DNA of 64,000 nt, taken from assembly GCA_001768235.1 (NCBI GenBank), contig MENK01000024.1:148468-212467 (forward strand), written 5' to 3'. Shown here piece by piece: positions 1 to 64,000 of the stretch (the stretch's first letter is position 1; each line of letters opens with the position of its first letter). A model generated the notes under the pieces. The model was not told where the DNA came from, did not search any database, and was given only the letters and a program-made list of their open reading frames with translations. The position numbers were made by a program, and so were the translations under genes. Source of the DNA: Bacteroidetes bacterium GWB2_32_14 (GTDB taxonomy: Bacteria; Bacteroidota; Bacteroidia; Bacteroidales; UBA12077).

Positions 1-839
1 TATCTGACAACACTGCTTTTGCATATAATTGAAGATTATTATAATCTGAGAATCCCATTGGTTTCATTAATTTTACTAATGGATTAAATACTACATTTTT
101 CTCTTCAATCATTTTTCTTGTCCGTGGATGTGTAGAAACAATAACTGGATACTTATATTTTTCTGCAATAGCATTTAACAAGTTTACTAATCCATAAAAA
201 TTAGTATCTGATGAAATATTTTCTTCTCTATGTGCTGATATAATAAAATATTTCTCCTTTTCTAAGCTAAGTTTGTTTTGTATGTCTGATTTCTCTATTT
301 TATTTAGATAAGCATTTAAAACCTCATACATTGGGCTACCTGTTTTAATCGCTCTATCTGCCGGTATTCCTTCTCTAAGCAGATATTCCCTAGCTATATC
401 ACTATATGTTAAGTTTATATCACTAATATGATCTACTATCTTTCGATTTGTTTCCTCCGGTACACGTTGATCAAAATACCTATTACCAGCTTCCATATGA
501 AAAATAGGTATTTTTCTTTTCTTTGCTGCAATTGCACATAAACAAGAATTAGTATCACCTAAAACTAAAAATGCATCAGGTTCTACATCGTCTAAAATAG
601 GATCAATATTAATTAATATCTGACCAGCGGTTGATGTTGTATTTCCCCCAGCTGCATTAAAAAAATAATCAGGTTTTCTTAATCCCAAATCTTTAAAAAA
701 TATCATAATCATAATTTTGACCTGTGTGAACAAGAATATGTTCGATACATTCCATTTGATCTAGTTTTAACATTACTTGAGAAAGTCTTATGATTTCCGG
801 TCTTGTACCTACTACAGTAAGAACTTTAAGTCTTTTCAT
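1..839 (-). pseudogene. UDP-GlcNAc 2-epimerase (FnlC/CapG type), frameshifted and cut by window edge
   Basis: Reading leftward from ATG at 839, the protein opens with the WecB-family signature VVGTRPEIIRLS and the later HTGQNYDYD. It then meets TAA at 693-695, just after a run of six T. One frame over, translation resumes with KDLGLRKPDYFFNAAGG and continues through the family motifs LGDTNSCL, HMEAGNR, RVPEETNR, SAHREENI and GFSDYNN to the left edge. Family members usually carry about four extra residues (an ELNE-like stretch) plus a second Phe at the junction, so a deletion of about 11 nt, or one surplus T, would explain the break. The family 2-epimerises the reduced intermediate on the way to UDP-L-FucNAc. 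It follows capE and a capF scrap, the usual gene order. It may be a true pseudogene or a homopolymer error in the assembly. Confidence 0.8.
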
Positions 840-849
840 ATTAATAATT

Positions 850-1012
850 TATCAATAAAATAATTTAAGTAAAATCTGTTTCTTTTACATTTTCCTATAA
901 CACTTTTTCAAAAAAATCATCATTAATTTCATTTGTTTCAAATTCGTTTTGATATAAACTTAATTGATGAAAGAGATGTGTTTTTATAAATCCTGCTTGC
1001 ACTTTAATTTCA
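850..1012 (-). pseudogene. capF/fnlB remnant (N-terminal scrap of a nucleotide-sugar reductase)
   Basis: Between capE and the 2-epimerase the minus strand encodes, from 1008 down to a TAG at 895-897, IKVQAGFIKTHLFHQL followed by SLYQNEFE and DDFFEKVL. From memory, this matches the first 40 or so residues of the CapF/FnlB-type reductase of Bacteroidota, which begins IKVGITGQAGFIGTHLF. Relative to that, the GITG of the dinucleotide-binding loop is missing and a Gly has become Lys. After the stop a short similar piece (ENVKETDFT) remains, and the 2-epimerase start follows within about 30 nt. About 300 codons of the gene are therefore absent. The enzyme reduces the CapE product in UDP-L-FucNAc synthesis, so this copy cannot function. 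Confidence 0.7.
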
Positions 1013-1065
1013 ATTTAAATCATTTAAATCGCTAAAATATTTATGAATATTATTCAAAATTTAAA

Positions 1066-2082
1066 TTATTCATTCTTTGACAACTCATCTTTAATATAAC
1101 CAAGGGAAAGAAGTTTTTTCTTAATTTCCACAATAGATAGTCGATAAGTATTATGGGAATTATAATCATCAGATGACGATGTTTTTACATCACCATCAGT
1201 AAAATAATTATTATAGTTTAAATCTCTATTATCCGCAGTTATTCTATAAAAATCTCCCATGTCTTCAGCTCTCATCATTTCCTCCCGAGTGCAAAGCGTC
1301 TCATATAATTTTTCGCCATGCCTTGTCCCAATAGTTTTAATTTCGTTATTTGCACTCATAATTTCTTTCACAGCTTGTGCTAAATCACCAATTGTAGATG
1401 ATGGAGCCTTTTGAACAAATAAATCTCCTTGTTTGCCATTATTAAAAGCAAACAACACTAAATCTACAGCTTCATCCAAAGACATTAAAAAACGTGTCAT
1501 ATTAGGATCTGTAATTGTCATTGGTTGTCCTGACTTTATTTGATTAATAAATAAAGGAATTACAGATCCTCTGGATGCCATAACATTTCCATATCGTGTA
1601 CAGCAAATAGTAGTTTCATCTTCAGGTACATTTCTCGACTCTGCGACTATAACTTTCTCCATTAAAGCTTTAGAAATCCCCATTGCATTTATTGGATAAG
1701 CAGCCTTATCAGTACTTAAACACACTACCTTTTTTACCTTTTTATTTATTGCGGAACGAATAACATTAGCTGTACCAATTACATTGGTTTTAGTAGCCTC
1801 TAACGGAAAAAATTCACAAGATGGTACTTGTTTTAAAGCAGCGGCATGAAATACAAAATCCACTCCACGAATAGCATTATCAATACTATCAGGATTTCGC
1901 ACATCTCCAATGTAGAATTTTAACTTAGAATTTTGATAATAATTACGCATATCGTCTTGTTTCTTCTCATCTCTCGAAAAAATTCTTATTTCTTTTATTT
2001 TCGAATCCAAGAATCTTTTTAACACAGCATTTCCAAAAGAACCTGTACCACCAGTTATTAGTAAAATTTTATTCTCAAACAT
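1066..2082 (-). CDS. capE: UDP-GlcNAc 4,6-dehydratase (5-inverting), CapE/FnlA type
   Basis: This is an extended short-chain dehydrogenase of 338 residues, close to the usual CapE/FnlA length. The NAD-binding loop TGGTGSFG spans residues 10-17. The active-site region reads STDK at 123-126, then M134-x3-K138 where classical members have YxxxK; Met in place of Tyr is a known CapE trait. The enzyme converts UDP-GlcNAc to the 4-keto-6-deoxy L-arabino intermediate, the first step to UDP-L-FucNAc. The reading frame is intact, yet the genes for the next two steps (capF and fnlC/capG) are broken just downstream. Its product therefore has no evident use here unless intact copies exist elsewhere. It starts 4 nt after the interrupted acyltransferase gene. 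Confidence 0.9.
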   Translation of the reverse strand: MFENKILLITGGTGSFGNAVLKRFLDSKIKEIRIFSRDEKKQDDMRNYYQNSKLKFYIGDVRNPDSIDNAIRGVDFVFHAAALKQVPSCEFFPLEATKTNVIGTANVIRSAINKKVKKVVCLSTDKAAYPINAMGISKALMEKVIVAESRNVPEDETTICCTRYGNVMASRGSVIPLFINQIKSGQPMTITDPNMTRFLMSLDEAVDLVLFAFNNGKQGDLFVQKAPSSTIGDLAQAVKEIMSANNEIKTIGTRHGEKLYETLCTREEMMRAEDMGDFYRITADNRDLNYNNYFTDGDVKTSSSDDYNSHNTYRLSIVEIKKKLLSLGYIKDELSKNE

Positions 2083-2086
2083 TCTT

Positions 2087-2614
2087 TTATTTCTTATAGT
2101 TATAATACTCTCTTAGCGCTTTATCTTTTTCCTTTCCACTTAAGTGTCCAAACCCTAATGATTCATTTTTTAATTTCTCAAAATATTCATCAGCAGTTTT
2201 TATAACTCTAGCCGGATTGCCAACAACTAATGAATTATCAGGAATATCTTTAGTGACAACAGAACATGCCCCAATAACAACATTATTCCCTATATTTACT
2301 CTTGGTAAAATTACTGTATTAATTCCAATAAATACATTATTACCAACCATAATTGGTTTTGATATCTCTAATGTTGGTTCCCGTTTTCTAAAGGGAAGAG
2401 CTCCACCGTCATGAGTAATGAAAGCAACATTATGAGTTATATGAACGTTCTTTCCTTATGGAATCATCCAAGGTTCTGAATCCCAGCGAATAGTACCATA
2501 AAGCTTGAGCTCTTCATCAATAAAATTGACACCTACTCTCTTAGAATATTTAAGAGGAGCCATCCTTATCTCAAGCCTGTTTCTTAATGCTTTTACAAGT
2601 CTAAATAATTTCAT
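2087..2614 (-). pseudogene. Left-handed beta-helix acyltransferase with in-frame premature stop
   Basis: Starting at ATG 2614, 52 codons (MKLFRLVKAL...WMIP) are followed by TAA at 2456-2458. The same frame then continues with GKNVHITHNVAFITHDGG and hexapeptide repeats to the end at 2087. Without the stop the product would be 175 residues, like the 178-residue paralogue at 6408-6944. Aligning the two by eye, the stop sits where the paralogue has Ile in the segment ISIGNHV. There is no frameshift, so this looks like one nonsense change (or base error) in a sugar O- or N-acetyltransferase. The C-terminal piece from an internal ATG at 2350 lacks most of the first coils and the FITHDGG motif, so it is unlikely to be active alone. 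Confidence 0.85.
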
Positions 2615-2645
2615 AAATTATTTTTTTAATTTAACCAACAATCCT

Positions 2646-4046
2646 TTAGATATTAATAATCTTACTATTTAAATATAACTTTTTAACTTTAATTAATACA
2701 GACGGAATAATAATTACTAAATAAAATATTGCGCCAACCCAGGGAATGGTTTCAATCCCATAAATATTTGACAAAATAAACTTTAAAGGTAAACTAATAG
2801 CAAAATATATAAAGAATATAATTACCTGATATCTAATAATATTAGCAGCATTTAATACCATAAAATACGGTGAAATAAAAGAAAGCAATAACTGCATGAA
2901 GCCCATACCAATTAATAAAACTTTAGAATAACTAAAATTACTATTAATCCAAGCTTTTAATATAAAATCAGAAAATAGCAATAGAAAAGCAATGGCGAAA
3001 ATTGAAATTCCAATAGATATAATAGAAATGCGGCGGGTATTTTTTTTTACCCAGTTTATTTCTCCCTTAGCAAATGCTTCGCTAGAAGCTGCCCACATTG
3101 GTGTACTAATCATAACGCAAGCAATACTTATTAAACTAGCCAACTTAAAAAGTATAGCATAAGTTCCTGATTCTTCCAAACTACTAGTTCTGGCTACAAT
3201 GAAATTATCTAAAGCTAAACTTAAAGTTGTAAATATTGATAATATTAAGAATAATAGACCTGTTTTTAGTAAGGAAAAAGCCATTTTTTTATTAAAATAC
3301 TTAAATGTTGGACTAAGTACCTTTCGCTCCTTTCTAAAATAATAAATTAGATTAGCAAACGATACTATTGCAATTGCTGAAGATGCTCCCCAAACCATTG
3401 CCAACTTTCCTGCGTCAGCTTTAATTGTTACATAAATTAGAACCAAGCTTATTATTGCTGCCATAGATGACCATATATTACTTTTATAACCTTCTTGCAA
3501 AGCCAACTGCGTTCTGGTCACTATACTCAAAGGGATGGACAATAACTTCGGTAAAACTACAGCCAAGACTACACCTGAAGCTAAAATAATAGCTTCCTTA
3601 GTATTTGCATTCATTACCTCTCCCCATTTAATAAATTTAAAAATACTAAGAAATATAATATTAAACAGCAATGTTACTCCAATCAGCATATAAAAGGTGC
3701 TGGCTATCATTTCTTTACTTTTTTTAATATCATTTTTCCCATACGCATTTCCTAACATTGTTCTTAATCCATTACCCAAACCTAAATCAGCAAAATTAAA
3801 TAATGAAAAAAAGGATATTATTGCCACCCACAAACCATATAATTCCGGACCAAGATAATTATATGATAATTTAACAGTTATCAAAGGTATTGAAGCTCCC
3901 AGCACTTTAGCTATAACAGATGTTATTGCAGTTAAAGCCATTCTCCTATACCTTTCTTGTGACCTTCCTTCTCTTGTTGATGTATCAAAAGGCTTTCTAA
4001 AGGCCAAAAAAAGTAAATTTTTAAACTTATTTAATGTTTTCTTCAC
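2646..4046 (-). CDS. wzx: Wzx-type polysaccharide flippase
   Basis: This 466-residue integral membrane protein has about 12-14 hydrophobic segments and the Polysacc_synt/MATE-like pattern of lipid-linked oligosaccharide flippases. Examples are LGPELYGLWVAIISF near residue 84 and LGLGNGLRTMLGNAYG after it. It would move the undecaprenyl-linked repeat unit across the inner membrane. The start overlaps the end of the upstream Wzy candidate by 20 nt, suggesting translational coupling. A charged N-terminal stretch of about 40 residues precedes the first membrane segment. The assignment rests on topology, length and locus context. Confidence 0.85.
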   Translation of the reverse strand: MKKTLNKFKNLLFLAFRKPFDTSTREGRSQERYRRMALTAITSVIAKVLGASIPLITVKLSYNYLGPELYGLWVAIISFFSLFNFADLGLGNGLRTMLGNAYGKNDIKKSKEMIASTFYMLIGVTLLFNIIFLSIFKFIKWGEVMNANTKEAIILASGVVLAVVLPKLLSIPLSIVTRTQLALQEGYKSNIWSSMAAIISLVLIYVTIKADAGKLAMVWGASSAIAIVSFANLIYYFRKERKVLSPTFKYFNKKMAFSLLKTGLLFLILSIFTTLSLALDNFIVARTSSLEESGTYAILFKLASLISIACVMISTPMWAASSEAFAKGEINWVKKNTRRISIISIGISIFAIAFLLLFSDFILKAWINSNFSYSKVLLIGMGFMQLLLSFISPYFMVLNAANIIRYQVIIFFIYFAISLPLKFILSNIYGIETIPWVGAIFYLVIIIPSVLIKVKKLYLNSKIINI

Positions 4047-5229
4047 ACTTTGATAAATTGTTTAGATAATAAATAACAAAGACAATAACAAAAGGGAAAC
4101 GATAACTATAGGTGGCTGGTAAGGCTAGTTCAAAAGAAAAGATAATAAATAATATAAACCAAATATAACGAACATTAATATTACGTACTAAAAAATTATA
4201 TAATCTTGTATAAATAATTATTATCAAAGGGAAACTTCCCATTGTTAAATATACAATATATCCAGAATCACTATATCCAATTTTCATATTATCAAAAATA
4301 CAAAACCCTATACCCATTGAACTCAATATTATCTTAAAATTATTTTTAAAAGAACCACCATCAATTAAGTATCTCGCTATCAATCCATTTGTGTCACTCT
4401 GTGTAATAAATTTATACCTTTCCCATAGTGTTTCCCACATATTAAATATGACAATAATAATTATTCCTAAAATTGAAAATAAAACTATGGGTTTTTTTCT
4501 TAAAAGCCATAGCAACATAATTGTCATAATTATACCATAAACCAAACTAGAATTTGAAGTTAAAAAAACAGTAAAAAAAACAGTAAATCCACAATATATG
4601 TAGAATCGCATTAGGCCAGTTCTAATTGCTGTTACATAACTTAAGTAAAACATTATTATATAAAAGTAAGATGCCCAGGTATGAACACCAAAACTCATAA
4701 CTGTTTTCTTATAATAAAAAGTATATTCTAAGGCTTTCTCATAATATTGAGAGTAATTATTTATAGTAAATTCCTTTATAAAATCACTTCCTAATAAAAT
4801 CAAGATATTCCAAATTAACATTGCAATAAAGAAAATATCTAAAAGTCTTCTCATATATCTTTGAGAAATTTTATAATCATTAATTTTAAAAGATGTAAGA
4901 TAGATCAATGATAATACAGGAGCAATTCTATATATAGAAAGTCGTGCATCATTATTTCGTATTAAAGTAAAAATCGTTATACTTCCAACATATATAATAA
5001 TAAAAACCAATCCTCTTATAAAAAGATTATAATTTATTCGATTAAATAATCCAACATATGATATATATATAACAATTATTATCCAAACTGTCAGAGTCCA
5101 TATTATACCAAATATCTCTGAATTATGAGAAGTTGGAATAAAAGTAAACATAATCAATGCTAAAAGTGGAATTAATTTTCTTCCAAATTCCTTAATATTT
5201 TCGCTATTAATCCCAAACTTAAAATTCAT
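4027..5229 (-). CDS. Putative Wzy O-antigen/capsule repeat-unit polymerase
   Basis: The 400-residue protein is almost wholly hydrophobic, with about 11-12 predicted membrane helices and one larger hydrophilic loop (about residues 265-310) in its second half. This layout is typical of Wzy polymerases, which share little sequence identity. It lies between the flippase and a GT4 glycosyltransferase, and no other polymerase candidate occurs in the locus. Wzy joins repeat units on the periplasmic face. It is 12 nt from the upstream glycosyltransferase and overlaps wzx. A WaaL-type ligase or another EpsG-like protein is the main alternative. Confidence 0.7.
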   Translation of the reverse strand: MNFKFGINSENIKEFGRKLIPLLALIMFTFIPTSHNSEIFGIIWTLTVWIIIVIYISYVGLFNRINYNLFIRGLVFIIIYVGSITIFTLIRNNDARLSIYRIAPVLSLIYLTSFKINDYKISQRYMRRLLDIFFIAMLIWNILILLGSDFIKEFTINNYSQYYEKALEYTFYYKKTVMSFGVHTWASYFYIIMFYLSYVTAIRTGLMRFYIYCGFTVFFTVFLTSNSSLVYGIIMTIMLLWLLRKKPIVLFSILGIIIIVIFNMWETLWERYKFITQSDTNGLIARYLIDGGSFKNNFKIILSSMGIGFCIFDNMKIGYSDSGYIVYLTMGSFPLIIIIYTRLYNFLVRNINVRYIWFILFIIFSFELALPATYSYRFPFVIVFVIYYLNNLSKCEENIK

Positions 5230-5241
5230 CTAACTTTTTCC

Positions 5242-6411
5242 TTATGCTTTATTATATAAAGATTCGAGCATTTTCTTTAAATCTGATGAATAAATTCTAT
5301 AGTCAAAACTTCTTTCAGCTTCTTTTCTTGCTTCTATTCTCAATTGTTTATGATCATTATAATTTTGATTAAGAAGTTGTTTAAAAATATTTAATAAATA
5401 ATCCACTGAATTTTCTTCTAGAAAATATCCATTAACACTCTCTTTTAGATACAATTCAATATCACCTGTTTTATTAGTTATTACAGGTGTACCTGCCATC
5501 ATGCTTTCTGCTAACTTTGTTGGAAAGCCAGCTTCATTAGATCGTTTTTGTGGTCTTATAAAAATGCTATAATCAGCATTCTTATAAATATCATGAATTT
5601 CTGGTTGGGGAACTTTCCCCTTTATATTAACACAATCAGAAACAGAATCTAATAACTCTGTGTTATTAGAAATATTTTTCAGTACCGTATCTTTTGTTGA
5701 TCCATAAATATTATATTCTATTTTGGTCCTTTCCTTACCTAGTTTTTTTAAAGCTAAAAATATATTTTCAAATTTTTCTTTATGTGTCCCAGAAAAACCA
5801 ATTTGCACAATAACTAATTTTTTATTGTTTGTTTCTAATGAATAATCATTATTTTGTACATCAAGAATAGTAGGAATTCTAATTACATTTTGAGTAAATG
5901 ATTTAAAATATTGTTGTAGATACCTACTAATTGCTATAACACCATCAGATTTTACATATTCACTTTGTATAACTCTATTATAAATTATATTATACGGATT
6001 AAATTTACCTAATCTTCTAGAGTTAGTATCATACCATTCTCCAATTTCCAAAACACATGGAATTCCTTTCTCTTTGCAAATCGACCTCATTCTCGAAAAG
6101 CGATCATAACAGTTTCCTAATATAACTATATCAACATTATGAGTAGAAATATATTTACGAAAAATTGAGACAGAGAATATTGTGCACTTTATCCTATTTA
6201 ATGGTGATGGTACGTTAGTAAGAACCTGATAAGAGACATGTTCAAACTGAAATATTTTATTTCTACTCACATTATTCTGAAAAGAATAATCACTAATAAT
6301 ATGTAGTTTATAACCTAATGAATAAAACAATCTTGCAAAATTCTGAAGTCTAGAAGAATATGCTCCACCATAAGGAAATATAGCTGGAGATATATAGAGT
6401 AATGATTTCAT
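5242..6411 (-). CDS. GT4-family glycosyltransferase
   Basis: This 389-residue GT-B fold transferase has an N-terminal acceptor domain with the glycine-rich FPYGGAYSSR near residues 12-21. Its C-terminal nucleotide-sugar domain carries the EX7E-type pair at E293 and E302 (EAGFPTKLAE), then AGTPVITNKTGDIE. It has no signal peptide, so it should add one sugar to the lipid-linked repeat unit at the cytoplasmic face. Its stop-proximal end is 12 nt from wzy and its start overlaps the neighbouring acyltransferase by 4 nt. Donor and acceptor cannot be read from the sequence. Confidence 0.85.
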   Translation of the reverse strand: MKSLLYISPAIFPYGGAYSSRLQNFARLFYSLGYKLHIISDYSFQNNVSRNKIFQFEHVSYQVLTNVPSPLNRIKCTIFSVSIFRKYISTHNVDIVILGNCYDRFSRMRSICKEKGIPCVLEIGEWYDTNSRRLGKFNPYNIIYNRVIQSEYVKSDGVIAISRYLQQYFKSFTQNVIRIPTILDVQNNDYSLETNNKKLVIVQIGFSGTHKEKFENIFLALKKLGKERTKIEYNIYGSTKDTVLKNISNNTELLDSVSDCVNIKGKVPQPEIHDIYKNADYSIFIRPQKRSNEAGFPTKLAESMMAGTPVITNKTGDIELYLKESVNGYFLEENSVDYLLNIFKQLLNQNYNDHKQLRIEARKEAERSFDYRIYSSDLKKMLESLYNKA

Positions 6412-6944
6412 TTATTAATCTTTTTTGTTTTAAAATGATTGATCAAAAAAGCCTTCTTTTTATAATATGAAAACCCTTTAAGTTCTAATCCATCTAATAA
6501 GACTTGATCCTTATATTCTTCAATTCTTTTTATCTTCTTAGCTGGAACACCTGCATAGACCCATCCACTTTCTAGTTTTTTTGATACAATACTTCCTGCC
6601 CCTATAATGATATTATCTTCGATTATAACTCCTGGTAAAATAATGCATTTATCCCCAATAAAAACATTATTACCTATTTCAATCTTTTTTATCACATCTA
6701 ATTTTGGATATTCTTCCCTAAATACCCAAATACCTCCATCATGCGTTATAAAGGAACTATTTGTAATACTTACATGATTTCCAATACTAATTAAATATGG
6801 CTCTGTACTAAAACCTACTTTTCCAACAAATCTACAATTTTCACCTACTATCACTCCTATCTTTCTAGCAGCTTTTATTGGGTTCAACTTATAGTGTATT
6901 AAATAACGTAACTTTACTAAAATGTTAACAATTTTCTTGATCAT
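6408..6944 (-). CDS. LbH-fold sugar acyltransferase
   Basis: The 178-residue protein carries hexapeptide repeats characteristic of the left-handed beta-helix (IEIGNNVFIGDKCIILPGV, then IIEDNIIIGAGSIVSKK) and the FITHDGG segment of the maltose/galactoside O-acetyltransferase group. It is probably a CoA-dependent O- or N-acetyltransferase that decorates the polysaccharide repeat. It overlaps both neighbours (4 and 20 nt), so it is embedded in the operon. It is a paralogue of the interrupted gene at 2087-2614 and may be the sole intact member of the pair here. Confidence 0.8.
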   Translation of the reverse strand: MIKKIVNILVKLRYLIHYKLNPIKAARKIGVIVGENCRFVGKVGFSTEPYLISIGNHVSITNSSFITHDGGIWVFREEYPKLDVIKKIEIGNNVFIGDKCIILPGVIIEDNIIIGAGSIVSKKLESGWVYAGVPAKKIKRIEEYKDQVLLDGLELKGFSYYKKKAFLINHFKTKKINK

Positions 6945-8046
6945 ATTTAAAAACTTTTGAATAAAACTCTAAATACCAATTAGATACGCTATTTATATCA
7001 TATCCCTTTTCTTGTATTAAATTATAAGTTAATTGTCTATCAATTATATTAGCTTGTTTAATAATTATTTCACTCCATACTTTTGGTTTATCTTTTATTG
7101 AGCAATAAGTTATTAAATTTGTTAATTCTATTTCTTTTGTAATCGAATCAGAAATAACACAAGGTAATCCGGCTGCCTGGGCTTCCAGAACAACTCCAGG
7201 AAATCCTTCATAAATAGATGGAAAAATCAAAATATCTATAACTTGCAAAAGATCTGGAATGTCATTTCTAATACCAGTAAAAATAACGGAATCAGACAAA
7301 CCTAGAGCATCGACCTTTTTCGTAATTTTATTTCTCAACTCCCCTTCTCCGACTAACATCAGTTTTGCTGTTGCTCTAATCTCTTTTACTTCTTTAAAAA
7401 TATCAATTAAGAAATCATGGTTTTTGGGATATCTAAAACTACCTACATGTCCAAGTACTAAATTATTACTCAAATCTAGGGATTTTCTTAATTCTAAACG
7501 TCGTTGCACATTATAACTATATTTTTTAGCATCAATAGCATTTGGAATTATTTTCACATTCTCTTTATTCATCGCTTTTTCTCCAAACTCACTTAATGCT
7601 GCAAGTTTTGAAACAGCTAACAAATAATTTGCTGAGTACTTTGCCAATTTTGCTAATAATGCTCTTATTTTATTGCTTTTCTGTGCACTTCTGGCATGGG
7701 CTATTCGTATCGGTACATTATTTTTTTTTGCAGATCTAAGATAAATAAAAGCAGTTGTTGTTATATGCCCATGAACAATTTTATATTCAGGGTTTGTTTT
7801 AAAAAAAATATCCCATGCTTTTTTATATTCTAATAAATTTTTTCCATTAAATCGAGGAAAAACAAAAATCCTTCCACCTAATTTTCTAACTTCATTTGAA
7901 TAATAACACTCTTGTTCGGTATGAATTGCAAAATCAAATTGTATTTTACTTTTATCTATAGCTCGATAGACATCCATAGTGCGACTCTCTGCTCCACCAT
8001 TGTTCAATCTCCCAAGAACATGCAATACTCTTATGGGGCTTTTCAT
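6925..8046 (-). CDS. GT4-family glycosyltransferase
   Basis: This 373-residue GT-B glycosyltransferase opens with GRLNNGGAESR (residues 12-22), the acceptor-domain glycine loop common in EpsF/WcaL-like GT4 enzymes. The donor domain has GHVGSFRYPKNHDFLID near residues 199-215 and the EX7E motif E280...E288 (EGFPGVVLE), then AGLPCVISDS. It is cytoplasmic and would act on the lipid-linked intermediate. The ATG overlaps the preceding epimerase stop by one base, and the C-terminus overlaps the acyltransferase start by 20 nt. The specific sugar is unknown. Confidence 0.87.
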   Translation of the reverse strand: MKSPIRVLHVLGRLNNGGAESRTMDVYRAIDKSKIQFDFAIHTEQECYYSNEVRKLGGRIFVFPRFNGKNLLEYKKAWDIFFKTNPEYKIVHGHITTTAFIYLRSAKKNNVPIRIAHARSAQKSNKIRALLAKLAKYSANYLLAVSKLAALSEFGEKAMNKENVKIIPNAIDAKKYSYNVQRRLELRKSLDLSNNLVLGHVGSFRYPKNHDFLIDIFKEVKEIRATAKLMLVGEGELRNKITKKVDALGLSDSVIFTGIRNDIPDLLQVIDILIFPSIYEGFPGVVLEAQAAGLPCVISDSITKEIELTNLITYCSIKDKPKVWSEIIIKQANIIDRQLTYNLIQEKGYDINSVSNWYLEFYSKVFKYDQENC

Positions 8047-9023
8047 TATAAATTATCCTTATACCAATTTATTGCTTCAGTAATTCCATCTTGAAAACTC
8101 CATTGGGGATTATATCCAAGCATTTTTTTAGCCTTCGTTATATCTGCATTGCTATGTTTAATATCACCTGGTCTATCTGGTACAAAAACAGGTTCAATAT
8201 CTTTATTAAGAGCTTTAGTTAATGCATAATATATATCAATTAAATATTCCCTGCCTCCAAAAGCAATATTAAAAGCTTCTCCAGATGCAGAAGACGGTGC
8301 CATACAGGCTTTTAAGTTTGCTTCAATTACATTTTCTATATATGTAAAGTCTCTACTTTGTTTTCCATTACCATTAATCGTTGGCTGTTTGTCATTTAAC
8401 AATAGTTTAATGAACTTTGGAATAACTGCTGCATAAGCTCCATCTGGATCCTGTCTTTTACCAAAAACATTAAAATATCTCAAACCATAAGTATCAAGTT
8501 TATAAAGTTTACTGTACAACCTTGCATATTCTTCATTTGTCTTTTTTGTCAAAGCGTAAGGTGATAATAAATTACCTTCAGTACCTTCTTTTTTTGGTAA
8601 ATTAGGCTCATCACCATATACGGATGAACTTGATGCATAAATAAATTTCTTTACATTATTTTGCCGTGCAGCTTCTAGCATATTTAACTGACCTTTAATA
8701 TTTACCTCTTCATAAAAAAGTGGCATTTCAATACTTCTAGGAACACTACCCCAGGCCGCTTGATGCAAGACATAATCCACTCCTTTTACAGCTTTTTCGC
8801 AATCTTCGTAATTACGTATATCACCTTCAATCAGAGTAAAATTTGGATTTTTTAAAAACGAAATAATATTTTCTCTTTTACCGGTCGAGAAATTATCAAA
8901 ACAAACAACTTTGTTTTCATATTTTAACAACTCTTCACATAAGTTTGAACCTATAAATCCAGCCCCACCTGTAATTAGAATTTTTTTATTTTTAAGATTT
9001 CTTTCAACCATTACAAATTCCAA
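8046..9023 (-). CDS. NAD-dependent nucleotide-sugar 4-epimerase (WbpP/TviC-like)
   Basis: An extended SDR of 325 residues. The Rossmann loop GGAGFIG lies at residues 19-25 and the catalytic set is S132-S133 with Y156-x3-K160. Regions such as HQAAWGSVPRSIEMP and TKKTNEEYARLY resemble the UDP-GlcNAc(A) 4-epimerases WbpP, TviC and WbgU. It would supply a galacto-configured amino sugar or uronic acid together with the dehydrogenase at 10474-11763. An alternative ATG at 9011 would remove four residues and suits the family better. Plain UDP-glucose 4-epimerase (GalE) is a less likely reading. Confidence 0.83.
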   Translation of the reverse strand: MEFVMVERNLKNKKILITGGAGFIGSNLCEELLKYENKVVCFDNFSTGKRENIISFLKNPNFTLIEGDIRNYEDCEKAVKGVDYVLHQAAWGSVPRSIEMPLFYEEVNIKGQLNMLEAARQNNVKKFIYASSSSVYGDEPNLPKKEGTEGNLLSPYALTKKTNEEYARLYSKLYKLDTYGLRYFNVFGKRQDPDGAYAAVIPKFIKLLLNDKQPTINGNGKQSRDFTYIENVIEANLKACMAPSSASGEAFNIAFGGREYLIDIYYALTKALNKDIEPVFVPDRPGDIKHSNADITKAKKMLGYNPQWSFQDGITEAINWYKDNL

Positions 9024-9056
9024 TTTTTAAGTTTTTATTTAAATTATATAAAATAA

Positions 9057-10454
9057 TTATTTCCCAATGGCTTTTACATTAAATCCTATTTCAATTAATT
9101 TTCTATGATCGAGAATGTTCCTTCCATCAAATATAAAGGCAGGTTTCATCATGTTATCATAAATCTTTTGCCAATTGTAGGTTTTAAATTCATCCCATTC
9201 GGTTAATATGGCAATAGCATGAGCATCTTTACATGCTTCGTAAGGATCTTTTGTTGGTTCAAGTAATTCTCTGTTTTCTTGTTCGGTTCTGGAATTAAGA
9301 TAATCAATATCTGCAAACATTTGTTCGTGCTTAACTTTTGGATCGTACACCGAAATTATTGCCCTGTCTTCCATCAAGATATCAGCAACATACATGGCAG
9401 CAGTTTCGCGGGTATCATTGGTGTCTTTTTTAAATGCCCAACCCAGGAAGGCTATTTTTTTGCCAGAAACTGTATTAAATAATGATTTAATGATATTATC
9501 TGCAAAACGTCTTTTTTGATAGTCATTCATTATGATAACCTGTTCCCAGTAACTTGCAACTTCCTGCAAACCAAGGCTTCTGCATATATATACAAGATTC
9601 AGAATATCTTTTTGAAAACATGAACCACCAAAACCTACCGATGCTTTTAAAAATTTAGGGCCAATTCTGCTATCTGCACCAATTGCCCTGGAAAGTTCTT
9701 CAATATTTGCTTCTGTCTTTTCACATAATGCAGATAAGGAGTTTATTGAAGAAACTCGTTGTGCAAGAAATGCATTTGCTGTTAATTTTGATAATTCCGA
9801 TGACCACACATTGGTTTGTAAAATTCGTTCTTTAGGTAACCAATGAGCATATATTTCTGTTAATGCATCCATAGCTTTTTGGCCATCAACAGTTTGCTCT
9901 CCGCCAATTAATACTCTGTCAGCGTTATGTAAGTCGTTAATAGCTGTTCCTTCAGCTAAAAATTCGGGATTTGATAAAATTTGAAATTTAACCCCGTTTC
10001 CTGTATTATCTAAAATAGATCTTAATGTTTCTGCAGTACGAACCGGAAGTGTTGATTTTTCAACAACTATTTTATCGGTTTTGGCAACTTGTGCTATTTG
10101 TCGTGCGCATAATTCAATATATTTCAAATCTGCTGCCATTCCTTTACCAACCCCGTATGTTTTTGTCGGAGTATTTACCGAAATAAAAATCATATCAGCT
10201 TCATCAATAGCTTTTTCAATTTCTGTAGAAAAGAAAAGATTTCTTCCTCTTGCTTCGCTAACTACTTCTTTTAATCCCGGTTCATATATCGGGAGTTTAT
10301 TCAAGTCTGAATCATTCCAATCGGCAATACGTTGTTTATTAATGTCAACAACAGTTACTTTAATCTCCGGGCATTTTTGGGCTATAACAGCCATAGTTGG
10401 GCCTCCAACATAACCTGCACCAATACAACAAATATTTGAAATTTTTTTCATCAA
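9057..10454 (-). CDS. UDP-glucose 6-dehydrogenase (eukaryote-like UGDH)
   Basis: The 465-residue protein belongs to the UGDH subgroup that resembles the animal and plant enzyme more than the short bacterial Ugd. Evidence is [11 protein letters not shown] at residues 10-20, [10 protein letters not shown] near 92-101 and the catalytic cysteine C279 in [14 protein letters not shown]. It oxidises UDP-glucose to UDP-glucuronate with two NAD+, giving a uronic acid donor for the polysaccharide. It lies 20 nt from the next dehydrogenase, so two distinct nucleotide-sugar 6-dehydrogenases sit side by side. The start MMKK leaves a choice between two adjacent Met codons. Confidence 0.92.
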
Positions 10455-10473
10455 GATTTAGTTAATATTGACA

Positions 10474-11763
10474 TTACAAACTCCAATAATTCAATTTTTT
10501 AATTTTATTCCTGTAAACCCCTTTTACATCAACAAACAATGCCTCATCAGAAGTTATTGATTTAAAATAATCTTCGGTTAAATCTTTGTATTTGTCATGA
10601 CTAACGGCAGCTATAACTACATCATAGTTTTTACCAATACTTTTTGCCATTTCAAATTGATATTCTTCTTTTACTTCGTGATGATCGGCATAAGGATCAA
10701 CCACGTCAACAGCAACACCATACGAAAGTAGTTCCCTGTAAACATCCACAACTTTTGAGTTACGAATATCACTCACGTCTTCTTTAAAGGTTACACCCAT
10801 AATAAGTACTTTTGAATTCTGAATGTGCTTCCCTGCTTTTACTAATTTTTTAACAATCTGTTTGGCAATATAGCCACCCATGGAGTCATTAATAAATCTG
10901 CCTGAATTGATCATTTGAGCATGATAACCCAATTCTTTGGCTTTGTGGAGTAAGTAGTAAGGATCAACTCCAATACAATGCCCTCCAACCAGGCCTGGAA
11001 AGAATTTTAAGAAATTCCATTTTGTTCCGGCTGCTTCTAACACTTCGAACGTATTAATTCCCATTCGATTAAATATAATTGAAAGCTCATTCATAAATGC
11101 AATATTGATATCGCGCTGGGTGTTTTCAATAATTTTTGATGCTTCGGCAACTTTAATTGAACTTGCTCTATGAACACCTGCTTTAATTACCAATTCGTAT
11201 GTTTTGGCAATATTCTCTGCCGATTCAGAATCGCATCCTGATGTTACTTTAACAATGGATGTAAGTGTATGCACTTTATCTCCCGGATTTATACGCTCTG
11301 GAGAAAAACCAACTTTAAAATCTTTAATGTATTTTAATCCCGATAAACGTTCTAGAACAGGAACACAATCTTCTTCTGTACAGCCTGGATAAACAGTTGA
11401 TTCATATACTACATAGTCGCCTTTCTTTAATACCTTACCAACAGTTTCGGATGCTTTGATAACAGGTGTTAAATCAGGTAAATTATGATCGTCAATAGGT
11501 GTAGGAACAGCAACAATATAAAACTGTGCTTCACGTAAATCTTCAATATTGGCAGTAAATTTAACATCACAATTATTAAATGCATCAGATTCAAGTTCTC
11601 TGCTGGGATCAATTTTATTTTTCATCATTTCAACCCTTTCAGGTTTGATGTCGAATCCAATAACAGATATTTTTTTTGCAAACTCTAATGCAATTGGTAA
11701 ACCAACGTATCCAAGACCAATTACAGCCAATTTTGATTCTTTTTTAACTAATTTGATATACAT
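10474..11763 (-). CDS. UDP-N-acetylhexosamine 6-dehydrogenase (TviB/WbpO/WbpA group)
   Basis: A 429-residue UDP-glucose/GDP-mannose dehydrogenase family member. It has IGLGYVGLP at residues 15-23, the stretch EASKIIENTQRDINIAF near 207-223 and the catalytic cysteine C263 in GLVGGHCIGVDPYYL. This subgroup makes UDP-GlcNAcA or UDP-GalNAcA. With WbpB, WbpE and WbpD homologues directly upstream it most likely performs the first step of UDP-GlcNAc3NAcA synthesis. With the WbpP-like epimerase it could also give UDP-GalNAcA. Sequence alone does not separate these roles. Confidence 0.88.
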   Translation of the reverse strand: MYIKLVKKESKLAVIGLGYVGLPIALEFAKKISVIGFDIKPERVEMMKNKIDPSRELESDAFNNCDVKFTANIEDLREAQFYIVAVPTPIDDHNLPDLTPVIKASETVGKVLKKGDYVVYESTVYPGCTEEDCVPVLERLSGLKYIKDFKVGFSPERINPGDKVHTLTSIVKVTSGCDSESAENIAKTYELVIKAGVHRASSIKVAEASKIIENTQRDINIAFMNELSIIFNRMGINTFEVLEAAGTKWNFLKFFPGLVGGHCIGVDPYYLLHKAKELGYHAQMINSGRFINDSMGGYIAKQIVKKLVKAGKHIQNSKVLIMGVTFKEDVSDIRNSKVVDVYRELLSYGVAVDVVDPYADHHEVKEEYQFEMAKSIGKNYDVVIAAVSHDKYKDLTEDYFKSITSDEALFVDVKGVYRNKIKKLNYWSL

Positions 11764-11780
11764 AATTTTTATATTTTTTA

Positions 11781-12734
11781 TTACACTTTATTCTTGCAAA
11801 ATGGGTGATAATTTCCTTTTATCCCTATTGGATTAGAATTACGAATAGTATAAACCGTTTGTATTGATTTCTTTGTTTCTTCCAGTCCAAATCCATTTCC
11901 TTTTAAAATTTGCTGATAGGATAAGGAATGTAAATCTGTAAAACCACCACTAAACTCAATTTCATTTCCTTCAACAGTAATAGAACGAAATGTTCTCTGG
12001 CCTTTATCTTTAATTTCTTTAGGAATATCATTAAAATCGACACTTAGAAACCAGCGTACATTAGCATTTTTAAGTTTCAGGTACCCTGCTGCTTTTGATG
12101 GTGTTGAAATATTAACAATATTTTCCATAACATCACCAAAAATCCATGTAAGCATATCGAAGAAGTGAACACCAATATTCGTAGCAACACCTCCTGATTT
12201 ATGAATGTCTCCCTTCCAGGAAATAAAATACCATTTACCCCGTGAAGTAATATAAGATAAATCTACATCGTATATTTTATCTTTTGGCCCTTCATCTATT
12301 TTTTTCTTTAATTCTATTATTGAAGGATGCAGGCGCAATTGCAGTATATTATTTACTTTTCTCCCTGTTTCTCTTTCAATTTCCTGTAAAGCATCAATAT
12401 TCCAGGGATTTAACACGACAGGTTTTTCACAAATAGCATCGGCTCCATGTCTAAGTGCAAAGCGAATATGTGAATCGTGTAGGTAGTTTGGTGTACATAT
12501 ACTGACAAAATCAATTTTAGTACCTAATCTTTTAAGCTTATCAATATGTCTGTCGAATCGTTCGTATTCAGTGAAGAAGTCAGAATCAGGGAAATAACTG
12601 TCAATTTTACCTACACAATCGAATTTATCTAAGCTTGCAACAAGCCTGTTGCCAGTATCTTTTATTGCTTTTAAGTGTCTTTCGGCAATATACCCGGCAA
12701 CTCCAATTAATCCAAAATTCTTATATGTATTCAT
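11781..12734 (-). CDS. wbpB: Gfo/Idh/MocA oxidoreductase, WbpB/WlbA-like
   Basis: The 317-residue protein has the N-terminal dinucleotide motif GLIGVAGYIAERH (residues 8-20) and the family active-site CEKPV around E103-K104-P105. The family member WbpB/WlbA oxidises C3 of UDP-GlcNAcA, so that WbpE can aminate the ketone. The gene sits between the dehydrogenase and the acetyltransferase/aminotransferase pair, the order expected for the UDP-2,3-diacetamido-uronic acid pathway. The length matches WlbA proteins of about 315 residues. Confidence 0.86.
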   Translation of the reverse strand: MNTYKNFGLIGVAGYIAERHLKAIKDTGNRLVASLDKFDCVGKIDSYFPDSDFFTEYERFDRHIDKLKRLGTKIDFVSICTPNYLHDSHIRFALRHGADAICEKPVVLNPWNIDALQEIERETGRKVNNILQLRLHPSIIELKKKIDEGPKDKIYDVDLSYITSRGKWYFISWKGDIHKSGGVATNIGVHFFDMLTWIFGDVMENIVNISTPSKAAGYLKLKNANVRWFLSVDFNDIPKEIKDKGQRTFRSITVEGNEIEFSGGFTDLHSLSYQQILKGNGFGLEETKKSIQTVYTIRNSNPIGIKGNYHPFCKNKV

Positions 12735-12770
12735 TGAAAATATTTAAAAATCAAACAAAAATATTAAATA

Positions 12771-13346
12771 TTATTTATTTAGCTTGGTAACAAAATCATT
12801 TTTTAAAAAGTATTTTTGTTTGCTTTCGGGACAAATGGCAATCCCTTCATCGTTAAATATGAGTTTATGGCCATATTCGCTCATCCAACCTGTCTGCCTG
12901 CCAGGGTTTCCAACTACAAGTGCATATGGCTTAACATTCTTGGTTATAACTGTTCCTGCACCAATAAAAGCATATTCGCCTATTGTGTTTCCACAAACTA
13001 TTGTTGCATTTGCACCAATAGATGCACCTTTTTTTACAAGAGTAGTTTCGTATTTATCTTTCCTGATAACAGCACTTCTTGGATTTGTAATGTTTGTGAA
13101 AACCATTGACGGGCCCAAAAAAACATCATCTTCACATATAACCCCGGTATATATTGAAACATTATTCTGAACTTTAACCCTGTTGCCTATAACAACATCG
13201 GGCGATATAACAACATTCTGACCAATATTGCATAAATCACCAATCCTGCAATTTGTCATGATATGCGAAAAATGCCATATTTTAGTTCCATCACCAATCT
13301 GGCATCCCTCATCAATTACTGCTGTTTCGTGAGCAAAATAATTCAT
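12771..13346 (-). CDS. wbpD: UDP-2-acetamido-3-amino-uronate N-acetyltransferase, WbpD/WlbB-like
   Basis: A 191-residue left-handed beta-helix protein with repeats from the N-terminus ([19 protein letters not shown], then [16 protein letters not shown]). It carries the family features FTNITNPRS near residues 88-96 and [16 protein letters not shown] near 144-159. WbpD/WlbB acetylates the 3-amino group formed by WbpE. Its ATG overlaps the wbpE stop by one base, so the two are translationally coupled. Confidence 0.88.
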
Positions 13347-14500
13347 TATTTCAATTTTATAAATTCAATAATTGCATTTGCAATATATTCTTGTTCATTT
13401 CTGGTTAATTCTGTATGAATAGGTAATGAGAGAACAGTTTTTGATAACATTTCTGTAACTGTGAAACTCTCCCCTTTATTATAATATTGATATCCTTTTT
13501 GTTTATGTAAAGGTACAGGGTAGTATATCATTGTAGGAATACCTTTTTCAATTAAATATGCTTGCAATTTACTCCTTTCAATAGATTCGCCCAGTATTAC
13601 AGTGTATTGATGATACACATGGGTTGATTTATTAAATATTTTTGGAATACTAATCCCTGGTACGTTTTTTAATAATTCGTCGTATATTATAGCTGCATTT
13701 TGTCGTGCTTTACAATAACTATCAAGATATTTGAGTTTAACATCGAGAATTGCTGCCTGTATTGCATCTAACCGTGAGTTGCATCCGATAATATCATGGT
13801 GGTATTTAACTGATTGCCCGTGATTAGCGATCATCATACACTTTTTTGCTATTTCATCATCTTGAACAAACATAGCGCCACCATCACCAAAACAACCCAG
13901 GTTCTTTGAAGGGAAAAATGAAGTTGTTCCAATATGCCCTATGGTTCCTGCAAATGCTTTCTTCCCATTTGAAAAAGTATATTCAGCGCCAATAGCCTGA
14001 GCTGTATCTTCAATTACAAAAAGATTGTATTTTGAAGCAATATCCATAATTTGTTCCATATCTGCACATTGGCCATATAAATGGACAGGAACAATTGCTT
14101 TTGTTTTCGGACTTATTTTATTTACAATCTGATTTACATCAATTGTAAAATATTCAGGGTGAACATCAACAAATACAGGTTCCAGCCTTAATAAGGCAAT
14201 TACTTCGGCTGTAGCCACATAGGTATGAACAGGGAGAATAACTTCGTCGCCAGGTTCAAGGCCAAGAGCCATTAAAGCAATTTGTAAGGCATCGGTTCCA
14301 TTGGCACAAGGTACAACATGTATCCCGCCCAGGTATTTTGAAAGGTTATCCGAGAATTCGTTAACCTTCGGCCCATTAATAAAAGCTGTATGATCAATTA
14401 CATCCTGAATAGCTGCGTTAATCTCGTTTTTAATTTTCTCGTACTGGCCTTTAAGATCAACCATTTGAATTTTATTCATCGAATGATTTTTAATTGTCAA
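13346..14500 (-). CDS. wbpE: PLP-dependent sugar aminotransferase, WbpE/WlbC-like
   Basis: A DegT/DnrJ/EryC1 aminotransferase. The PLP lysine is K199 in [17 protein letters not shown] and the aspartate is in EDTAQAIGA. Family members begin [10 protein letters not shown], so the internal ATG at 14479 (MNKIQMVDL) is the likelier start, leaving about 377 residues. The enzyme transfers an amino group from glutamate to the C3 ketone made by WbpB. It heads the polysaccharide operon, only one base after the rny stop codon (or 22 bases with the shorter start), so the locus may be read through from rny. Confidence 0.88.
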
Positions 14501-14501
14501 T

Positions 14502-16073
14502 CTATTTCGCGTAATTAATAGCCCTGGTTTCGCGAATAACAGTAATTTTTATCTGACCTGGATAAGTCATCTCGTTTTGAATTTTTTGTGAAATTTCAAA
14601 GGATAATTTTTCGGCATCAGCATCAGTAACTTTATCGCTTCCAACGATTACTCGAAGTTCTCTGCCTGCCTGAATGGCGTAGGTTTTCATAACACCAGGA
14701 TACGATAATGCAAGTTCTTCCAGGTCTTTTAATCGTTTGATGTAAGATTCAACTACTTCGCGTCGGGCACCGGGACGAGCACCTGAAATAGCATCACAAA
14801 CCTGGATAATAGGCGATAAAAGCGATGTCATCTCTATTTCGTCGTGGTGAGCACCAATTGCATTACAAACTTCAGGTTTTTCCTTGAATTTTTCGGCAAT
14901 TTTCATACCCAGAATCGCGTGTGGTAATTCTGGTTCATCATCGGGTACTTTGCCAATATCATGTAATAATCCGGCTCGTTTTGCTAATTTAGGATTTAAC
15001 CCAAGTTCAGAGGCCATAATTGCCGAAAGGTTTGCCACTTCGCGTGAATGTTGCAAAAGATTTTGTCCGTATGAAGAACGGTATTTCATTTTACCTATTA
15101 ATCGTATAATCTCGGGATGTAAACCATGAACACCTAAGTCGATAGCAGTACGTTTTCCTACTTCAACTATTTCTTCTTCAATTTGTTTCTGTGTTTTTTG
15201 AACTACTTCTTCTATGCGTGCCGGGTGAATTCGTCCATCGGTAACCAGTTGGTGTAATGCAAGACGTGCAATTTCGCGACGAACAGGATCGAATGCAGAA
15301 AGAATGATTGCTTCAGGAGTATCGTCAACAATAATTTCAACACCTGTAGCAGCTTCAAGGGCACGAATATTTCTTCCTTCACGGCCAATGATTCTTCCTT
15401 TTATTTCGTCGCTGTCAATATTAAATACTGTAACCGAATTTTCGACAGCAGCTTCGGTTGCAACACGTTGAACTGTTTGAACAACAATTCGTTTTGCTTC
15501 TTTGTTGGCAGTCATTCGTGCTTCTTCCATGATCTCGTTAATTTGTGACATGGCTTCCGTTTTTGCTTCAGCTTTCAATGATTCGATGAGCTGTTCTTTT
15601 GCTTCATCAGCCGAAAGTCCTGAAATTGTTTCAAGGTGCTCAACCTGCTGTTTATGAAGTCGTTCAAGTTCTTCGGTTCGTTTTTCTACCAGGTCAATTT
15701 GTACTTGCAGGTTTTCACGAATTGCTTCTACTTCTTTCTTTTTTCGTTGAGTTTCTTCTATTCGTTGTGAAAGAGCGAGATCTTTTTGTTTAAAACGGTT
15801 TTCAGCCTGAACCAGCTTGCTGGAACGTTCGTTTATCTCTTGCTCATGTTCTGCTTTTAACTGTAAGAATTTCTCTTTGGCCTGAAGTATTTTATCTTTT
15901 CGAATAACTTCAGCTTCAGCTTCAGCATCTTTTACAATTCGTACACTTTTTGCTTTTAAGGCTTTATCCCAGATAAAATAGGAAACTAAACCTCCGATAA
16001 GCAAAGCAGAAGCAGCAATAATTACTGAAATTATTGCTATTGAAAATGCTCCTATTATTGTTGAAATGATCAT
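14502..16073 (-). CDS. rny: Ribonuclease Y
   Basis: The 523-residue endoribonuclease has the full RNase Y layout. There is a membrane anchor at about residues 7-34, a long charged coiled coil from about 40 to 190, a KH domain with [10 protein letters not shown] at 226-235, and an HD phosphohydrolase domain with H371-D372 in [13 protein letters not shown]. It is anchored at the inner membrane and starts decay of many mRNAs. Length and motifs are complete. A 6S-like RNA and zapA lie directly upstream on the same strand. Confidence 0.96.
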
Positions 16074-16097
16074 AAAATTTTAATTTTAATAGTTTAT

Positions 16098-16292
16098 AAA
16101 AAACCCGCATTGCTTTCTGGAATTCTTAGAAACCCCAAGTGACATGGGTGGAACCGCTATCTGATTTCGGCCTTCCACCGTTCCCTAAGGAAATCCCGAC
16201 GAATCGGAATTGAGGCCTGCCCTAGATCAAATAAGCTTTGCTCCAATTTGTAAAGTGTTGAGTTTCACAGACATTAAAGAAACAATGCGGGC
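16098..16292 (-). ncRNA. ssrS: 6S-like RNA (SsrS) between zapA and rny
   Basis: The 243-base gap between zapA and rny holds a GC-richer element with no reading frame. Its ends pair exactly: CCCGCATTG at the 5' side (16283-16291) with CAATGCGGG at the 3' side (16104-16112), followed by six U (16098-16103) as a terminator-like tail. The interior contains several further complementary GC-rich segments, as expected of a closing stem, a large central bulge and an inner hairpin. Length (about 195 nt) and the position next to zapA fit 6S RNA, which binds RNA polymerase holoenzyme and is also linked to zapA in gammaproteobacteria. The 6S-Flavo class covers the Bacteroidota form. No covariance search was run. 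Confidence 0.75.
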
Positions 16293-16315
16293 AATACTTT
16301 TTATTTAAAGAACGT

Positions 16316-16609
16316 TTAGTTTACTCTTTTAAAAAATTCATCAAGTTCCTCATTCAAATCCTTTATTTCATCTGCCACAGGTGATGCTTCAAAATTTGTT
16401 TCGCATTCAATCACCTTAATTACATATTGCAATGCTGCCATAGCTAAAAAATCCTGAACATCTTTATCGGTATATCGTTGCTTATATTGCAACACCTTAT
16501 CATTAATCATTTTGGCCGCCTTGCGGATTTTTTCTTCGTCTCCCCTGTCAATTTTTAAAGGGTAATATCTGTCAGCAATATTAACCTTTATTGATAATTT
16601 ATCTTCCAT
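16316..16609 (-). CDS. zapA: Cell division protein ZapA
   Basis: The 97-residue protein starts with a short beta region (LSIKVNIADRYYPLKIDR) and ends in an alpha-helical coil, the ZapA plan. ZapA binds FtsZ filaments and stabilises the Z ring. It lies 14 nt after the small coiled-coil gene and directly before the 6S-like RNA. That context, known from other bacteria, supports the assignment. The 97-residue length is typical for Bacteroidota. Confidence 0.88.
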   Translation of the reverse strand: MEDKLSIKVNIADRYYPLKIDRGDEEKIRKAAKMINDKVLQYKQRYTDKDVQDFLAMAALQYVIKVIECETNFEASPVADEIKDLNEELDEFFKRVN

Positions 16610-16623
16610 TATCTAATCAGATT

Positions 16624-16917
16624 CTATCTGTTCAAAAGAGCAATACATTTGTCAATCTCCCGCACTATCCTGTTTATCTTTATTTTAGCATCGTGAGTTT
16701 CTCCTGTCGTTGCTAAAATACTTTTTGCTAATTTAAGCTTATTATATTTATTTTTCAAAAACTCTATTTCTGCTTCTTTATTTTTTAGTGTTTCTTTTAA
16801 TTCGTTTTCCTGTTGATGTAACTTTTTGTTTTCTTCCTGAAGATTGTTGTACAATGAAATAACTTTAGAAACTTTTTGTTTCAAGCTAATTGCAACCTGT
16901 TTTTGTTCTTCTGCCAT
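16624..16917 (-). CDS. Small coiled-coil protein upstream of zapA
   Basis: The 97-residue protein is mostly one long coiled coil (about residues 15-70), rich in Glu, Lys and Leu with heptad spacing. There is no signal peptide or membrane segment. It resembles ZapB in size and character and precedes zapA in many Bacteroidota, so a role in division-ring assembly is a reasonable inference. Sequence identity with ZapB cannot be claimed from coiled coil alone. Confidence 0.7.
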   Translation of the reverse strand: MAEEQKQVAISLKQKVSKVISLYNNLQEENKKLHQQENELKETLKNKEAEIEFLKNKYNKLKLAKSILATTGETHDAKIKINRIVREIDKCIALLNR

Positions 16918-16935
16918 AATACATCAAATAAATCG

Positions 16936-16965
16936 CAAAATTAACATAGCTTAAACAAAATCAAA
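16936..16965 (-). promoter_or_regulatory. Bacteroidota-type promoter for the coiled-coil/zapA/6S/rny unit
   Basis: On the minus strand TAATTTTG (16943-16936) matches the Bacteroidota -7 consensus TAnnTTTG. A TTTG (16965-16962) lies 18 bases upstream, close to the usual -33 spacing. The site ends about 19 bases before the ATG of the coiled-coil gene. The match is by eye only. Confidence 0.45.
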
Positions 16966-17065
16966 AAATATTACATCTTATTTTTATAAAACAAATTTAA
17001 TTTTAGTTTTGTTGTTTGAAAAAGCTATTTAATTCAAATTACCTGTATAAATTTAGTTAAAAATA

Positions 17066-18784
17066 ATGCAATTAAAAAAACTCATTCTACTTTTTTCCTT
17101 TATATTTTCTAATTATTTTATCTATAGCCAATTAAATTATAAAGAGATTCCATTTCGCCCGCCTGTTGATTTTCCAATATTTTTAGCTGGTAATTTTGGA
17201 GAAATTCGAGCTGAACATTTTCACGCCGGAATAGATATTAAAACTCAGGGTGTGGAAGGAAAAAATGTGTATGCGATTTACGATGGGTACATATCCCGTA
17301 TAAAAATTTCGGCAAATAACTATGGGAAAGTAATTTATATTGATCACCAGAATGGTTATACTTCTGTATATGGACATTTAAGTAGTTATAGCGATAAAAT
17401 AAATGATTTTATTAAAAATCTTCAATATAAAAATCAGCAATTCGAAGTCGAATATTTCCCCAATAAAGGCGAATTTCCTGTAAAACAGGGGGATATCATT
17501 GGTTATTCTGGAAATACAGGCAGTTCAAGTGGCCCGCACTTGCATTTCGAAGTTCGTGAAACAAACGAACAAGTACCAGTGAATCCATTATTCTATAATT
17601 TTTTAATAGAAGATAAAATTACTCCCGTGTTTTATACTTTGGCTTTATACCCTTTATCCGGGAATAGTTTAATTAATAACTCGAACATATCACAATATTT
17701 TACGATTAATGGTAAAAATGGTAAATCAATAATTCCTGATACAATAGTTGTTTCGGGAAAGTTCGGGTTAGGTGTTGAACTCTATGACTTTTTAAATAAT
17801 TCGAAGAATCCTTGTGGTATTTATTCATTAACAATTAAACTTGATACCCATGTTGTTTATGTTCATGCTATTGATAAAGTTCCATTTTCCGAAACAGGAT
17901 ATGTAAAAAGCCATATTGATTATGCAGAAAGAGTAAATTCAAAAAAAACAATTCAAAAAACATTTATATCGCCCAATAACCATCTTTCTATTTATAAATC
18001 GGTAATAAATAATGGTGTTTTCGAGTTTTTTACAGATACAACACACAAGATAACCATTACTGCATGTGATGTTAATGGGAATTGTTCAAATCTCTCATTT
18101 ATTGTAAAAACTTTATCAAATAATAAATTGGATAAATACATAAATATTGAAAAGAAAAATTTATTTCATTGGGATATTGAAAATACTTTTAGCTCTGAAG
18201 GAATAAAACTTATTTTTCCACCCAAAACATTTTTCGATACACTAAGTTTCATCTACTCTTCAGATAAACCATTAAAAAATAGTTACTCACTACTACATAA
18301 GATTCATAACATAACAGTTCCCTTGTATAAAAACTATTCGGTTTCGATTAAGACAATAAACCTGCCTGAAGAACTGAAAAGTAAAGCATTTATTTCACAG
18401 ATTAACAATGACGGGGATTTTGTTTACTGGGGAGGTGATTATATTAATGGATTTATTACAACCCAGTTAAAAGAATTTGGAAATTTTATTGTATTAGTTG
18501 ATACTATTGCTCCCGAAATAAAACCTTTACAAAAAGAGAAAAACAGTATTCTCCCTGATAGTACGATTAGATTTATTATTACCGATAAATTTTCGGGAAT
18601 TAAATCATTCAATGGGTATATCGATAATAAATGGGCACTGTTTGAATACGATAAAAAAAATGACTTACTATTTTATACTATTGATAAAGGAAAAATTAAA
18701 CCTGACACAGAACACGAACTTGAATTGTTTGTTATTGATAATAAAGAAAACATAAGCACTTATTATACAAAGTTTTACTGGTAA
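17066..18784 (+). CDS. Secreted M23-family (LytM) metallopeptidase
   Basis: The 572-residue protein has an N-terminal signal peptide (about residues 1-21) and an M23 domain in the first third. The zinc motif HxxxD is H53-AGI-D57, with YGHLS at 102-106 and HLH at 158-160 (SSGPHLHFEV). These are the residues that bind zinc and cleave peptidoglycan cross-bridges in LytM enzymes, so the catalytic set looks complete. The remaining 400 residues have beta-rich character without a recognised domain and may anchor or orient the enzyme in the periplasm. The gene is divergent from the zapA unit. Confidence 0.87.
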   Translation: MQLKKLILLFSFIFSNYFIYSQLNYKEIPFRPPVDFPIFLAGNFGEIRAEHFHAGIDIKTQGVEGKNVYAIYDGYISRIKISANNYGKVIYIDHQNGYTSVYGHLSSYSDKINDFIKNLQYKNQQFEVEYFPNKGEFPVKQGDIIGYSGNTGSSSGPHLHFEVRETNEQVPVNPLFYNFLIEDKITPVFYTLALYPLSGNSLINNSNISQYFTINGKNGKSIIPDTIVVSGKFGLGVELYDFLNNSKNPCGIYSLTIKLDTHVVYVHAIDKVPFSETGYVKSHIDYAERVNSKKTIQKTFISPNNHLSIYKSVINNGVFEFFTDTTHKITITACDVNGNCSNLSFIVKTLSNNKLDKYINIEKKNLFHWDIENTFSSEGIKLIFPPKTFFDTLSFIYSSDKPLKNSYSLLHKIHNITVPLYKNYSVSIKTINLPEELKSKAFISQINNDGDFVYWGGDYINGFITTQLKEFGNFIVLVDTIAPEIKPLQKEKNSILPDSTIRFIITDKFSGIKSFNGYIDNKWALFEYDKKNDLLFYTIDKGKIKPDTEHELELFVIDNKENISTYYTKFYW

Positions 18785-18854
18785 GAATATGAACTATCCA
18801 TGCAAGAAATTGTACAAAACGAAAATGATTATTTCATGGCGTATTCCACATGAC

Positions 18855-18866
18855 TGCCGTCAGGCA
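18855..18866. repeat. Short GC-rich palindrome TGCCgtcaGGCA
   Basis: This imperfect copy of a GC-rich palindrome stands out in AT-rich flanks between the M23 and M28 peptidase genes. It shares the core CTGCCnnnnGGCA with the elements at 29331-29354 and 31270-31289. It creates an in-frame ATG upstream of the M28 gene that is not the natural start. Confidence 0.55.
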
Positions 18867-18903
18867 AGTTGTGACCTTAATAAAAAAATTAAAAAATAAA
18901 CAG

Positions 18904-20682
18904 ATGAAATCTAAAATCAAAATTTTACTATCCTTTCTGCTATTTTCATCTTGCAGTATAGCCCAACAAACAAATACTGAAATTACACGGGAAGAGTTAT
19001 ACAGCCACATAAAATTTTTAGCCGGCGATTCTCTTAAAGGCAGATACCCCGGAACAACTGAAGATAAAATTGCAGCAGAATATATTAGGAATAATTTTAA
19101 GTATTCAAATCTTAATTTCGTTAATCAGGATGGTTTGCAAGATTTCGAAATTATAACAAACCTGTATTTGGGCGATAAAAATAATCTGACTTTTAAGAAT
19201 GGGATTTACGAACCATTAAAGGATTTTACACCAGTTCCATTTACAGCAAATAAGGAACTAAAAGCAACTATTGTCTTTACAGGATATGGTTTCAATATTC
19301 AAACAAATGATATTCAATGGAATGATTATGCTGCTGTTGATGTAACAGGGAAGTGGGTTCTTATTTTAAGAGGCCTGCCTGATTCAGACAACCCCAATTC
19401 TCCCTATATTATGTACAGTAGCGACAGGTCGAAGGCAATTTTAGCAAAGGATAATGGTGCTGCAGGTGTAATTTTTGTTTCAGGACCTGTTTTCGATCAG
19501 GCAGATGAACTGATTTTATTAGAAAATCCCCAGGGAAATATTGATATTCCTGTAATTCAGATAAAAAGGGAACTTGCCGATAAAATTCTGCAAAATTCAT
19601 CGAAAACAATTTCACAGCTTGAAACTCAATTAAATAACGAAAAGCAACCACTTTCATTTTTTATTGACGAAGAAATATCTGCTTGTACCAACGTGGAGCT
19701 TGAAAAAAAAGAAACGTACAATATTGTTTCGAAATTAATTACTGATAATTCCGAAAATGCAGAATTTATTGTTATCGGAGCTCATTACGATCATTTAGGT
19801 TACGGTGGAATAGGGACTGGTTCACGAAATCCAAATATTACTGCTATCCATTATGGAGCCGATGATAATGCTTCCGGAGTAGCATCTATGCTTGAGATAG
19901 CCGAAAGACTATCATCAAACAAGGAATACCTGAAAAAAAACTTTTTATTTATAGCTTTTGGTGCTGAAGAAATGGGGCTTATTGGTTCAAAATATTTTAC
20001 AGGCAATATGCCTGTTAATAAGGAGCAAATAATGGCAATGATTAATATTGATATGGTTGGCAGAATGAAACCTGATAGTAGCTTGCAAATAGGAGGCGTT
20101 GGAACAGCAATAGAAAACGATTCGTTAGTGAATCTGATAAATAAAAATTACAACCTGCGTTTGGGCTTGTCGCAGGAAGGATATGGCCCATCCGATCATT
20201 CATCGTTTTATAGTATTAACATTCCTGTATTTTTTATTTCAACAGGTGCTCATACCGATTATCATACACCGGGTGATAGTTTAGGAAACATAAATTTTAA
20301 CGGATTACTTACAGTAACAAATTTTATTTATGATCTGGCTTATGAACTGGGAACAAGCAACACGCGATTAACATATAAAGATGCAGGTCCAAAAACGCCA
20401 ACAGGAAATAGAAATGGGCGTAATTTTAAGATATCGCTGGGAATAATGCCCGACTTTTCTGGTGTTGTAAAAAATGGTTTACGTGTGGATTTAGTAATTG
20501 ATAATAAACCTGCTCAAAAAGGGGGGATGAGAACTGGTGACATAATTGTAGCTATTAACGGGATGCCTGTTGGGGATGTTTATGAATACATGGAAAGACT
20601 TAAAAGCTTAAAAGCAGGACAAATAATAACTGTAGAAGTCATCCGCGAAAATGAAAACAAAGTATTACTAATTCAATTATAA
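18904..20682 (+). CDS. M28-family aminopeptidase with PA and PDZ domains, probable lipoprotein
   Basis: The start at 18904 is chosen because MKSKIKILLSFLLFSSC is a clear export signal with a lipobox-like FSSC (Cys17). The upstream ATG at 18850 adds 18 residues that lie in a repeat. Domains in order over 592 residues: PA insert at about 110-240, M28 zinc peptidase at about 270-480 and a C-terminal PDZ at about 505-590. Probable zinc and catalytic residues are H294, D320 (GADDNASG), E355/E356 (FGAEEMG), D383 (NIDMVG) and H454. It likely trims peptides outside the inner membrane. The next gene starts 4 nt after its stop. Confidence 0.88.
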   Translation: MKSKIKILLSFLLFSSCSIAQQTNTEITREELYSHIKFLAGDSLKGRYPGTTEDKIAAEYIRNNFKYSNLNFVNQDGLQDFEIITNLYLGDKNNLTFKNGIYEPLKDFTPVPFTANKELKATIVFTGYGFNIQTNDIQWNDYAAVDVTGKWVLILRGLPDSDNPNSPYIMYSSDRSKAILAKDNGAAGVIFVSGPVFDQADELILLENPQGNIDIPVIQIKRELADKILQNSSKTISQLETQLNNEKQPLSFFIDEEISACTNVELEKKETYNIVSKLITDNSENAEFIVIGAHYDHLGYGGIGTGSRNPNITAIHYGADDNASGVASMLEIAERLSSNKEYLKKNFLFIAFGAEEMGLIGSKYFTGNMPVNKEQIMAMINIDMVGRMKPDSSLQIGGVGTAIENDSLVNLINKNYNLRLGLSQEGYGPSDHSSFYSINIPVFFISTGAHTDYHTPGDSLGNINFNGLLTVTNFIYDLAYELGTSNTRLTYKDAGPKTPTGNRNGRNFKISLGIMPDFSGVVKNGLRVDLVIDNKPAQKGGMRTGDIIVAINGMPVGDVYEYMERLKSLKAGQIITVEVIRENENKVLLIQL

Positions 20683-20686
20683 AATA

Positions 20687-21511
20687 ATGAGAAAAACTTT
20701 ATTCTGGATATTTGCAATCGTAATAACACTTGCAGCTGCCGTGTACCAGAGAAAGACAGGCCCCACATATCCAAAAAAAGTAACCGTCGGGATTAATACT
20801 AAAAAATACACTTTTGATTTAAAACGCAATAGTGATAACGATAAAGATTGTGATATCAGAATTTGTATTCCTGACTCAGGTGTCACAGCCTTGATTAATT
20901 ACAAACTTTACCCGGTTGAAGATGAATGGAAACAAACCGGGTTTGTCAGAGATAGTAATAATTTAATCGGATACTTACCGAAACAACCAGCAGCAGGTAA
21001 ATTAGAATATTACATTACTTTCATGTACAAAGACAAACCTGAAGAAGTAACTCATACTGAGCATGTAATCATTCGTTTTAAAAACCCGGTTCCACTATGG
21101 GCATTATTACCACATATTTTATTCATGTTTATTGCAATGCTATTATCAAACTTAACAGGTATATATGCATTGTTCAAGCTCGAGAAACAAAAATTTTATG
21201 GAAGACTAACCTTATTGTTCATAATACTTGGAGGAATAATTTTTGGGCCAGTTGTTCAACATTTTGCTTTCGGGCAGGCATGGACAGGAGTTCCTTTTGG
21301 ATGGGATTTAACAGATAATAAGACTCTTATAGCCCTGGTATTTTGGATTATTGCTGTTGTTGTAAACTCTAAAAAACAAAATTTACGATTGACAATTCTT
21401 GCATCTCTGGTACTTTTCGTCGTGTATATTATTCCACACAGCTTACTTGGCTCGGAGTTTGATTATGCTAAAGGAGAAGTAGTTACGGGTGTAATCAATC
21501 TTATTCATTAG
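20687..21511 (+). CDS. Conserved multi-pass membrane protein of unknown function
   Basis: The 274-residue protein has one N-terminal helix (about residues 5-22). A soluble beta-rich region of about 110 residues follows, which reads like an immunoglobulin-fold or receptor ectodomain (YPVEDEWKQTGF, GKLEYYITF). The C-terminal half has about four membrane helices. I do not recognise a family. It lies 4 nt after the M28 peptidase and is likely cotranscribed, and a strong hairpin follows it. Confidence 0.65.
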   Translation: MRKTLFWIFAIVITLAAAVYQRKTGPTYPKKVTVGINTKKYTFDLKRNSDNDKDCDIRICIPDSGVTALINYKLYPVEDEWKQTGFVRDSNNLIGYLPKQPAAGKLEYYITFMYKDKPEEVTHTEHVIIRFKNPVPLWALLPHILFMFIAMLLSNLTGIYALFKLEKQKFYGRLTLLFIILGGIIFGPVVQHFAFGQAWTGVPFGWDLTDNKTLIALVFWIIAVVVNSKKQNLRLTILASLVLFVVYIIPHSLLGSEFDYAKGEVVTGVINLIH

Positions 21512-21520
21512 GAAAAAAAA

Positions 21521-21550
21521 AGCAGGACCAAGTCCTGCTAAATTTTTTTT
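21521..21550. terminator. Bidirectional terminator
   Basis: An 8-bp stem AGCAGGAC / GTCCTGCT with a CAA loop (21521-21539) is flanked by A-runs on the left and T-runs on the right. It would end transcription of both the plus-strand membrane gene and the minus-strand small lipoprotein gene. Confidence 0.8.
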
Positions 21551-21562
21551 AAGCACTAAGAA

Positions 21563-21748
21563 TTATTCAGCTGCTGCTTCTTCAACTACTGCTGCAGTAT
21601 CAGTTTCAGCAACTTCAGCTTCTTCTGTCATTTCTTCAACTTGTTCAGTTGCTTCTTCTGCAGGTTTTTCTTGTTTTGGTGCACAAGAATAGAAAGCTGT
21701 AAAACATACTAGTGCTAAGGCTACCAATAATAAATTTAATTTTTTCAT
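21563..21748 (-). CDS. Small acidic lipoprotein
   Basis: The 61-residue product has a lipoprotein signal ending in FYSC (Cys22). A low-complexity tail rich in Glu, Ala, Thr and Val follows, strongly acidic. Such short Glu/Ala-rich lipoproteins are common in Bacteroidota and have no known function. The gene has its own terminator and ends a short transcript. Codon use is ordinary, and the clear signal peptide argues that it is a real gene. Confidence 0.65.
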   Translation of the reverse strand: MKKLNLLLVALALVCFTAFYSCAPKQEKPAEEATEQVEEMTEEAEVAETDTAAVVEEAAAE

Positions 21749-21868
21749 TTTGTAATTTGATTTAATTAGATTTTAGGATTCCTAGCAAAAATAAGAAATT
21801 ATTTGATAAATAAAACCTCAAATAAAATTTTATTCATTTTTTTTCAACTCTAATTAAAAATTACGGTT

Positions 21869-23983
21869 TCAATTCCAGATGAAATTAATTTCAACTCCCG
21901 ACTTGAACCACCTGCCTGGCATTTCAATATTACCATAATCAACATAATCAACATTAAAAATATTTGTAGCTTCTGCATATATCTTTATCCATTTATAATT
22001 CAAAATAATTTTAGCATCAACAATGAAAAATGGGTTATATTCAATTTCCTGATTATAAACTTTTTTTGCAAAATCGTATGGTTGGTAATACCCGGCTCTG
22101 TCCTGGTATTTAAAATTCCAGAAAACATCAATGTTCTTTGTAAGTTCATGTAAAACAGATACATTCAGGTTGTGTTTCAGGTGGTTTAATGCATATTTTG
22201 ATTCATCTTTTTGTGAATCAACAATCTGATTGATATATGAATAATTTAAACTGATAGATTTTACAGGTATAATGGGAATAAATGAACTGGTATTTATTTT
22301 TGATGAAAATTGAATTCCATAAGTTTGAACATTTGTCAGGTTTTCTGTTTGCCATTTAACATCGGCCGTATCTTTAACCCACTCAATCAGGTTTACAGCA
22401 TCACGGTAAAAAACAGATATGGCTGATTGCAGTATTTTTTTATCAAACTTTAAACCGCCTTCGTAACTCCATGCTGTTTCGGGTTTTAAATCCGGGTTTC
22501 CAATATTTTTTGGCCCTTCGTAAAATAAATCAGTAAAAGTGGGCAAGCGTAACGATTTGTTTACTGAAGCAAATGCTTTAAATCCTGAAATAATTTCAAA
22601 ACCTGCGTCAATACCCGGGTAGAAATTCAGGTCATTATCTTTTTCAGAAATATAACTGGCAAGTAATCCTGCTGATATTGATATCCTGTTAATAAAAACA
22701 GACTGTTCAATAAAAAAATTTGCTATTCCACGAGAGTAGCTCTTTGTATAGAAGCCATCAGGTTCATCTGCCGGGAAAATAGTATCATTCATTGGTTCGC
22801 CCAATTTATTGCTTAATATATTTTCGAGTCGGTATTCTCCTCCAACAGAGGTTGTTCCAAGCTTTGAAGTATAGCGTGAGTCTATTTTCAAACCATAAAT
22901 TTGCGAGAAGTGATAATTATGACCGGTGTACCAGCTTGCAGGCTCATATCGAAATAATTCAAATCGATCTTTATGTTGTCTGTAATAAAGTGATGATGTA
23001 AATTTTACTTTTTGCCCGGTTTCGAGTTTAATACTTGAAAAAGTTGTTTTTATTTGTTCATATTGCCCGGGATACTCCGGGGTATAAAAGCTGTTAGCTC
23101 CAAATGAATTGTTTGTATGCCCGATTTGAAAATCAATTTTGCCGGATTTAAATTTTATTCGTGGATTGTAAAAAATGTTCATTTGATCATAGTCTGTATT
23201 AGCGGCATAACCTCCTGATACAGATTTTGAAACAGTAAGAAACTGTCCGAAGTTTTTATAATTTAATGATGTTGAAAATGATGCAGAGAAAAGTGCAAAA
23301 TCTCCGGCAGAAAAATTTGCTTTAACAAAATTATCTTGAGATTGATTCGTAAGAATATTAATTGCCCCGCAAAAAGCATTTGGCCCAAAAACCCGTGACC
23401 CCGAACCTTCTAAAATTTCAATTCTATCGACAGCATTTATGTTTATCGGGAGGTTTAAACTATGGTGCCCTGTTTGGGGATCGCTTATGTTAATGCCATT
23501 TAGAAGAATTAAGTTCTGATCAAATGTTCCGCCCCGGATACTCATGTCGGACTGAACACCATTTGTACCTCGCTGTCTGATATCAACAAATGAACTCCCT
23601 TCAATTAGTTCGTTAATACTGCTTACAGGCATTTGTTTAAGTGTAGTATCTTCAATTACTGTTACTGTGCGTGAGAGCTTTGAGTATATAACCGGTGACC
23701 GCTGTGCAGTGACAATAACTTCTTCCAGGTCGAGAGTCTTGGAAATTGTGCTTGTATCGGTTTGTGCTAATAATTGTACAGGCAATAATACAATTGAATA
23801 CGCTACATTTAACGAACTTATTTTAACTACTTTTTTTAAACTGTTAAATACCGAGAAGTTTTTATTTGACCATTTAGCAAATGCTATAAATGAGTGTTTT
23901 GATTTACTCGTGATTTGTTTTTTCATAAAATGGATTGGTTTAAATTTAAAGGCTCCAAAAGTAATTAAAAATGCGATTATCAA
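21869..23983 (-). CDS. TonB-dependent receptor, BtuB/vitamin-B12-type
   Basis: This outer-membrane beta-barrel receptor has a plug domain. VIVTAQRSP near residue 90 is followed by SINELIEGSSFVDIRQR and the plug signature SIRGGTFDQNLILLNG. The 22-stranded barrel follows, ending in an aromatic-rich strand. The annotated length is 704 residues, but a start at 23926 (MKKQITSKS) looks more natural because the extra 19 residues precede the probable export region. The subgroup often imports corrinoids or metal chelates. No cobalamin riboswitch was seen upstream, so the substrate is open. No SusD partner is adjacent. Confidence 0.8.
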   Translation of the reverse strand: MIIAFLITFGAFKFKPIHFMKKQITSKSKHSFIAFAKWSNKNFSVFNSLKKVVKISSLNVAYSIVLLPVQLLAQTDTSTISKTLDLEEVIVTAQRSPVIYSKLSRTVTVIEDTTLKQMPVSSINELIEGSSFVDIRQRGTNGVQSDMSIRGGTFDQNLILLNGINISDPQTGHHSLNLPININAVDRIEILEGSGSRVFGPNAFCGAINILTNQSQDNFVKANFSAGDFALFSASFSTSLNYKNFGQFLTVSKSVSGGYAANTDYDQMNIFYNPRIKFKSGKIDFQIGHTNNSFGANSFYTPEYPGQYEQIKTTFSSIKLETGQKVKFTSSLYYRQHKDRFELFRYEPASWYTGHNYHFSQIYGLKIDSRYTSKLGTTSVGGEYRLENILSNKLGEPMNDTIFPADEPDGFYTKSYSRGIANFFIEQSVFINRISISAGLLASYISEKDNDLNFYPGIDAGFEIISGFKAFASVNKSLRLPTFTDLFYEGPKNIGNPDLKPETAWSYEGGLKFDKKILQSAISVFYRDAVNLIEWVKDTADVKWQTENLTNVQTYGIQFSSKINTSSFIPIIPVKSISLNYSYINQIVDSQKDESKYALNHLKHNLNVSVLHELTKNIDVFWNFKYQDRAGYYQPYDFAKKVYNQEIEYNPFFIVDAKIILNYKWIKIYAEATNIFNVDYVDYGNIEMPGRWFKSGVEINFIWN

Positions 23984-24159
23984 CTTTATAAATTATATAT
24001 TCAAGAACATACAAAAAATAAGAACAAGTATGCAGCATAAATATAAAAACACACGTAATTTAAACAGAACGTTAATAAAAATGTTTTTTGAAATCATAAA
24101 ATTTATAACTTGTAGACTTATGCAGCGAAATAATTTTTTTAACGTCATTAGGTTAGAAA

Positions 24160-24735
24160 ATGAATAAAAGCGAAAGTATTTATATCAATATCCATCAGGA
24201 TATCATTGACCGGTGTAAATCGGGAGAACAAAAAGCTCAGTTTCAGTTGTATAAACTGTACTATAAAGCAATGTATAACACCTGCTTACGTATTGTGAAT
24301 AATAACCTGGAAGCTGAGGATATCATGCAGGAGTCGTTCTTAAAGGCTTTTGAAAAGATTCATACTTACCGTAGCGAAGTAAGTTTTGGAGCCTGGCTTA
24401 AACGGATTGTTATTAATCATTCACTCGATGAATTAAGAAAAAAAAAGATTGAGTTGCAATCTATTGAAGAAACAAGCATAAATCCGGTTGAAGATTCTAA
24501 CGAGAATGATGAAAGCGATATACAGGCAAAAGTCGAAGAGATAAGAGATAAGATTAATAATTTACCCGATGGTTACAGAGTTGTTCTTTCACTTTATTTA
24601 TTGGAAGGTTATGATCACGATGAAATAAGTGAAATTTTAAATATTACAAGTTCAACATCGAGATCGCAATGTGCCAGGGCAAAACAAAAATTAATTGAAT
24701 TGCTAAAAGAAAAAAAATCAGAAAAAGTAAACTAA
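24160..24735 (+). CDS. ECF-type RNA polymerase sigma factor
   Basis: The 191-residue protein has sigma-70 region 2 (about residues 25-95; AEDIMQESFLKAFEKIHTY) and region 4 (about 130-185; a helix-turn-helix around GYDHDEISEILNI). There is no region 3 or 1.1, the ECF plan. It is followed 2 nt later by a one-helix membrane protein that could be its anti-sigma factor and then by a KYG-repeat exported protein, so the three probably form a self-contained regulatory operon. The inducing signal is not visible. Confidence 0.9.
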   Translation: MNKSESIYINIHQDIIDRCKSGEQKAQFQLYKLYYKAMYNTCLRIVNNNLEAEDIMQESFLKAFEKIHTYRSEVSFGAWLKRIVINHSLDELRKKKIELQSIEETSINPVEDSNENDESDIQAKVEEIRDKINNLPDGYRVVLSLYLLEGYDHDEISEILNITSSTSRSQCARAKQKLIELLKEKKSEKVN

Positions 24736-24737
24736 AT

Positions 24738-25301
24738 ATGAAAAATTTAGAACATATCATACAAGAAAACCGTTCAGCTTTTGATTTGCACGAACCAAGC
24801 GAAGGACATTTTGAACGATTCGAACAAAAACTGAACCGACAGCATAAAAGAAATCAACGATTTACGGTATCATTTGTATTAAAAGCAGCAGCAGTAGCAC
24901 TTCTTGTAACATTATCTGGATTATGGGTTTATGAGCAGGTTATTCCACAAAAAGTAATGAATAAGGGTATTGCATTACACCAAATTTCACCTGAATACAA
25001 CGAAGTAGAAATGTATTATTCAACACTTGTAAATCAAAAATTTAACGAAATTAATTCCCTGGAATTTAGCGACGATAAACAGAAAGTAATCCTGCTAAAT
25101 GAACTAAATCAAATGGATTCGATTTATGAAAACTTAAAAAAAGATTTGAAAATTAATCCAACCGACGAAAGAGTTATAAATGCCATGATACAACATTATC
25201 AACTAAAAGTTGAGGTAATGAACCAAATATTAAACCAATTACACCAAGTAAAAACAATAAATCAACAAAAATCTGACAACTATGAAAGCACAGAAATCTA
25301 A
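24738..25301 (+). CDS. Single-pass membrane protein, candidate anti-sigma factor
   Basis: The 187-residue protein has a cytoplasmic N-terminus of about 45 residues, a membrane helix at about 46-67 (LKAAAVALLVTLSGLWVY) and a helical outer domain. The layout and the position directly after an ECF sigma gene suggest an anti-sigma factor. There is no zinc-binding HxxxCxxC motif, so it is not a classical ZAS protein. The N-terminus contains RSAFDLHEPSEGHFERFEQKL, a pattern frequent in Bacteroidota proteins next to ECF sigma genes. It overlaps the following gene by 20 nt. Confidence 0.65.
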   Translation: MKNLEHIIQENRSAFDLHEPSEGHFERFEQKLNRQHKRNQRFTVSFVLKAAAVALLVTLSGLWVYEQVIPQKVMNKGIALHQISPEYNEVEMYYSTLVNQKFNEINSLEFSDDKQKVILLNELNQMDSIYENLKKDLKINPTDERVINAMIQHYQLKVEVMNQILNQLHQVKTINQQKSDNYESTEI

Positions 25302-26406
25302 ATTAACGCTCTTACTAATAAGCATACAGCTTTTGGTAATTTTTGCCGCTTCGGCAGGAACTCAGGAATACACTAAAAATTTGCACCAGGATTACGATGC
25401 AGACCAAAACACTCTTTTAATTATCCAAAATAAATTTGGAAATGTAAATATCAACGATTGGGATAAAAACCAGGTTTCTATTGATGTTACTATAAAAATT
25501 GATCACAAAAACGAAGAAAAAGCTAAAGAACTTCTCAACTATATTAATGTTGAGTTTAGCAAAGAAGGAAACACCTTAAAAGCCATTACAACTATTGATG
25601 AGAAATTTAACAATGGATTTTCGTGGAGCGATAACAAGAAAGAATTTAGCATTGATTACGAAGTTAAAATTCCTAAAAATCTTCAGCTGAATTTAGAGAA
25701 CAAATATGGAAATGCATTTATCAATGAAATTACCGGACATTCAGTTATAGCAATAAAATATGGTAATCTTAAAGCAAATAAAATTATAAGAGATAATACA
25801 AGGCCTTTAAGTGAAGTTTACCTGGCTTATTCTAATGGAACAATTAAAGAATGCGAGTGGCTTAAACTTACACTTAAATACTCTAAGATTGAAATTGAAA
25901 AGAGTAAAGCACTTATAGCCGTTACAAAATATTCAAAATTGTATGTTGATAATGCCAGTTCAATAGTTAGTGAATCGAAATACGACACCTATAAAATTGG
26001 CAAAGTAACTAACTTTGTAACAACAGCAGCATATACCGATTTTAAATTCGTGGAAATTTACAAAAAACTTGAAGTGGAAAATCGTTATGGAGGAATAACC
26101 GTTGAACATATGCCGGGGGATTTTGAAAAAATTGATATTGATAATGAATACGGGAATGTGAAAATTGGTATAGAAGCAGGTACATCATATCAGTTAAACG
26201 GAATTGCAAAATATGGTGATATTGAATATCCTGATGGAGGCAGAATAAGCAGAATTAAAGAAACTACTGAAACTACTGTTAACGGGATAGTTGGAAATAA
26301 TGATAAAACAGCATCAGTAGTAGAAATTACAACTAAATATGGAAGTGTTAATTTATCATATACAAAAGGCGAAGATGATGATAATGGCGATGAAGATGAC
26401 GAATAG
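25282..26406 (+). CDS. Exported KYG-repeat beta-solenoid protein (DUF4097-like)
   Basis: The 374-residue protein has a signal peptide (about residues 1-25) and at least ten occurrences of [KRE][YF][GSD]. The main ones are at residues 51, 141, 159, 199, 216, 233, 268, 289, 310 and 352, mostly 17-21 residues apart and each followed by a short hydrophobic strand. This periodicity fits a beta-solenoid like those in DUF4097/DUF2807 adhesin-like proteins. The C-terminus ends in an acidic tail (GEDDDNGDEDDE). It is translationally coupled to the candidate anti-sigma gene and may be part of that envelope-sensing unit. The biochemical role is unknown. Confidence 0.7.
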   Translation: MKAQKSKLTLLLISIQLLVIFAASAGTQEYTKNLHQDYDADQNTLLIIQNKFGNVNINDWDKNQVSIDVTIKIDHKNEEKAKELLNYINVEFSKEGNTLKAITTIDEKFNNGFSWSDNKKEFSIDYEVKIPKNLQLNLENKYGNAFINEITGHSVIAIKYGNLKANKIIRDNTRPLSEVYLAYSNGTIKECEWLKLTLKYSKIEIEKSKALIAVTKYSKLYVDNASSIVSESKYDTYKIGKVTNFVTTAAYTDFKFVEIYKKLEVENRYGGITVEHMPGDFEKIDIDNEYGNVKIGIEAGTSYQLNGIAKYGDIEYPDGGRISRIKETTETTVNGIVGNNDKTASVVEITTKYGSVNLSYTKGEDDDNGDEDDE

Positions 26407-26413
26407 ATTTTTA

Positions 26414-26458
26414 CAGTATAAAATAAAACCCGGAATTACCGGGTTTTATTTTATACTG
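26414..26458. terminator. Perfect 20-bp bidirectional terminator
   Basis: An uninterrupted 20-bp inverted repeat with a 5-base loop (AATTA) has a GC core CCCGG/CCGGG flanked by A- and T-rich arms. The arms provide U-tracts in both directions, between the convergent KYG-repeat gene and the gene at 26489. Confidence 0.85.
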
Positions 26459-26488
26459 AATTTACGAATAAGCTAATTTACAATGAAT

Positions 26489-27607
26489 TTACAAGTCTTT
26501 TTGATAAATCCTGTAACGTTTATATATTTTGCCCCCAACACGTTCATATTCAGCTCTCATTTTCGTGTTTTGTTCCATAACAATATGGCTGTCGATAATT
26601 TCAAGCCTGGCTTCATGAGCCGACTTGAGCATTGCTGATGCCAGAAGAGAATCGAGCCCAACATTCCGGTATTCTGTTTTTATTGCACCCAATAGCAAAT
26701 CTAACTCTTTTGTGGTTTTCATTGATCGTAATATTTTTATAAAACCAAAAGGGAATAAGCGCCCGCGTGATTTCCTTAATCCTTCACTAATGCTTGGCAT
26801 TCCTATAATATAGGCAATTACCTGGTTTTCTTTATTTGTAATTAGTTTTATAAAACGTGGATCGAGTATGGAAAGATAACGATTTGCAAAATCTTTCATT
26901 TCTTTTTCATCATAAGGCACATAACCATATATTTTGGTGAATGTTTCGTTGGTTAATTTAAAAACAGGAATAATAAATTGTTTAACATCTTTTATTCGGG
27001 TAAACTCATGTAAACGATAACCGTTTCGCACTAACCTGTCGAGAATACGTTGATAAAAATCGGGCAGCTCTTTTGAAATAGCAATATGATATTGAACAAG
27101 GTCGAGAAGTTGAGAAAATCCTTCTTTTTCAATAAATTCAGGCATATACGGCAGACTGCAATTTGTAATCATCACTGTAGGTTGATCAAATCCATCTATT
27201 AAAAATCCCTGGGGATCTTTATCTGAAAATCCAAAAGGCCCAATAAGTTTTGTTGTTCCTTTTTCTTTTGCCCACTTTTCAATATGACTTATTAAAGCAT
27301 GAAAAACTTCTTTATCTTCAAAACATTCCATGAAAACAAAACGGGCATTATTTTCATTATGAATTTCGTTGTATTTTCGGTTAATAATCCCCATTATCCT
27401 GCCAACAGCTTCACCATCTTTTTTAGCTAAAACCAAAATGGTATCGCAATAATTGAAAGCCCTGTTTTTTTTAGAATCAAATAAAGTCCATTCATCAGAA
27501 TAGAGCGGATGAAGCCAGTTTTTATGATTTTTATGAATTTTTTCAGGTAAGTAAATAAATTTGCTTAAATCCGATTTGTTTTTAACTTCAATTATTTCTA
27601 TACTCAT
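26489..27607 (-). CDS. GNAT-like acyltransferase-fold protein
   Basis: The 372-residue cytoplasmic protein has a likely N-acetyltransferase fold in its N-terminal half (VLAKKDGEAVGRIMGIINR near 79-97, then KLIGPFGFSDKDPQGFLIDG) and a second related region near the C-terminus (YRNVGLDSLLASAML). It is a conserved protein of Bacteroidota, usually annotated as hypothetical or GNAT family. The substrate is unknown. It stands alone between a terminator and a PAP2 gene. Confidence 0.6.
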   Translation of the reverse strand: MSIEIIEVKNKSDLSKFIYLPEKIHKNHKNWLHPLYSDEWTLFDSKKNRAFNYCDTILVLAKKDGEAVGRIMGIINRKYNEIHNENNARFVFMECFEDKEVFHALISHIEKWAKEKGTTKLIGPFGFSDKDPQGFLIDGFDQPTVMITNCSLPYMPEFIEKEGFSQLLDLVQYHIAISKELPDFYQRILDRLVRNGYRLHEFTRIKDVKQFIIPVFKLTNETFTKIYGYVPYDEKEMKDFANRYLSILDPRFIKLITNKENQVIAYIIGMPSISEGLRKSRGRLFPFGFIKILRSMKTTKELDLLLGAIKTEYRNVGLDSLLASAMLKSAHEARLEIIDSHIVMEQNTKMRAEYERVGGKIYKRYRIYQKDL

Positions 27608-27699
27608 TATCTTGATAATTTAGTCAAAAAGTACATAAATAAAATTAATTAAGGTATATATAAATACAGAAAGATGTTATTTTCAATGTTCTTTTTTAT

Positions 27700-28572
27700 T
27701 TAATAATCAGATTTATAAGTATTTATTTTTTTGTAAATAAAATCAGAAATTAAATAGATTACCGGGGCAGAAATTATTCCGGCAAAAACATCAATAGCAT
27801 AATGGGCTTTTAAATAGACAGTACTCAACATGAGTATGAATACAAAAGGAATTAATACAAGAAAATAGTTTTTAAAAGAATCTTTTAATATGATTAAATA
27901 AATAATAGCCATACCAACATGCGAACTTGGGAAAGCACCTGTTTCCGATTCGGCATAAGTTAAAATTATACGCATTGTTTTATAAAACAAATATCCCTGG
28001 GGAATATTTCTTTCTCTTTCTGGTAAATAGAACTGGGGCCCGATTGAAGGAATAATAGCAAATATCAGGTAATAAATGTAAAATGAAATAATGATTAAAA
28101 ATAAAATCTTCTGGTATTCAGTATTTTTTTTGAAATAGAATAAACATAAAATGCCAATAGCCATTAAATAATATGAGAAATACCCAAAATGCATCAATTC
28201 ACTAAACCATCGATACGGAATAACTTGCGAAAAATAAACAGATGGATGAAAACCCAATACGAGTTGTTCGAAATGATATAAAAGCGGATCTATATTGTTG
28301 AAAATTAAATTATTGTAATAGCCTGTCTCGTTATAGAAATAACTTATGACGATCAATGGATAGAAATATCTGAGAAAACGCATGATTTTATGCTTGCTGT
28401 TTTCAAGTGTTGTGAAATACACGATTAATAATATGACTCCTGAACGAATAGCCAAATGAAGAGATAAATTCTCAAGTTTATTGTAGCCTGATAACATGAA
28501 TAAGGATGTTATCAAGATATAAATTATTGTTATTTTATCAACACTATTTAAGCTTATCTTTCTCAAATTCAT
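27700..28572 (-). CDS. PAP2-superfamily membrane phosphatase/phosphotransferase
   Basis: The 290-residue protein has about eight membrane helices. It carries two PAP2 motifs: GAFPSSH with S217 and H218 (C2) and a C3-like HYAIDVFAG with H257 and D261. The N-terminal KxxxxxxRP motif is not evident, as in AUR1/IPT-like members that transfer phosphoinositol-type head groups. It is probably active at the periplasmic face on lipid phosphates such as undecaprenyl- or phosphatidyl-linked substrates. The exact reaction is not determined by sequence. Confidence 0.75.
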   Translation of the reverse strand: MNLRKISLNSVDKITIIYILITSLFMLSGYNKLENLSLHLAIRSGVILLIVYFTTLENSKHKIMRFLRYFYPLIVISYFYNETGYYNNLIFNNIDPLLYHFEQLVLGFHPSVYFSQVIPYRWFSELMHFGYFSYYLMAIGILCLFYFKKNTEYQKILFLIIISFYIYYLIFAIIPSIGPQFYLPERERNIPQGYLFYKTMRIILTYAESETGAFPSSHVGMAIIYLIILKDSFKNYFLVLIPFVFILMLSTVYLKAHYAIDVFAGIISAPVIYLISDFIYKKINTYKSDY

Positions 28573-28631
28573 ATATAATAAGGTTAGGCTAAGATATTAA
28601 ATACTTATATCATTCAAAGCAATAAAAATAA

Positions 28632-28659
28632 AAAACTGTCTTGTATCAAAGACAGTTTT
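28632..28659 (-). terminator. Terminator after iorB
   Basis: An 11-bp inverted repeat AAAACTGTCTT / AAGACAGTTTT lies just after the iorB stop on the minus strand. A T-rich run (TTTTTTATTTTTATT) follows it in that direction. Confidence 0.75.
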
Positions 28660-28682
28660 AAATCAGAATTTAATTAAATTTT

Positions 28683-29264
28683 TTATCTGTTTTTCTCAGT
28701 AAAGGCTCTTCCTGCTCTTAAAGCTTTTAAATTAGTATCAATGATATCATCACCTTTGCGGGCAAAAATTTTACGGATACCTTCTTCAAAACTTTCGAAA
28801 GGAATGTTAAAAAAAGGCGAAGCTGCTCCTAACATCACGATGTTTGATGAACGTTTTGAACCAAATTCTTCTGCAATTTTATCTGCATCAATAATAATAT
28901 GGTTTTTAATTTTTTTAATTTCAGATAAAATGGTATCCATTTCAGGATAATTGGTAATATTTACAAAAGGAGTGGAGTTTGTAACCAGCCAGCCGTCTTT
29001 TGATAAGAAAGGTAAATACCTGAGCGACTCCATGGGCTCTACAGAAAGAATAATATCGGCATAACCCATCGGAATAAGATCGGAAGCAATTTCTTTGTCA
29101 GAAACACGCATGTGTGACTGAACGGCACCACCGCGTTGACTCATACCATGAACTTCTGATTGCTTTAACTGAAGGTTACTATGTAAAGCAGCCATACCAA
29201 TGGTAGCGGCAATCGATAAGATTCCCTGTCCACCAACTCCGGCTAATACGATATCTGTTTTCAT
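28683..29264 (-). CDS. iorB: Indolepyruvate:ferredoxin oxidoreductase, beta subunit
   Basis: The 193-residue protein is the gamma-type subunit of 2-oxoacid:ferredoxin oxidoreductases: GVGGQGILSIAATIG at the N-terminus and QSEVHGMSQRGGAVQSHMR near residue 35. It pairs with IorA to oxidise arylpyruvates to aryl-acetyl-CoA with reduction of ferredoxin, or in reverse to make aromatic amino acid precursors. It follows iorA on the same strand with a 93-nt gap holding a GC-rich palindrome. Confidence 0.9.
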   Translation of the reverse strand: MKTDIVLAGVGGQGILSIAATIGMAALHSNLQLKQSEVHGMSQRGGAVQSHMRVSDKEIASDLIPMGYADIILSVEPMESLRYLPFLSKDGWLVTNSTPFVNITNYPEMDTILSEIKKIKNHIIIDADKIAEEFGSKRSSNIVMLGAASPFFNIPFESFEEGIRKIFARKGDDIIDTNLKALRAGRAFTEKNR

Positions 29265-29330
29265 CTTAAATTTTTTTAATTCAATAAATTTATTTTTAAA
29301 TACTAAAAAGGCTTATTGCCCAAAGCTCTT

Positions 29331-29354
29331 AGCCTGCCGTCAGGCAGGCAGGCT
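29331..29354. repeat. GC-rich palindromic repeat between iorA and iorB
   Basis: The perfect 7-bp stem GCCTGCC / GGCAGGC with loop GTCA is extended by a third AGGC unit and followed by six T on the plus strand. It shares the core CTGCCnnnnGGCAG with 18855-18866 and 31270-31289. It lies inside a probable operon, so it could be an mRNA-processing or stability hairpin, or a mobile REP-like unit. Confidence 0.65.
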
Positions 29355-29357
29355 TTT

Positions 29358-30971
29358 TTATAACCCCAACTCTTTAATTTTATCACCCAGGGTTTTATTT
29401 TTCATGGTTTGAATACATTGGCGGCGTGGAATAATAACAGAAACACCTTTATAAGCCAATTCTTCTTTCATTACCTGAACCATCTCGTCCATATTCTTTT
29501 TCGTGGGTTTAAAAACCTTTATATGATCGGGATGAACACCAACGCCTTTACAAATATCTTCTATCCGCCCTAAAGCTTTAGAATCTTGTCCACCAGTCAT
29601 TCCTGTTGTAAAGTTATCGGAAATAATAATTGTAACAGGGCTGTTTTCTGTAACACAATCAATTAATCCCGTGATTCCTGAATGTGTGAATGTTGAATCT
29701 CCAATTACAGCAACAGAAGGTACCAGGCCTGCATCGGCAGCACCTTTAGCCATGGTAATTGATGCACCCATATCAACACAGGAGTTAATTGCATTGAGAG
29801 GTGGCAATGCACCTAAAGTATAACATCCGATATCTGAAAATACACGTCCTTCGCTATATTCTGATAAAGCCTGTTTTAAGGCAATGTAAGCATCAATATG
29901 GCCACAACCGGTACACATTGATGGCGGGCGGTTTTTTACAATTTCAGGAATACGTTCGTCTGTTACTGTTTCAAAACCTAATGCTTTGGCAACAATGTTC
30001 GGATTTAATTCTCCATCGCGGGGTAAGGTGCCATCTAACCTGCCGGTAACCGGGGTACCCGATTCCTGGTATCCTTTTAGCATTTCTTCAACAATCGGAT
30101 AGCCTTCTTCAATAACCAGGATTTTTTTACATTCTTTTACCATTCTCATTACCTGTTTTCGTGGTATGGGGTACTGGCAGATTTTAAGTATTGGAAAATT
30201 TAGTTTCTTATCCTGAAAATTTTCCATTAAATAATTATATGCTATTCCCGTAGTAATAATCCCTAAAGATTTGTCAGAACCATCGGTATATGAATTAAAT
30301 TTTGATTTTTCCGATTCTGTTTCAAGTCCTGATTGTGCATTCAGAAGTCCTTTGTAATTTCTCTTAGCAATTGCAGGCAATAAAACAAACTGTCTTAAAT
30401 CTGATGGCAAAGAATTATCGTTTTGTTTTTGTAATGGAAGAGTTTTAACTCCTGCCCTGGAATGAGCTAAACGGGTTGTAATTCTTAACATTACAGGTAA
30501 TTTGAATTTTTCGGAAAGTTCAAACCCATAATATGCCATTTCGTATGCTTCCTGCTGATTTACAGGTTCAAGAATCGGAATCATGGCAAACTTGCCATAG
30601 AACCTTGAATCCTGTTCGTTTTGCGATGAGTGCATGGATGGATCATCAGCAGAAACAACAATTAATCCTCCATTTACACCAGTAATTGAAGCGTTAATGA
30701 ATGCATCGGCAGCTACATTTAAACCAACATGTTTCATACAAACCATTGCTCTTTTTCCTGCATACGACATACCGAGGGCTGCTTCCATGGCTGTTTTTTC
30801 GTTGGCAGACCACATACTGTGGATTGAATTCTCTTTGGCAAATTTCGAAGCCTGGACATATTCAGTTATTTCTGTCGATGGGGTTCCGGGATAAGCATAA
30901 ATACCAGACATTCCGGCATCTAATGCCCCCTGGGCTATAGCTTCATCACCTAATAATAGTAATTTTTGCAT
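29358..30971 (-). CDS. iorA: Indolepyruvate:ferredoxin oxidoreductase, alpha subunit, without C-terminal ferredoxin domain
   Basis: This 537-residue TPP-dependent subunit has the pyrimidine-binding half first (YPGTPSTEITEY; MKHVGLNVAADAF) and the TPP pyrophosphate domain in the second half (CTGCGHIDAYIALK; GDSTFTHSGITG). Classical archaeal IorA is about 600 residues with a C-terminal 2[4Fe-4S] region. Here the protein ends soon after SVIIPRRQCIQT with no cysteine cluster. This shorter form seems common in Bacteroidota, and electron transfer may then use a separate ferredoxin. It heads the iorAB pair. Confidence 0.88.
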   Translation of the reverse strand: MQKLLLLGDEAIAQGALDAGMSGIYAYPGTPSTEITEYVQASKFAKENSIHSMWSANEKTAMEAALGMSYAGKRAMVCMKHVGLNVAADAFINASITGVNGGLIVVSADDPSMHSSQNEQDSRFYGKFAMIPILEPVNQQEAYEMAYYGFELSEKFKLPVMLRITTRLAHSRAGVKTLPLQKQNDNSLPSDLRQFVLLPAIAKRNYKGLLNAQSGLETESEKSKFNSYTDGSDKSLGIITTGIAYNYLMENFQDKKLNFPILKICQYPIPRKQVMRMVKECKKILVIEEGYPIVEEMLKGYQESGTPVTGRLDGTLPRDGELNPNIVAKALGFETVTDERIPEIVKNRPPSMCTGCGHIDAYIALKQALSEYSEGRVFSDIGCYTLGALPPLNAINSCVDMGASITMAKGAADAGLVPSVAVIGDSTFTHSGITGLIDCVTENSPVTIIISDNFTTGMTGGQDSKALGRIEDICKGVGVHPDHIKVFKPTKKNMDEMVQVMKEELAYKGVSVIIPRRQCIQTMKNKTLGDKIKELGL

Positions 30972-31077
30972 ATGTATTATTTTTTATTATTTATTCTGAT
31001 TCTATTTTTTATCGCGATAAGTTATAAATTTCCAACTACTTGTGAAAATTTATTTTTTTAAATAAAAAGAATGGGAG

Positions 31078-31180
31078 ATTTTACAGGCCACCAAAGCGTT
31101 TGAGGTAACCAACCTGAATTGCAATTACGTAATAAAATACAACTTTGCTTATATCCACAGTTTTAGGTTTAATTGCAAGA
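31078..31180 (-). pseudogene. Possible 3' remnant of an outer-membrane protein gene
   Basis: Minus-strand reading from 31180 gives KTLAIKPKTVDIS then KVVFYYVIAIQ and VGYLKRFGGL followed by TAA. The alternating hydrophobic/aromatic pattern that ends at the stop resembles the last strands of an outer-membrane beta-barrel. A stop codon precedes it, so only about 34 residues are open and no matching 5' part is nearby. A chance open frame cannot be excluded. Confidence 0.3.
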
Positions 31181-31269
31181 GTTTTTCACGAACAAAAGTA
31201 AGATTTATTTTTAGAATAGACCAATTTTGATTTATTTCCTAAAACATATTTTAGGTTAAAGTGAACTAA

Positions 31270-31289
31270 CCTGCCAGCCGGCAGGCTGG
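31270..31289. repeat. GC-rich palindromic repeat
   Basis: CCTGCC and GGCAGG with loop AGCC form a 6-bp hairpin (31270-31285). An overlapping alternative pairs CCAGCC with GGCTGG (31274-31289). It belongs with the elements at 18855 and 29331 through the CTGCCnnnnGGCAG core. Confidence 0.6.
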
Positions 31290-31315
31290 AATGCCTAAAA
31301 TGATTTAAATTAATA

Positions 31316-31364
31316 AACTGCATACTGCAAACTGTCAATTGCCAAGTGCTAACTATAAACTGTA
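31316..31364. repeat. Degenerate heptanucleotide tandem repeat (AACTGCN)
   Basis: Seven consecutive 7-mers read AACTGCA, TACTGCA, AACTGTC, AATTGCC, AAGTGCT, AACTATA, AACTGTA. The spacing is exactly 7 although the copies differ. The array covers the last codons and the stop of the minus-strand yjbQ gene. Confidence 0.65.
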
Positions 31365-31759
31365 AGAACTATTTTTCTGTTTCCTCCATTATTTCTGAAT
31401 TCACATAAATAAATTCCCTGCCAGATTCCCAGATTCAATTTGTGGTTTGTAACAGGTATTGTTACAGATTGCCCAAAAACAGAAGACTTTACGTGTGCAG
31501 GCATATCGTCGTCACCTTCTGATGTATGTTTAAATAATACATCTCCGTCAGGAATCAGGTGATTCATAAAACGATCGAAATCGTGCGTTACTGTTGGGTC
31601 TGCATTTTCATTTATTGTCAGCCCTGCTGATGTATGTTTTATAAATACATGTAAAATACCTTTTTCGGGAAGTTCATCAATTTCCTTTAAAAGGATACTG
31701 GTAATAAGATGAAATCCTCTTTTAAATGATGGTAAAGTAATTTCTTTTTGAGTTATCAT
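31349..31759 (-). CDS. YjbQ/UPF0047 family protein
   Basis: The 136-residue protein has the family signatures HTSAGLTINENADP (about residues 46-59) and FKHTSEGDDDMPAHVKSS near 77-94, with conserved His and Asp/Glu residues that could bind a metal. YjbQ proteins are described as having weak thiamine-phosphate synthase activity, but their main role is not settled. The length is normal. The last few codons overlap a degenerate 7-bp repeat. Confidence 0.87.
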   Translation of the reverse strand: MITQKEITLPSFKRGFHLITSILLKEIDELPEKGILHVFIKHTSAGLTINENADPTVTHDFDRFMNHLIPDGDVLFKHTSEGDDDMPAHVKSSVFGQSVTIPVTNHKLNLGIWQGIYLCEFRNNGGNRKIVLTVYS

Positions 31760-31874
31760 ATAAATAATTTTTTTAATATCTAAACAGAAAACAGTAGTTT
31801 TAGGCTTTCTTTTTTAAAAAGAAAATAAATTTCACATTTTACTGTTTATAAAGGTATCAATCTATTACTGGATA

Positions 31875-34337
31875 ATGAAATTTAAACGTTTTTTTTGTTT
31901 TTTTATATTCATAAATTTATTTGTATTGACATCCAATGCACAGGATATTGTTCAATTAAGTGGCAGTATTAGAGATTCATTGGGGCATGCAGTAGAATAT
32001 GCTCATGTTAAGGATATTAGTTTAAATACCGGTGTTGTAACAGATAAAAACGGGAACTACAGTATTTCAATTACCCGGGGCAAGGAAACTATATTGCAGG
32101 TTTCAAGCGTGGGGTATAAAACTAAAGAAATTACAATTCACCCCGACAAAATAAATACAACCGGTTTTAATATCATTCTTGATGTTTTAATTACCGATAT
32201 TGATGAAGTTTCTGTTTTTGGAGCAATTTCTTCTGAAAGTAACCTGGTTAAAATTGATGCAAAAAACGTGGGACTTCTGCCTGATTTGTCGGGTGGTGTG
32301 GAATCATTAATAAAAACTATGCCCGGTGTTGCTTCAAATTCCGAGTTAACATCGCAATATAACGTTCGTGGTGGAAGTTTCGACGAAAACCTGGTATATG
32401 TTAACGATATTGAAATATACCGGCCAATACTTGTTCGCTCGGGGCAGCAGGAAGGTTTAAGTTTCCTGAATTCTGATATGGTTTCGTCCATACAGTTTTC
32501 TGCCGGGGGGTTTGAATCCCGCTTTGGAGATAAAATGTCATCAGTACTGGATATTCGTTACAATAAACCAATAGAGTTTGCAGGAAATCTGTCTTTTAGC
32601 CTTTTAGGGGGAAATATTCATATTGAAGATATCTCGAAGAATGGTAAATTTACTTACAATACCGGCTTCAGGTATAAAACATCGCAATATGTTTTAAATA
32701 CACTGGAAACAAAAGGGGATTACAATCCTCAGTTTTATGATTTCCAAACGTATTTCACGTATAAAATCAGCAATTCGTTCGATATTGATTTCCTGGGTAA
32801 TTATGCTCTCAATAGTTATCAGTTTATTCCTGAAACCCGGGAGACACAATTCGGGACAGTAAACAATTCGCTTAGTTTAAAGATTTATTACGACGGGAAT
32901 GAAATTGATAAGTTTGAAACCTATTTGGGGGCATTTACTGCTTCATATCACCCGGACGAGCAATTTTCACTGAAATTCATTTTATCGGCATATACCACGA
33001 ACGAAGAAGAAACTTACGATATTCAGGGCCAATATTATTTAAACGAGTTAGATCGTACTGTTGGCTCTGATACTTACGGCGATAGCATTATGAATATTGG
33101 CATTGGAACATTTTTAAATCATGCGCGCAACTATATAGATGCCAGCGTGTATTCTCTTGCTTTTACAGGAGGATATTACTTTTTTAATAATAAAATTCGC
33201 TGGGGTGCAAAATACAATATCGAGTCAATAAACGATTATGTAAATCAATGGAAAATGCTTGATTCTGCTGGATATTCATTGCCTTATACAGGGGAAACAG
33301 TTGAGTTATATGAATCGGCCAGGGCTCAAAACAATTTAAATACGAATAAGATAGCTGCATATATTCAAAATACCTATAGTACGATTTTATCAAATAATGC
33401 CGAGTTGCTTGTGAATTATGGTTTGCGTGCTCATTACTGGGATTTTACAAACGAATTATTTATTACACCCCGCTTGCTGTTGTCTTATAAACCTGCCTGG
33501 AAGAAGGATATGTTGTTCAGGTTTTCTTCCGGTTTGTACTATCAACCGGCTTTTATTAAAGAACTCAGGGATAATGACGGGAACATAAATCCTGAAATAA
33601 AGTCCCAGAAATCAGTACATATTGTCTTGGGTAATGATTATCTTTTTAAAGCGTGGAGTCGCCCATTTAAGCTAACTACCGAGGTTTATTATAAATACCT
33701 CACCGATATTATTCCATATAAAGTTGATAATGTCCAGGTTTCATATTCTGCCGAGAATATGGCTAAAGGTTATGCTTTAGGTTTGGATATGAAAATAAAT
33801 GGAGAGTTTGTAAAGGGCATCGAGTCGTGGGCAAGCTTGTCGGTAATGCAAACCAAAGAAGATATTGAAGGCGATTCGTATGTTAATTCCGATAATGAAG
33901 TTGTTTACCCGGGTTATTATTCACGGCCTACCGACCAATTGGTAAATTTTAGTTTGTATTTTCAGGATTATTTGCCAATGAATCCGTCATATAGTGTTAT
34001 TTTGAGTTTGCATTATGGCAGTAGTTTACCATTTTCATCTCCCGATGAGAACAGGTACGACCAGGTTTTTAGAATGAAACCATACCGCAGGGTTGATATT
34101 GGTTTCTCAAAGGTTTTAATTCGTGAAGATCGTACGTTGAAAAATTCAAATCCATTGAATAAACTCAAAAGCATGTGGTTAAGTTTTGAAGTATTTAATT
34201 TATTAGATATTGATAACACAATTTCTTATATGTGGGTTAAAACATCAGAAAACCAGGCGGGTGAAGCAATTCAGTATGCTGTTCCAAATTACTTAACTTC
34301 ACGAAGATTTAATCTTAAATTAGCAGTAAAATTCTAA
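31875..34337 (+). CDS. TonB-dependent receptor with carboxypeptidase-regulatory N-domain
   Basis: The 820-residue outer-membrane receptor has a signal peptide (residues 1-22) and a carboxypeptidase-D regulatory-like beta-sandwich (about 27-110; GSIRDSLGHAVEYAHV). The plug follows (about 125-230; SLIKTMPGVASNSELTSQY then NVRGGSFDENLVYVND), then the beta-barrel, ending in F. There is no SusD-like lipoprotein next to it, so the ligand is unlikely to be a glycan taken up by a canonical SusCD pair. It stands alone on the plus strand and is followed by the DUF4301 gene. Confidence 0.85.
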   Translation: MKFKRFFCFFIFINLFVLTSNAQDIVQLSGSIRDSLGHAVEYAHVKDISLNTGVVTDKNGNYSISITRGKETILQVSSVGYKTKEITIHPDKINTTGFNIILDVLITDIDEVSVFGAISSESNLVKIDAKNVGLLPDLSGGVESLIKTMPGVASNSELTSQYNVRGGSFDENLVYVNDIEIYRPILVRSGQQEGLSFLNSDMVSSIQFSAGGFESRFGDKMSSVLDIRYNKPIEFAGNLSFSLLGGNIHIEDISKNGKFTYNTGFRYKTSQYVLNTLETKGDYNPQFYDFQTYFTYKISNSFDIDFLGNYALNSYQFIPETRETQFGTVNNSLSLKIYYDGNEIDKFETYLGAFTASYHPDEQFSLKFILSAYTTNEEETYDIQGQYYLNELDRTVGSDTYGDSIMNIGIGTFLNHARNYIDASVYSLAFTGGYYFFNNKIRWGAKYNIESINDYVNQWKMLDSAGYSLPYTGETVELYESARAQNNLNTNKIAAYIQNTYSTILSNNAELLVNYGLRAHYWDFTNELFITPRLLLSYKPAWKKDMLFRFSSGLYYQPAFIKELRDNDGNINPEIKSQKSVHIVLGNDYLFKAWSRPFKLTTEVYYKYLTDIIPYKVDNVQVSYSAENMAKGYALGLDMKINGEFVKGIESWASLSVMQTKEDIEGDSYVNSDNEVVYPGYYSRPTDQLVNFSLYFQDYLPMNPSYSVILSLHYGSSLPFSSPDENRYDQVFRMKPYRRVDIGFSKVLIREDRTLKNSNPLNKLKSMWLSFEVFNLLDIDNTISYMWVKTSENQAGEAIQYAVPNYLTSRRFNLKLAVKF

Positions 34338-34427
34338 AATTCAACCTGCTTTCTCTTGTAATTTTTGTAAATTTATTTGATTTTTAATTACATTGTAAAT
34401 GTTTGCATCAGACTTTAATTCTAATTT

Positions 34428-35960
34428 ATGCAGTTAACTCATAAAGATATTTTACAACTTAAATCCAAAGGATTAACGGTTAAGGATTTGGATAAACAGA
34501 TTGAAAATTTTAAAAATGGATTTCCATTTTTAAAAGTCTTTAAGCCTGCAAAAATTGGCGATGGAATTCTTAAACTAACAGGTAAGGAAATAAAGTTATA
34601 CCAGAATACCTTTGAAAAAACTAAAGCAGATGTATTAAAGTTTATTCCGGCATCGGGAGCAGCTACGCGCATGTTTAGTTTTCTTCATGAGTTTTACGAA
34701 AAGGCGGATGATCATTACGCTGATATTAATCAAATTAAAAATGATGATGTAATTTATTTTTTTAAGAATATTGAAAAATTTGCATTTTCTATTGATTTAA
34801 AATTAAAGCTCTATTCGAACGGTTTAGATATTCGGGAATTATTAAAAAATGGTAGATATAAAACCATACTTCATTTTTTTCTCTTTAATAACGGATTAAA
34901 TTACAGTGAACTTCCTAAAGGAGTATTACAGTTTCACGTAGAAAAGGATAATATAAAAACGGCAATTGAAGAGCATTTGATAGAAAGCGCCATGTATGCA
35001 AAATCACATGGTAAAACTATAAAAATTCATTTTACTGTATCGCCTGAACATATTTCTTTATTTAAAAATCTTATACAGAAAGTGAAGCCAATATATGAAA
35101 AACAGTATAAGGTAAAATACAAGATCGGTTACTCGCGGCAAAAATCATCGACAGATATGGTTGCCGTGGATATGAACAATGAGTTGTTTCGCAATGATGA
35201 TGGCAGCTTATTATTCAGGCCAGGCGGACATGGTGCGCTTATCGAAAACCTGAATGATTTGGATTCTGACATTATTTTTATAAAAAATATTGACAATGTT
35301 GTTCCTGACAGGCTTAAAGACGAAACGATTTTATATAAAAAAGTGCTGGCTGGTATTTTAATGTCTTATAAAGAAAAAATTCATGATTACATTCAGATTC
35401 TTTCATCGAAAGAATTGTTCGATTCTGAGTTAAAAGAAATAGGAAGCTTTATTAAAAACGAATTATGTTTTATTCCTGGTGATGAGATTGATGAATTAAG
35501 CAACGAGTTACAAGCACACTATTTTATAAAAATTCTTAACAGGCCAATCCGGGTTTGCGGAATGGTTAAAAACGAAGGTGAACCCGGGGGAGGCCCATTT
35601 TGGGTTGAACATTCTGATGGCTCTGTCGATTTACAAATTGTAGAAACCTCTCAAATCGATCCTAAAAATCCGAATCAGCTGGATATCCTGAAAAAATCAA
35701 CACACTTTAACCCGGTTGATTTGGTTCTTTATACAAAGAATTATAAGAATGAAAAATTCAACCTGCTTCAATACCGCGATCCTGAAACAGGATTTATTAC
35801 TCATAAAACAAAAGACGGGCGAAGTTTAAAAGCACAGGAATTACCCGGCCTATGGAACGGTGCAATGGCCTATTGGAATACTATTTTTGTTGAAGTGCCA
35901 ATTAGTACATTTAATCCGGTAAAAACAATAAACGATTTACTCAGGCCGGAACATCAGTAG
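34428..35960 (+). CDS. DUF4301 family protein
   Basis: The 510-residue cytoplasmic protein matches the Bacteroidota DUF4301 pattern: a conserved PASGAATRMF near residues 75-84 and FRPGGHGALIENLNDLDSD near 264-282, then CGMVKNEGEPGGGPFWVEH near 382-400. The G-rich motifs and the IIFIKNIDN stretch recall sugar-nucleotidyltransferase folds, so a nucleotide- or sugar-phosphate-binding activity is possible but unproven. It has no membrane or export signal. Confidence 0.7.
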   Translation: MQLTHKDILQLKSKGLTVKDLDKQIENFKNGFPFLKVFKPAKIGDGILKLTGKEIKLYQNTFEKTKADVLKFIPASGAATRMFSFLHEFYEKADDHYADINQIKNDDVIYFFKNIEKFAFSIDLKLKLYSNGLDIRELLKNGRYKTILHFFLFNNGLNYSELPKGVLQFHVEKDNIKTAIEEHLIESAMYAKSHGKTIKIHFTVSPEHISLFKNLIQKVKPIYEKQYKVKYKIGYSRQKSSTDMVAVDMNNELFRNDDGSLLFRPGGHGALIENLNDLDSDIIFIKNIDNVVPDRLKDETILYKKVLAGILMSYKEKIHDYIQILSSKELFDSELKEIGSFIKNELCFIPGDEIDELSNELQAHYFIKILNRPIRVCGMVKNEGEPGGGPFWVEHSDGSVDLQIVETSQIDPKNPNQLDILKKSTHFNPVDLVLYTKNYKNEKFNLLQYRDPETGFITHKTKDGRSLKAQELPGLWNGAMAYWNTIFVEVPISTFNPVKTINDLLRPEHQ

Positions 35961-36103
35961 TTTTCTTTATCATTTTTAAATATCAAAAACCCTGAGAGTT
36001 TACACAAAGTTAACGTAAAGTTCAATTTTGAGTAATACTGAGGTAATATTGGCAGAATATATTTGTGGTATAAATAATCGCAAACAATTAAATTCAAAAT
36101 AAA

Positions 36104-36460
36104 ATGAAAAAGTTAACAACCTTAGTTTTAAGTTTATTCTTTGTTGTTGCAGTTTTTGCAACAGAAACTGAAAACGAAAAAAATAATTCCGAAAGTGCTT
36201 CGATTGCAACCAAGCTGTCAGGAAAAGTGCTTGATAAATCAACCGGAGAAGCTCTTGCAGGAGTTAAAATCTCTTTAAATGATTCAGGAAATTATGTTTA
36301 TACCGATTTCGACGGGAAATTTGAACTGACAAATGTAAAACCGGGTAAAATTGAAATTAGTGCTTCATACATATCATATAAAGTAAAAACAGAAGCTTTA
36401 CATATTGATTTAAATAGCAACAATACTGTAGAAGTTAAAATCGAGAACTTATCAGAGTAA
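36104..36460 (+). CDS. Small exported carboxypeptidase-regulatory-domain protein
   Basis: The 118-residue protein has a signal peptide (about residues 1-19) and one carboxypeptidase-regulatory-like/CNA-B beta-sandwich (about 38-115). The pattern is LSGKVLDKSTGEALAGVKI then YTDFDGKFELTNVKPGKIE, as found at the N-terminus of TonB receptors. Here it stands alone with no barrel. It could be a periplasmic partner of a receptor, or a stable secreted domain. A strong terminator follows. Confidence 0.75.
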   Translation: MKKLTTLVLSLFFVVAVFATETENEKNNSESASIATKLSGKVLDKSTGEALAGVKISLNDSGNYVYTDFDGKFELTNVKPGKIEISASYISYKVKTEALHIDLNSNNTVEVKIENLSE

Positions 36461-36487
36461 AATTTGAAGTTTTAGATTTGATTCCGG

Positions 36488-36511
36488 AACCGGGCTTTAG
36501 CCCGGTTTTTT
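36488..36511 (+). terminator. Rho-independent terminator
   Basis: The 9-bp stem AACCGGGCT / AGCCCGGTT with a short TT loop is followed by TTTTTT, just after the stop of the small exported protein gene. Confidence 0.85.
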
Positions 36512-36525
36512 ACTTGCAATTGGTT

Positions 36526-37455
36526 CTAGAACCATTGCCTTTTTCTAAAGAAAATTACACTAATAATTGACAACAATAACGAAACAACTATAATTAAAGG
36601 CATTGCCAGGCTTGAATTCTCCATGGAATTTGGCACGTTCATTCCAAAAATGCTCGCAATTAAAGTAGGAATCATAAGTAAAATTGAAATTAATGTCAGC
36701 TGTTTCATTACAACGTTTAAATTATTAGATATTACTGATGCAAAAGCATCCATCATTCCACTCTGAATATCAGAATATATTTGCGCCATTTCTAAGGCCT
36801 GTTTATTCTCAATTATAGCATCTTCGAGCAAGTCTTCGTTAATTTCGGTTACAATTTTCTTCGAATTTCGAAGTTTTGCCAGCACAATTTCATTTGCCTT
36901 AATTGAAGTGATGAAATAAACAAGACATTTTTCCATTTTTAACAGTTTATTCAGTTCCCTGTTTTTAATCGATTTTTCAAGATCTTGCTCTATAATTGAT
37001 GTTTGCTGATTTATTTCTTTCAAGTATCGAAGGTAGGTATTCCCGGAACGAAGAAATAATCGGAGAATAAAATTAATAACATCTGAAATCTGACGATATT
37101 GATCTCTGTATAAGGAAGGTTGTTCTATCGGTAATATTTCATTGTTCTGTAAACACAACGTCATTGTAAAATTTTCTGCCATAAAAATACCAAGAGGTAT
37201 AGTATGAAAAGGAATTCCATTGTTTGTACTTTTTATTGGAATACGGATAATTACTAATGACCAGGTATCATCTATTTCTAAACGGGGTCTTTCGTCAGCA
37301 TCTAAAATATCCTGTATAATGTCCGATGGTAAATGAAATTCTTCTGATATTCTTTGAATTTCTTCAGCAGTTGGTTGTGTTACATTAATCCAGCAACCAT
37401 TTTCAACCTGGGGTATTTCAAAATATCCACCAAATGTTTTGAAAATTTTAATCAT
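36526..37455 (-). CDS. corA: CorA-family magnesium/divalent cation channel
   Basis: The 309-residue protein has a cytoplasmic N-terminal alpha/beta domain, a long helical stalk and two C-terminal membrane helices. The signature GMN lies at about 271-273 (IFGMNVPNSME) in the loop between helices, and the C-terminus is basic (RKRQWF). It forms a pentameric Mg2+ channel in the inner membrane. The upstream leader has a hairpin that buries a GGAG close to the start codon. Confidence 0.9.
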   Translation of the reverse strand: MIKIFKTFGGYFEIPQVENGCWINVTQPTAEEIQRISEEFHLPSDIIQDILDADERPRLEIDDTWSLVIIRIPIKSTNNGIPFHTIPLGIFMAENFTMTLCLQNNEILPIEQPSLYRDQYRQISDVINFILRLFLRSGNTYLRYLKEINQQTSIIEQDLEKSIKNRELNKLLKMEKCLVYFITSIKANEIVLAKLRNSKKIVTEINEDLLEDAIIENKQALEMAQIYSDIQSGMMDAFASVISNNLNVVMKQLTLISILLMIPTLIASIFGMNVPNSMENSSLAMPLIIVVSLLLSIISVIFFRKRQWF

Positions 37456-37462
37456 CTTTGGT

Positions 37463-37487
37463 CTCCTTACAATAATCCTGTAAGGAG
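37463..37487 (-). promoter_or_regulatory. Hairpin in corA leader covering a GGAG near the start codon
   Basis: On the minus strand CTCCTTACA and TGTAAGGAG form a 9-bp stem with a 7-base loop. The GGAG of the 3' arm ends 7 bases before the corA ATG. GC-rich complementary stretches further up (GGCCC near 37540 and GGGC near 37500) suggest a larger folded leader. No known riboswitch class was recognised. Confidence 0.4.
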
Positions 37488-37653
37488 TTATTCACGTTCG
37501 CCCTACAGGTAAGTTAGTAATTAATTCTACTATGATACGGGCCTTCGTCCATAATTGATATTGTTTTATTTTGTTGCAAAAATAACTTTATTTTTCAAAA
37601 AATGATCTTGTAATAGTTTTTATTTTTTATTGCCTGATATTTTATTAGAATCT

Positions 37654-37678
37654 AAAAAAAACACCGTCTTTGACGGTG
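37654..37678 (-). terminator. Terminator after the YwqK-like gene
   Basis: The 7-bp stem CACCGTC / GACGGTG with loop AAA is followed on the minus strand by eight T, downstream of the gene at 37718-38197. Confidence 0.85.
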
Positions 37679-37717
37679 GTAATGAATTTTTGAGAAAGGA
37701 TAGATGGATTTACCTGA

Positions 37718-38197
37718 TCAAGGTTTATTTTTTTGAGAATAATCCTTTTTATTCATCAATTCGCCTGATTCATTGTACATTTTCCATATCCCGGTTTTAG
37801 CCCCGTTTTCGTACTCCATTTCATAGCGCAGAGTTCCTTTTTCGTCCCAGATATACCATTTCCCGTGTTTTTGGCCCAGGTTGTAATTTGCCTCGGCAAG
37901 TTTTACTTCAACTTCATTCCAGGTTATCCATGTTCCATGCATTAAACCATTGCTGTACGAACGTTGTTCGTTTTTAATTCCATTTACAAAAAAGATATTC
38001 GTGTAACCATCCTGAATCCCTTTTGTTAATTTCATTTCAACACGGATGTTTCCATTTTCAAAATACTCGTTATATGTTCCTGTAAACGGGTTGTTATGCT
38101 CATCAAGATAAATACCTTCTGTGTTTTGTTTTATTTGTGCAATTGAGCCTAAGGTTATAACTATTATAAAAGCAGTTGTTATTGTGATTTTTTTCAT
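37718..38197 (-). CDS. Exported YwqK/MORN-repeat protein
   Basis: The 159-residue protein has a signal peptide (about residues 1-20) and about five YwqK-type beta-hairpin repeats of the form YxENGxxxGxWxxW (EYFENGNIRVEMKLTKG, GKWYIWDEKGTLRYEMEY). Databases call these toxin-antitoxin YwqK antitoxins, but no toxin is nearby. The exported form in Bacteroidota is of unknown function. It lies 96 nt after the large TonB receptor on the same strand, and a terminator follows it. Confidence 0.7.
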   Translation of the reverse strand: MKKITITTAFIIVITLGSIAQIKQNTEGIYLDEHNNPFTGTYNEYFENGNIRVEMKLTKGIQDGYTNIFFVNGIKNEQRSYSNGLMHGTWITWNEVEVKLAEANYNLGQKHGKWYIWDEKGTLRYEMEYENGAKTGIWKMYNESGELMNKKDYSQKNKP

Positions 38198-38293
38198 CTG
38201 TATATTTTATTTTATTTAATCGAATAATTTTTATTTAACATTCGTAAAGCTAAAAGTTTAAAATATATAATTTAAATTATAAACGATAAATAG

Positions 38294-41200
38294 TTAAAAT
38301 TTATAAGTTAAACTAAAAATAAAAGATATGCCTTTTTCGAGCTTGGTAAAATATTGATCGGTTGCTTCGTATGACCTGAAAACAGCTTCATCTTTACTAT
38401 TTAAAATATTTTGTACTTTAAATCCAAAATTCATGTGTTGTTCTTTTCCAAATGATTTGGACGAGTTAAAGTTAAGGCTGTGGAATGGTAAAGTATAAAT
38501 ATCAGGCCGGTCGGCAATTCCTACATATTGTAAAGTAGTACCCTGAACATTGTAATAAAATCCTGCTTCAAAACCTTTCCAAAAGCCTTTTTCGCCACCA
38601 TTGTATGCTAAGCCGGCATTAATAATATAAGGCGACTGTCCTGCCATTTCCCTGTATTTTCCAATTTTCTGGCCTGTTCTTGCATTTGCAACCCTTGATT
38701 CGTATTCAGTTTTGCTTAACCTGATACTGGATTCAATATATGACACATTAGAACTAATACTTAGATTTTCTAAAGAATTACTTATAAACCCAAGATTCTT
38801 TCTAAATTCAAATTCAATTCCAAAAACTTGCCCGTCGCCAACGTTACGTGGTTGAAATGCACCTTCCTGTTTAACATATTGAACCATCTCAATAGGCCTG
38901 GTGAAATGTTTGTAAAATCCACTAATTGAAACTGTTTGGGCTTTTTCCATAAATAATTCCCAACGCAAATCTATATTCTGGATATCTGTGCTTGTAAGAT
39001 TTCCATCCCAATATTCAGTACCCGAGTAATCATCAGTTTCCGGGAATAAACCACCGATAAATGTTCTTCCACTAACAGGATCAAAAATCTCTGCATACGA
39101 TAACTCTTTAAATGAAGGCCGGGCAATAGTTTTTGAGTATGAAAACCTTAAATTTTGCTTTTCATTTAAGTTATAAATCAGGTTTACAGCCGGGAAAAAC
39201 TGCAAATCATTTAGTACTTCATCGTTATTTAAAACTTTAGTTCTTTGTTGATTAGCCCCGGTATATTTTTGAATATAATTTTCAGCCCGAACACCAAGAT
39301 TAGCTTTAAAACTTTCTGATAACGAGATATTGCCGGATACGTAAGCTGCTGCATACTGAACATTTGAATTAAACTGGTTTGCATTATTTGGGAAAAATGC
39401 TGCTTCATATGTAGTTCCTTCTCCTGCATCGCCATTGTATGGCCATAAATTTTCCGGTGCGAATATTTCGTTTGGATCGCCTGTTAATGGGATATCTCCT
39501 CTTATATTTATTGCATATTTCAGAATTTCAAAATCACGTTCTTTGTAGGTGTATGCTCCTCCAAATTTGAGTTCAGATTTATTGTTAAACAGGTTAAATT
39601 CTTTTGTAAAACGAAGAACACCCGCTAAATTAACTTCTTCTAAGTATCGCCATATTCTCTCAGGAAACCCCGATTCGGTATTAATTACATATCCACCTTC
39701 GTCTGTAACATATCGTGTAAAACGAATATCAGGATCTTCAATTTTGGATAGGGTAGGAGACAGTTTCCATTCTATAGTCCATTTTGAATCAATAGATTTA
39801 TGTTTCCCGTCAATTAACACATTAGTAAGTGAACGTTGACTATAATCAAGGTTATGCTGAAAACTTTCAAATACGCTCCCTTCGTCTGAACCATAAAAAT
39901 CAAAAATACCGGCTTTTGATTCGCCATTTTGTAAATGCATTAAGTTTACCCGGTATTTCGAGTTCTTGGTTTTAATTGCAAACCCGGCTAACCCGCTTAA
40001 TAAAACATCACTTATACCATAGTTGCCAACTTGATATTCTCTTTGTTCCATTTCGTAGGTATCAGGGCTTCCAAGTCCATATTTACCAAATTCAGCATCT
40101 TCATAAAATTCGGTCTTACTTTTATACGAAAGGGCAAGATTGTAACCAATAGTAACTTTTTTTAATAATTTTTGGTTTCCAAACGATGCTCCGATACTAT
40201 AATCCATAAAACTTGTTTGGTTGCTGGCAGCCATGGTTGGATTAAAATTATCAAGGATTTCTTTATACCGAGTGGCTTTTTCGCCATCAGGATTTCCGAC
40301 TACTTCGGCAAAAAAAGGAATATCCGATGTAGCGGGAATCTTTCTTGTTCCATCATCAAATCCAATAAAATCTGTTTTCCCGCCTTCGTAAGTAAGATAA
40401 TTATCGTTGAAATGAAAATTGGGGTTATAACCACCCGAAAGTGAAATTTCTCCTTTTCTTTCTTCGGGGAAATCCTTAATTTCAATGTCGATTATACCGC
40501 CTGTAAAGTCGGCAGGTAATTCGGCACTAAATGTTTTGTGTACAATAATATTGTCGATGATATTTGTTGGAAAGATATCCATTTGCAAGGTGTTCCTGTC
40601 AGGATCTAAACCGGGTATATCAAGTCCGTTTAAAATTGTTTTTGCATACCTGTCTCCTAAGCCGCGAACATAAACATATTTGCCATTTGTTACAGAAACG
40701 CCTGTCACCCGTTTAATAGATGATGCTGCATCTGTGTCTCCTGACTTCTTCAAGCCAAGTGCTGATATTCCATCAAGCATATTGGGTGATTTACTTTTTA
40801 TTGACATTATTGCTGATTCTGTATTTCGAACTACTTTAGCAGTAACCACAACACTTGCAATTTCAATTGATGCTTCTTTTAAACCAATGTCATTTAATGC
40901 AATTACTTCTCCTGCTTTTACATTTAATCCATCCAGATTAACCGTTTCATAAGAGATAAATGAAATTTTCACGTCATAAGTTCCGGGAGATACAGATAAA
41001 TTAAATTTACCATCCAAATCGGTAGTTGTACCATGCAAACTTTTTTCAATGTAAATAGTCACACCCGGAAGGTATTCTCCTGTTACGGCATCAAAAACAG
41101 TTCCCCTGATTATGCCGTTTTGAGCATTTAAAACTGAACTAAAAACAAGAAAAATAATAATTGCAATATATTTCAAGTTATTCATATTTATTAAATTCAA
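38294..41200 (-). CDS. TonB-dependent receptor with carboxypeptidase-regulatory domain, in predicted Pho block
   Basis: The 968-residue receptor has a signal peptide, a carboxypeptidase-regulatory domain (about residues 29-115; GTVFDAVTGEYLPGVTIYIE), a plug (about 130-250; GLGDRYAKTILNGLDIPGLD) and a large barrel ending in TYKF. The plug type resembles the group lacking the SusC-specific motif. It lies downstream of a beta-helix lipoprotein gene, which starts next to predicted PhoB boxes. Import of phosphate-containing compounds is the favoured inference. A metal or other ligand would also fit. Confidence 0.8.
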   Translation of the reverse strand: MNLINMNNLKYIAIIIFLVFSSVLNAQNGIIRGTVFDAVTGEYLPGVTIYIEKSLHGTTTDLDGKFNLSVSPGTYDVKISFISYETVNLDGLNVKAGEVIALNDIGLKEASIEIASVVVTAKVVRNTESAIMSIKSKSPNMLDGISALGLKKSGDTDAASSIKRVTGVSVTNGKYVYVRGLGDRYAKTILNGLDIPGLDPDRNTLQMDIFPTNIIDNIIVHKTFSAELPADFTGGIIDIEIKDFPEERKGEISLSGGYNPNFHFNDNYLTYEGGKTDFIGFDDGTRKIPATSDIPFFAEVVGNPDGEKATRYKEILDNFNPTMAASNQTSFMDYSIGASFGNQKLLKKVTIGYNLALSYKSKTEFYEDAEFGKYGLGSPDTYEMEQREYQVGNYGISDVLLSGLAGFAIKTKNSKYRVNLMHLQNGESKAGIFDFYGSDEGSVFESFQHNLDYSQRSLTNVLIDGKHKSIDSKWTIEWKLSPTLSKIEDPDIRFTRYVTDEGGYVINTESGFPERIWRYLEEVNLAGVLRFTKEFNLFNNKSELKFGGAYTYKERDFEILKYAINIRGDIPLTGDPNEIFAPENLWPYNGDAGEGTTYEAAFFPNNANQFNSNVQYAAAYVSGNISLSESFKANLGVRAENYIQKYTGANQQRTKVLNNDEVLNDLQFFPAVNLIYNLNEKQNLRFSYSKTIARPSFKELSYAEIFDPVSGRTFIGGLFPETDDYSGTEYWDGNLTSTDIQNIDLRWELFMEKAQTVSISGFYKHFTRPIEMVQYVKQEGAFQPRNVGDGQVFGIEFEFRKNLGFISNSLENLSISSNVSYIESSIRLSKTEYESRVANARTGQKIGKYREMAGQSPYIINAGLAYNGGEKGFWKGFEAGFYYNVQGTTLQYVGIADRPDIYTLPFHSLNFNSSKSFGKEQHMNFGFKVQNILNSKDEAVFRSYEATDQYFTKLEKGISFIFSLTYKF

Positions 41201-41222
41201 AATCTGTAAAATTGATATAACC

Positions 41223-41242
41223 CGTGGGTTTATTAACCCACG
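41223..41242 (-). promoter_or_regulatory. Intercistronic hairpin between lipoprotein and receptor genes
   Basis: An 8-bp stem CGTGGGTT / AACCCACG with loop AATA (minus strand) lies in the 75-nt gap. It lacks a strong U-tract, so it is more likely a partial terminator or mRNA processing site that sets different levels of the two gene products. Confidence 0.5.
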
Positions 41243-41275
41243 AGTCTGTTAATTGATATAAAAATGATAATTATT

Positions 41276-42442
41276 TTAGAAATCACCCAGCTCTCCGGCT
41301 ACATCTGCCCACGACCAACCTGTGAATTCAGATTTATCAGCCCCAACAGTATTTGAAGTTACTGCAGTAACAAATGCGTCACTTCCATCTTTAAAGAAAT
41401 CGGTAACAACAGTTGATGCCGGTAAAGTAACCTGGAAACTGGTAAATGTACACACGTAATCAGTAGGGAGTTGGTCGAAATCCTGTCCGTCAGCAATACC
41501 AAAGAAATAAATATTACTCATATCAACATTTGAATTTGCATCAAGGTCAACTAATCCTTCAGCATCACCGGCATATACAGAACCATTTTCAATAATATGT
41601 TTGGCTTCCATAGTTCCTTCGGGGCCATCCAATTCGAAACATTCGTCACCAGGAGTTATGATGATAAAATTATCAAGAGTACCACCCCATGATTGGTCGG
41701 TATCAATAGCATCATCACCGGCATTCCAAACGATAGCATTTGTAACATTAACTGTTCCGCCGAACCATTCGATTCCGTCATCCTGATTACCAATTATTTC
41801 AACGTTTTCAATGATTGTTCCCGAGCCAACACCGCCAAGAGTTAAACCATTAATTTCGTTTCCTTCACCGATGTTTGCGCCTCCATGACGGATTGAAACA
41901 TATTTAATAATACCTGAATTATCAGTTGCTTCTGTACCACCATATAGTCCGTTTGGGTCAGAAACGGGGATACCTTCAATTTGAACTGATTCGGCATCAG
42001 CAGAAATTGGTGCTTTACCCAGAATTAATAAACCACCCCAAAGTCCGTTTAATTCAGGGTCAAGATTAGGGCTGGCAATTTGCCCGGGTTCAATTTCGTC
42101 TGCTACAGATGTGAAAATAATTGGTTGTGCAGCAGTTCCTTCTGCCACGAGTTTTCCTCCGCGTGCAATTAATAAAGCAGTTGCATTTTCAGCCGATCCT
42201 GCTTGTCCTTTAATTATTACACCAGGTTCAATGGTTAAAGTAACACCATTTACAACTGAAATTCGTCCACCGAGTATATATATATTACCTGTTTCCCAGG
42301 TAGTATTTTCGGTGATATTTGCAGTGATTGTAAACTCAGTTTCATCAGTATTGTCATTGTTTTCATCATCATCACATGATGTAAACCCGATACTCAAAGC
42401 TGCAAGTATTACAGCTGTTAATTTAAAATAATTCTTTTTCAT
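41276..42442 (-). CDS. Beta-helix-like lipoprotein upstream of TonB receptor
   Basis: The 388-residue protein has a lipoprotein signal ending FTSC (Cys23), an acidic linker (DDDENNDNTDE) and a repeat-rich body. The body carries right-handed beta-helix features (LTIEPGVIIKGQAGS, GIIKYVSIRHGGANIG, GTIIENVEIIGNQDDGIEW). It resembles the T9SS- or SprB-unrelated surface lipoproteins found next to TonB receptors and is not SusD-like. It is the first gene of the minus-strand unit that starts beside the predicted Pho boxes. A surface-binding role for the receptor's ligand is an inference. Confidence 0.7.
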   Translation of the reverse strand: MKKNYFKLTAVILAALSIGFTSCDDDENNDNTDETEFTITANITENTTWETGNIYILGGRISVVNGVTLTIEPGVIIKGQAGSAENATALLIARGGKLVAEGTAAQPIIFTSVADEIEPGQIASPNLDPELNGLWGGLLILGKAPISADAESVQIEGIPVSDPNGLYGGTEATDNSGIIKYVSIRHGGANIGEGNEINGLTLGGVGSGTIIENVEIIGNQDDGIEWFGGTVNVTNAIVWNAGDDAIDTDQSWGGTLDNFIIITPGDECFELDGPEGTMEAKHIIENGSVYAGDAEGLVDLDANSNVDMSNIYFFGIADGQDFDQLPTDYVCTFTSFQVTLPASTVVTDFFKDGSDAFVTAVTSNTVGADKSEFTGWSWADVAGELGDF

Positions 42443-42520
42443 AGTTTTTTTTGATTATAATGTTTAATTTGTTTTCAAAAATTTACACTACAAAAAAACA
42501 ATCATTATATTGCTTTATCA

Positions 42521-42548
42521 TTAACCCAATTTTAACCTTTAATTAAAT
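42521..42548. promoter_or_regulatory. phoB box: Predicted Pho box 1: TTAA(C/A) triplet, 11-bp period
   Basis: TTAACC at 42521 and 42532 and TTAAAT at 42543 are spaced exactly 11 bp. They lie between the minus-strand lipoprotein gene (79 bp away) and the plus-strand phoB gene. PhoB/PhoP-family regulators bind such 11-bp direct repeats (TTAACA in Bacillus). Confidence 0.6.
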
Positions 42549-42570
42549 AGAGCCATTTATTTTAGCATTA

Positions 42571-42598
42571 TTAACCTTGAATTAACAAATAGTTAAAA
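42571..42598 (+). promoter_or_regulatory. phoB box: Predicted Pho box 2: TTAA(C/A) triplet upstream of phoB
   Basis: TTAACC at 42571, TTAACA at 42582 and TTAAAA at 42593 have exact 11-bp period and lie 64 bp before the phoB start codon. The layout suggests autoregulation. Confidence 0.6.
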
Positions 42599-42661
42599 TT
42601 AAATTATAGTACATTATTAAAATATCTTGTAAATTAGCTACTTAAATAAATAACATCGCGA

Positions 42662-43354
42662 ATGGAAAACAAGAAATACAAAATACTCTTAGTTGATGAT
42701 GAACCGGATATCCTGGAATTTTTAAGCTACAACATCAAAAAAGAAGGATTTGAAGTTTATACAGCAAATAATGGAAAGGAAGCTATCGGAGTTGCGCTAA
42801 AGCATCAACCTCATTTAATTATTCTTGATGTAATGATGCCTGAAATGGATGGAATGGAAACATGCGAGGCCATTCGTCAGGATAAGAATCTGAAAAACAC
42901 GATAGTTGCATTTTTAACAGCCCGGGGCGAAGATTATTCCCAAATTGCAGGTTTCGACGCCGGGGCCGATGATTACATTACAAAGCCAATTAAACCCAAA
43001 GTATTGGTTAGCAGGATAAATGCATTATTAAAAAGAATTAAATCTTCTGAAACTATTCAGGACAATTCGTTAATAATAGAACAATCGAACCTTATTATTG
43101 ATAAAGAAAAATACATTGTTATAAAAGATGGTGCTGAACTTCTTTTACCCAAGAAAGAGTTTGAACTTTTACTTTTATTAATTTCAAAACCAGATAAAGT
43201 ATTTACCCGGGATGAGATTTATAGTTCTGTCTGGGGAGATAATATTATTGTTGGCGACAGAACCATTGATGTACATATTAGAAAACTTCGTGAAAAAATC
43301 GGAGACGATCATATTCGAACAATAAAAGGAGTTGGTTATAAATTTGTCAACTAA
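42662..43354 (+). CDS. phoB: PhoB-like OmpR-family response regulator
   Basis: The 230-residue regulator has a receiver domain (residues 5-125) with acidic pocket D12-D13 and phospho-acceptor D56 in LIILDVMMPEMDG. The C-terminal winged helix (about 140-230) contains EFELLLLLISKPDKVFTRDEI and RTIDVHIRKLREKIG, typical of the PhoB subgroup. It would bind tandem 11-bp repeats as head-to-tail dimers. No histidine kinase gene is adjacent. Its position between the TonB receptor block and the phosphate transporter, each with such repeats upstream, supports a phosphate role. Confidence 0.88.
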   Translation: MENKKYKILLVDDEPDILEFLSYNIKKEGFEVYTANNGKEAIGVALKHQPHLIILDVMMPEMDGMETCEAIRQDKNLKNTIVAFLTARGEDYSQIAGFDAGADDYITKPIKPKVLVSRINALLKRIKSSETIQDNSLIIEQSNLIIDKEKYIVIKDGAELLLPKKEFELLLLLISKPDKVFTRDEIYSSVWGDNIIVGDRTIDVHIRKLREKIGDDHIRTIKGVGYKFVN

Positions 43355-43373
43355 TTTTTCACATTGAATATAC

Positions 43374-43410
43374 AAAAAGAAGCTGCTTTAGAATGAAGCA
43401 GCTTCTTTTT
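43374..43410. terminator. Bidirectional terminator between phoB and the PiT gene
   Basis: The stem AAAAAGAAGCTGCTT / AAGCAGCTTCTTTTT (15 bp, loop TAGAATG) has A- and T-runs on both sides, between two convergent genes. Confidence 0.85.
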
Positions 43411-43425
43411 TTGTATTATAAGCTA

Positions 43426-45687
43426 TTACTTAGTTTCGTGTGTATCAACAAAATCTCTTTGAGCTTTAACAAGGTTTATTGATTGTAATAAGAAATTTTT
43501 AATTTCGTTCAGTATTCCTAAATACAAAATACTGATTCTTGTTCCGGATTCCTGGTGCTTAATGCGCTTAACCTGTTTTTTGCGGCAAACGGTAAGTTTA
43601 TCAAGTATCAGTTGTTGTTTTTCTATTAAATCAGGAATATTTTCGAAATCATTCTTTTCAATAGTAGTTATTATAAGTTCGAATAAACTGCTGATATCTT
43701 CTTTCAGTGCGTTAAGTTCTTCAACCTGATCATGATTTAATCCTTTGTGGTTATTGTCGATATGATCATAACTTGGATTTGATATAAAAGAAAGAGCATG
43801 AGCCATTTCTCGCAGGTAGTCGATAACCTGAACATAGTAAGGCCCTGTTTCAGCTTCTTCATCATTAACCTGGAGCTTATACAAAGTATTGTGAACATTT
43901 GCTTTTAAATTTCTTGCATCAATATTTAATTCATCAACATCTTTACAAACATTTTTAAGAAGTTTTCGATCTTCTTTTGTTAAACCAATAAGCGTGTCAT
44001 TAAAAACCTGGATAACTGACTTTAACATATTACGAACTTCAATAGAACATTTCTGGTGTATATCTTCTATTTTTAGTTCTTCATCTTCTAGTTTTTTTAT
44101 CTTGGCTTTTTCAGATTCTCTGCGTTTAAAGAAAATATGCGTTCTTAAAACCAGGAATAATGCAATTAATATTAAAATTACAATAGCTACAGGCCCCCCG
44201 TAACTAATTATTAAAGCCAAAATGAAAGCAGATGTAAAAGCCACAAAAGCAGTGAAAAACCAGCCTCCAATTACAGTGATAACTCCGGTAATACGGTAAA
44301 CAGCACTTTCTCTTCCCCATGCATTATCGGCTAAGGAACTACCCATAGCAACCATAAATGTTACATAAGTTGTTGAAAGGGGCAGTTTTAATGATGTACC
44401 AAATGCGATTAAAGCACTGGCAACAGTTAAATTTACGGATGCCCTTATTAAATCGAACGATGGAGCATCTTTTTGATTTTTAATTTTCTTTTGGTATTCT
44501 GATGAATCAAACCGGCTATTTATCCATTTTTTTACTGGTTTTGGAACTACTTTTTCAAATGTTTTGTTGAAATCCATAGCAATTCTTACAATGGACCTCG
44601 ACAACATGCTCGATCCAAATCTTTCATTACCAACAGATTGACGGCCTAAGCTGACTTCGGTTTCTGTAACTTTCCTTGCTTTTTTGGAAAACCAAAGAGC
44701 AAATACCATTACCATACCTGCAATTAATAATAAGTACGTATCCGTTTTTATTTTTGATTCTAAAGCAGTCATCATAAAACCATCCGGATTAGCACCGGGT
44801 TCAGCAATAAATGCCTGAAATGATTTAAACCCGGCCACGGGAGCACCAACGAAGTTAACCAGATCGTTTCCTGCAAAAGCCAGGGCCAAAGCAAATGTTC
44901 CTACAAGAACAATGAGCTTTAAAATATTAATGCGTGTTATCCAATATAAAAGCTGAAGAATTATTGTCCAACCAATGAAACTGTACAAAATAAGTAAACT
45001 TGAATTGTTATGAATCCAGTCTGTTGTTTCGGGTGATAATAAGGTTGAACCTTTGGCTCCTTTAATTAATATAAAATAGGTAATTACTGTTATTGACAAT
45101 CCGCCCCAAATTGCTCCAAAATATTTGTATGTTTTTTCATAATTAAACGAAAAAAGAATTCTTGCAAAGTATTGAATCAACGTTCCAAATGTAAATGCAA
45201 TAATTACTGAAAGTAATATACCAGAAATAATGGCCAGGGCATTTGCAGAATTAATGTATTTTGACATTTCAGACATATCAGTTCCCATTGCTGTAATTTT
45301 TATAACAGCAACGGCAACAGCAGCTCCTAAAAGCTCAAAAACAAGCGATACTGTTGTTGATGTCGGTAGCCCGAAAGCATTAAAAATGTCGAGTAATATT
45401 ACATCGGTAAGCATTACAGCCAGGAATATGATCATTATTTCAGAAAATGCAAATTGCCCTGGGTAAAAAATTCCTTTTTGTGCAACTTCCATCATTCCTC
45501 CCGAAAAGGTTGTTCCCAGAACGATACCAATACTTGCAATAATCAGGATAATATAGCGTGGAGCTACTTTAGCACCAATTGCTGAATTTAAAAAGTTAAC
45601 AGCATCATTGGCCACACCAACAATTAAATCGGATATTGCTAATGCGAATAGTATTACAACAATTAGTAAATAAAAGTTTTCCATCAT
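43426..45687 (-). CDS. PiT-family inorganic phosphate transporter fused to PhoU-like domain
   Basis: The 753-residue protein begins with the PiT half-repeat (SDLIVGVANDAVNFLNSAIG near 19-38). A second half-repeat lies at about 415-470 (VASALIAFGTSLKLPLSTTYVTF), with about ten to twelve membrane helices in all. From about residue 530 the last 220 residues are helical and soluble, like the PhoU/DUF47 regulator often encoded beside pit. Fusion of the two in one chain implies direct coupling of transport and regulation. The upstream region carries three TGTTAA units at 11-bp spacing. Confidence 0.88.
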   Translation of the reverse strand: MMENFYLLIVVILFALAISDLIVGVANDAVNFLNSAIGAKVAPRYIILIIASIGIVLGTTFSGGMMEVAQKGIFYPGQFAFSEIMIIFLAVMLTDVILLDIFNAFGLPTSTTVSLVFELLGAAVAVAVIKITAMGTDMSEMSKYINSANALAIISGILLSVIIAFTFGTLIQYFARILFSFNYEKTYKYFGAIWGGLSITVITYFILIKGAKGSTLLSPETTDWIHNNSSLLILYSFIGWTIILQLLYWITRINILKLIVLVGTFALALAFAGNDLVNFVGAPVAGFKSFQAFIAEPGANPDGFMMTALESKIKTDTYLLLIAGMVMVFALWFSKKARKVTETEVSLGRQSVGNERFGSSMLSRSIVRIAMDFNKTFEKVVPKPVKKWINSRFDSSEYQKKIKNQKDAPSFDLIRASVNLTVASALIAFGTSLKLPLSTTYVTFMVAMGSSLADNAWGRESAVYRITGVITVIGGWFFTAFVAFTSAFILALIISYGGPVAIVILILIALFLVLRTHIFFKRRESEKAKIKKLEDEELKIEDIHQKCSIEVRNMLKSVIQVFNDTLIGLTKEDRKLLKNVCKDVDELNIDARNLKANVHNTLYKLQVNDEEAETGPYYVQVIDYLREMAHALSFISNPSYDHIDNNHKGLNHDQVEELNALKEDISSLFELIITTIEKNDFENIPDLIEKQQLILDKLTVCRKKQVKRIKHQESGTRISILYLGILNEIKNFLLQSINLVKAQRDFVDTHETK

Positions 45688-45757
45688 TAATTATTTATAA
45701 ATTTATGCAAAAGTACTTATAACATATATTCTCACTAATTTAATGAATTTAACAAAT

Positions 45758-45785
45758 TGTTAAGCGAATGTTAAGTTAATGTTAA
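45758..45785 (-). promoter_or_regulatory. phoB box: Predicted Pho box 3 upstream of the PiT gene
   Basis: TGTTAA occurs at 45758, 45769 and 45780, exactly 11 bp apart. On the minus strand this reads TTAACA-n5-TTAACA-n5-TTAACA, 71-98 bp before the transporter start. It is the clearest of the three arrays and matches the Bacillus PhoP box form. Confidence 0.7.
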
Positions 45786-45984
45786 TTTTTAATATTCCCA
45801 TAATAAATTTTATGATAACTATTTAATAGTTAGTACTCTCAAGAAGCGTAAGCAACCTGTTTTATGGATAAATAAATGAGTAAAGTATCTTTTTATTGCC
45901 TATTTTTTTGTTTTATAACAAATAACATTAATTTTATAATGTAAATGTTTATTCAATCAGTAATAGAATTATCCTGAGAATTTT

Positions 45985-46500
45985 ATGAAGAAATACGATG
46001 TCATTATAAACCATAAAGGTATTATAGACCTTGAAGTTATAGATGATATTCTTCTGAAATTAAAGAATTATTTGCATGAAAATAAAATTGAACTTGTTAT
46101 ACGAAAACGTGTTTACACGCTGGCTGTTGAAAGTTTAGATAATATATATAAACACGCAGATCATTCTATTCATATTCAAAAAATTATATCCGAATTTCCA
46201 CCACGATTTATAGTCGAAAAAATCTGCGACGATTTTGTCATTCATACCGGGAATATCATTTTAGAATCGAATAAAGAAAAGATAATTAGTAAACTGGAAC
46301 GAATAAATACACTTTCACAGGAAGAAATAATTCAATTGTATAAAAAGTCATTAAGCCATGCTGAGATTTCAGACAAAGGCGGAGCTGGATTAGGACTTAT
46401 AGTTATGGCTAAAACAACAGCACAAAAAATAAAATACGATTTTGATAAAATTAACGATAAGTTCTTTTATTTTGCAATGCAACTAACCATAAAAAAATAA
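45985..46500 (+). CDS. siaB: SiaB-family protein kinase (DUF6272)
   Basis: The 171-residue protein is a GHKL-like ATPase: VYTLAVESLDNIYKHADH near residues 43-60 as the N-box region, and SDKGGAGLGLIVMAKTT near 130-146 as the G-box. In Pseudomonas aeruginosa SiaB phosphorylates SiaC, and SiaA (a PP2C phosphatase) reverses it to control diguanylate cyclase SiaD. Here only siaB and siaC are present, 11 nt apart. The partner phosphatase and output are not in the window. Confidence 0.8.
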   Translation: MKKYDVIINHKGIIDLEVIDDILLKLKNYLHENKIELVIRKRVYTLAVESLDNIYKHADHSIHIQKIISEFPPRFIVEKICDDFVIHTGNIILESNKEKIISKLERINTLSQEEIIQLYKKSLSHAEISDKGGAGLGLIVMAKTTAQKIKYDFDKINDKFFYFAMQLTIKK

Positions 46501-46511
46501 TTTCAGCTATT

Positions 46512-46919
46512 ATGAAAACTATAAATATAGCTTCAACAGAGAAATCTCCAAAAGTATTTTTTGACCCCAGGAAACATGTTTTTGAAATGGAAGGAAATTC
46601 GCGCCCGGAAAATGTTCGTGATTTTTACTATCCGATTATTGATACTTTACGCGATTATTTTGAAGATATTGCTGAAAAACAAACAAGAAGCGAAACAAAT
46701 AACGCGTTTAACTTTAATTTTAAGTTGGAATACTTTAATTCGGCATCTGCAAAATTTATTTCAGATATACTTGTAATAATTAGAAACGGATACGATAAAG
46801 GAATAAATATGAAAGTAAATTGGTATTTTGATGAAGGCGATGATGATATGAAAGAAGTAGGTGAAGATTTTTCTGAAATGATATCATTCCCCTTTAGTTT
46901 TATTATGGTTAAACGATAG
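46512..46919 (+). CDS. siaC: SiaC-family regulatory phosphoprotein (DUF1987)
   Basis: The 135-residue protein matches DUF1987/SiaC: an N-terminal STEKSPKVFFDP, then FEMEGNSRPENVRDFYYP and FKLEYFNSASAKFI. S77 is the probable counterpart of the Thr phosphorylated by SiaB in Pseudomonas SiaC (Thr68). Unphosphorylated SiaC activates SiaD there; in Bacteroidota the target is not known. It directly follows siaB and is probably cotranscribed, with the SDR gene 35 nt further on. Confidence 0.83.
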   Translation: MKTINIASTEKSPKVFFDPRKHVFEMEGNSRPENVRDFYYPIIDTLRDYFEDIAEKQTRSETNNAFNFNFKLEYFNSASAKFISDILVIIRNGYDKGINMKVNWYFDEGDDDMKEVGEDFSEMISFPFSFIMVKR

Positions 46920-46954
46920 AATAAACAAGAAAAACTATAATTTGTATAACTAAA

Positions 46955-47749
46955 ATGTTTTTTAAAAATAAAATTGTATGGATAACAGGAGCCTCTTCCG
47001 GAATTGGAGAGGCTTTAGTTTATGAATTTGCTAAACAGAAAGCAATAATTGTAATTTCATCTAACCAGGAGAAAGAATTACTAAGAGTAAAAGAAAATGT
47101 TTTTAAAACAGGAGCAGAATGCTTTATTCAATATCTCGACGTGACTGATATAGAAAAAATTTCAAAAACAGCATCTGAAATTATCAATCAATTCGGACGA
47201 ATAGATGTACTTATAAACAATGCGGGGATAAGTCAGCGATCGCTTGTTGTTGATACTCAACTTGAGATAGATAGAAAGATAATGGAAATAAATTATTTTG
47301 GCTCAATTGCAATAACAAAAGCTGTATTGCCCCAGATGATAAAGCAAAAATATGGTTATATTGCAGTTACAAGTAGTATTTCAGGCAAATTTGGATTTCC
47401 GTTACGCTCAGCTTATTCGGCTGCAAAACACGCGTTGCACGGGTTTTATGAAACACTCCGGGCCGAAGTTTATCAACATAATATAAAAGTATTGATAGCT
47501 TTTCCTGGCAGAGTTCAAACAAATATTTCGTTACATGCACTCACGAAAGATGGAACTGCTCATGGTAAAATGGACGATGGACAAGCACTTGGAATTTCAG
47601 CCGAAAAATGCGCGATACAATATTTACGTGCAATTGAAAAAGATAAAAAGGAAGTCCTTATAGGTTCTTCCGAACTGCTTATGGTTTATATTCATAAATT
47701 TTTACCCAAATTATTTTATAAATTAGCCCGAAAAATTAAACCAACATAA
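46955..47749 (+). CDS. SDR-family NAD(P)-dependent oxidoreductase
   Basis: The 264-residue classical short-chain dehydrogenase has TGASSGIG at residues 11-18, NNAG at 88-91 and an active site with S141 or S143, Y154 and K158 (YSAAK). It resembles the DHRS7-like group, with a C-terminal hydrophobic stretch that may sit on a membrane. The substrate is unknown; lipids or ketones are common in this group. It may be transcribed with siaBC. Confidence 0.87.
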   Translation: MFFKNKIVWITGASSGIGEALVYEFAKQKAIIVISSNQEKELLRVKENVFKTGAECFIQYLDVTDIEKISKTASEIINQFGRIDVLINNAGISQRSLVVDTQLEIDRKIMEINYFGSIAITKAVLPQMIKQKYGYIAVTSSISGKFGFPLRSAYSAAKHALHGFYETLRAEVYQHNIKVLIAFPGRVQTNISLHALTKDGTAHGKMDDGQALGISAEKCAIQYLRAIEKDKKEVLIGSSELLMVYIHKFLPKLFYKLARKIKPT

Positions 47750-47768
47750 TTTAATTATTATAAAACGA

Positions 47769-48830
47769 ATGGAAAAACTGATTAGCGGAATACAGCAAAT
47801 AGGTATTGGTGTTCCGAATGTATATGAAGCGTGGAAATGGTATAAAGAAAATTTTGGAATGGATATCCGTATTTTTGAAGACAATACTGTTGCCGAATTA
47901 ATGTTACCTTATACAGGTGGAAAACCACAAAAACGTCATGCTGCATTGGCAATGAATATTTCAGGTGGTGGAGGTTTTGAAATATGGCAATATTCCGAAC
48001 GCGTTCCACAGGCACCTGAATTTGAAATACAGATGGGAGATTTAGGAATAAATATCGCTAAAATTAAAAGCCCCGATGCTAAAAAAGCGTACGATGATTT
48101 TAAATCAAGAAAGGTTCATATTCTTGGAGATTTCTATGATGATCATTTTTTTGTAAAAGATTTGTATGGCAACATTTTTCAAGTTATTTCCGATGATAAC
48201 TGGTTTAAAAAGACCGGGAAATTAACCGGTGCAATCGCGGGAGCAATTGTTGGTGTTACAAATATCGAAAATTCACTTAAAGTATATAGTGATATACTGG
48301 GATATACAAAAATTGTTTCTGACAAAACGGCTGTTTTCGATGATCTTAAATACCTGCCGGGCGGAAATAAAAAATTCCGCAGGGTATTATTAAAATCAGA
48401 AAGTGAGCCATCAGGCAGTTTTAGCCGATTATTAGGCCGGAGTTATATTGAATTAATCCAGGCTGTCGATCGCGAACCTAGAAAAATATTTGAAAACAGG
48501 TACTGGGGCGATCTTGGATTTATACATATTTGCTATGATATAAGTGGTATGGAATCATTAAAACAGGATTGCCAGTCGAAAGGCTTTCCTTTTACAGTCG
48601 ATAGTTCTGTAAAACACAATAAAGATAATAGTTTTGATATGGGTGAAGCAGCCGGGCATTTTTCATATATCGAAGATCCCGATGGTACGTTAATTGAATT
48701 TGTTGAAACTCATAAAGTTCCAATCCTTAAAAAATACGGCTGGTATCTGAATCTGAAGAAGAGAGATCCAAAGAAACCTTTGCCAAACTGGATGCTTAAT
48801 GCCCTTGCATTAAATAAAGTAAAATTTTAA
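47769..48830 (+). CDS. VOC-family protein with two glyoxalase-like domains
   Basis: The 353-residue protein has two vicinal-oxygen-chelate domains. One lies at about residues 6-140 (QQIGIGVPNVYEAWKWYKEN, then DLYGNIFQVI) and one at about 152-320 (VGVTNIENSLKVYSDIL, then EDPDGTLIEFVETH). The metal ligands His/Glu look partly conserved. It may be a dioxygenase, lyase or isomerase; the specific reaction cannot be read. It lies 19 nt after the SDR gene and is followed by a terminator. Confidence 0.8.
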   Translation: MEKLISGIQQIGIGVPNVYEAWKWYKENFGMDIRIFEDNTVAELMLPYTGGKPQKRHAALAMNISGGGGFEIWQYSERVPQAPEFEIQMGDLGINIAKIKSPDAKKAYDDFKSRKVHILGDFYDDHFFVKDLYGNIFQVISDDNWFKKTGKLTGAIAGAIVGVTNIENSLKVYSDILGYTKIVSDKTAVFDDLKYLPGGNKKFRRVLLKSESEPSGSFSRLLGRSYIELIQAVDREPRKIFENRYWGDLGFIHICYDISGMESLKQDCQSKGFPFTVDSSVKHNKDNSFDMGEAAGHFSYIEDPDGTLIEFVETHKVPILKKYGWYLNLKKRDPKKPLPNWMLNALALNKVKF

Positions 48831-48838
48831 ATAAAAAT

Positions 48839-48858
48839 CCCCGAATTTTCGGGGTTTC
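48839..48858 (+). terminator. Rho-independent terminator
   Basis: CCCCGA and TCGGGG with a 4-base loop (48839-48854), preceded by A-rich and followed by T-rich DNA, end the siaB-to-VOC unit. Confidence 0.8.
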
Positions 48859-48918
48859 TTTTTAGAAATGAGTTTAGTTTTTAAACCTAGATACAAATAA
48901 ATAACAGGAACCATTGTT

Positions 48919-50826
48919 TTATGTTTCGTTTAATTCTTCATCAGGTTGAGCAATGGGGATAGTGAAAAAATACCTGCTCCCTTTACCTGGCTCGCTTTCA
49001 AACTGAATATTTCCACCGTTGCGTTCAACAAATTCTTTACAAAGAATTAATCCTAATCCCGTTCCTCTTTCTTTTTCTGTTCCAGCCCTTGATATATTTA
49101 CATCAAGCCTGAAAAGTTTTCCCTGATCCTCGTAATTCATACCAACACCATTATCAATAACATTAACAGTTACAAAATTATGATTACAGGTATTATTTAT
49201 TCGAACAAATCCACCCTGGTTTGTATATTTAATTGCATTCGAAATAAGATTTCGGATAACTGTACTAATCATATTTTTATCTGCAAAAACAGGGTTGGAG
49301 TCATCAACTTCGTTATAAATAACTATGTTTTTATTTGCTGCCTGCGATTCGAACAATTCGATAATTTCTTTAACCAGGGTTTTTAATGAAAATGCAGCCG
49401 GGTTAAATTTCAAGTTCCCGGTTTGCGATCTCGACCAGTCGAGAAGATTTTCAAGTAAGTTAAATGTGAGTTTCGAGCTTTGATGAATAATATTGGCAAA
49501 TTGTTCCACGCGGGCTAAATCATATTTATATATATTCGTAGCTAAAAGGTATGAAAATCCAATAATTTCATTGAAAGGATTTTTTAAATCATGAGCAATA
49601 ATAGAAAAAAACTTGTCTTTAGTCGCATTAAGCTCTCTCAGTTTAAGTTCCGACTGAATAATTGTTTTTTCTGCTTTTTGCTGTAATGTAATATCGTTAA
49701 AGACGCAATGAGTACTAATAAAACTTCCATTTTCGTCTTTTTCAATTTTACCATTGAAATTAACATATAATTTTGTGCCATTTTTACGAATCATCTCAAA
49801 CCGGATATCTTTAGCTTCTCCGGAGATTTTAAAATTCTCAAAATTCTTTTCAAATTGTTCTTTCTGACTTGGTATAATAAAATGAGAAAAATAGCTGCCA
49901 ATAACCTCATCTCTCGAATACCCAAGTGTAGCCAGCCATGACGGATTTACCTCAATGATTTCACCTTTTATATTTAATGATTGGTATGGAATAGGTGAGT
50001 TTTCATAAATAAGCCTGAATTTTTTTTCCTGTTCTTGTAGTCGTTCCTGGAATTGATATTTCTCGGTAATATCAACGGCTATACAACGCAGTTTAGTAAT
50101 CTTATTATTTTCCCACACCGGGTTATTATGAAATTGAGTATGAATTAAATTCCCGTTTTTATGAATAATTCCATAATTATTGCCCGATACGTGGTTCCCG
50201 TTAAAATTACTTATAATGCTTTTATTCAGTCTTACCAGGTCTTCAGGCCTTATAATATCTTTTAATGTTACTTTATTACTCAGTATTTCTTCTTTGCTGT
50301 ATCCCAGGAAATGAATACAGGATTGATTAATAAAAGTAATTTTCAGGTTAGTATCAATTTCGAAAACAAGCTCAGGTAAAAGGTTTAAGAAGTCACTTAA
50401 TTTTTTTTCATTTTCTATCAGCCGTGTTTCTATTTTTTTTCTATCTGTAATATCTTGTCCTATTAATATAAATCCACCGTGTTTCCTGGTGTTTGATTGA
50501 TAATCGGGGTTTATCTGCCAGCTTATCCAGAGTTTCTTGCCATCAATATCTGTGTTTTCTTCTTCGAAAGTGTAAATACCGGGTTTATTTAAATACTTAT
50601 AAAAATTGATAAAATGATTAGGCTTATTATCATTAACGCTGACAATTGTTTCGAAAAGATTTTTTCCTATTACATCATATTCCTTAAAACCAAATAATAC
50701 TTCAAAATAATGATTCGCGAAAATAATTTCGCCCTTAGTATTTAGCTTTAATGCAACAATACTCGAGTTTTGAAAAATATCAGATAAAATTTCAACGGAA
50801 ATATGTTCTGTATTTCGTTTTAGCAT
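48919..50826 (-). CDS. Soluble PAS-domain sensor histidine kinase
   Basis: The 635-residue kinase has three PAS domains (about residues 12-130, 140-258 and 265-385). A HisKA domain follows with the phospho-His H412 in FSIIAHDLKNPF, then a HATPase_c domain with N-box NLISNAIKYT (526-535), G1 DNGVG (558-562) and G2 GTGLGL (588-593). There is no membrane helix and no receiver domain, so it senses a cytoplasmic signal. No response regulator gene is adjacent, so it is an orphan kinase and could in principle serve the distant PhoB. Confidence 0.88.
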   Translation of the reverse strand: MLKRNTEHISVEILSDIFQNSSIVALKLNTKGEIIFANHYFEVLFGFKEYDVIGKNLFETIVSVNDNKPNHFINFYKYLNKPGIYTFEEENTDIDGKKLWISWQINPDYQSNTRKHGGFILIGQDITDRKKIETRLIENEKKLSDFLNLLPELVFEIDTNLKITFINQSCIHFLGYSKEEILSNKVTLKDIIRPEDLVRLNKSIISNFNGNHVSGNNYGIIHKNGNLIHTQFHNNPVWENNKITKLRCIAVDITEKYQFQERLQEQEKKFRLIYENSPIPYQSLNIKGEIIEVNPSWLATLGYSRDEVIGSYFSHFIIPSQKEQFEKNFENFKISGEAKDIRFEMIRKNGTKLYVNFNGKIEKDENGSFISTHCVFNDITLQQKAEKTIIQSELKLRELNATKDKFFSIIAHDLKNPFNEIIGFSYLLATNIYKYDLARVEQFANIIHQSSKLTFNLLENLLDWSRSQTGNLKFNPAAFSLKTLVKEIIELFESQAANKNIVIYNEVDDSNPVFADKNMISTVIRNLISNAIKYTNQGGFVRINNTCNHNFVTVNVIDNGVGMNYEDQGKLFRLDVNISRAGTEKERGTGLGLILCKEFVERNGGNIQFESEPGKGSRYFFTIPIAQPDEELNET

Positions 50827-51013
50827 TATTTGGTGAAATGTAGAGGTATTTATTAATACTGAATTGTAATAAAATTTTTATTGATTAAAAAATTGATTAA
50901 AAATAAAAATAGGATTTTAATATTATTAACGAAAAAATGGTAAAAGATATTATTTGTAAAAATATCTCTATTTTTTAAAAATCAGCTATTTGTTATTAAT
51001 TTTCAATAAAAAA

Positions 51014-51037
51014 ACTCACAAAGTTAACTTTGTGAGT
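51014..51037 (-). terminator. Terminator after hsp20
   Basis: A perfect 12-bp inverted repeat ACTCACAAAGTT / AACTTTGTGAGT is flanked by A-runs (51008-51014) and T-runs (51037-51043), downstream of the heat-shock gene on the minus strand. Confidence 0.85.
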
Positions 51038-51056
51038 TTTTTTATTATTTTCTCCA

Positions 51057-51503
51057 TTATGAGATTTTAATTTCTCTGGCTGGTTTTTCTATGGCTTCTT
51101 CTTTCTTAGGAAGAATTATTTGCAAAACGCCGTTTTTGTATATCGCGTTTATCTTTTCCGAGTTTATCTTTTCAGAAATCGTGAAAGACCTGTTGAAAGA
51201 ATTGTAGGAGTATTCTTTATGATTGTACTTCTCATCAGTATTTTCATCAGGTTTTTTGTTTAATGAAATAGAGAGTAGCTGTTTGTCGAGATCGATTTTA
51301 AAATCAGATTTCTCGAAACCGGGAGTAGCTATTTCAATTCTGAAATCAAATTTTGATTCTATAATATTTGCAGGGGGTATTGCAAAATATTCATGATTAC
51401 AGATTCGTTCCTGGTTAAACAGGTTGTTCATTACTTCTGATAATTGATCGTGACCGTATGCTCTTTGCATTTCTGATGGTCTCTGCATTCTTACTAGTGT
51501 CAT
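51057..51503 (-). CDS. Hsp20/alpha-crystallin small heat shock protein
   Basis: The 148-residue protein has an N-terminal arm (about residues 1-45) and the alpha-crystallin domain (about 46-140; PANIIESKFDFRIEIATPGF). It has the family motif GVLQIILPKKE (A/G-x-L-n-x-x-L-P) near the C-terminus. It is a cytosolic holdase that binds unfolding proteins. It stands alone with its own terminator. Confidence 0.93.
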   Translation of the reverse strand: MTLVRMQRPSEMQRAYGHDQLSEVMNNLFNQERICNHEYFAIPPANIIESKFDFRIEIATPGFEKSDFKIDLDKQLLSISLNKKPDENTDEKYNHKEYSYNSFNRSFTISEKINSEKINAIYKNGVLQIILPKKEEAIEKPAREIKIS

Positions 51504-51715
51504 TTTTTATTGGTTTTAATTATTAATTTTTGTTTACATTTTTTTTGAATTATATATTTGATTTTATTCAAAGCATATACCAATATAAAAAACAAGTCAA
51601 ATTGACTTATTTTGAAATTGTAATACTGTCAATATGGCACATGGTTTATTCTTTAGTAAAAAAGAAGGTAAAGAAATTAAATGATTGTTATTTTTGTTGA
51701 GAAATAAATTAGTTT

Positions 51716-52399
51716 ATGAGAATTGATATTATTACAGTTTTACCGGAATTGCTCGATAGTCCTTTAAATCATAGCATAATTAAACGTGCTCAACAAAAAA
51801 AACATGTTGAAATTTATATTCATAATTTACGAGATTATACAACCAATAAGCACAAAACGGTTGATGATTATCCCTTTGGTGGCGAAGCAGGAATGGTAAT
51901 GATGATTGAACCCATTGATAAAGCAATTTCTGCTTTGATGGCTGAAAGAAAATACGATGAAATAATTTATACTTCACCCGACGGAGAATTATATAGCCAA
52001 AAAAAAGCAAATAAGCTGGCTACATTTACCAATATCATAATTCTTTGTGGACATTACAAAGGAATTGATCAACGTGTCCGCGATCATTTAATTACAATGG
52101 AAATTTCTGTTGGAGATTATGTATTGACCGGGGGCGAACTTGCAGCTGCAATACTAGTTGATAGTGTTGTACGCCTTATACCCGGTGTAATTTCAGACGA
52201 AACATCAGCACTAACTGATTCATTTCAGGACAATTTGCTGTCACCGCCCGTTTACACGAGGCCTGCAGAATATAAAGGATGGAAAGTACCGGATGTATTG
52301 CTTTCAGGAAATTTTAAAGAAATTGACAAATGGAAAGAGCAACAATCGGTTGAAAGAACAAAACGATTAAGGCCCGGGTTGATGGAAAATGAAGACTAA
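51716..52399 (+). CDS. trmD: tRNA (guanine-37-N1)-methyltransferase
   Basis: The 227-residue SPOUT methyltransferase has [17 protein letters not shown] at the start, GGEAGMVMM near 56-64, the knot motif [13 protein letters not shown] near 106-118 and [14 protein letters not shown]. TrmD methylates G37 of tRNAs that read CNN codons and prevents frameshifting. It stands alone here, not in the rpsP-rimM-trmD-rplS operon of many bacteria. Upstream TATTTTTG (51689-51696) resembles the Bacteroidota -7 element. Confidence 0.96.
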
Positions 52400-52431
52400 A
52401 CCTGTTTAATGATTCTATGATATTTTAGTTA

Positions 52432-52488
52432 AATATCCAATAACCAATACCAGGTAAAAGTTAATACAATCATTGGATACTGGATATT
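52432..52488. repeat. Degenerate heptamer repeats in inverted arrangement
   Basis: The left part reads AATATCC, AATAACC, AATACCA. The right part reads ATTGGAT, ACTGGAT. The two form an imperfect 17-bp inverted repeat (15 of 17 positions; 52432-52448 with 52472-52488) between convergent trmD and the NifX-like gene, and may act as a terminator. Confidence 0.55.
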
Positions 52489-52526
52489 CACTACTAAAAA
52501 TACAGTTTTTTCATTTTCATGAAAAA

Positions 52527-52916
52527 TTAATGATTGCACTGATGCCCTTCATGATTATGATCATGGTCATGATTGTGATGATGAGCACATAAAACCCCGT
52601 TATCAATTATTTTATCTTCGAGGTATTCTTTTACCAGCTTATCTGTATCACCATTACAACCACGGACAACATCAATGCCAAAGCGATTAAGCATTTGAAA
52701 TGCACCTTCACCCATGTTGCCTGCCAGCATTATCGAAACTCCATCTTGTTTAAGAACCCCTGCAATATTTGATTTGCAGCCACAACCCTGTGGTGATTCC
52801 ATAATTTCCTTGTTTGTAATGTTTTTATTGTTGTCGATCGTGTAAATTGTATAAAACTCACAGTGGCCAAAATGACCATCAACTACGTTATTTCTCGTTG
52901 GAATAGCTATTTTCAT
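52527..52916 (-). CDS. NifX/NifB-like cofactor-binding protein with His-rich tail
   Basis: The 129-residue protein has the dinitrogenase iron-molybdenum cofactor-binding fold (KIAIPTRNNVVDGHFGHCEF; AGNMGEGAFQMLNRFGID). It also has a cysteine pair in QGCGCKSN and a C-terminal stretch of about 18 residues that is mostly His and Asp (HHHNHDHDHNH). The tail should bind Ni, Zn or other metals. Such proteins occur widely in organisms that do not fix nitrogen, next to DUF134 regulators as here, and may handle iron-sulfur or other metal clusters. Confidence 0.8.
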   Translation of the reverse strand: MKIAIPTRNNVVDGHFGHCEFYTIYTIDNNKNITNKEIMESPQGCGCKSNIAGVLKQDGVSIMLAGNMGEGAFQMLNRFGIDVVRGCNGDTDKLVKEYLEDKIIDNGVLCAHHHNHDHDHNHEGHQCNH

Positions 52917-52954
52917 AATTAGAAATTTTAATTTTTGTTTAAATTATATTTGAT

Positions 52955-53251
52955 TTATGATATTATTTCAATATTTCCACCTTCTATTTTTATTGCTTTA
53001 CCATTAATAATGGCATCTGCAATTTTTTTATGAGCCGATTCTATTATTCTTCCAAATGTTTGACGCGAAATATTCATTCGTTTTGCAGCATCCTCCTGAT
53101 ATAATCCTTCAAAATCGGCAAGGCGGACAGCTTCGTATTCATCTAAATGAATAATTACCTCGCTCAGTTTATGCATAGGAATACCCGCAGGTTTATAAAA
53201 TGTGCAGCCCGGGTTATTATCAATAAATCGTAAACATTTATTTCTTGGCAT
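52955..53251 (-). CDS. DUF134 DNA-binding protein
   Basis: The 98-residue protein has an N-terminal zinc-ribbon-like start (MPRNKCLRFIDNNPGCTFYKP) and a sigma-region-4-like helix-turn-helix (YQEDAAKRMNISRQTFGRI, about 51-69). DUF134 genes sit with NifX-like cluster-binding proteins in many anaerobes. It probably represses or senses through its cysteines. Two copies of a palindrome-containing repeat overlap its start and upstream region. The NifX-like gene begins 38 nt after its stop. Confidence 0.8.
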   Translation of the reverse strand: MPRNKCLRFIDNNPGCTFYKPAGIPMHKLSEVIIHLDEYEAVRLADFEGLYQEDAAKRMNISRQTFGRIIESAHKKIADAIINGKAIKIEGGNIEIIS

Positions 53252-53296
53252 ATGCTCAAAATAATTTCGACAAATATAAGCATATGCTCAAAATAA
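53248..53296 (-). promoter_or_regulatory. Paired operator candidate for DUF134 regulator
   Basis: GCATATGCTCAAAATAA occurs twice, at 53248-53264 and 53280-53296, 32 bp apart (about three helical turns). The core GCATATGC is self-complementary, and the upstream copy (AAGCATATGCTC) is near-palindromic. The first copy covers the gene's own start codon, which suits autoregulation. Confidence 0.6.
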
Positions 53297-53323
53297 ACAA
53301 GAGGTTTTTAATTAAAATTCATA

Positions 53324-53638
53324 TTAAATCCAGAGGCAATCGATAAAATCGGTTAGAATGTGAAGAGTAAGGCCTATACTTACGAACCTGGTTTTTGGAA
53401 TAAAAAGCATAAAAAAATAAATCCCGATGGCATAGTAGGAGTGGAATAAATGAAACCCAATACTGCAACGGGTTGGATCAAAAACCGGACTTGCAAGGAT
53501 ATGATCAATATCAATAAGGTTTGCTAAAAGCATAATCAGGCTTGCTTTAAGAAAATCTTTTCTAAAAAAAACGAATGCAATCAGAATTGGAAAAACGAGA
53601 TGCATTCCGTAATGTATGATGTAGCGAATGATTTCCAT
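53324..53638 (-). CDS. Small membrane protein, DUF6122 family
   Basis: The 104-residue protein has three to four helices and a pattern of His and Asp residues (HYGMHLVFP, NLIDIDHILASP, FHLFHSYY, HILTDFIDCLW). This pattern resembles YdjM-like membrane-bound metal-dependent hydrolases in miniature. It is conserved in Bacteroidota. Function is unknown; the conserved His/Asp could bind a metal within the membrane. Confidence 0.65.
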   Translation of the reverse strand: MEIIRYIIHYGMHLVFPILIAFVFFRKDFLKASLIMLLANLIDIDHILASPVFDPTRCSIGFHLFHSYYAIGIYFFMLFIPKTRFVSIGLTLHILTDFIDCLWI

Positions 53639-53646
53639 TGGACAAG

Positions 53647-53705
53647 TGTCTAAAATGCCTAAAGTTAAAAGTGCCTAAAATTTTCAATAATTGTAAATGC
53701 CTAAA
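53647..53705. repeat. TGCCTAAA word repeat
   Basis: TGTCTAAA at 53647 is followed by TGCCTAAA at 53656, 53672 and 53698 in the gap between two minus-strand genes. The same octamer occurs at 31292 beside a GC-rich palindrome. Confidence 0.5.
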
Positions 53706-53801
53706 GTTGTTTCAAACCTTATAATACAGTTATAGATTACTTCTGCAAAAAAATAAATAATTGATGCAGACAGAATTATAACTGAATCTTGAATCCTTCT
53801 T

Positions 53802-54398
53802 TCAGGCTCCTTTTTTATTGAGTGGATTTAACCGGCTGTAAATACTACTGCGTTTTGTTTTTTCAAATACATTTCCTTTTACCTGACGAACATCTTCAAC
53901 CGTATAGAATGCATTTGGATGAATATCCTGAACAATTTTCATGAATTTCTTTAAATCGCGACGATTGATTGTAGAGAATAGCAGTTTAACAGCACCTTCT
54001 TTGCCTTCACCATCAAATAGAGTAAATCCAAAACCTGCAGCACGAAGTTCTTCTCCAAGTTGATTCGAGTAATTCTGAAAAACTATACGAACCATAACTA
54101 CTCCTATAGATATTTTTTGTTCGAGGTAAATTCCTAAAAAATTTCCCATTGCAAAACCACCGGCAAAAGCAAAATAACAATAAATATTATCGAGATGCTT
54201 CATTATCTGGCTAATTGCAGTGAGCCAGATAAACGATTCGAAAAAACCTACAATCGGGGCAATATACTTGAATCCTTTAGCTGCATAAATTAAACGCAAC
54301 GTGCCAATGGTTTGGTCAGTTATTCGGGCAAGGAATATGAGCAAAGGCAGAATGAGATAATTGAATAAAGGAGTATCCACTGCTGATAAAAATTCCAT
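53802..54398 (-). CDS. DUF2179/UPF0316 membrane protein
   Basis: The 198-residue protein has three N-terminal membrane helices (DUF5698 region, about residues 10-100; ITDQTIGTLRLIYAAKGFK). A C-terminal cytoplasmic DUF2179 domain (about 105-180) follows, similar to the regulatory domain of YitT proteins. Function is unknown; the C-terminal domain may bind a nucleotide. It lies 25 nt after the Ca/Na antiporter gene and is probably cotranscribed with it. Confidence 0.8.
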   Translation of the reverse strand: MEFLSAVDTPLFNYLILPLLIFLARITDQTIGTLRLIYAAKGFKYIAPIVGFFESFIWLTAISQIMKHLDNIYCYFAFAGGFAMGNFLGIYLEQKISIGVVMVRIVFQNYSNQLGEELRAAGFGFTLFDGEGKEGAVKLLFSTINRRDLKKFMKIVQDIHPNAFYTVEDVRQVKGNVFEKTKRSSIYSRLNPLNKKGA

Positions 54399-54423
54399 AA
54401 TGTATGAGTGTATAAATATTAAT

Positions 54424-55377
54424 CTAAAAAACGATTATTGATATAATATAAAGAACATATAATATCATAAATATTAAACCTTCCCAGCGATTAATCTTGC
54501 GGCCTTTCCCGGTAAAAATAAAAATGAATAACAATAAACTTGCGAGAATATTTATCAATAAATCGTATTGTGCAGATAGGCTTACTGTTACCGGATAAAT
54601 TATTGCTGATGTTCCTAATATAAAAAATACATTAAAAATATTTGAACCTACAATGTTTCCAATTGCAATATCCACGTTTTTCTTACGGGCAGCAATAACC
54701 GAAGTTGCAAGCTCTGGTAATGATGTGCCAATGGAGATTATGGTTAACGAAATAATTCGTTCAGGAATACCAAATAACCTGGCTATTTCTGTTGCGCTAT
54801 AAACAATGGCTTTACCTCCTAATACCAGAAAAATAACACCCCCAATAATAAAGAGTATGGATTTTTTTATTGAATAGTTTTTTGTTTTAAATTCTTCATC
54901 ATAACTTCCTGACAGGATAAGCTGAATATTATACACTATAAAAATCAGGAAAAAGGAAACAAAAATAATTCCATCAATTCGTGAAATTACTGATTCGGTA
55001 TTTTTATCAATTAAAACATCATTTGCTAAAACAAGTAAAATAATTGCAGATAACAGGGCGAGCGGCACTTCTATCCATGTAGTTTTTGATTTAACTGTTA
55101 AAGGATAGATAAATGCGGATATACCAAGAATAGCAAAAATGTTAAAGAGGTTACTCCCTACTACGTTTCCAAGAGCGATGTTCGAGTTATGATCGATAGC
55201 GGCAAAAATATTTACTACCAATTCAGGAGCTGATGTTCCCAAAGCAACAATGGTTAAACCAATAACAATTGTTGGTACATTTAGTTTTTTTGCAAGTGCC
55301 GAAGCACTGTCAACAAGCAAATTAGCTCCATAAATAAGGACAATAAATCCTGTAACCAGTAAAAGAAAATTTAACAT
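54424..55377 (-). CDS. Calcium/sodium antiporter (YrbG-like CaCA family)
   Basis: The 317-residue protein has about ten membrane helices in two inverted repeats. Each carries an alpha-repeat signature: VALGTSAPELVVN (about 45-57) followed by GNVVGSNLFNIF, and SIGTSLPELATSVIA (about 216-230) followed by GNIVGSNIFNVF. It exchanges cytosolic Ca2+ for Na+ or H+ across the inner membrane. It lies just downstream of the repeat-channel gene on the same strand, forming an ion-transport cluster. Confidence 0.93.
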   Translation of the reverse strand: MLNFLLLVTGFIVLIYGANLLVDSASALAKKLNVPTIVIGLTIVALGTSAPELVVNIFAAIDHNSNIALGNVVGSNLFNIFAILGISAFIYPLTVKSKTTWIEVPLALLSAIILLVLANDVLIDKNTESVISRIDGIIFVSFFLIFIVYNIQLILSGSYDEEFKTKNYSIKKSILFIIGGVIFLVLGGKAIVYSATEIARLFGIPERIISLTIISIGTSLPELATSVIAARKKNVDIAIGNIVGSNIFNVFFILGTSAIIYPVTVSLSAQYDLLINILASLLLFIFIFTGKGRKINRWEGLIFMILYVLYIISIIVF

Positions 55378-55442
55378 ACCTGTAATTTTTTATGATTCGA
55401 AATTAGAACAAAAAAAGCAGAATTGCATATACAATTTTAGTT

Positions 55443-57191
55443 TTATCGAAGAATTTTCCGTACAAAAGCAACGGTAAAGTACGACATCATAAATACTCCT
55501 GTAAATGCTGTAATATCGGCCAAATAACGTATCGGCCCAATTGGTAAAATGTCTCCGTATCCCACGGTAAAATAAGTAATTCCTGTATAATAGACTGCAT
55601 CCCAAAATCTCAACCAAAAGGAATCGCCTTGCTGGACCGAATTTAAACTTGAATTGGTAAGATATGGTATTATTGTATAAAGTAAAGCATACATAAAATA
55701 AATTACAACATTACTAAAAATTACTCTCACAGGTGAAGTTGCATAGAGTCCCATCCAGTCGAATACCAGCATTTTAAAACCGTAAGCAGGGAATTGCCAG
55801 ATTGCAGAAATCTTGTTTTTTTGTATTGATTCCAATAATATGGCTTTTGATTCGTTTCGTTTAAATTCAATATATGCCTTATCTTCATCATCATATTGTC
55901 CGGCACTATTGAAGTTTTCTTTTAAAATACGGAATTGTTCTGCTTTTTCGCGTTTGCTGGTTGAAGATTGAGAATAAATTAAGTTTTTAACATTGTTTGA
56001 ATCCCAGTTGAGATAAATCCTTCCAATAAGCCGAATACCCGCGAAATTAACAGTTTTAATGTTTACCTGAAAATCGTAGGGTTTAAAATCAATGATATCG
56101 CGTCCCAGAGAATCGGAGAGGTCAAGGAAATTACATTCAGCTAATCTCAAATCAACATAATAATCGAGATGGCATGATTTAAGCGAGAGCTCCATTATAT
56201 GAGAATTGTAAAAGCTTAGGTTTCCGGTACCAAAATCGGCATTATCGAGAAAAAGCAGTGTTTTATTAAATTCGACTTGTTCAAATGAAACATTCCCGGC
56301 ACCCCACTGTGATTTTCTCATTGTAATTTTTCCGCCATTGTGCTGGCATGCTTCGAAAGTTTTTTCACCATTTCCAAAAATTGCCCTGTTAAAGCTTACT
56401 TTGGCATCTTTAAATTCTACAGTTCTGAAATCTACTTTCCCGTTTCCAAATTCGGTTTGTTCAAAGACGACCTCGTTGCAATGAAAACGGGCAAAATGAA
56501 AATCTTTTTTCCCGTCACCCATTCGTGCAACTTTAAACGAAACCCTGTCGGATTTGAATTCTGAATTTATAAAAGTAATATCGCCATGATTAAATTCGGT
56601 ATTCATAAAAAGAACATCCCCATTACCAAAGTGGGCATCTTGAAAGTTTTTATGCCCGTTGCCAAAATTGGAGTTTTTAAAGCTTACTTCACCATCACCA
56701 AATTGGGCGTTTGAAAAATCAACATTTCCATCTTTAAACAAAGCGTAACTGAAATTAAGCCCGCCTAAATTAAAATTGGTGCCGTGGAAGTTTATCGAAC
56801 CATTCAGAAAATGAGCATTTTCAAAATTTTTATAATTGTTGTCGAACTCGGCATGTGAGAAATCGGTTTCTACACGTGAATCAAAAAAGGTGTTGTATGC
56901 AGAAAATTGGTGAAGTTTAATAGTTGCTTTCTTCTCAATATTTCTACTGGTTCGGTAATCATCAAGTGAAAAATTTTCTACATAACACTGGTCGATATTT
57001 ATTGTTTTTTCTTTATCTATTAATCTATAAATATCTTCGCAGTCAATATATCCCAGTTCAATATATGCAATTTCTTTTTTATTTTCGTCCAGAAATGAAA
57101 TAGCTGCTGTGTTTTGATACTTAATTCCTGATTCGGTTACAAACGGGGTATCTTTAATTTTTACTTTATAATTGTAAAAGTTATTTATCAT
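55443..57191 (-). CDS. Potassium channel with N-terminal tandem 12-residue repeat domain
   Basis: The 582-residue protein has three parts. Residues 1-103 are a beta-rich start. Residues 104-331 hold 19 tandem 12-residue repeats (18 well kept from 116) of consensus F-G-[ND]-G-x-V-x-F-x-x-[AST]-x. Residues 332-470 are a linker with pentapeptide-like strands. The C-terminal two-helix pore (about 480-582) carries the selectivity filter TVGYGD at 542-547. Pentapeptide-repeat channels are known, but the strict 12-residue period here differs from the usual 5/20 pattern. The repeats likely form a solenoid that senses a ligand or partner. The gene shares its strand with the Ca/Na antiporter 65 nt downstream. 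Confidence 0.85.
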   Translation of the reverse strand: MINNFYNYKVKIKDTPFVTESGIKYQNTAAISFLDENKKEIAYIELGYIDCEDIYRLIDKEKTINIDQCYVENFSLDDYRTSRNIEKKATIKLHQFSAYNTFFDSRVETDFSHAEFDNNYKNFENAHFLNGSINFHGTNFNLGGLNFSYALFKDGNVDFSNAQFGDGEVSFKNSNFGNGHKNFQDAHFGNGDVLFMNTEFNHGDITFINSEFKSDRVSFKVARMGDGKKDFHFARFHCNEVVFEQTEFGNGKVDFRTVEFKDAKVSFNRAIFGNGEKTFEACQHNGGKITMRKSQWGAGNVSFEQVEFNKTLLFLDNADFGTGNLSFYNSHIMELSLKSCHLDYYVDLRLAECNFLDLSDSLGRDIIDFKPYDFQVNIKTVNFAGIRLIGRIYLNWDSNNVKNLIYSQSSTSKREKAEQFRILKENFNSAGQYDDEDKAYIEFKRNESKAILLESIQKNKISAIWQFPAYGFKMLVFDWMGLYATSPVRVIFSNVVIYFMYALLYTIIPYLTNSSLNSVQQGDSFWLRFWDAVYYTGITYFTVGYGDILPIGPIRYLADITAFTGVFMMSYFTVAFVRKILR

Positions 57192-57282
57192 TGTCAGGTT
57201 CGAATATTATAATTCAAATATAATAAAATAAGTTTGAGTTATGAGTTTAATTATCAATTAATCAATAATCAATACATGTTAA

Positions 57283-60165
57283 TTACCTGTTGCATAATTG
57301 TTTATAGGGGCAATTTTTACAGGTGGTTAAATCTTCTGTTTGACTAAAGTTTATTGCCGGATTATATATTTCGTTTATCAATTTGCTTAGTTCTTCGCTA
57401 AATTCTGTATTTATTGTTTTGTAATCCGAGATGAATGATTTATCATCTTTTAAAAGTATATGAAAATCAAAATTATTCTCAAATAATTTACGCAGAGAAT
57501 AAATCCCGGGAATAACAGGTAATTCTGGTTTTTCATTTTCTGTATAAAATTTTGAATAGATAAACGTTTGAAATACGGCACTATTCTGGTCATCTTTTTT
57601 ACCTGAAAAAAGGGAATTTATGTTTTTAAATTCGAGTTTATCGTTTCCCGATTTGTAATCGACAATACGAATTTGTGAGTTCATTTTATCAATCCGGTCG
57701 ATTTTACCGCCCAGGTTTACTTTGTGTGGTGAGTTATTAACAGTTGCCGAGACATTTATCAAATAGTTATTTTCAAGAGAGAGTATATCGAAAGGAGTAT
57801 ATTGTTCATCAACTTTCACTATTTGCCTGATGTATTTTTCAATCACTTCGCGGATAATAATATTCTTTCCCAGGTAAACGGTTTTACCTGCGGATTTAAA
57901 ATATTCCTTGTTAAAAGCTTCATCAATTGCATTTGTAATCGTATTCTCATTTTTTAATATAGAAAGCAAAATTTCGGAATCTACAGTTTTTCCAATGTAA
58001 GGATTATACAAAACATGCATGGCCTCGTGCAGTATATTTCCAAACAAAGGAGCATCAATTTCTTCTGTTATTTCATCTTTTTCCTTTAAGCCGGAAATAT
58101 GCCGGAAATAGAACTGGAGTTTACATTTTAAATACGAGCTGATAGCACTTGGAGAGATATATTTTTGTTCTTCAGTATCGGATGCATGATATTTTGCAAG
58201 TTTTTTTAAAATATCATTGTTTTTAAATATTGAAATTTCCTTTTGTGTTTTTGTATTGATATTGTACCGGATACTTTTTTCATTTACAAGATACATGTTT
58301 TCGAATTTAAGCTGGTATATAAACCGGCTCATTTCGCCCGATTGCAAACCATCTGTTTTCGAGTTGTAAACCAGGGTTATATTTTTTGCCCGCTGGATTA
58401 AACGATAGAAATAGTAAGCATATATGGCATCCTGGTGTTCGATGGTGGGTAATCCAAATCCTCGTCGCAGGTTGTATGGAATAAATGATAAGGATGATTC
58501 TGACTTTGGAAAAATCCCTTCATTTACCGATAAAACAATAAGATTTTCAAAATCAAGCAAGCGGGTTTCCAATATGCCCATTATTTGTAAGCCTGTTAAC
58601 GGCTCGCCGGTAAAAGGAATGCGCAGGTTGCGGATGATTTTGCGCAATAACCTGATAAACGTATCGATTTTAATTTCAACTTTTTGTTCTGCAAGAACAT
58701 CTTTTACCCTGTTTACCGATAAATAAATATGATATATGTATTCTTTCTCTATTGACAATGAATGAATATTTTCTTCTGAGTTTGTTGAATATAATGAGTT
58801 GTAAATTTGATGAATGATGGAAAGTATATATTCCGATAACTCAATGTAATTATTAATTCTTTTAAAGATGCCAACAAAAAAACTATTTTTTCCTAATTCA
58901 TCTGATGTCAGCTGAATACGATTCCTGGTTTGAATGTGCTGAATAAGTTCTTCGGCGGTATTGGTAAATTGTGATTTTATGTATTGATGATTCAATATGG
59001 CCAGCACATTTTTATGATAAAAAGTGATAGTACCTGTTGAAGATTGTTTACTGTTTTTTTGTAGCCCGATTATGTGTTCGAGTAAGCTGTAAATAGGCGT
59101 ATTTATTACAGGGTACCCCATTGTAATATTTACTTTGTTTATTGTGTCGGGTACAGAATGAATTACAGGTATAAGCAAGTGTTCATCGGCTAATACAATA
59201 GCTGTTTTATCGGGCGAATCGGTTAATTGATACGTATTCTCAAGTAGTTTTTGAGTAATTAGTTTTGCCTGTCCAACATCCGAAGGAACCGAGATTATTT
59301 CAATATTTTTGGACGATGTTAAATTTGTAAAATTTACTTTTGTTTCAAAAGCAATATTTTGCTTGTAATTTACCAGGTTCTCACGTAGAAAATAACCTGC
59401 TTCGTATTTCTCATTTTTAATATAAAGCTCATCGTAATCCCAGTAAAAATCTGCTTTTTTATTGTTATTCAAATGCGTGAATAATACTTTTTCGCAGTTG
59501 TTTAAGGCATTAAATCCAATAAAAACATATTTTGAGTGGTTTAGTTTTACATTGGAATTGTCTTTTAATTTATCGGCAACGGTTTTGTACACCATACCCT
59601 CGTATGCAATGGTGCCGGCTTTTAGATTCGTGTTGAATTCGGTATAAATATCGAAAAGAACGTTCCAAATGCTAATAAAATCCTGTTGATAAAGTGAATT
59701 TTTTTCAGGATCAAATGATTTCCAGAATTCCTGTATAGCTTCCAGTTGTTTTTCGGAGAGATAAGCAAACTGGTCATGTATTGATTTCAGGTTTTTCAGG
59801 TTTTTGAATAAATCACCAGGATTAACCAGGTACTTGTCAATATTGTCGAAATCGTTCAGGAGCATTTCACCCCAGAAGTAAAATTCGTCAAAACTTTCGT
59901 TTGATTTTTTTACTTTAGTATATACTTTGTAAAGCTCAAAAAGAAGTTTAATGTTATCGGCAACCTGTAAACCCGAAATATCCTGTACAAGCTCGTTAAT
60001 TGTAGTTGTAGTTGGCGACCAGATAGGTTTATCGGCAAGCTCGGAAAGATATTTTTTAAAATACAAGCTGGCCCTGCGATTTGGAAAAACAATGCATAAA
60101 TCGGAGATATTTTCTCCATACCGTGAATAAAGATCAGTTGCTATATGTTTTAAAAATGGTTCCAT
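57283..60165 (-). CDS. addB: AddB-like PD-(D/E)XK nuclease/inactivated helicase
   Basis: The 960-residue protein has a helicase-like N-terminal region (LCIVFPNRRASLYFKKYL near residues 22-39) without a classical Walker A GxGKT. It ends in a RecB-type nuclease domain: H713, D823 (GKIDRID), D836 and K838 (VDYKSG). Cysteines C681, C949, C952 and C958 match the AddB iron-sulfur-staple arrangement. With AddA it would process double-strand breaks for RecA. It overlaps the radical SAM gene by 16 nt. Confidence 0.88.
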   Translation of the reverse strand: MEPFLKHIATDLYSRYGENISDLCIVFPNRRASLYFKKYLSELADKPIWSPTTTTINELVQDISGLQVADNIKLLFELYKVYTKVKKSNESFDEFYFWGEMLLNDFDNIDKYLVNPGDLFKNLKNLKSIHDQFAYLSEKQLEAIQEFWKSFDPEKNSLYQQDFISIWNVLFDIYTEFNTNLKAGTIAYEGMVYKTVADKLKDNSNVKLNHSKYVFIGFNALNNCEKVLFTHLNNNKKADFYWDYDELYIKNEKYEAGYFLRENLVNYKQNIAFETKVNFTNLTSSKNIEIISVPSDVGQAKLITQKLLENTYQLTDSPDKTAIVLADEHLLIPVIHSVPDTINKVNITMGYPVINTPIYSLLEHIIGLQKNSKQSSTGTITFYHKNVLAILNHQYIKSQFTNTAEELIQHIQTRNRIQLTSDELGKNSFFVGIFKRINNYIELSEYILSIIHQIYNSLYSTNSEENIHSLSIEKEYIYHIYLSVNRVKDVLAEQKVEIKIDTFIRLLRKIIRNLRIPFTGEPLTGLQIMGILETRLLDFENLIVLSVNEGIFPKSESSLSFIPYNLRRGFGLPTIEHQDAIYAYYFYRLIQRAKNITLVYNSKTDGLQSGEMSRFIYQLKFENMYLVNEKSIRYNINTKTQKEISIFKNNDILKKLAKYHASDTEEQKYISPSAISSYLKCKLQFYFRHISGLKEKDEITEEIDAPLFGNILHEAMHVLYNPYIGKTVDSEILLSILKNENTITNAIDEAFNKEYFKSAGKTVYLGKNIIIREVIEKYIRQIVKVDEQYTPFDILSLENNYLINVSATVNNSPHKVNLGGKIDRIDKMNSQIRIVDYKSGNDKLEFKNINSLFSGKKDDQNSAVFQTFIYSKFYTENEKPELPVIPGIYSLRKLFENNFDFHILLKDDKSFISDYKTINTEFSEELSKLINEIYNPAINFSQTEDLTTCKNCPYKQLCNR

Positions 60166-61112
60166 ATTTTATTTAAAAGTTTCCCTTGCCAGGTATCAAG
60201 TTCTTCCAATCGTTTTTCAAATTTAACCAAAATCTGGTCGTTACGAATTAATCCCCAACCGGGGCCTGCCAAAAATCGTGGTGGTACTTCACCGGCAAAT
60301 CTCTCAATTACAAATGAAGGGTTTAATCTTTCAATAAACTGAATAAAAAAGTCGATGTATTCAGGCAATTCGAAAAATGTAAAATTCTCCGGATGTTCAT
60401 TGAATTCTTTTTCCATAGCTGTTCCTTTAATAATTTGTAACTGATGGAACTTAATGGTGTCAAGTGGGAGCGATGAAATAATTTTTGCTTCATTCAATAT
60501 TTCTTCTTTCGATTCTCCAGGCAACCCGATAATAAAATGTGCACCGGTTTTTATTCCCATCTGTTTTGTTTTTTCAATTGTTTCGACAGATTGCTCGAAT
60601 GTATGTCCACGGTTTATGCGTTCGAGTGTTTTATTGTAGCACGACTCAACCCCATATTCAATAATAATGTAATGCGACCGGGATAATTCTTTAAAATATT
60701 CAAGTTTTTTGTCATCAATACAATCGGGGCGAGTACCTATAACCAGTCCAACAACACCGGGAATATTTAATGCTTCGTTGTAAATAGTTTTAAGCTTGCT
60801 CAAAGGAGCATAAGTATTTGAATAAGACTGGAAATATGCAAGGTAATTTTTAGCCCGCCGGTAACGATTAATATGAAATTCTATTCCTTCTTCTATTTGC
60901 TGTTTTATAGATTTCTCAGGAGTACAGTACGATGGATTAAACGCATCGTTGTTACAATAAGTACAACCACCTGTGCCTTTTGAACCATCGCGGTTAGGGC
61001 ATGTAAAACCTGCATCAATTGTAACTTTCTGAACTCTTTCGCCTAAAGTACGCTTGAAATATTCACTATACGAGTTAAATCGCCTGTTATGGCCCCAGGG
61101 ATAGTTTATCAT
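60150..61112 (-). CDS. TIGR01212-family radical SAM protein (YhcC-like)
   Basis: The 320-residue protein has the unusual cysteine arrangement of this family: C38 in TCPNRDG, then C50 and C53 in GGCTYC, in place of CxxxCxxC. Downstream motifs are LAYFQSYSNTYAP, GTRPDC and GAHFIIGLPGE, typical of Elp3-like radical SAM folds. The reaction is not known. Here the gene is sandwiched between addA and addB and overlaps addB, so at least its expression is tied to the repair genes. Confidence 0.88.
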   Translation of the reverse strand: MINYPWGHNRRFNSYSEYFKRTLGERVQKVTIDAGFTCPNRDGSKGTGGCTYCNNDAFNPSYCTPEKSIKQQIEEGIEFHINRYRRAKNYLAYFQSYSNTYAPLSKLKTIYNEALNIPGVVGLVIGTRPDCIDDKKLEYFKELSRSHYIIIEYGVESCYNKTLERINRGHTFEQSVETIEKTKQMGIKTGAHFIIGLPGESKEEILNEAKIISSLPLDTIKFHQLQIIKGTAMEKEFNEHPENFTFFELPEYIDFFIQFIERLNPSFVIERFAGEVPPRFLAGPGWGLIRNDQILVKFEKRLEELDTWQGKLLNKIWNHF

Positions 61113-61172
61113 TTGATAGTATTACTTTCTATTTGTTTTTCTGTTAATTAAATTTTTACTTCACTAGTTGCA

Positions 61173-61204
61173 AGCTATCAGCTACCAGCTTTTAGCTACC
61201 AGCC
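61173..61204. repeat. Heptanucleotide tandem repeat AGCTAYC over the addA stop codon
   Basis: AGCTATC, AGCTACC, AGCTTTT and AGCTACC are followed by AGCC, at exact 7-bp spacing. The addA stop codon (61192-61194) and its last codons (AGS) lie inside the array. Confidence 0.7.
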
Positions 61205-64000
61205 TTAATTATTCCCAAATCTACATACCACAAGTAGCCTTCAACCGGTTTGTTGTGCATTTCTTTTATTATATCCATGTAGGTTCTTACTTGTTTATAA
61301 TGTTTTTCTTCTTCCTGTTCACCGAACTTATAATCGATTACAATTATTTTTTCTTTTCCAATTAAAACCCGATCGGGGCGGGCTATTTTACCATTTTTTA
61401 AAAGAATTTCCCGTTCCGGTTTTACCAGCCATTTATCGCTAAACCAACTCTTTATCTGTTCGTTTTTAAATGTCTGATTAATTTTTTCAGAGATATCATT
61501 TTTTTCATTGCCTGAAATTTTTCCTTCAAAAGTCATTTTCTCAATTGCATCAGGAATATCTTTTTCGGTGTTAATATTCTCAAATATCTCGTGCATAATT
61601 TTGCCATGACTCACCCTTTTAAATGGGGTATTTTCCTTTCCTGTAAAAAAGTAGTTGTCGTGTAATTTTAAACGGAGTTTATTTTGAATTTCAAAAAAAG
61701 GATAATCATTCATCATGATTTCTTCGGGTAGATCTTTTGGTTTTTCACTGAAATATTCGAGTTCACCAAATTCAAGTATTGATTTTTCTTTATCAAAAGA
61801 TTCTGTAAAATTGATTAATTCATTATTTGCAGGTTTTGGAAAGCTTTCAGTATTCTGGTAAACAAAGTGCAAAAGTTCTCCCACGGTTGATGGTGATTTT
61901 GATTTTTCCTTTACCTGTGAAAAAGTAAACAAGGCTTGTTCTGCGCGTGTAAAAGCTACATACAGGAGATTCAGGTTATCCACATAAGCATGCAGTTTCT
62001 CGTTAAAATAAGCATCGCTAAAAATAGTTTTTGTAAGCTCAGATTTATATTTAACAGGAATAAGCTCAAGTTTATTGAAAGGTTCTTTTTCGGGTTTACA
62101 CCACAAAATATTTACCTGGCTTGGTTTATGATCAATTTCCCAGTTGCAAAACGGGATTATCACTGCTTTAAACTCCAGGCCTTTCGATTTATGAATGGTA
62201 ATTATACGGATTGCATCCTGATTCTCAGAAATGTTGAGCGTTTCGTTAAATCCTTTTTCGTTCCACCATTCTATAAAGGTATGAATGTCGGCAGATTTAT
62301 TCCTGCTGAAATTGAGAACAATATCCTGAAAGGCTTGTAAATAGGGAATGTCTTGTTTAAGTTGATTCAAATTAAAAATCTTTATTATTTGATCGGTTAG
62401 CTCAAACAGGGGAAGTTGTTTCAATAAATCCAGGGAATTTAAAAAAACTGACGGGAGACTTTTTTGCAATTGGTTATCCTTTTCGTGTAAGAAACTTTCA
62501 GGAAATGCCTGAGAATCTTTTTTTACAGGCTCTGTGTTGATTATATTTTTCTGATAATTCCAGGCAAGATAAGCCGTGTTTATGTCATCACCGGGATCGA
62601 GAAGAAAATTTAAAACCGATAAAATGAAAGGAATAACAGTCGAATTTACAAGGAAAAGCGAGTCATTCGAAATAAAATCAAAGCGATATTTTGTAGTTTC
62701 TGTTAACGAATTTTTATATTGAATCAACGTGTCGGCAATCTCCTGGCCTTCAGAGCCTCTCCGAACAAGAACCGCGATATCATTTAAGCGGAATCCTTTA
62801 TCCTGTAAGTTTTCGATTAATTTAGGGACACGATTTTTTACTTCTGTTTTCCATTCCTTAAATTCAGAATCTTTAAAAAAGGTATGGTGAACATATCCGC
62901 CATCGTTGTCCATTCCTTCAGGATTTTGCTGAATAATATCGCTATAGGCATTTACAATTTTATTCTCGAACCCGGGATTGGATTTGGGCAGTTGTTCATT
63001 AAAATGGTTTTGCAGAATTGTTGACGAATACCAAAATGCGGCGTTATTGTATGCAATAATTTTCTTTTTGCTGCGCCAGTTGATTTTTAACGATTGTAAA
63101 TCGGGAGTAAACTGCGAGAAATCGTTGTTTACATTTTCTGACAGTATTTTCCAATCGCTGTTTCGCCAACGGTAAATCGACTGTTTTACATCGCCAACAA
63201 GCAGGTTATTGTTTCCTTCGGCAAGGCTGTTTCCTATTAAGGGTTTAAAGTTATTCCACTGAATGCGCGATGTATCCTGAAACTCATCAATCATGAAATG
63301 CTTATAAATACTGCCTGTTTTCTCGTAGATAAATGGAGAGTCATTCGTGTCGATAATAATCTGTAAAAGCCTGCCCGCGTCCGAAATAAGGAATATTCCC
63401 TGTTCTTCGCAGTAGGATCGGAGTTTGTTGGCAATGTCGGTTAAAATGCCCAGTGTATGTATAAACCTGAGTATGTTAAGCGAAGTATAATAATCAACAT
63501 GGTTTTCGTTGTAAAAATGAATTGCATCAAGCAGTAGTTCGAATAAACCATTATGAAGAGCATTCTCAATAATCTCTTTTTTGGGACTGTCTTTTTTAAT
63601 CCAGGGATCTATACTTTCTGTTCCACTTATGGCTCTTGTTCTTGGTTCAAAATCATTTTTTTCAGAAATATTGATGAAATATCCGGCTACACCAGATTTC
63701 CCGTAACTAAAATCTTCAATGGTGAGGCCATTTTTTTCGATAATTTGTAGTCCTTGCTTACCGAAGGCCTTTAGTGTGTTTTCGAACTTCGCCTTTATTT
63801 CCTGCAGCTTGTTCAGGTAATCCTTAAGAAAAGCCTTGTCATTCATTTTTTTGATAAGTGCCTGGTCGAACGATTTATATTCTTCTTTAAAAATCTCTTG
63901 TGCCAGTTTCAGAATATCGTTTTTGAAGTCCCATTTCGAACCTTCTTCAATGTTAGTTAATGCAAAGTTTACAAGCCATTCGCGTAATTCTTTATTTGAT
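61192..64000 (-). CDS. addA: AddA-like UvrD/RecB helicase-nuclease, 5' end beyond window
   Basis: The frame is open to the right edge (residues before 63846 read ...EEYKSFDQALIKK), so the gene starts outside the window. About 936 residues are visible: motif II DEFQDTS, motif III LLVGDVKQSIYRWR, motif V ITIHKSKGLEFKAV and motif VI LYVAFTRAEQAL. A C-terminal RecB-type nuclease follows (ARPDRVL... then VIDYKFG). Walker A should lie off the edge. AddA is the active 3'-5' helicase and nuclease subunit of AddAB; with the downstream addB it forms a double-strand break repair complex. Confidence 0.88.
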   Translation of the reverse strand, partial: SNKELREWLVNFALTNIEEGSKWDFKNDILKLAQEIFKEEYKSFDQALIKKMNDKAFLKDYLNKLQEIKAKFENTLKAFGKQGLQIIEKNGLTIEDFSYGKSGVAGYFINISEKNDFEPRTRAISGTESIDPWIKKDSPKKEIIENALHNGLFELLLDAIHFYNENHVDYYTSLNILRFIHTLGILTDIANKLRSYCEEQGIFLISDAGRLLQIIIDTNDSPFIYEKTGSIYKHFMIDEFQDTSRIQWNNFKPLIGNSLAEGNNNLLVGDVKQSIYRWRNSDWKILSENVNNDFSQFTPDLQSLKINWRSKKKIIAYNNAAFWYSSTILQNHFNEQLPKSNPGFENKIVNAYSDIIQQNPEGMDNDGGYVHHTFFKDSEFKEWKTEVKNRVPKLIENLQDKGFRLNDIAVLVRRGSEGQEIADTLIQYKNSLTETTKYRFDFISNDSLFLVNSTVIPFILSVLNFLLDPGDDINTAYLAWNYQKNIINTEPVKKDSQAFPESFLHEKDNQLQKSLPSVFLNSLDLLKQLPLFELTDQIIKIFNLNQLKQDIPYLQAFQDIVLNFSRNKSADIHTFIEWWNEKGFNETLNISENQDAIRIITIHKSKGLEFKAVIIPFCNWEIDHKPSQVNILWCKPEKEPFNKLELIPVKYKSELTKTIFSDAYFNEKLHAYVDNLNLLYVAFTRAEQALFTFSQVKEKSKSPSTVGELLHFVYQNTESFPKPANNELINFTESFDKEKSILEFGELEYFSEKPKDLPEEIMMNDYPFFEIQNKLRLKLHDNYFFTGKENTPFKRVSHGKIMHEIFENINTEKDIPDAIEKMTFEGKISGNEKNDISEKINQTFKNEQIKSWFSDKWLVKPEREILLKNGKIARPDRVLIGKEKIIVIDYKFGEQEEEKHYKQVRTYMDIIKEMHNKPVEGYLWYVDLGIIKAGS

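Follow-up and report, generated by a model that had tools for sequence, protein, structure and literature searches.

Prokaryotic K+ channels with two transmembrane helices, such as KcsA, MthK, and KirBac, are built on a TM1-pore-TM2 plan with a T-x-G-Y-G-D filter, to which MthK and the Kir channels add C-terminal domains. Pentapeptide repeat proteins (PF00805, PF13576, and PF13599) are beta-solenoids with a core of Phe residues and a small residue two positions before one core Phe, and they are organised with a period of 5 and a coil of 20 residues. In a review on these proteins (PMC8145042), they are defined by at least eight contiguous five-residue repeats, and the standard coil comprises four pentapeptides. 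The combination of a solenoid and a channel has a precedent in HalA, the membrane effector of the Hailong anti-phage system (PDB 9nyi), which has been described as an ion channel blocked by DNA adducts (PMC13275509); Hailong has also been grouped with systems in which single-stranded DNA acts as a decoy for sensing anti-defence activity (PMC12657218).

The stretch of DNA analysed here, hereafter the window, covers 64,000 nucleotides from Bacteroidetes bacterium GWB2_32_14 and contains, at positions 55443-57191 of the reverse strand, an open reading frame of 582 amino acids encoding a predicted K+ channel which differs from the two-transmembrane channels mentioned above in that its putative regulatory domain is N-terminal and is a solenoid. 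The pore is recognised by the Pfam model Ion_trans_2 at residues 500-580, with 44.3 bits against a curated cut-off of 22.5, and the same model is found in 68 of 68 aligned family members at E <= 1. An AlphaFold2 model built from these 68 sequences has a mean pLDDT of 91.8 and a pTM of 0.79, and displays an N-terminal alpha/beta cap, a long solenoid extending to about residue 395, a hairpin of two helices (413-430 and 433-458), a helix at 460-480, and a membrane part made of TM1 (487-511), a pore helix (525-542), and TM2 (554-581). All features of the channel being on the reverse strand, the cap (residues 1-100; block pLDDT 84-95) corresponds to positions 56892-57191, and is followed by the twenty 12-residue units of the solenoid (residues 104-343; positions 56163-56882), delimited from the register, the covariation, and the strands of the model. 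The end of the solenoid (residues 344-395; positions 56007-56162), defined from the model and the alignment, lacks the 12-residue register and contains many conserved residues. Both the model and conservation delineate the helical hairpin linking the solenoid to the membrane (residues 413-458; positions 55818-55955), in which E436, D437, Y440, F443, R445, and E447 are invariant among the 68 sequences. The modelled helix preceding TM1 (residues 460-480; positions 55752-55814) is a possible coupling helix. Then come TM1 (residues 487-511; positions 55659-55733), a model helix that aligns to K+ channel pores, the pore helix with the TVGYGD filter (residues 525-547; positions 55551-55619), supported by the model, by structure alignment, and by the invariance of T542, G544, Y545, and G546 in the 68 sequences, and the model helix TM2 (residues 554-581; positions 55449-55532), which reaches the C-terminus. 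Model and sequence thus both place the T-x-G-Y-G filter between two transmembrane helices, and the fusion of a beta-solenoid to a K+ pore that the earlier note had proposed is borne out by the confident model together with the Ion_trans_2 match.

Comparisons with solved structures treat the two halves differently. With VIA-align, the solenoid half aligns to parallel beta-helices, for instance the Sf6 tailspike 2vbk (Z 22.2, rmsd 4.1, 323 residues aligned). Parallel beta-helices such as the Sf6 tailspike are right-handed, and it is on this alignment that a presumed handedness of the channel solenoid rests. The last 205 residues (378-582), when modelled alone, reach a mean pLDDT of 83.7; no Foldseek match at E <= 0.001 was found for this model, and it superposes on K+ and cyclic-nucleotide channel pores, HCN1 (9bc6) being the first row with Z 12.5, rmsd 1.9, and 97 aligned residues. 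At the sequence level, searches of the PDB with the single protein and with the full profile matched pores (for the full profile, among the best 60 of 292 matches). A profile of the solenoid gave no credible match in the PDB (3 sequences, best E 0.24), and residues 104-529 retrieved only a designed trefoil (E 0.23).

The repeat itself is a continuous 12-residue register running without insertion from residue 104 to residue 343 of the window channel, of which residues 104-331 correspond to window positions 56199-56882 and residues 116 to 331 contain 18 regular units. Residue identity at lags of 12, 24, and 36 amounts to 0.26-0.27, with z values of 10.3 to 11.0 that were reached by 0 of 1000 shuffles, in agreement with the earlier claim of a strict and uninterrupted register. 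At lag 5, the z value is 1.7 and was equalled by 62 of 1000 shuffles, and the window channel, with its period of 12, does not have eight contiguous five-residue repeats. Among the 18 units counted from residue 116, Phe occupies position 1 in 15, Gly position 4 in 13, Val, Ile, or Leu position 6 in 14, Phe position 8 in 16, and Ala, Ser, or Thr position 11 in 15. The literal F-G-[ND]-G is present in just 5 of the 18, meaning that the register is strict while the residues are a consensus: from the motif F-G-[ND]-G-x-V-x-F put forward previously, F1, G4, and F8 are retained in this sense and the literal opening is not. The same preferences are observed across the 68 family members (F1 in 80%, G4 in 79%, and F8 in 96% of units, with Val, Ile, or Leu common at position 6 and Ala, Ser, or Thr at position 11). 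Tandem Repeats Finder detected no DNA-level tandem array inside the channel repeat, which is therefore an old protein repeat, and a recent expansion at the DNA level was rejected on that ground. Finally, a comparison of odd and even units revealed no 24-residue alternation in residue use, a difference as large being obtained in 101 of 300 random splits.

The length of the solenoid coil was evaluated from covariation, computed as mutual information with average-product correction over 80 sequences. It peaks at lag 24 (0.73 sd, standard error 0.10), where 21.8% of the pairs belong to the top 5%, with a weak echo at lag 48 (0.23), and is absent in these sequences at lag 12 (0.06) and at lag 20 (0.02). 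The sole lags that approach it are those of sequence neighbours, lag 1 (0.47) and lag 2 (0.55). After thinning to 70% identity, the remaining 34 sequences still show this signal (0.69), as does an analysis leaving out the core positions 1, 4, and 8 (0.66), and lag 24 is the top lag in both random halves of the sequences, lag 26 being second (0.31). In 50 column-shuffled controls, the maximum over lags 6-61 was 0.24. Since covariation at lag 24 indicates that stacked neighbours are 24 residues apart, one coil consists of two 12-residue units, with sides of 7, 5, 7, and 5 residues, rather than of the 20 residues of a standard pentapeptide coil. In the same line, the mid-solenoid strands of the model can be read as two interleaved series, in each of which a strand recurs every 24 residues. 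A coil of 12 residues, as occurs in antifreeze proteins, was rejected since covariation is found at 24 and not at 12, and a 20-residue pentapeptide coil was likewise discarded, there being a signal at lag 24 and none at lag 20. The earlier suggestion of a solenoid other than the standard pentapeptide helix is thereby upheld, and the length of the coil is fixed at 24 residues without a solved structure.

The earlier idea of a repeat peculiar to this channel, on the other hand, found no support. Of 75 plasmid records matching the window protein, 63 are from Streptomyces, and the 12-residue register, read by eye as F-x-x-G-x-V-x-F-x-x-A-x, is present in WP_329583145.1, QKW32468.1, and WP_330323294.1, encoded on Streptomyces and Nocardiopsis plasmids. 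In all three, identity is highest at lags 12, 24, and 36, and all three already bear the name 'pentapeptide repeat-containing' and are matched by the Pfam model Pentapeptide_3. The channel's repeat is consequently not new, and represents a form of the pentapeptide repeat with a period of 12 (7+5) and a coil of 24 residues where ordinary pentapeptide proteins have 5 and 20. Common to both are the beta-solenoid and the Phe core, in which a small residue stands two positions ahead of one core Phe. Pentapeptide_3 is also found in 16 of the 68 channel family members at E <= 1 (best E 7.4e-14), and the window protein itself has no Pfam pentapeptide match at this threshold. The three actinobacterial proteins show no Ion_trans_2 match at E <= 0.01 and, unlike the window channel, carry their solenoid behind what appear by eye to be hydrophobic N-terminal stretches. 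Many of the 75 plasmid records are matched at several positions, and the set also includes four genera of halophilic archaea and one Aeromonas. A closer parallel in architecture, a protein of 448 amino acids (L053), is encountered in the same order as the window genome: it likewise joins an N-terminal pentapeptide region to a C-terminal two-transmembrane pore matched by Ion_trans_2, but its repeats are ordinary pentapeptides (Pentapeptide_4, Pentapeptide_3, and Pentapeptide) and its repeat region is shorter than that of the window channel. As a side observation, the window protein matches the PHROG families phrog_25690 (E 9e-30, residues 108-230), phrog_15350 (E 4e-6, residues 239-577), and phrog_7872 (E 0.005, in the pore), the first two being phage-protein families with no assigned function. 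These matches suggest that related solenoids, or even channels with such a solenoid, may exist in some phages or prophages; tblastn searches of phage records with the window protein and with a long relative (L172) as queries found none.

Within the genus, the channel was detected in 17 of 19 other genomes, 15 times at full length without internal stops and twice in part. At E <= 1e-60, the order sample has it in about 70 genomes out of 393 (counted by eye, own genome included), and at E <= 1e-20 the class sample has it in 18 of 294 other genomes, one of these being a pore fragment only. In the phylum sample (394 other genomes), a single-sequence search gave only short matches, in 47 genomes and nearly all in the pore. 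Scanning 84,980 species genomes with a first alignment of the family yielded 351 stretches, of which 307 were confirmed as relatives, though not necessarily full-length ones, by tblastn at E <= 1e-3; an earlier scan of the species genomes with the single protein had given 9 stretches and 0 confirmed, and 228 pattern stretches in viral contigs also led to 0 confirmed. The best 80 of the 307 were kept; by title they all belong to Bacteroidota or Chlorobiota, nearly all are metagenome-assembled, and 3 are partial or broken. They supplied the alignments used throughout, namely A2 (the window protein together with 67 of these 80 loci, hence 68 sequences), A3 (79 of the 80), and A4 (27 of the 80), the scan itself having used A1. 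With a profile of the solenoid only (E <= 1e-6), every match in the class sample fell inside a channel already found (14 of 14 other genomes), so that in this sample the solenoid goes with the pore. In one relative (L052), a remnant of 49 residues of the channel C-terminus, 59% identical, lies at about 3866-4015 between addB and trmD, as if the rest of the channel had been deleted in place. Comparisons with Pfam, the PDB, and the NCBIfam HalA model did not assign the profile to an already characterised channel family, which is in line with the suggestion of the earlier note that the gate may not have been described before. Among the literature matches listed, no title or start of an abstract naming a channel with this solenoid was found, and the word 'channel' is absent from the main text of the pentapeptide review PMC8145042. 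The channel family is real and, as far as literature searches reach, uncharacterised.

Three size classes can be distinguished in this family. In the short form, to which the window channel belongs, 71 of 79 sequences have no insertion or deletion in residues 104-343 and 8 of 79 have a one-residue deletion, these 79 including two loci cut by a contig end (L066 and L070) and excluding, as did the covariation counts, one locus split into two frames in its contig (L105). In the class-level form, exactly 24 residues are missing at residue 131 in 17 of 17 proteins examined (the eighteenth class-level locus being the pore fragment), some of which have one-residue deletions elsewhere in the solenoid. 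The long form has 84 additional residues near residue 185 in 21 of 22 proteins examined and 83 in the remaining one, L177 and L178 not being counted among long forms; many long forms have small indels near residue 106, and both the long and the -24 forms show small indels of 1 to 8 residues elsewhere. The additional block has the appearance of seven units duplicated in tandem within the protein: with six lags tried, the best match between 84-residue blocks occurs at lag 84 in 16 of 22 long forms, at lag 48 in 4, and at lag 72 in 2, compared to lag 84 in 1 of 68 short forms. As the classes differ by 24 and 84 residues, length changes by whole units of 12, and the step of seven units indicates that an odd number of units is allowed.

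Within the solenoid, a polar and charged stripe is conserved. In the units starting at residues 164 to 284, positions 9 and 10 have a mean conservation of 0.65-0.99, against 0.30-0.55 for positions 3, 5, and 12, the stripe having been picked after looking at the data. The same two positions also score high in the units starting at 104 (0.61), 140 (0.63), and 332 (0.93). Residues conserved in at least 88% of the 68 sequences comprise K172/N173, Q184, N197, N209, K220, H232, E244/R245, R256, N268/R269, and E280 at positions 9 and 10, and, off these positions, R223 (position 12), D254 (position 7), and K181 (position 6). Coming after the core Phe, positions 9 and 10 should point outward. Folding could itself constrain them and explain part of the signal, but the stripe is our strongest indication that the mid-solenoid is more than a spacer.

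Taken together, these data lead us to propose, with a probability of about 0.6, that the protein is a tetrameric K+ channel of the inner membrane, regulated by an N-terminal cytoplasmic beta-solenoid that bears an outward-facing polar stripe. In such a model, each subunit would place TM1, the pore, and TM2 at its very C-terminus, and about twelve coils of two 12-residue units each, with their Phe residues turned inward, would form the cytoplasmic solenoid. The mid-solenoid stripe, mostly unit positions 9 and 10, would be the probable site for a ligand or a partner, whose binding would move the hairpin (413-458) and the helix preceding TM1 (460-480), and this movement would in turn open or close the pore. 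Gating would proceed through TM1 because a C-terminal gating domain is absent.

The genes surrounding the channel could provide an indication of its function. On the same reverse strand, the window contains, in this order, an AddA-like UvrD helicase/nuclease (61192-64000; its open frame, 1085 aa long in the genome, begins outside the window), a radical SAM protein (60150-61112; Radical_SAM and Radical_SAM_C), an AddB-like nuclease (57283-60165; PDDEXK_1), the channel, and a Na/Ca exchanger, the three first assignments coming from Pfam and the AddB name from the gene pair. The gap between addB and the channel is 91 bases, and strand and spacing suggest that addA, the radical SAM gene, addB, and the channel gene are co-transcribed. 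Six neighbours in the window were scanned with Pfam (AddB, AddA, radical SAM, Na_Ca_ex, DUF5698/DUF2179, and DUF6122), and none of them is a nucleotidyltransferase, whereas HalA has the DNA-synthesising nucleotidyltransferase HalB next to it. Upstream sequence of at least 1.5 kb is available at 91 loci, which were not thinned and, coming from two genome searches, may partly be of the same species; addB is upstream on the same strand in 53 of them and within 400 bases in 44. All 53 are among the 77 loci of size class 0 (53/77, or 44/77 within 400 bases), and none are among the 14 long-form loci; none of the window's neighbours were detected in the 14 class-level loci of the -24 form, where AddB was sought by phmmer with the window protein at E <= 1e-6. 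The linkage to addB, confined in this way to size-0 loci, is old in one clade and not general, and constitutes a lead for function, not a proof. Other genes accompany the long form. In 6 of 15 clustered long-form loci, including L194 at 4466-6010, the channel is preceded on its own strand, at a distance of 25-308 bases, by a gene family whose scanned representative is a fusion of DUF6272 and SiaC. Another gene family, whose scanned representative is a polyphosphate kinase, is near 5 of the 15, for instance L191 at 1455-3599, and in four places it follows the channel on the same strand after 8-135 bases. In the window itself, two small genes at 45985-46919 resemble, by eye, a SiaB-like (DUF6272) and SiaC-like pair.

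Both this neighbourhood and the comparison with HalA bear on the possibility, which we consider unlikely, that the protein is a nucleic-acid-gated channel of the HalA type, in which single-stranded DNA or an oligonucleotide on the solenoid would set the pore and AddAB would supply or remove this ligand, thereby linking DNA-end processing or phage attack to the membrane potential. HalA in complex with oligodeoxyadenylate (9nyi) is the best fold match of the full-length channel model and, in Foldseek, the only one at E <= 0.001 (E 1.1e-4, probability 1.00, TM-scores 0.27/0.43), but its rmsd is 10.9, and HalA is absent from the best 50 VIA-align rows for the full-length model as well as from the best 50 structure-comparison rows for the pore half (residues 378-582). 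The HalA chain comprises 371 residues versus 582 for the window channel, and no sequence match above chance relates HalA to the window family: the NCBIfam HalA model NF051894 (cut-off 250 bits) matches 0 of the 68 aligned members at E <= 1, the window protein included, and, among 7 further members, only the long form L172 (E 4e-4), no better than the chance matches of its siblings (hydrogenase, 1e-4). The same model has matches at E <= 1e-5 in 86 of 198 phylum genomes (own included), none above the cut-off and, among those listed, most of them located in frames some 200 aa long; 2 of 14 control genomes were matched as well, which shows that weak HalA matches are unspecific. As for the ordinary pentapeptide protein L053, its repeat stretch aligns to residues 81-161 of HalA (E 0.0073). 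PADLOC has no match for the window protein at E <= 0.01 and a single weak one (E 0.014) among the 68 members. The proximity of addB, upstream in 53 of 77 size-0 loci and at 91 bases in the window, would fit a supply of ligand by AddAB, and so would the correlation between AddB and channel distances (r 0.92 over 46 loci, 0 of 2000 permutations). However, this correlation is what joint vertical inheritance alone is expected to produce, AddB is missing upstream in 14 of 14 long-form loci and nearby in 14 of 14 -24-form loci, and the acidity of the solenoid, whose net charge averages -12 over residues 100-375, is unfavourable for DNA as a whole. The channel may work like HalA in outline, with a solenoid crown setting the pore, membership in the HalA family being unsupported by sequence. 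It would be bolder still to regard it as a housekeeping counterpart of HalA, in which a K+ channel encoded on the chromosome and passed on vertically would use its solenoid of 24-residue coils to sense nucleic acids or nucleotides produced by AddAB, and we hold this to be improbable.

Less remote, while still doubtful in our opinion, is that the solenoid serves as an arm for protein docking or localisation, or as a scaffold, on a channel that leaks or whose gating depends on voltage or lipid, the stripe then being a protein interface. According to the review cited above (PMC8145042), domains of the pentapeptide type may mimic DNA, receive proteins, or provide a scaffold. Besides, the stripe runs over units of both parities and hence over two faces of the coil, as would suit a large protein interface, and the 84 residues added in long forms make the arm 3.5 coils longer, a change that might be incompatible with a precise gate. 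Against this, the arm joins TM1 directly through a hairpin with invariant charged residues, suggesting coupling, and no neighbour common to the three size classes, each analysed separately, was seen. It is scarcely credible, finally, that the repeats are a low-complexity filler or an artefact of annotation or assembly. Repeat-rich proteins are indeed prone to such errors, but several observations speak against it: within the genus, 15 of 19 other genomes encode a full-length relative free of internal stops and 2 more a partial one, only 3 of the 80 loci kept from the species genomes are partial or broken, many individual units have conserved residues peculiar to them, the model is confident, and covariation peaks at lag 24.

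If the channel did sense products of AddAB, DNA-end processing or phage attack would directly change the membrane potential, and a functional AddAB link would in any case join DNA repair to the membrane potential. The size classes, differing by -2, 0, and +7 whole units, constitute a natural ruler for repeat solenoids, and the family, being large, lends itself to studying how a K+ pore may be gated by a beta-solenoid attached on its N-terminal side.
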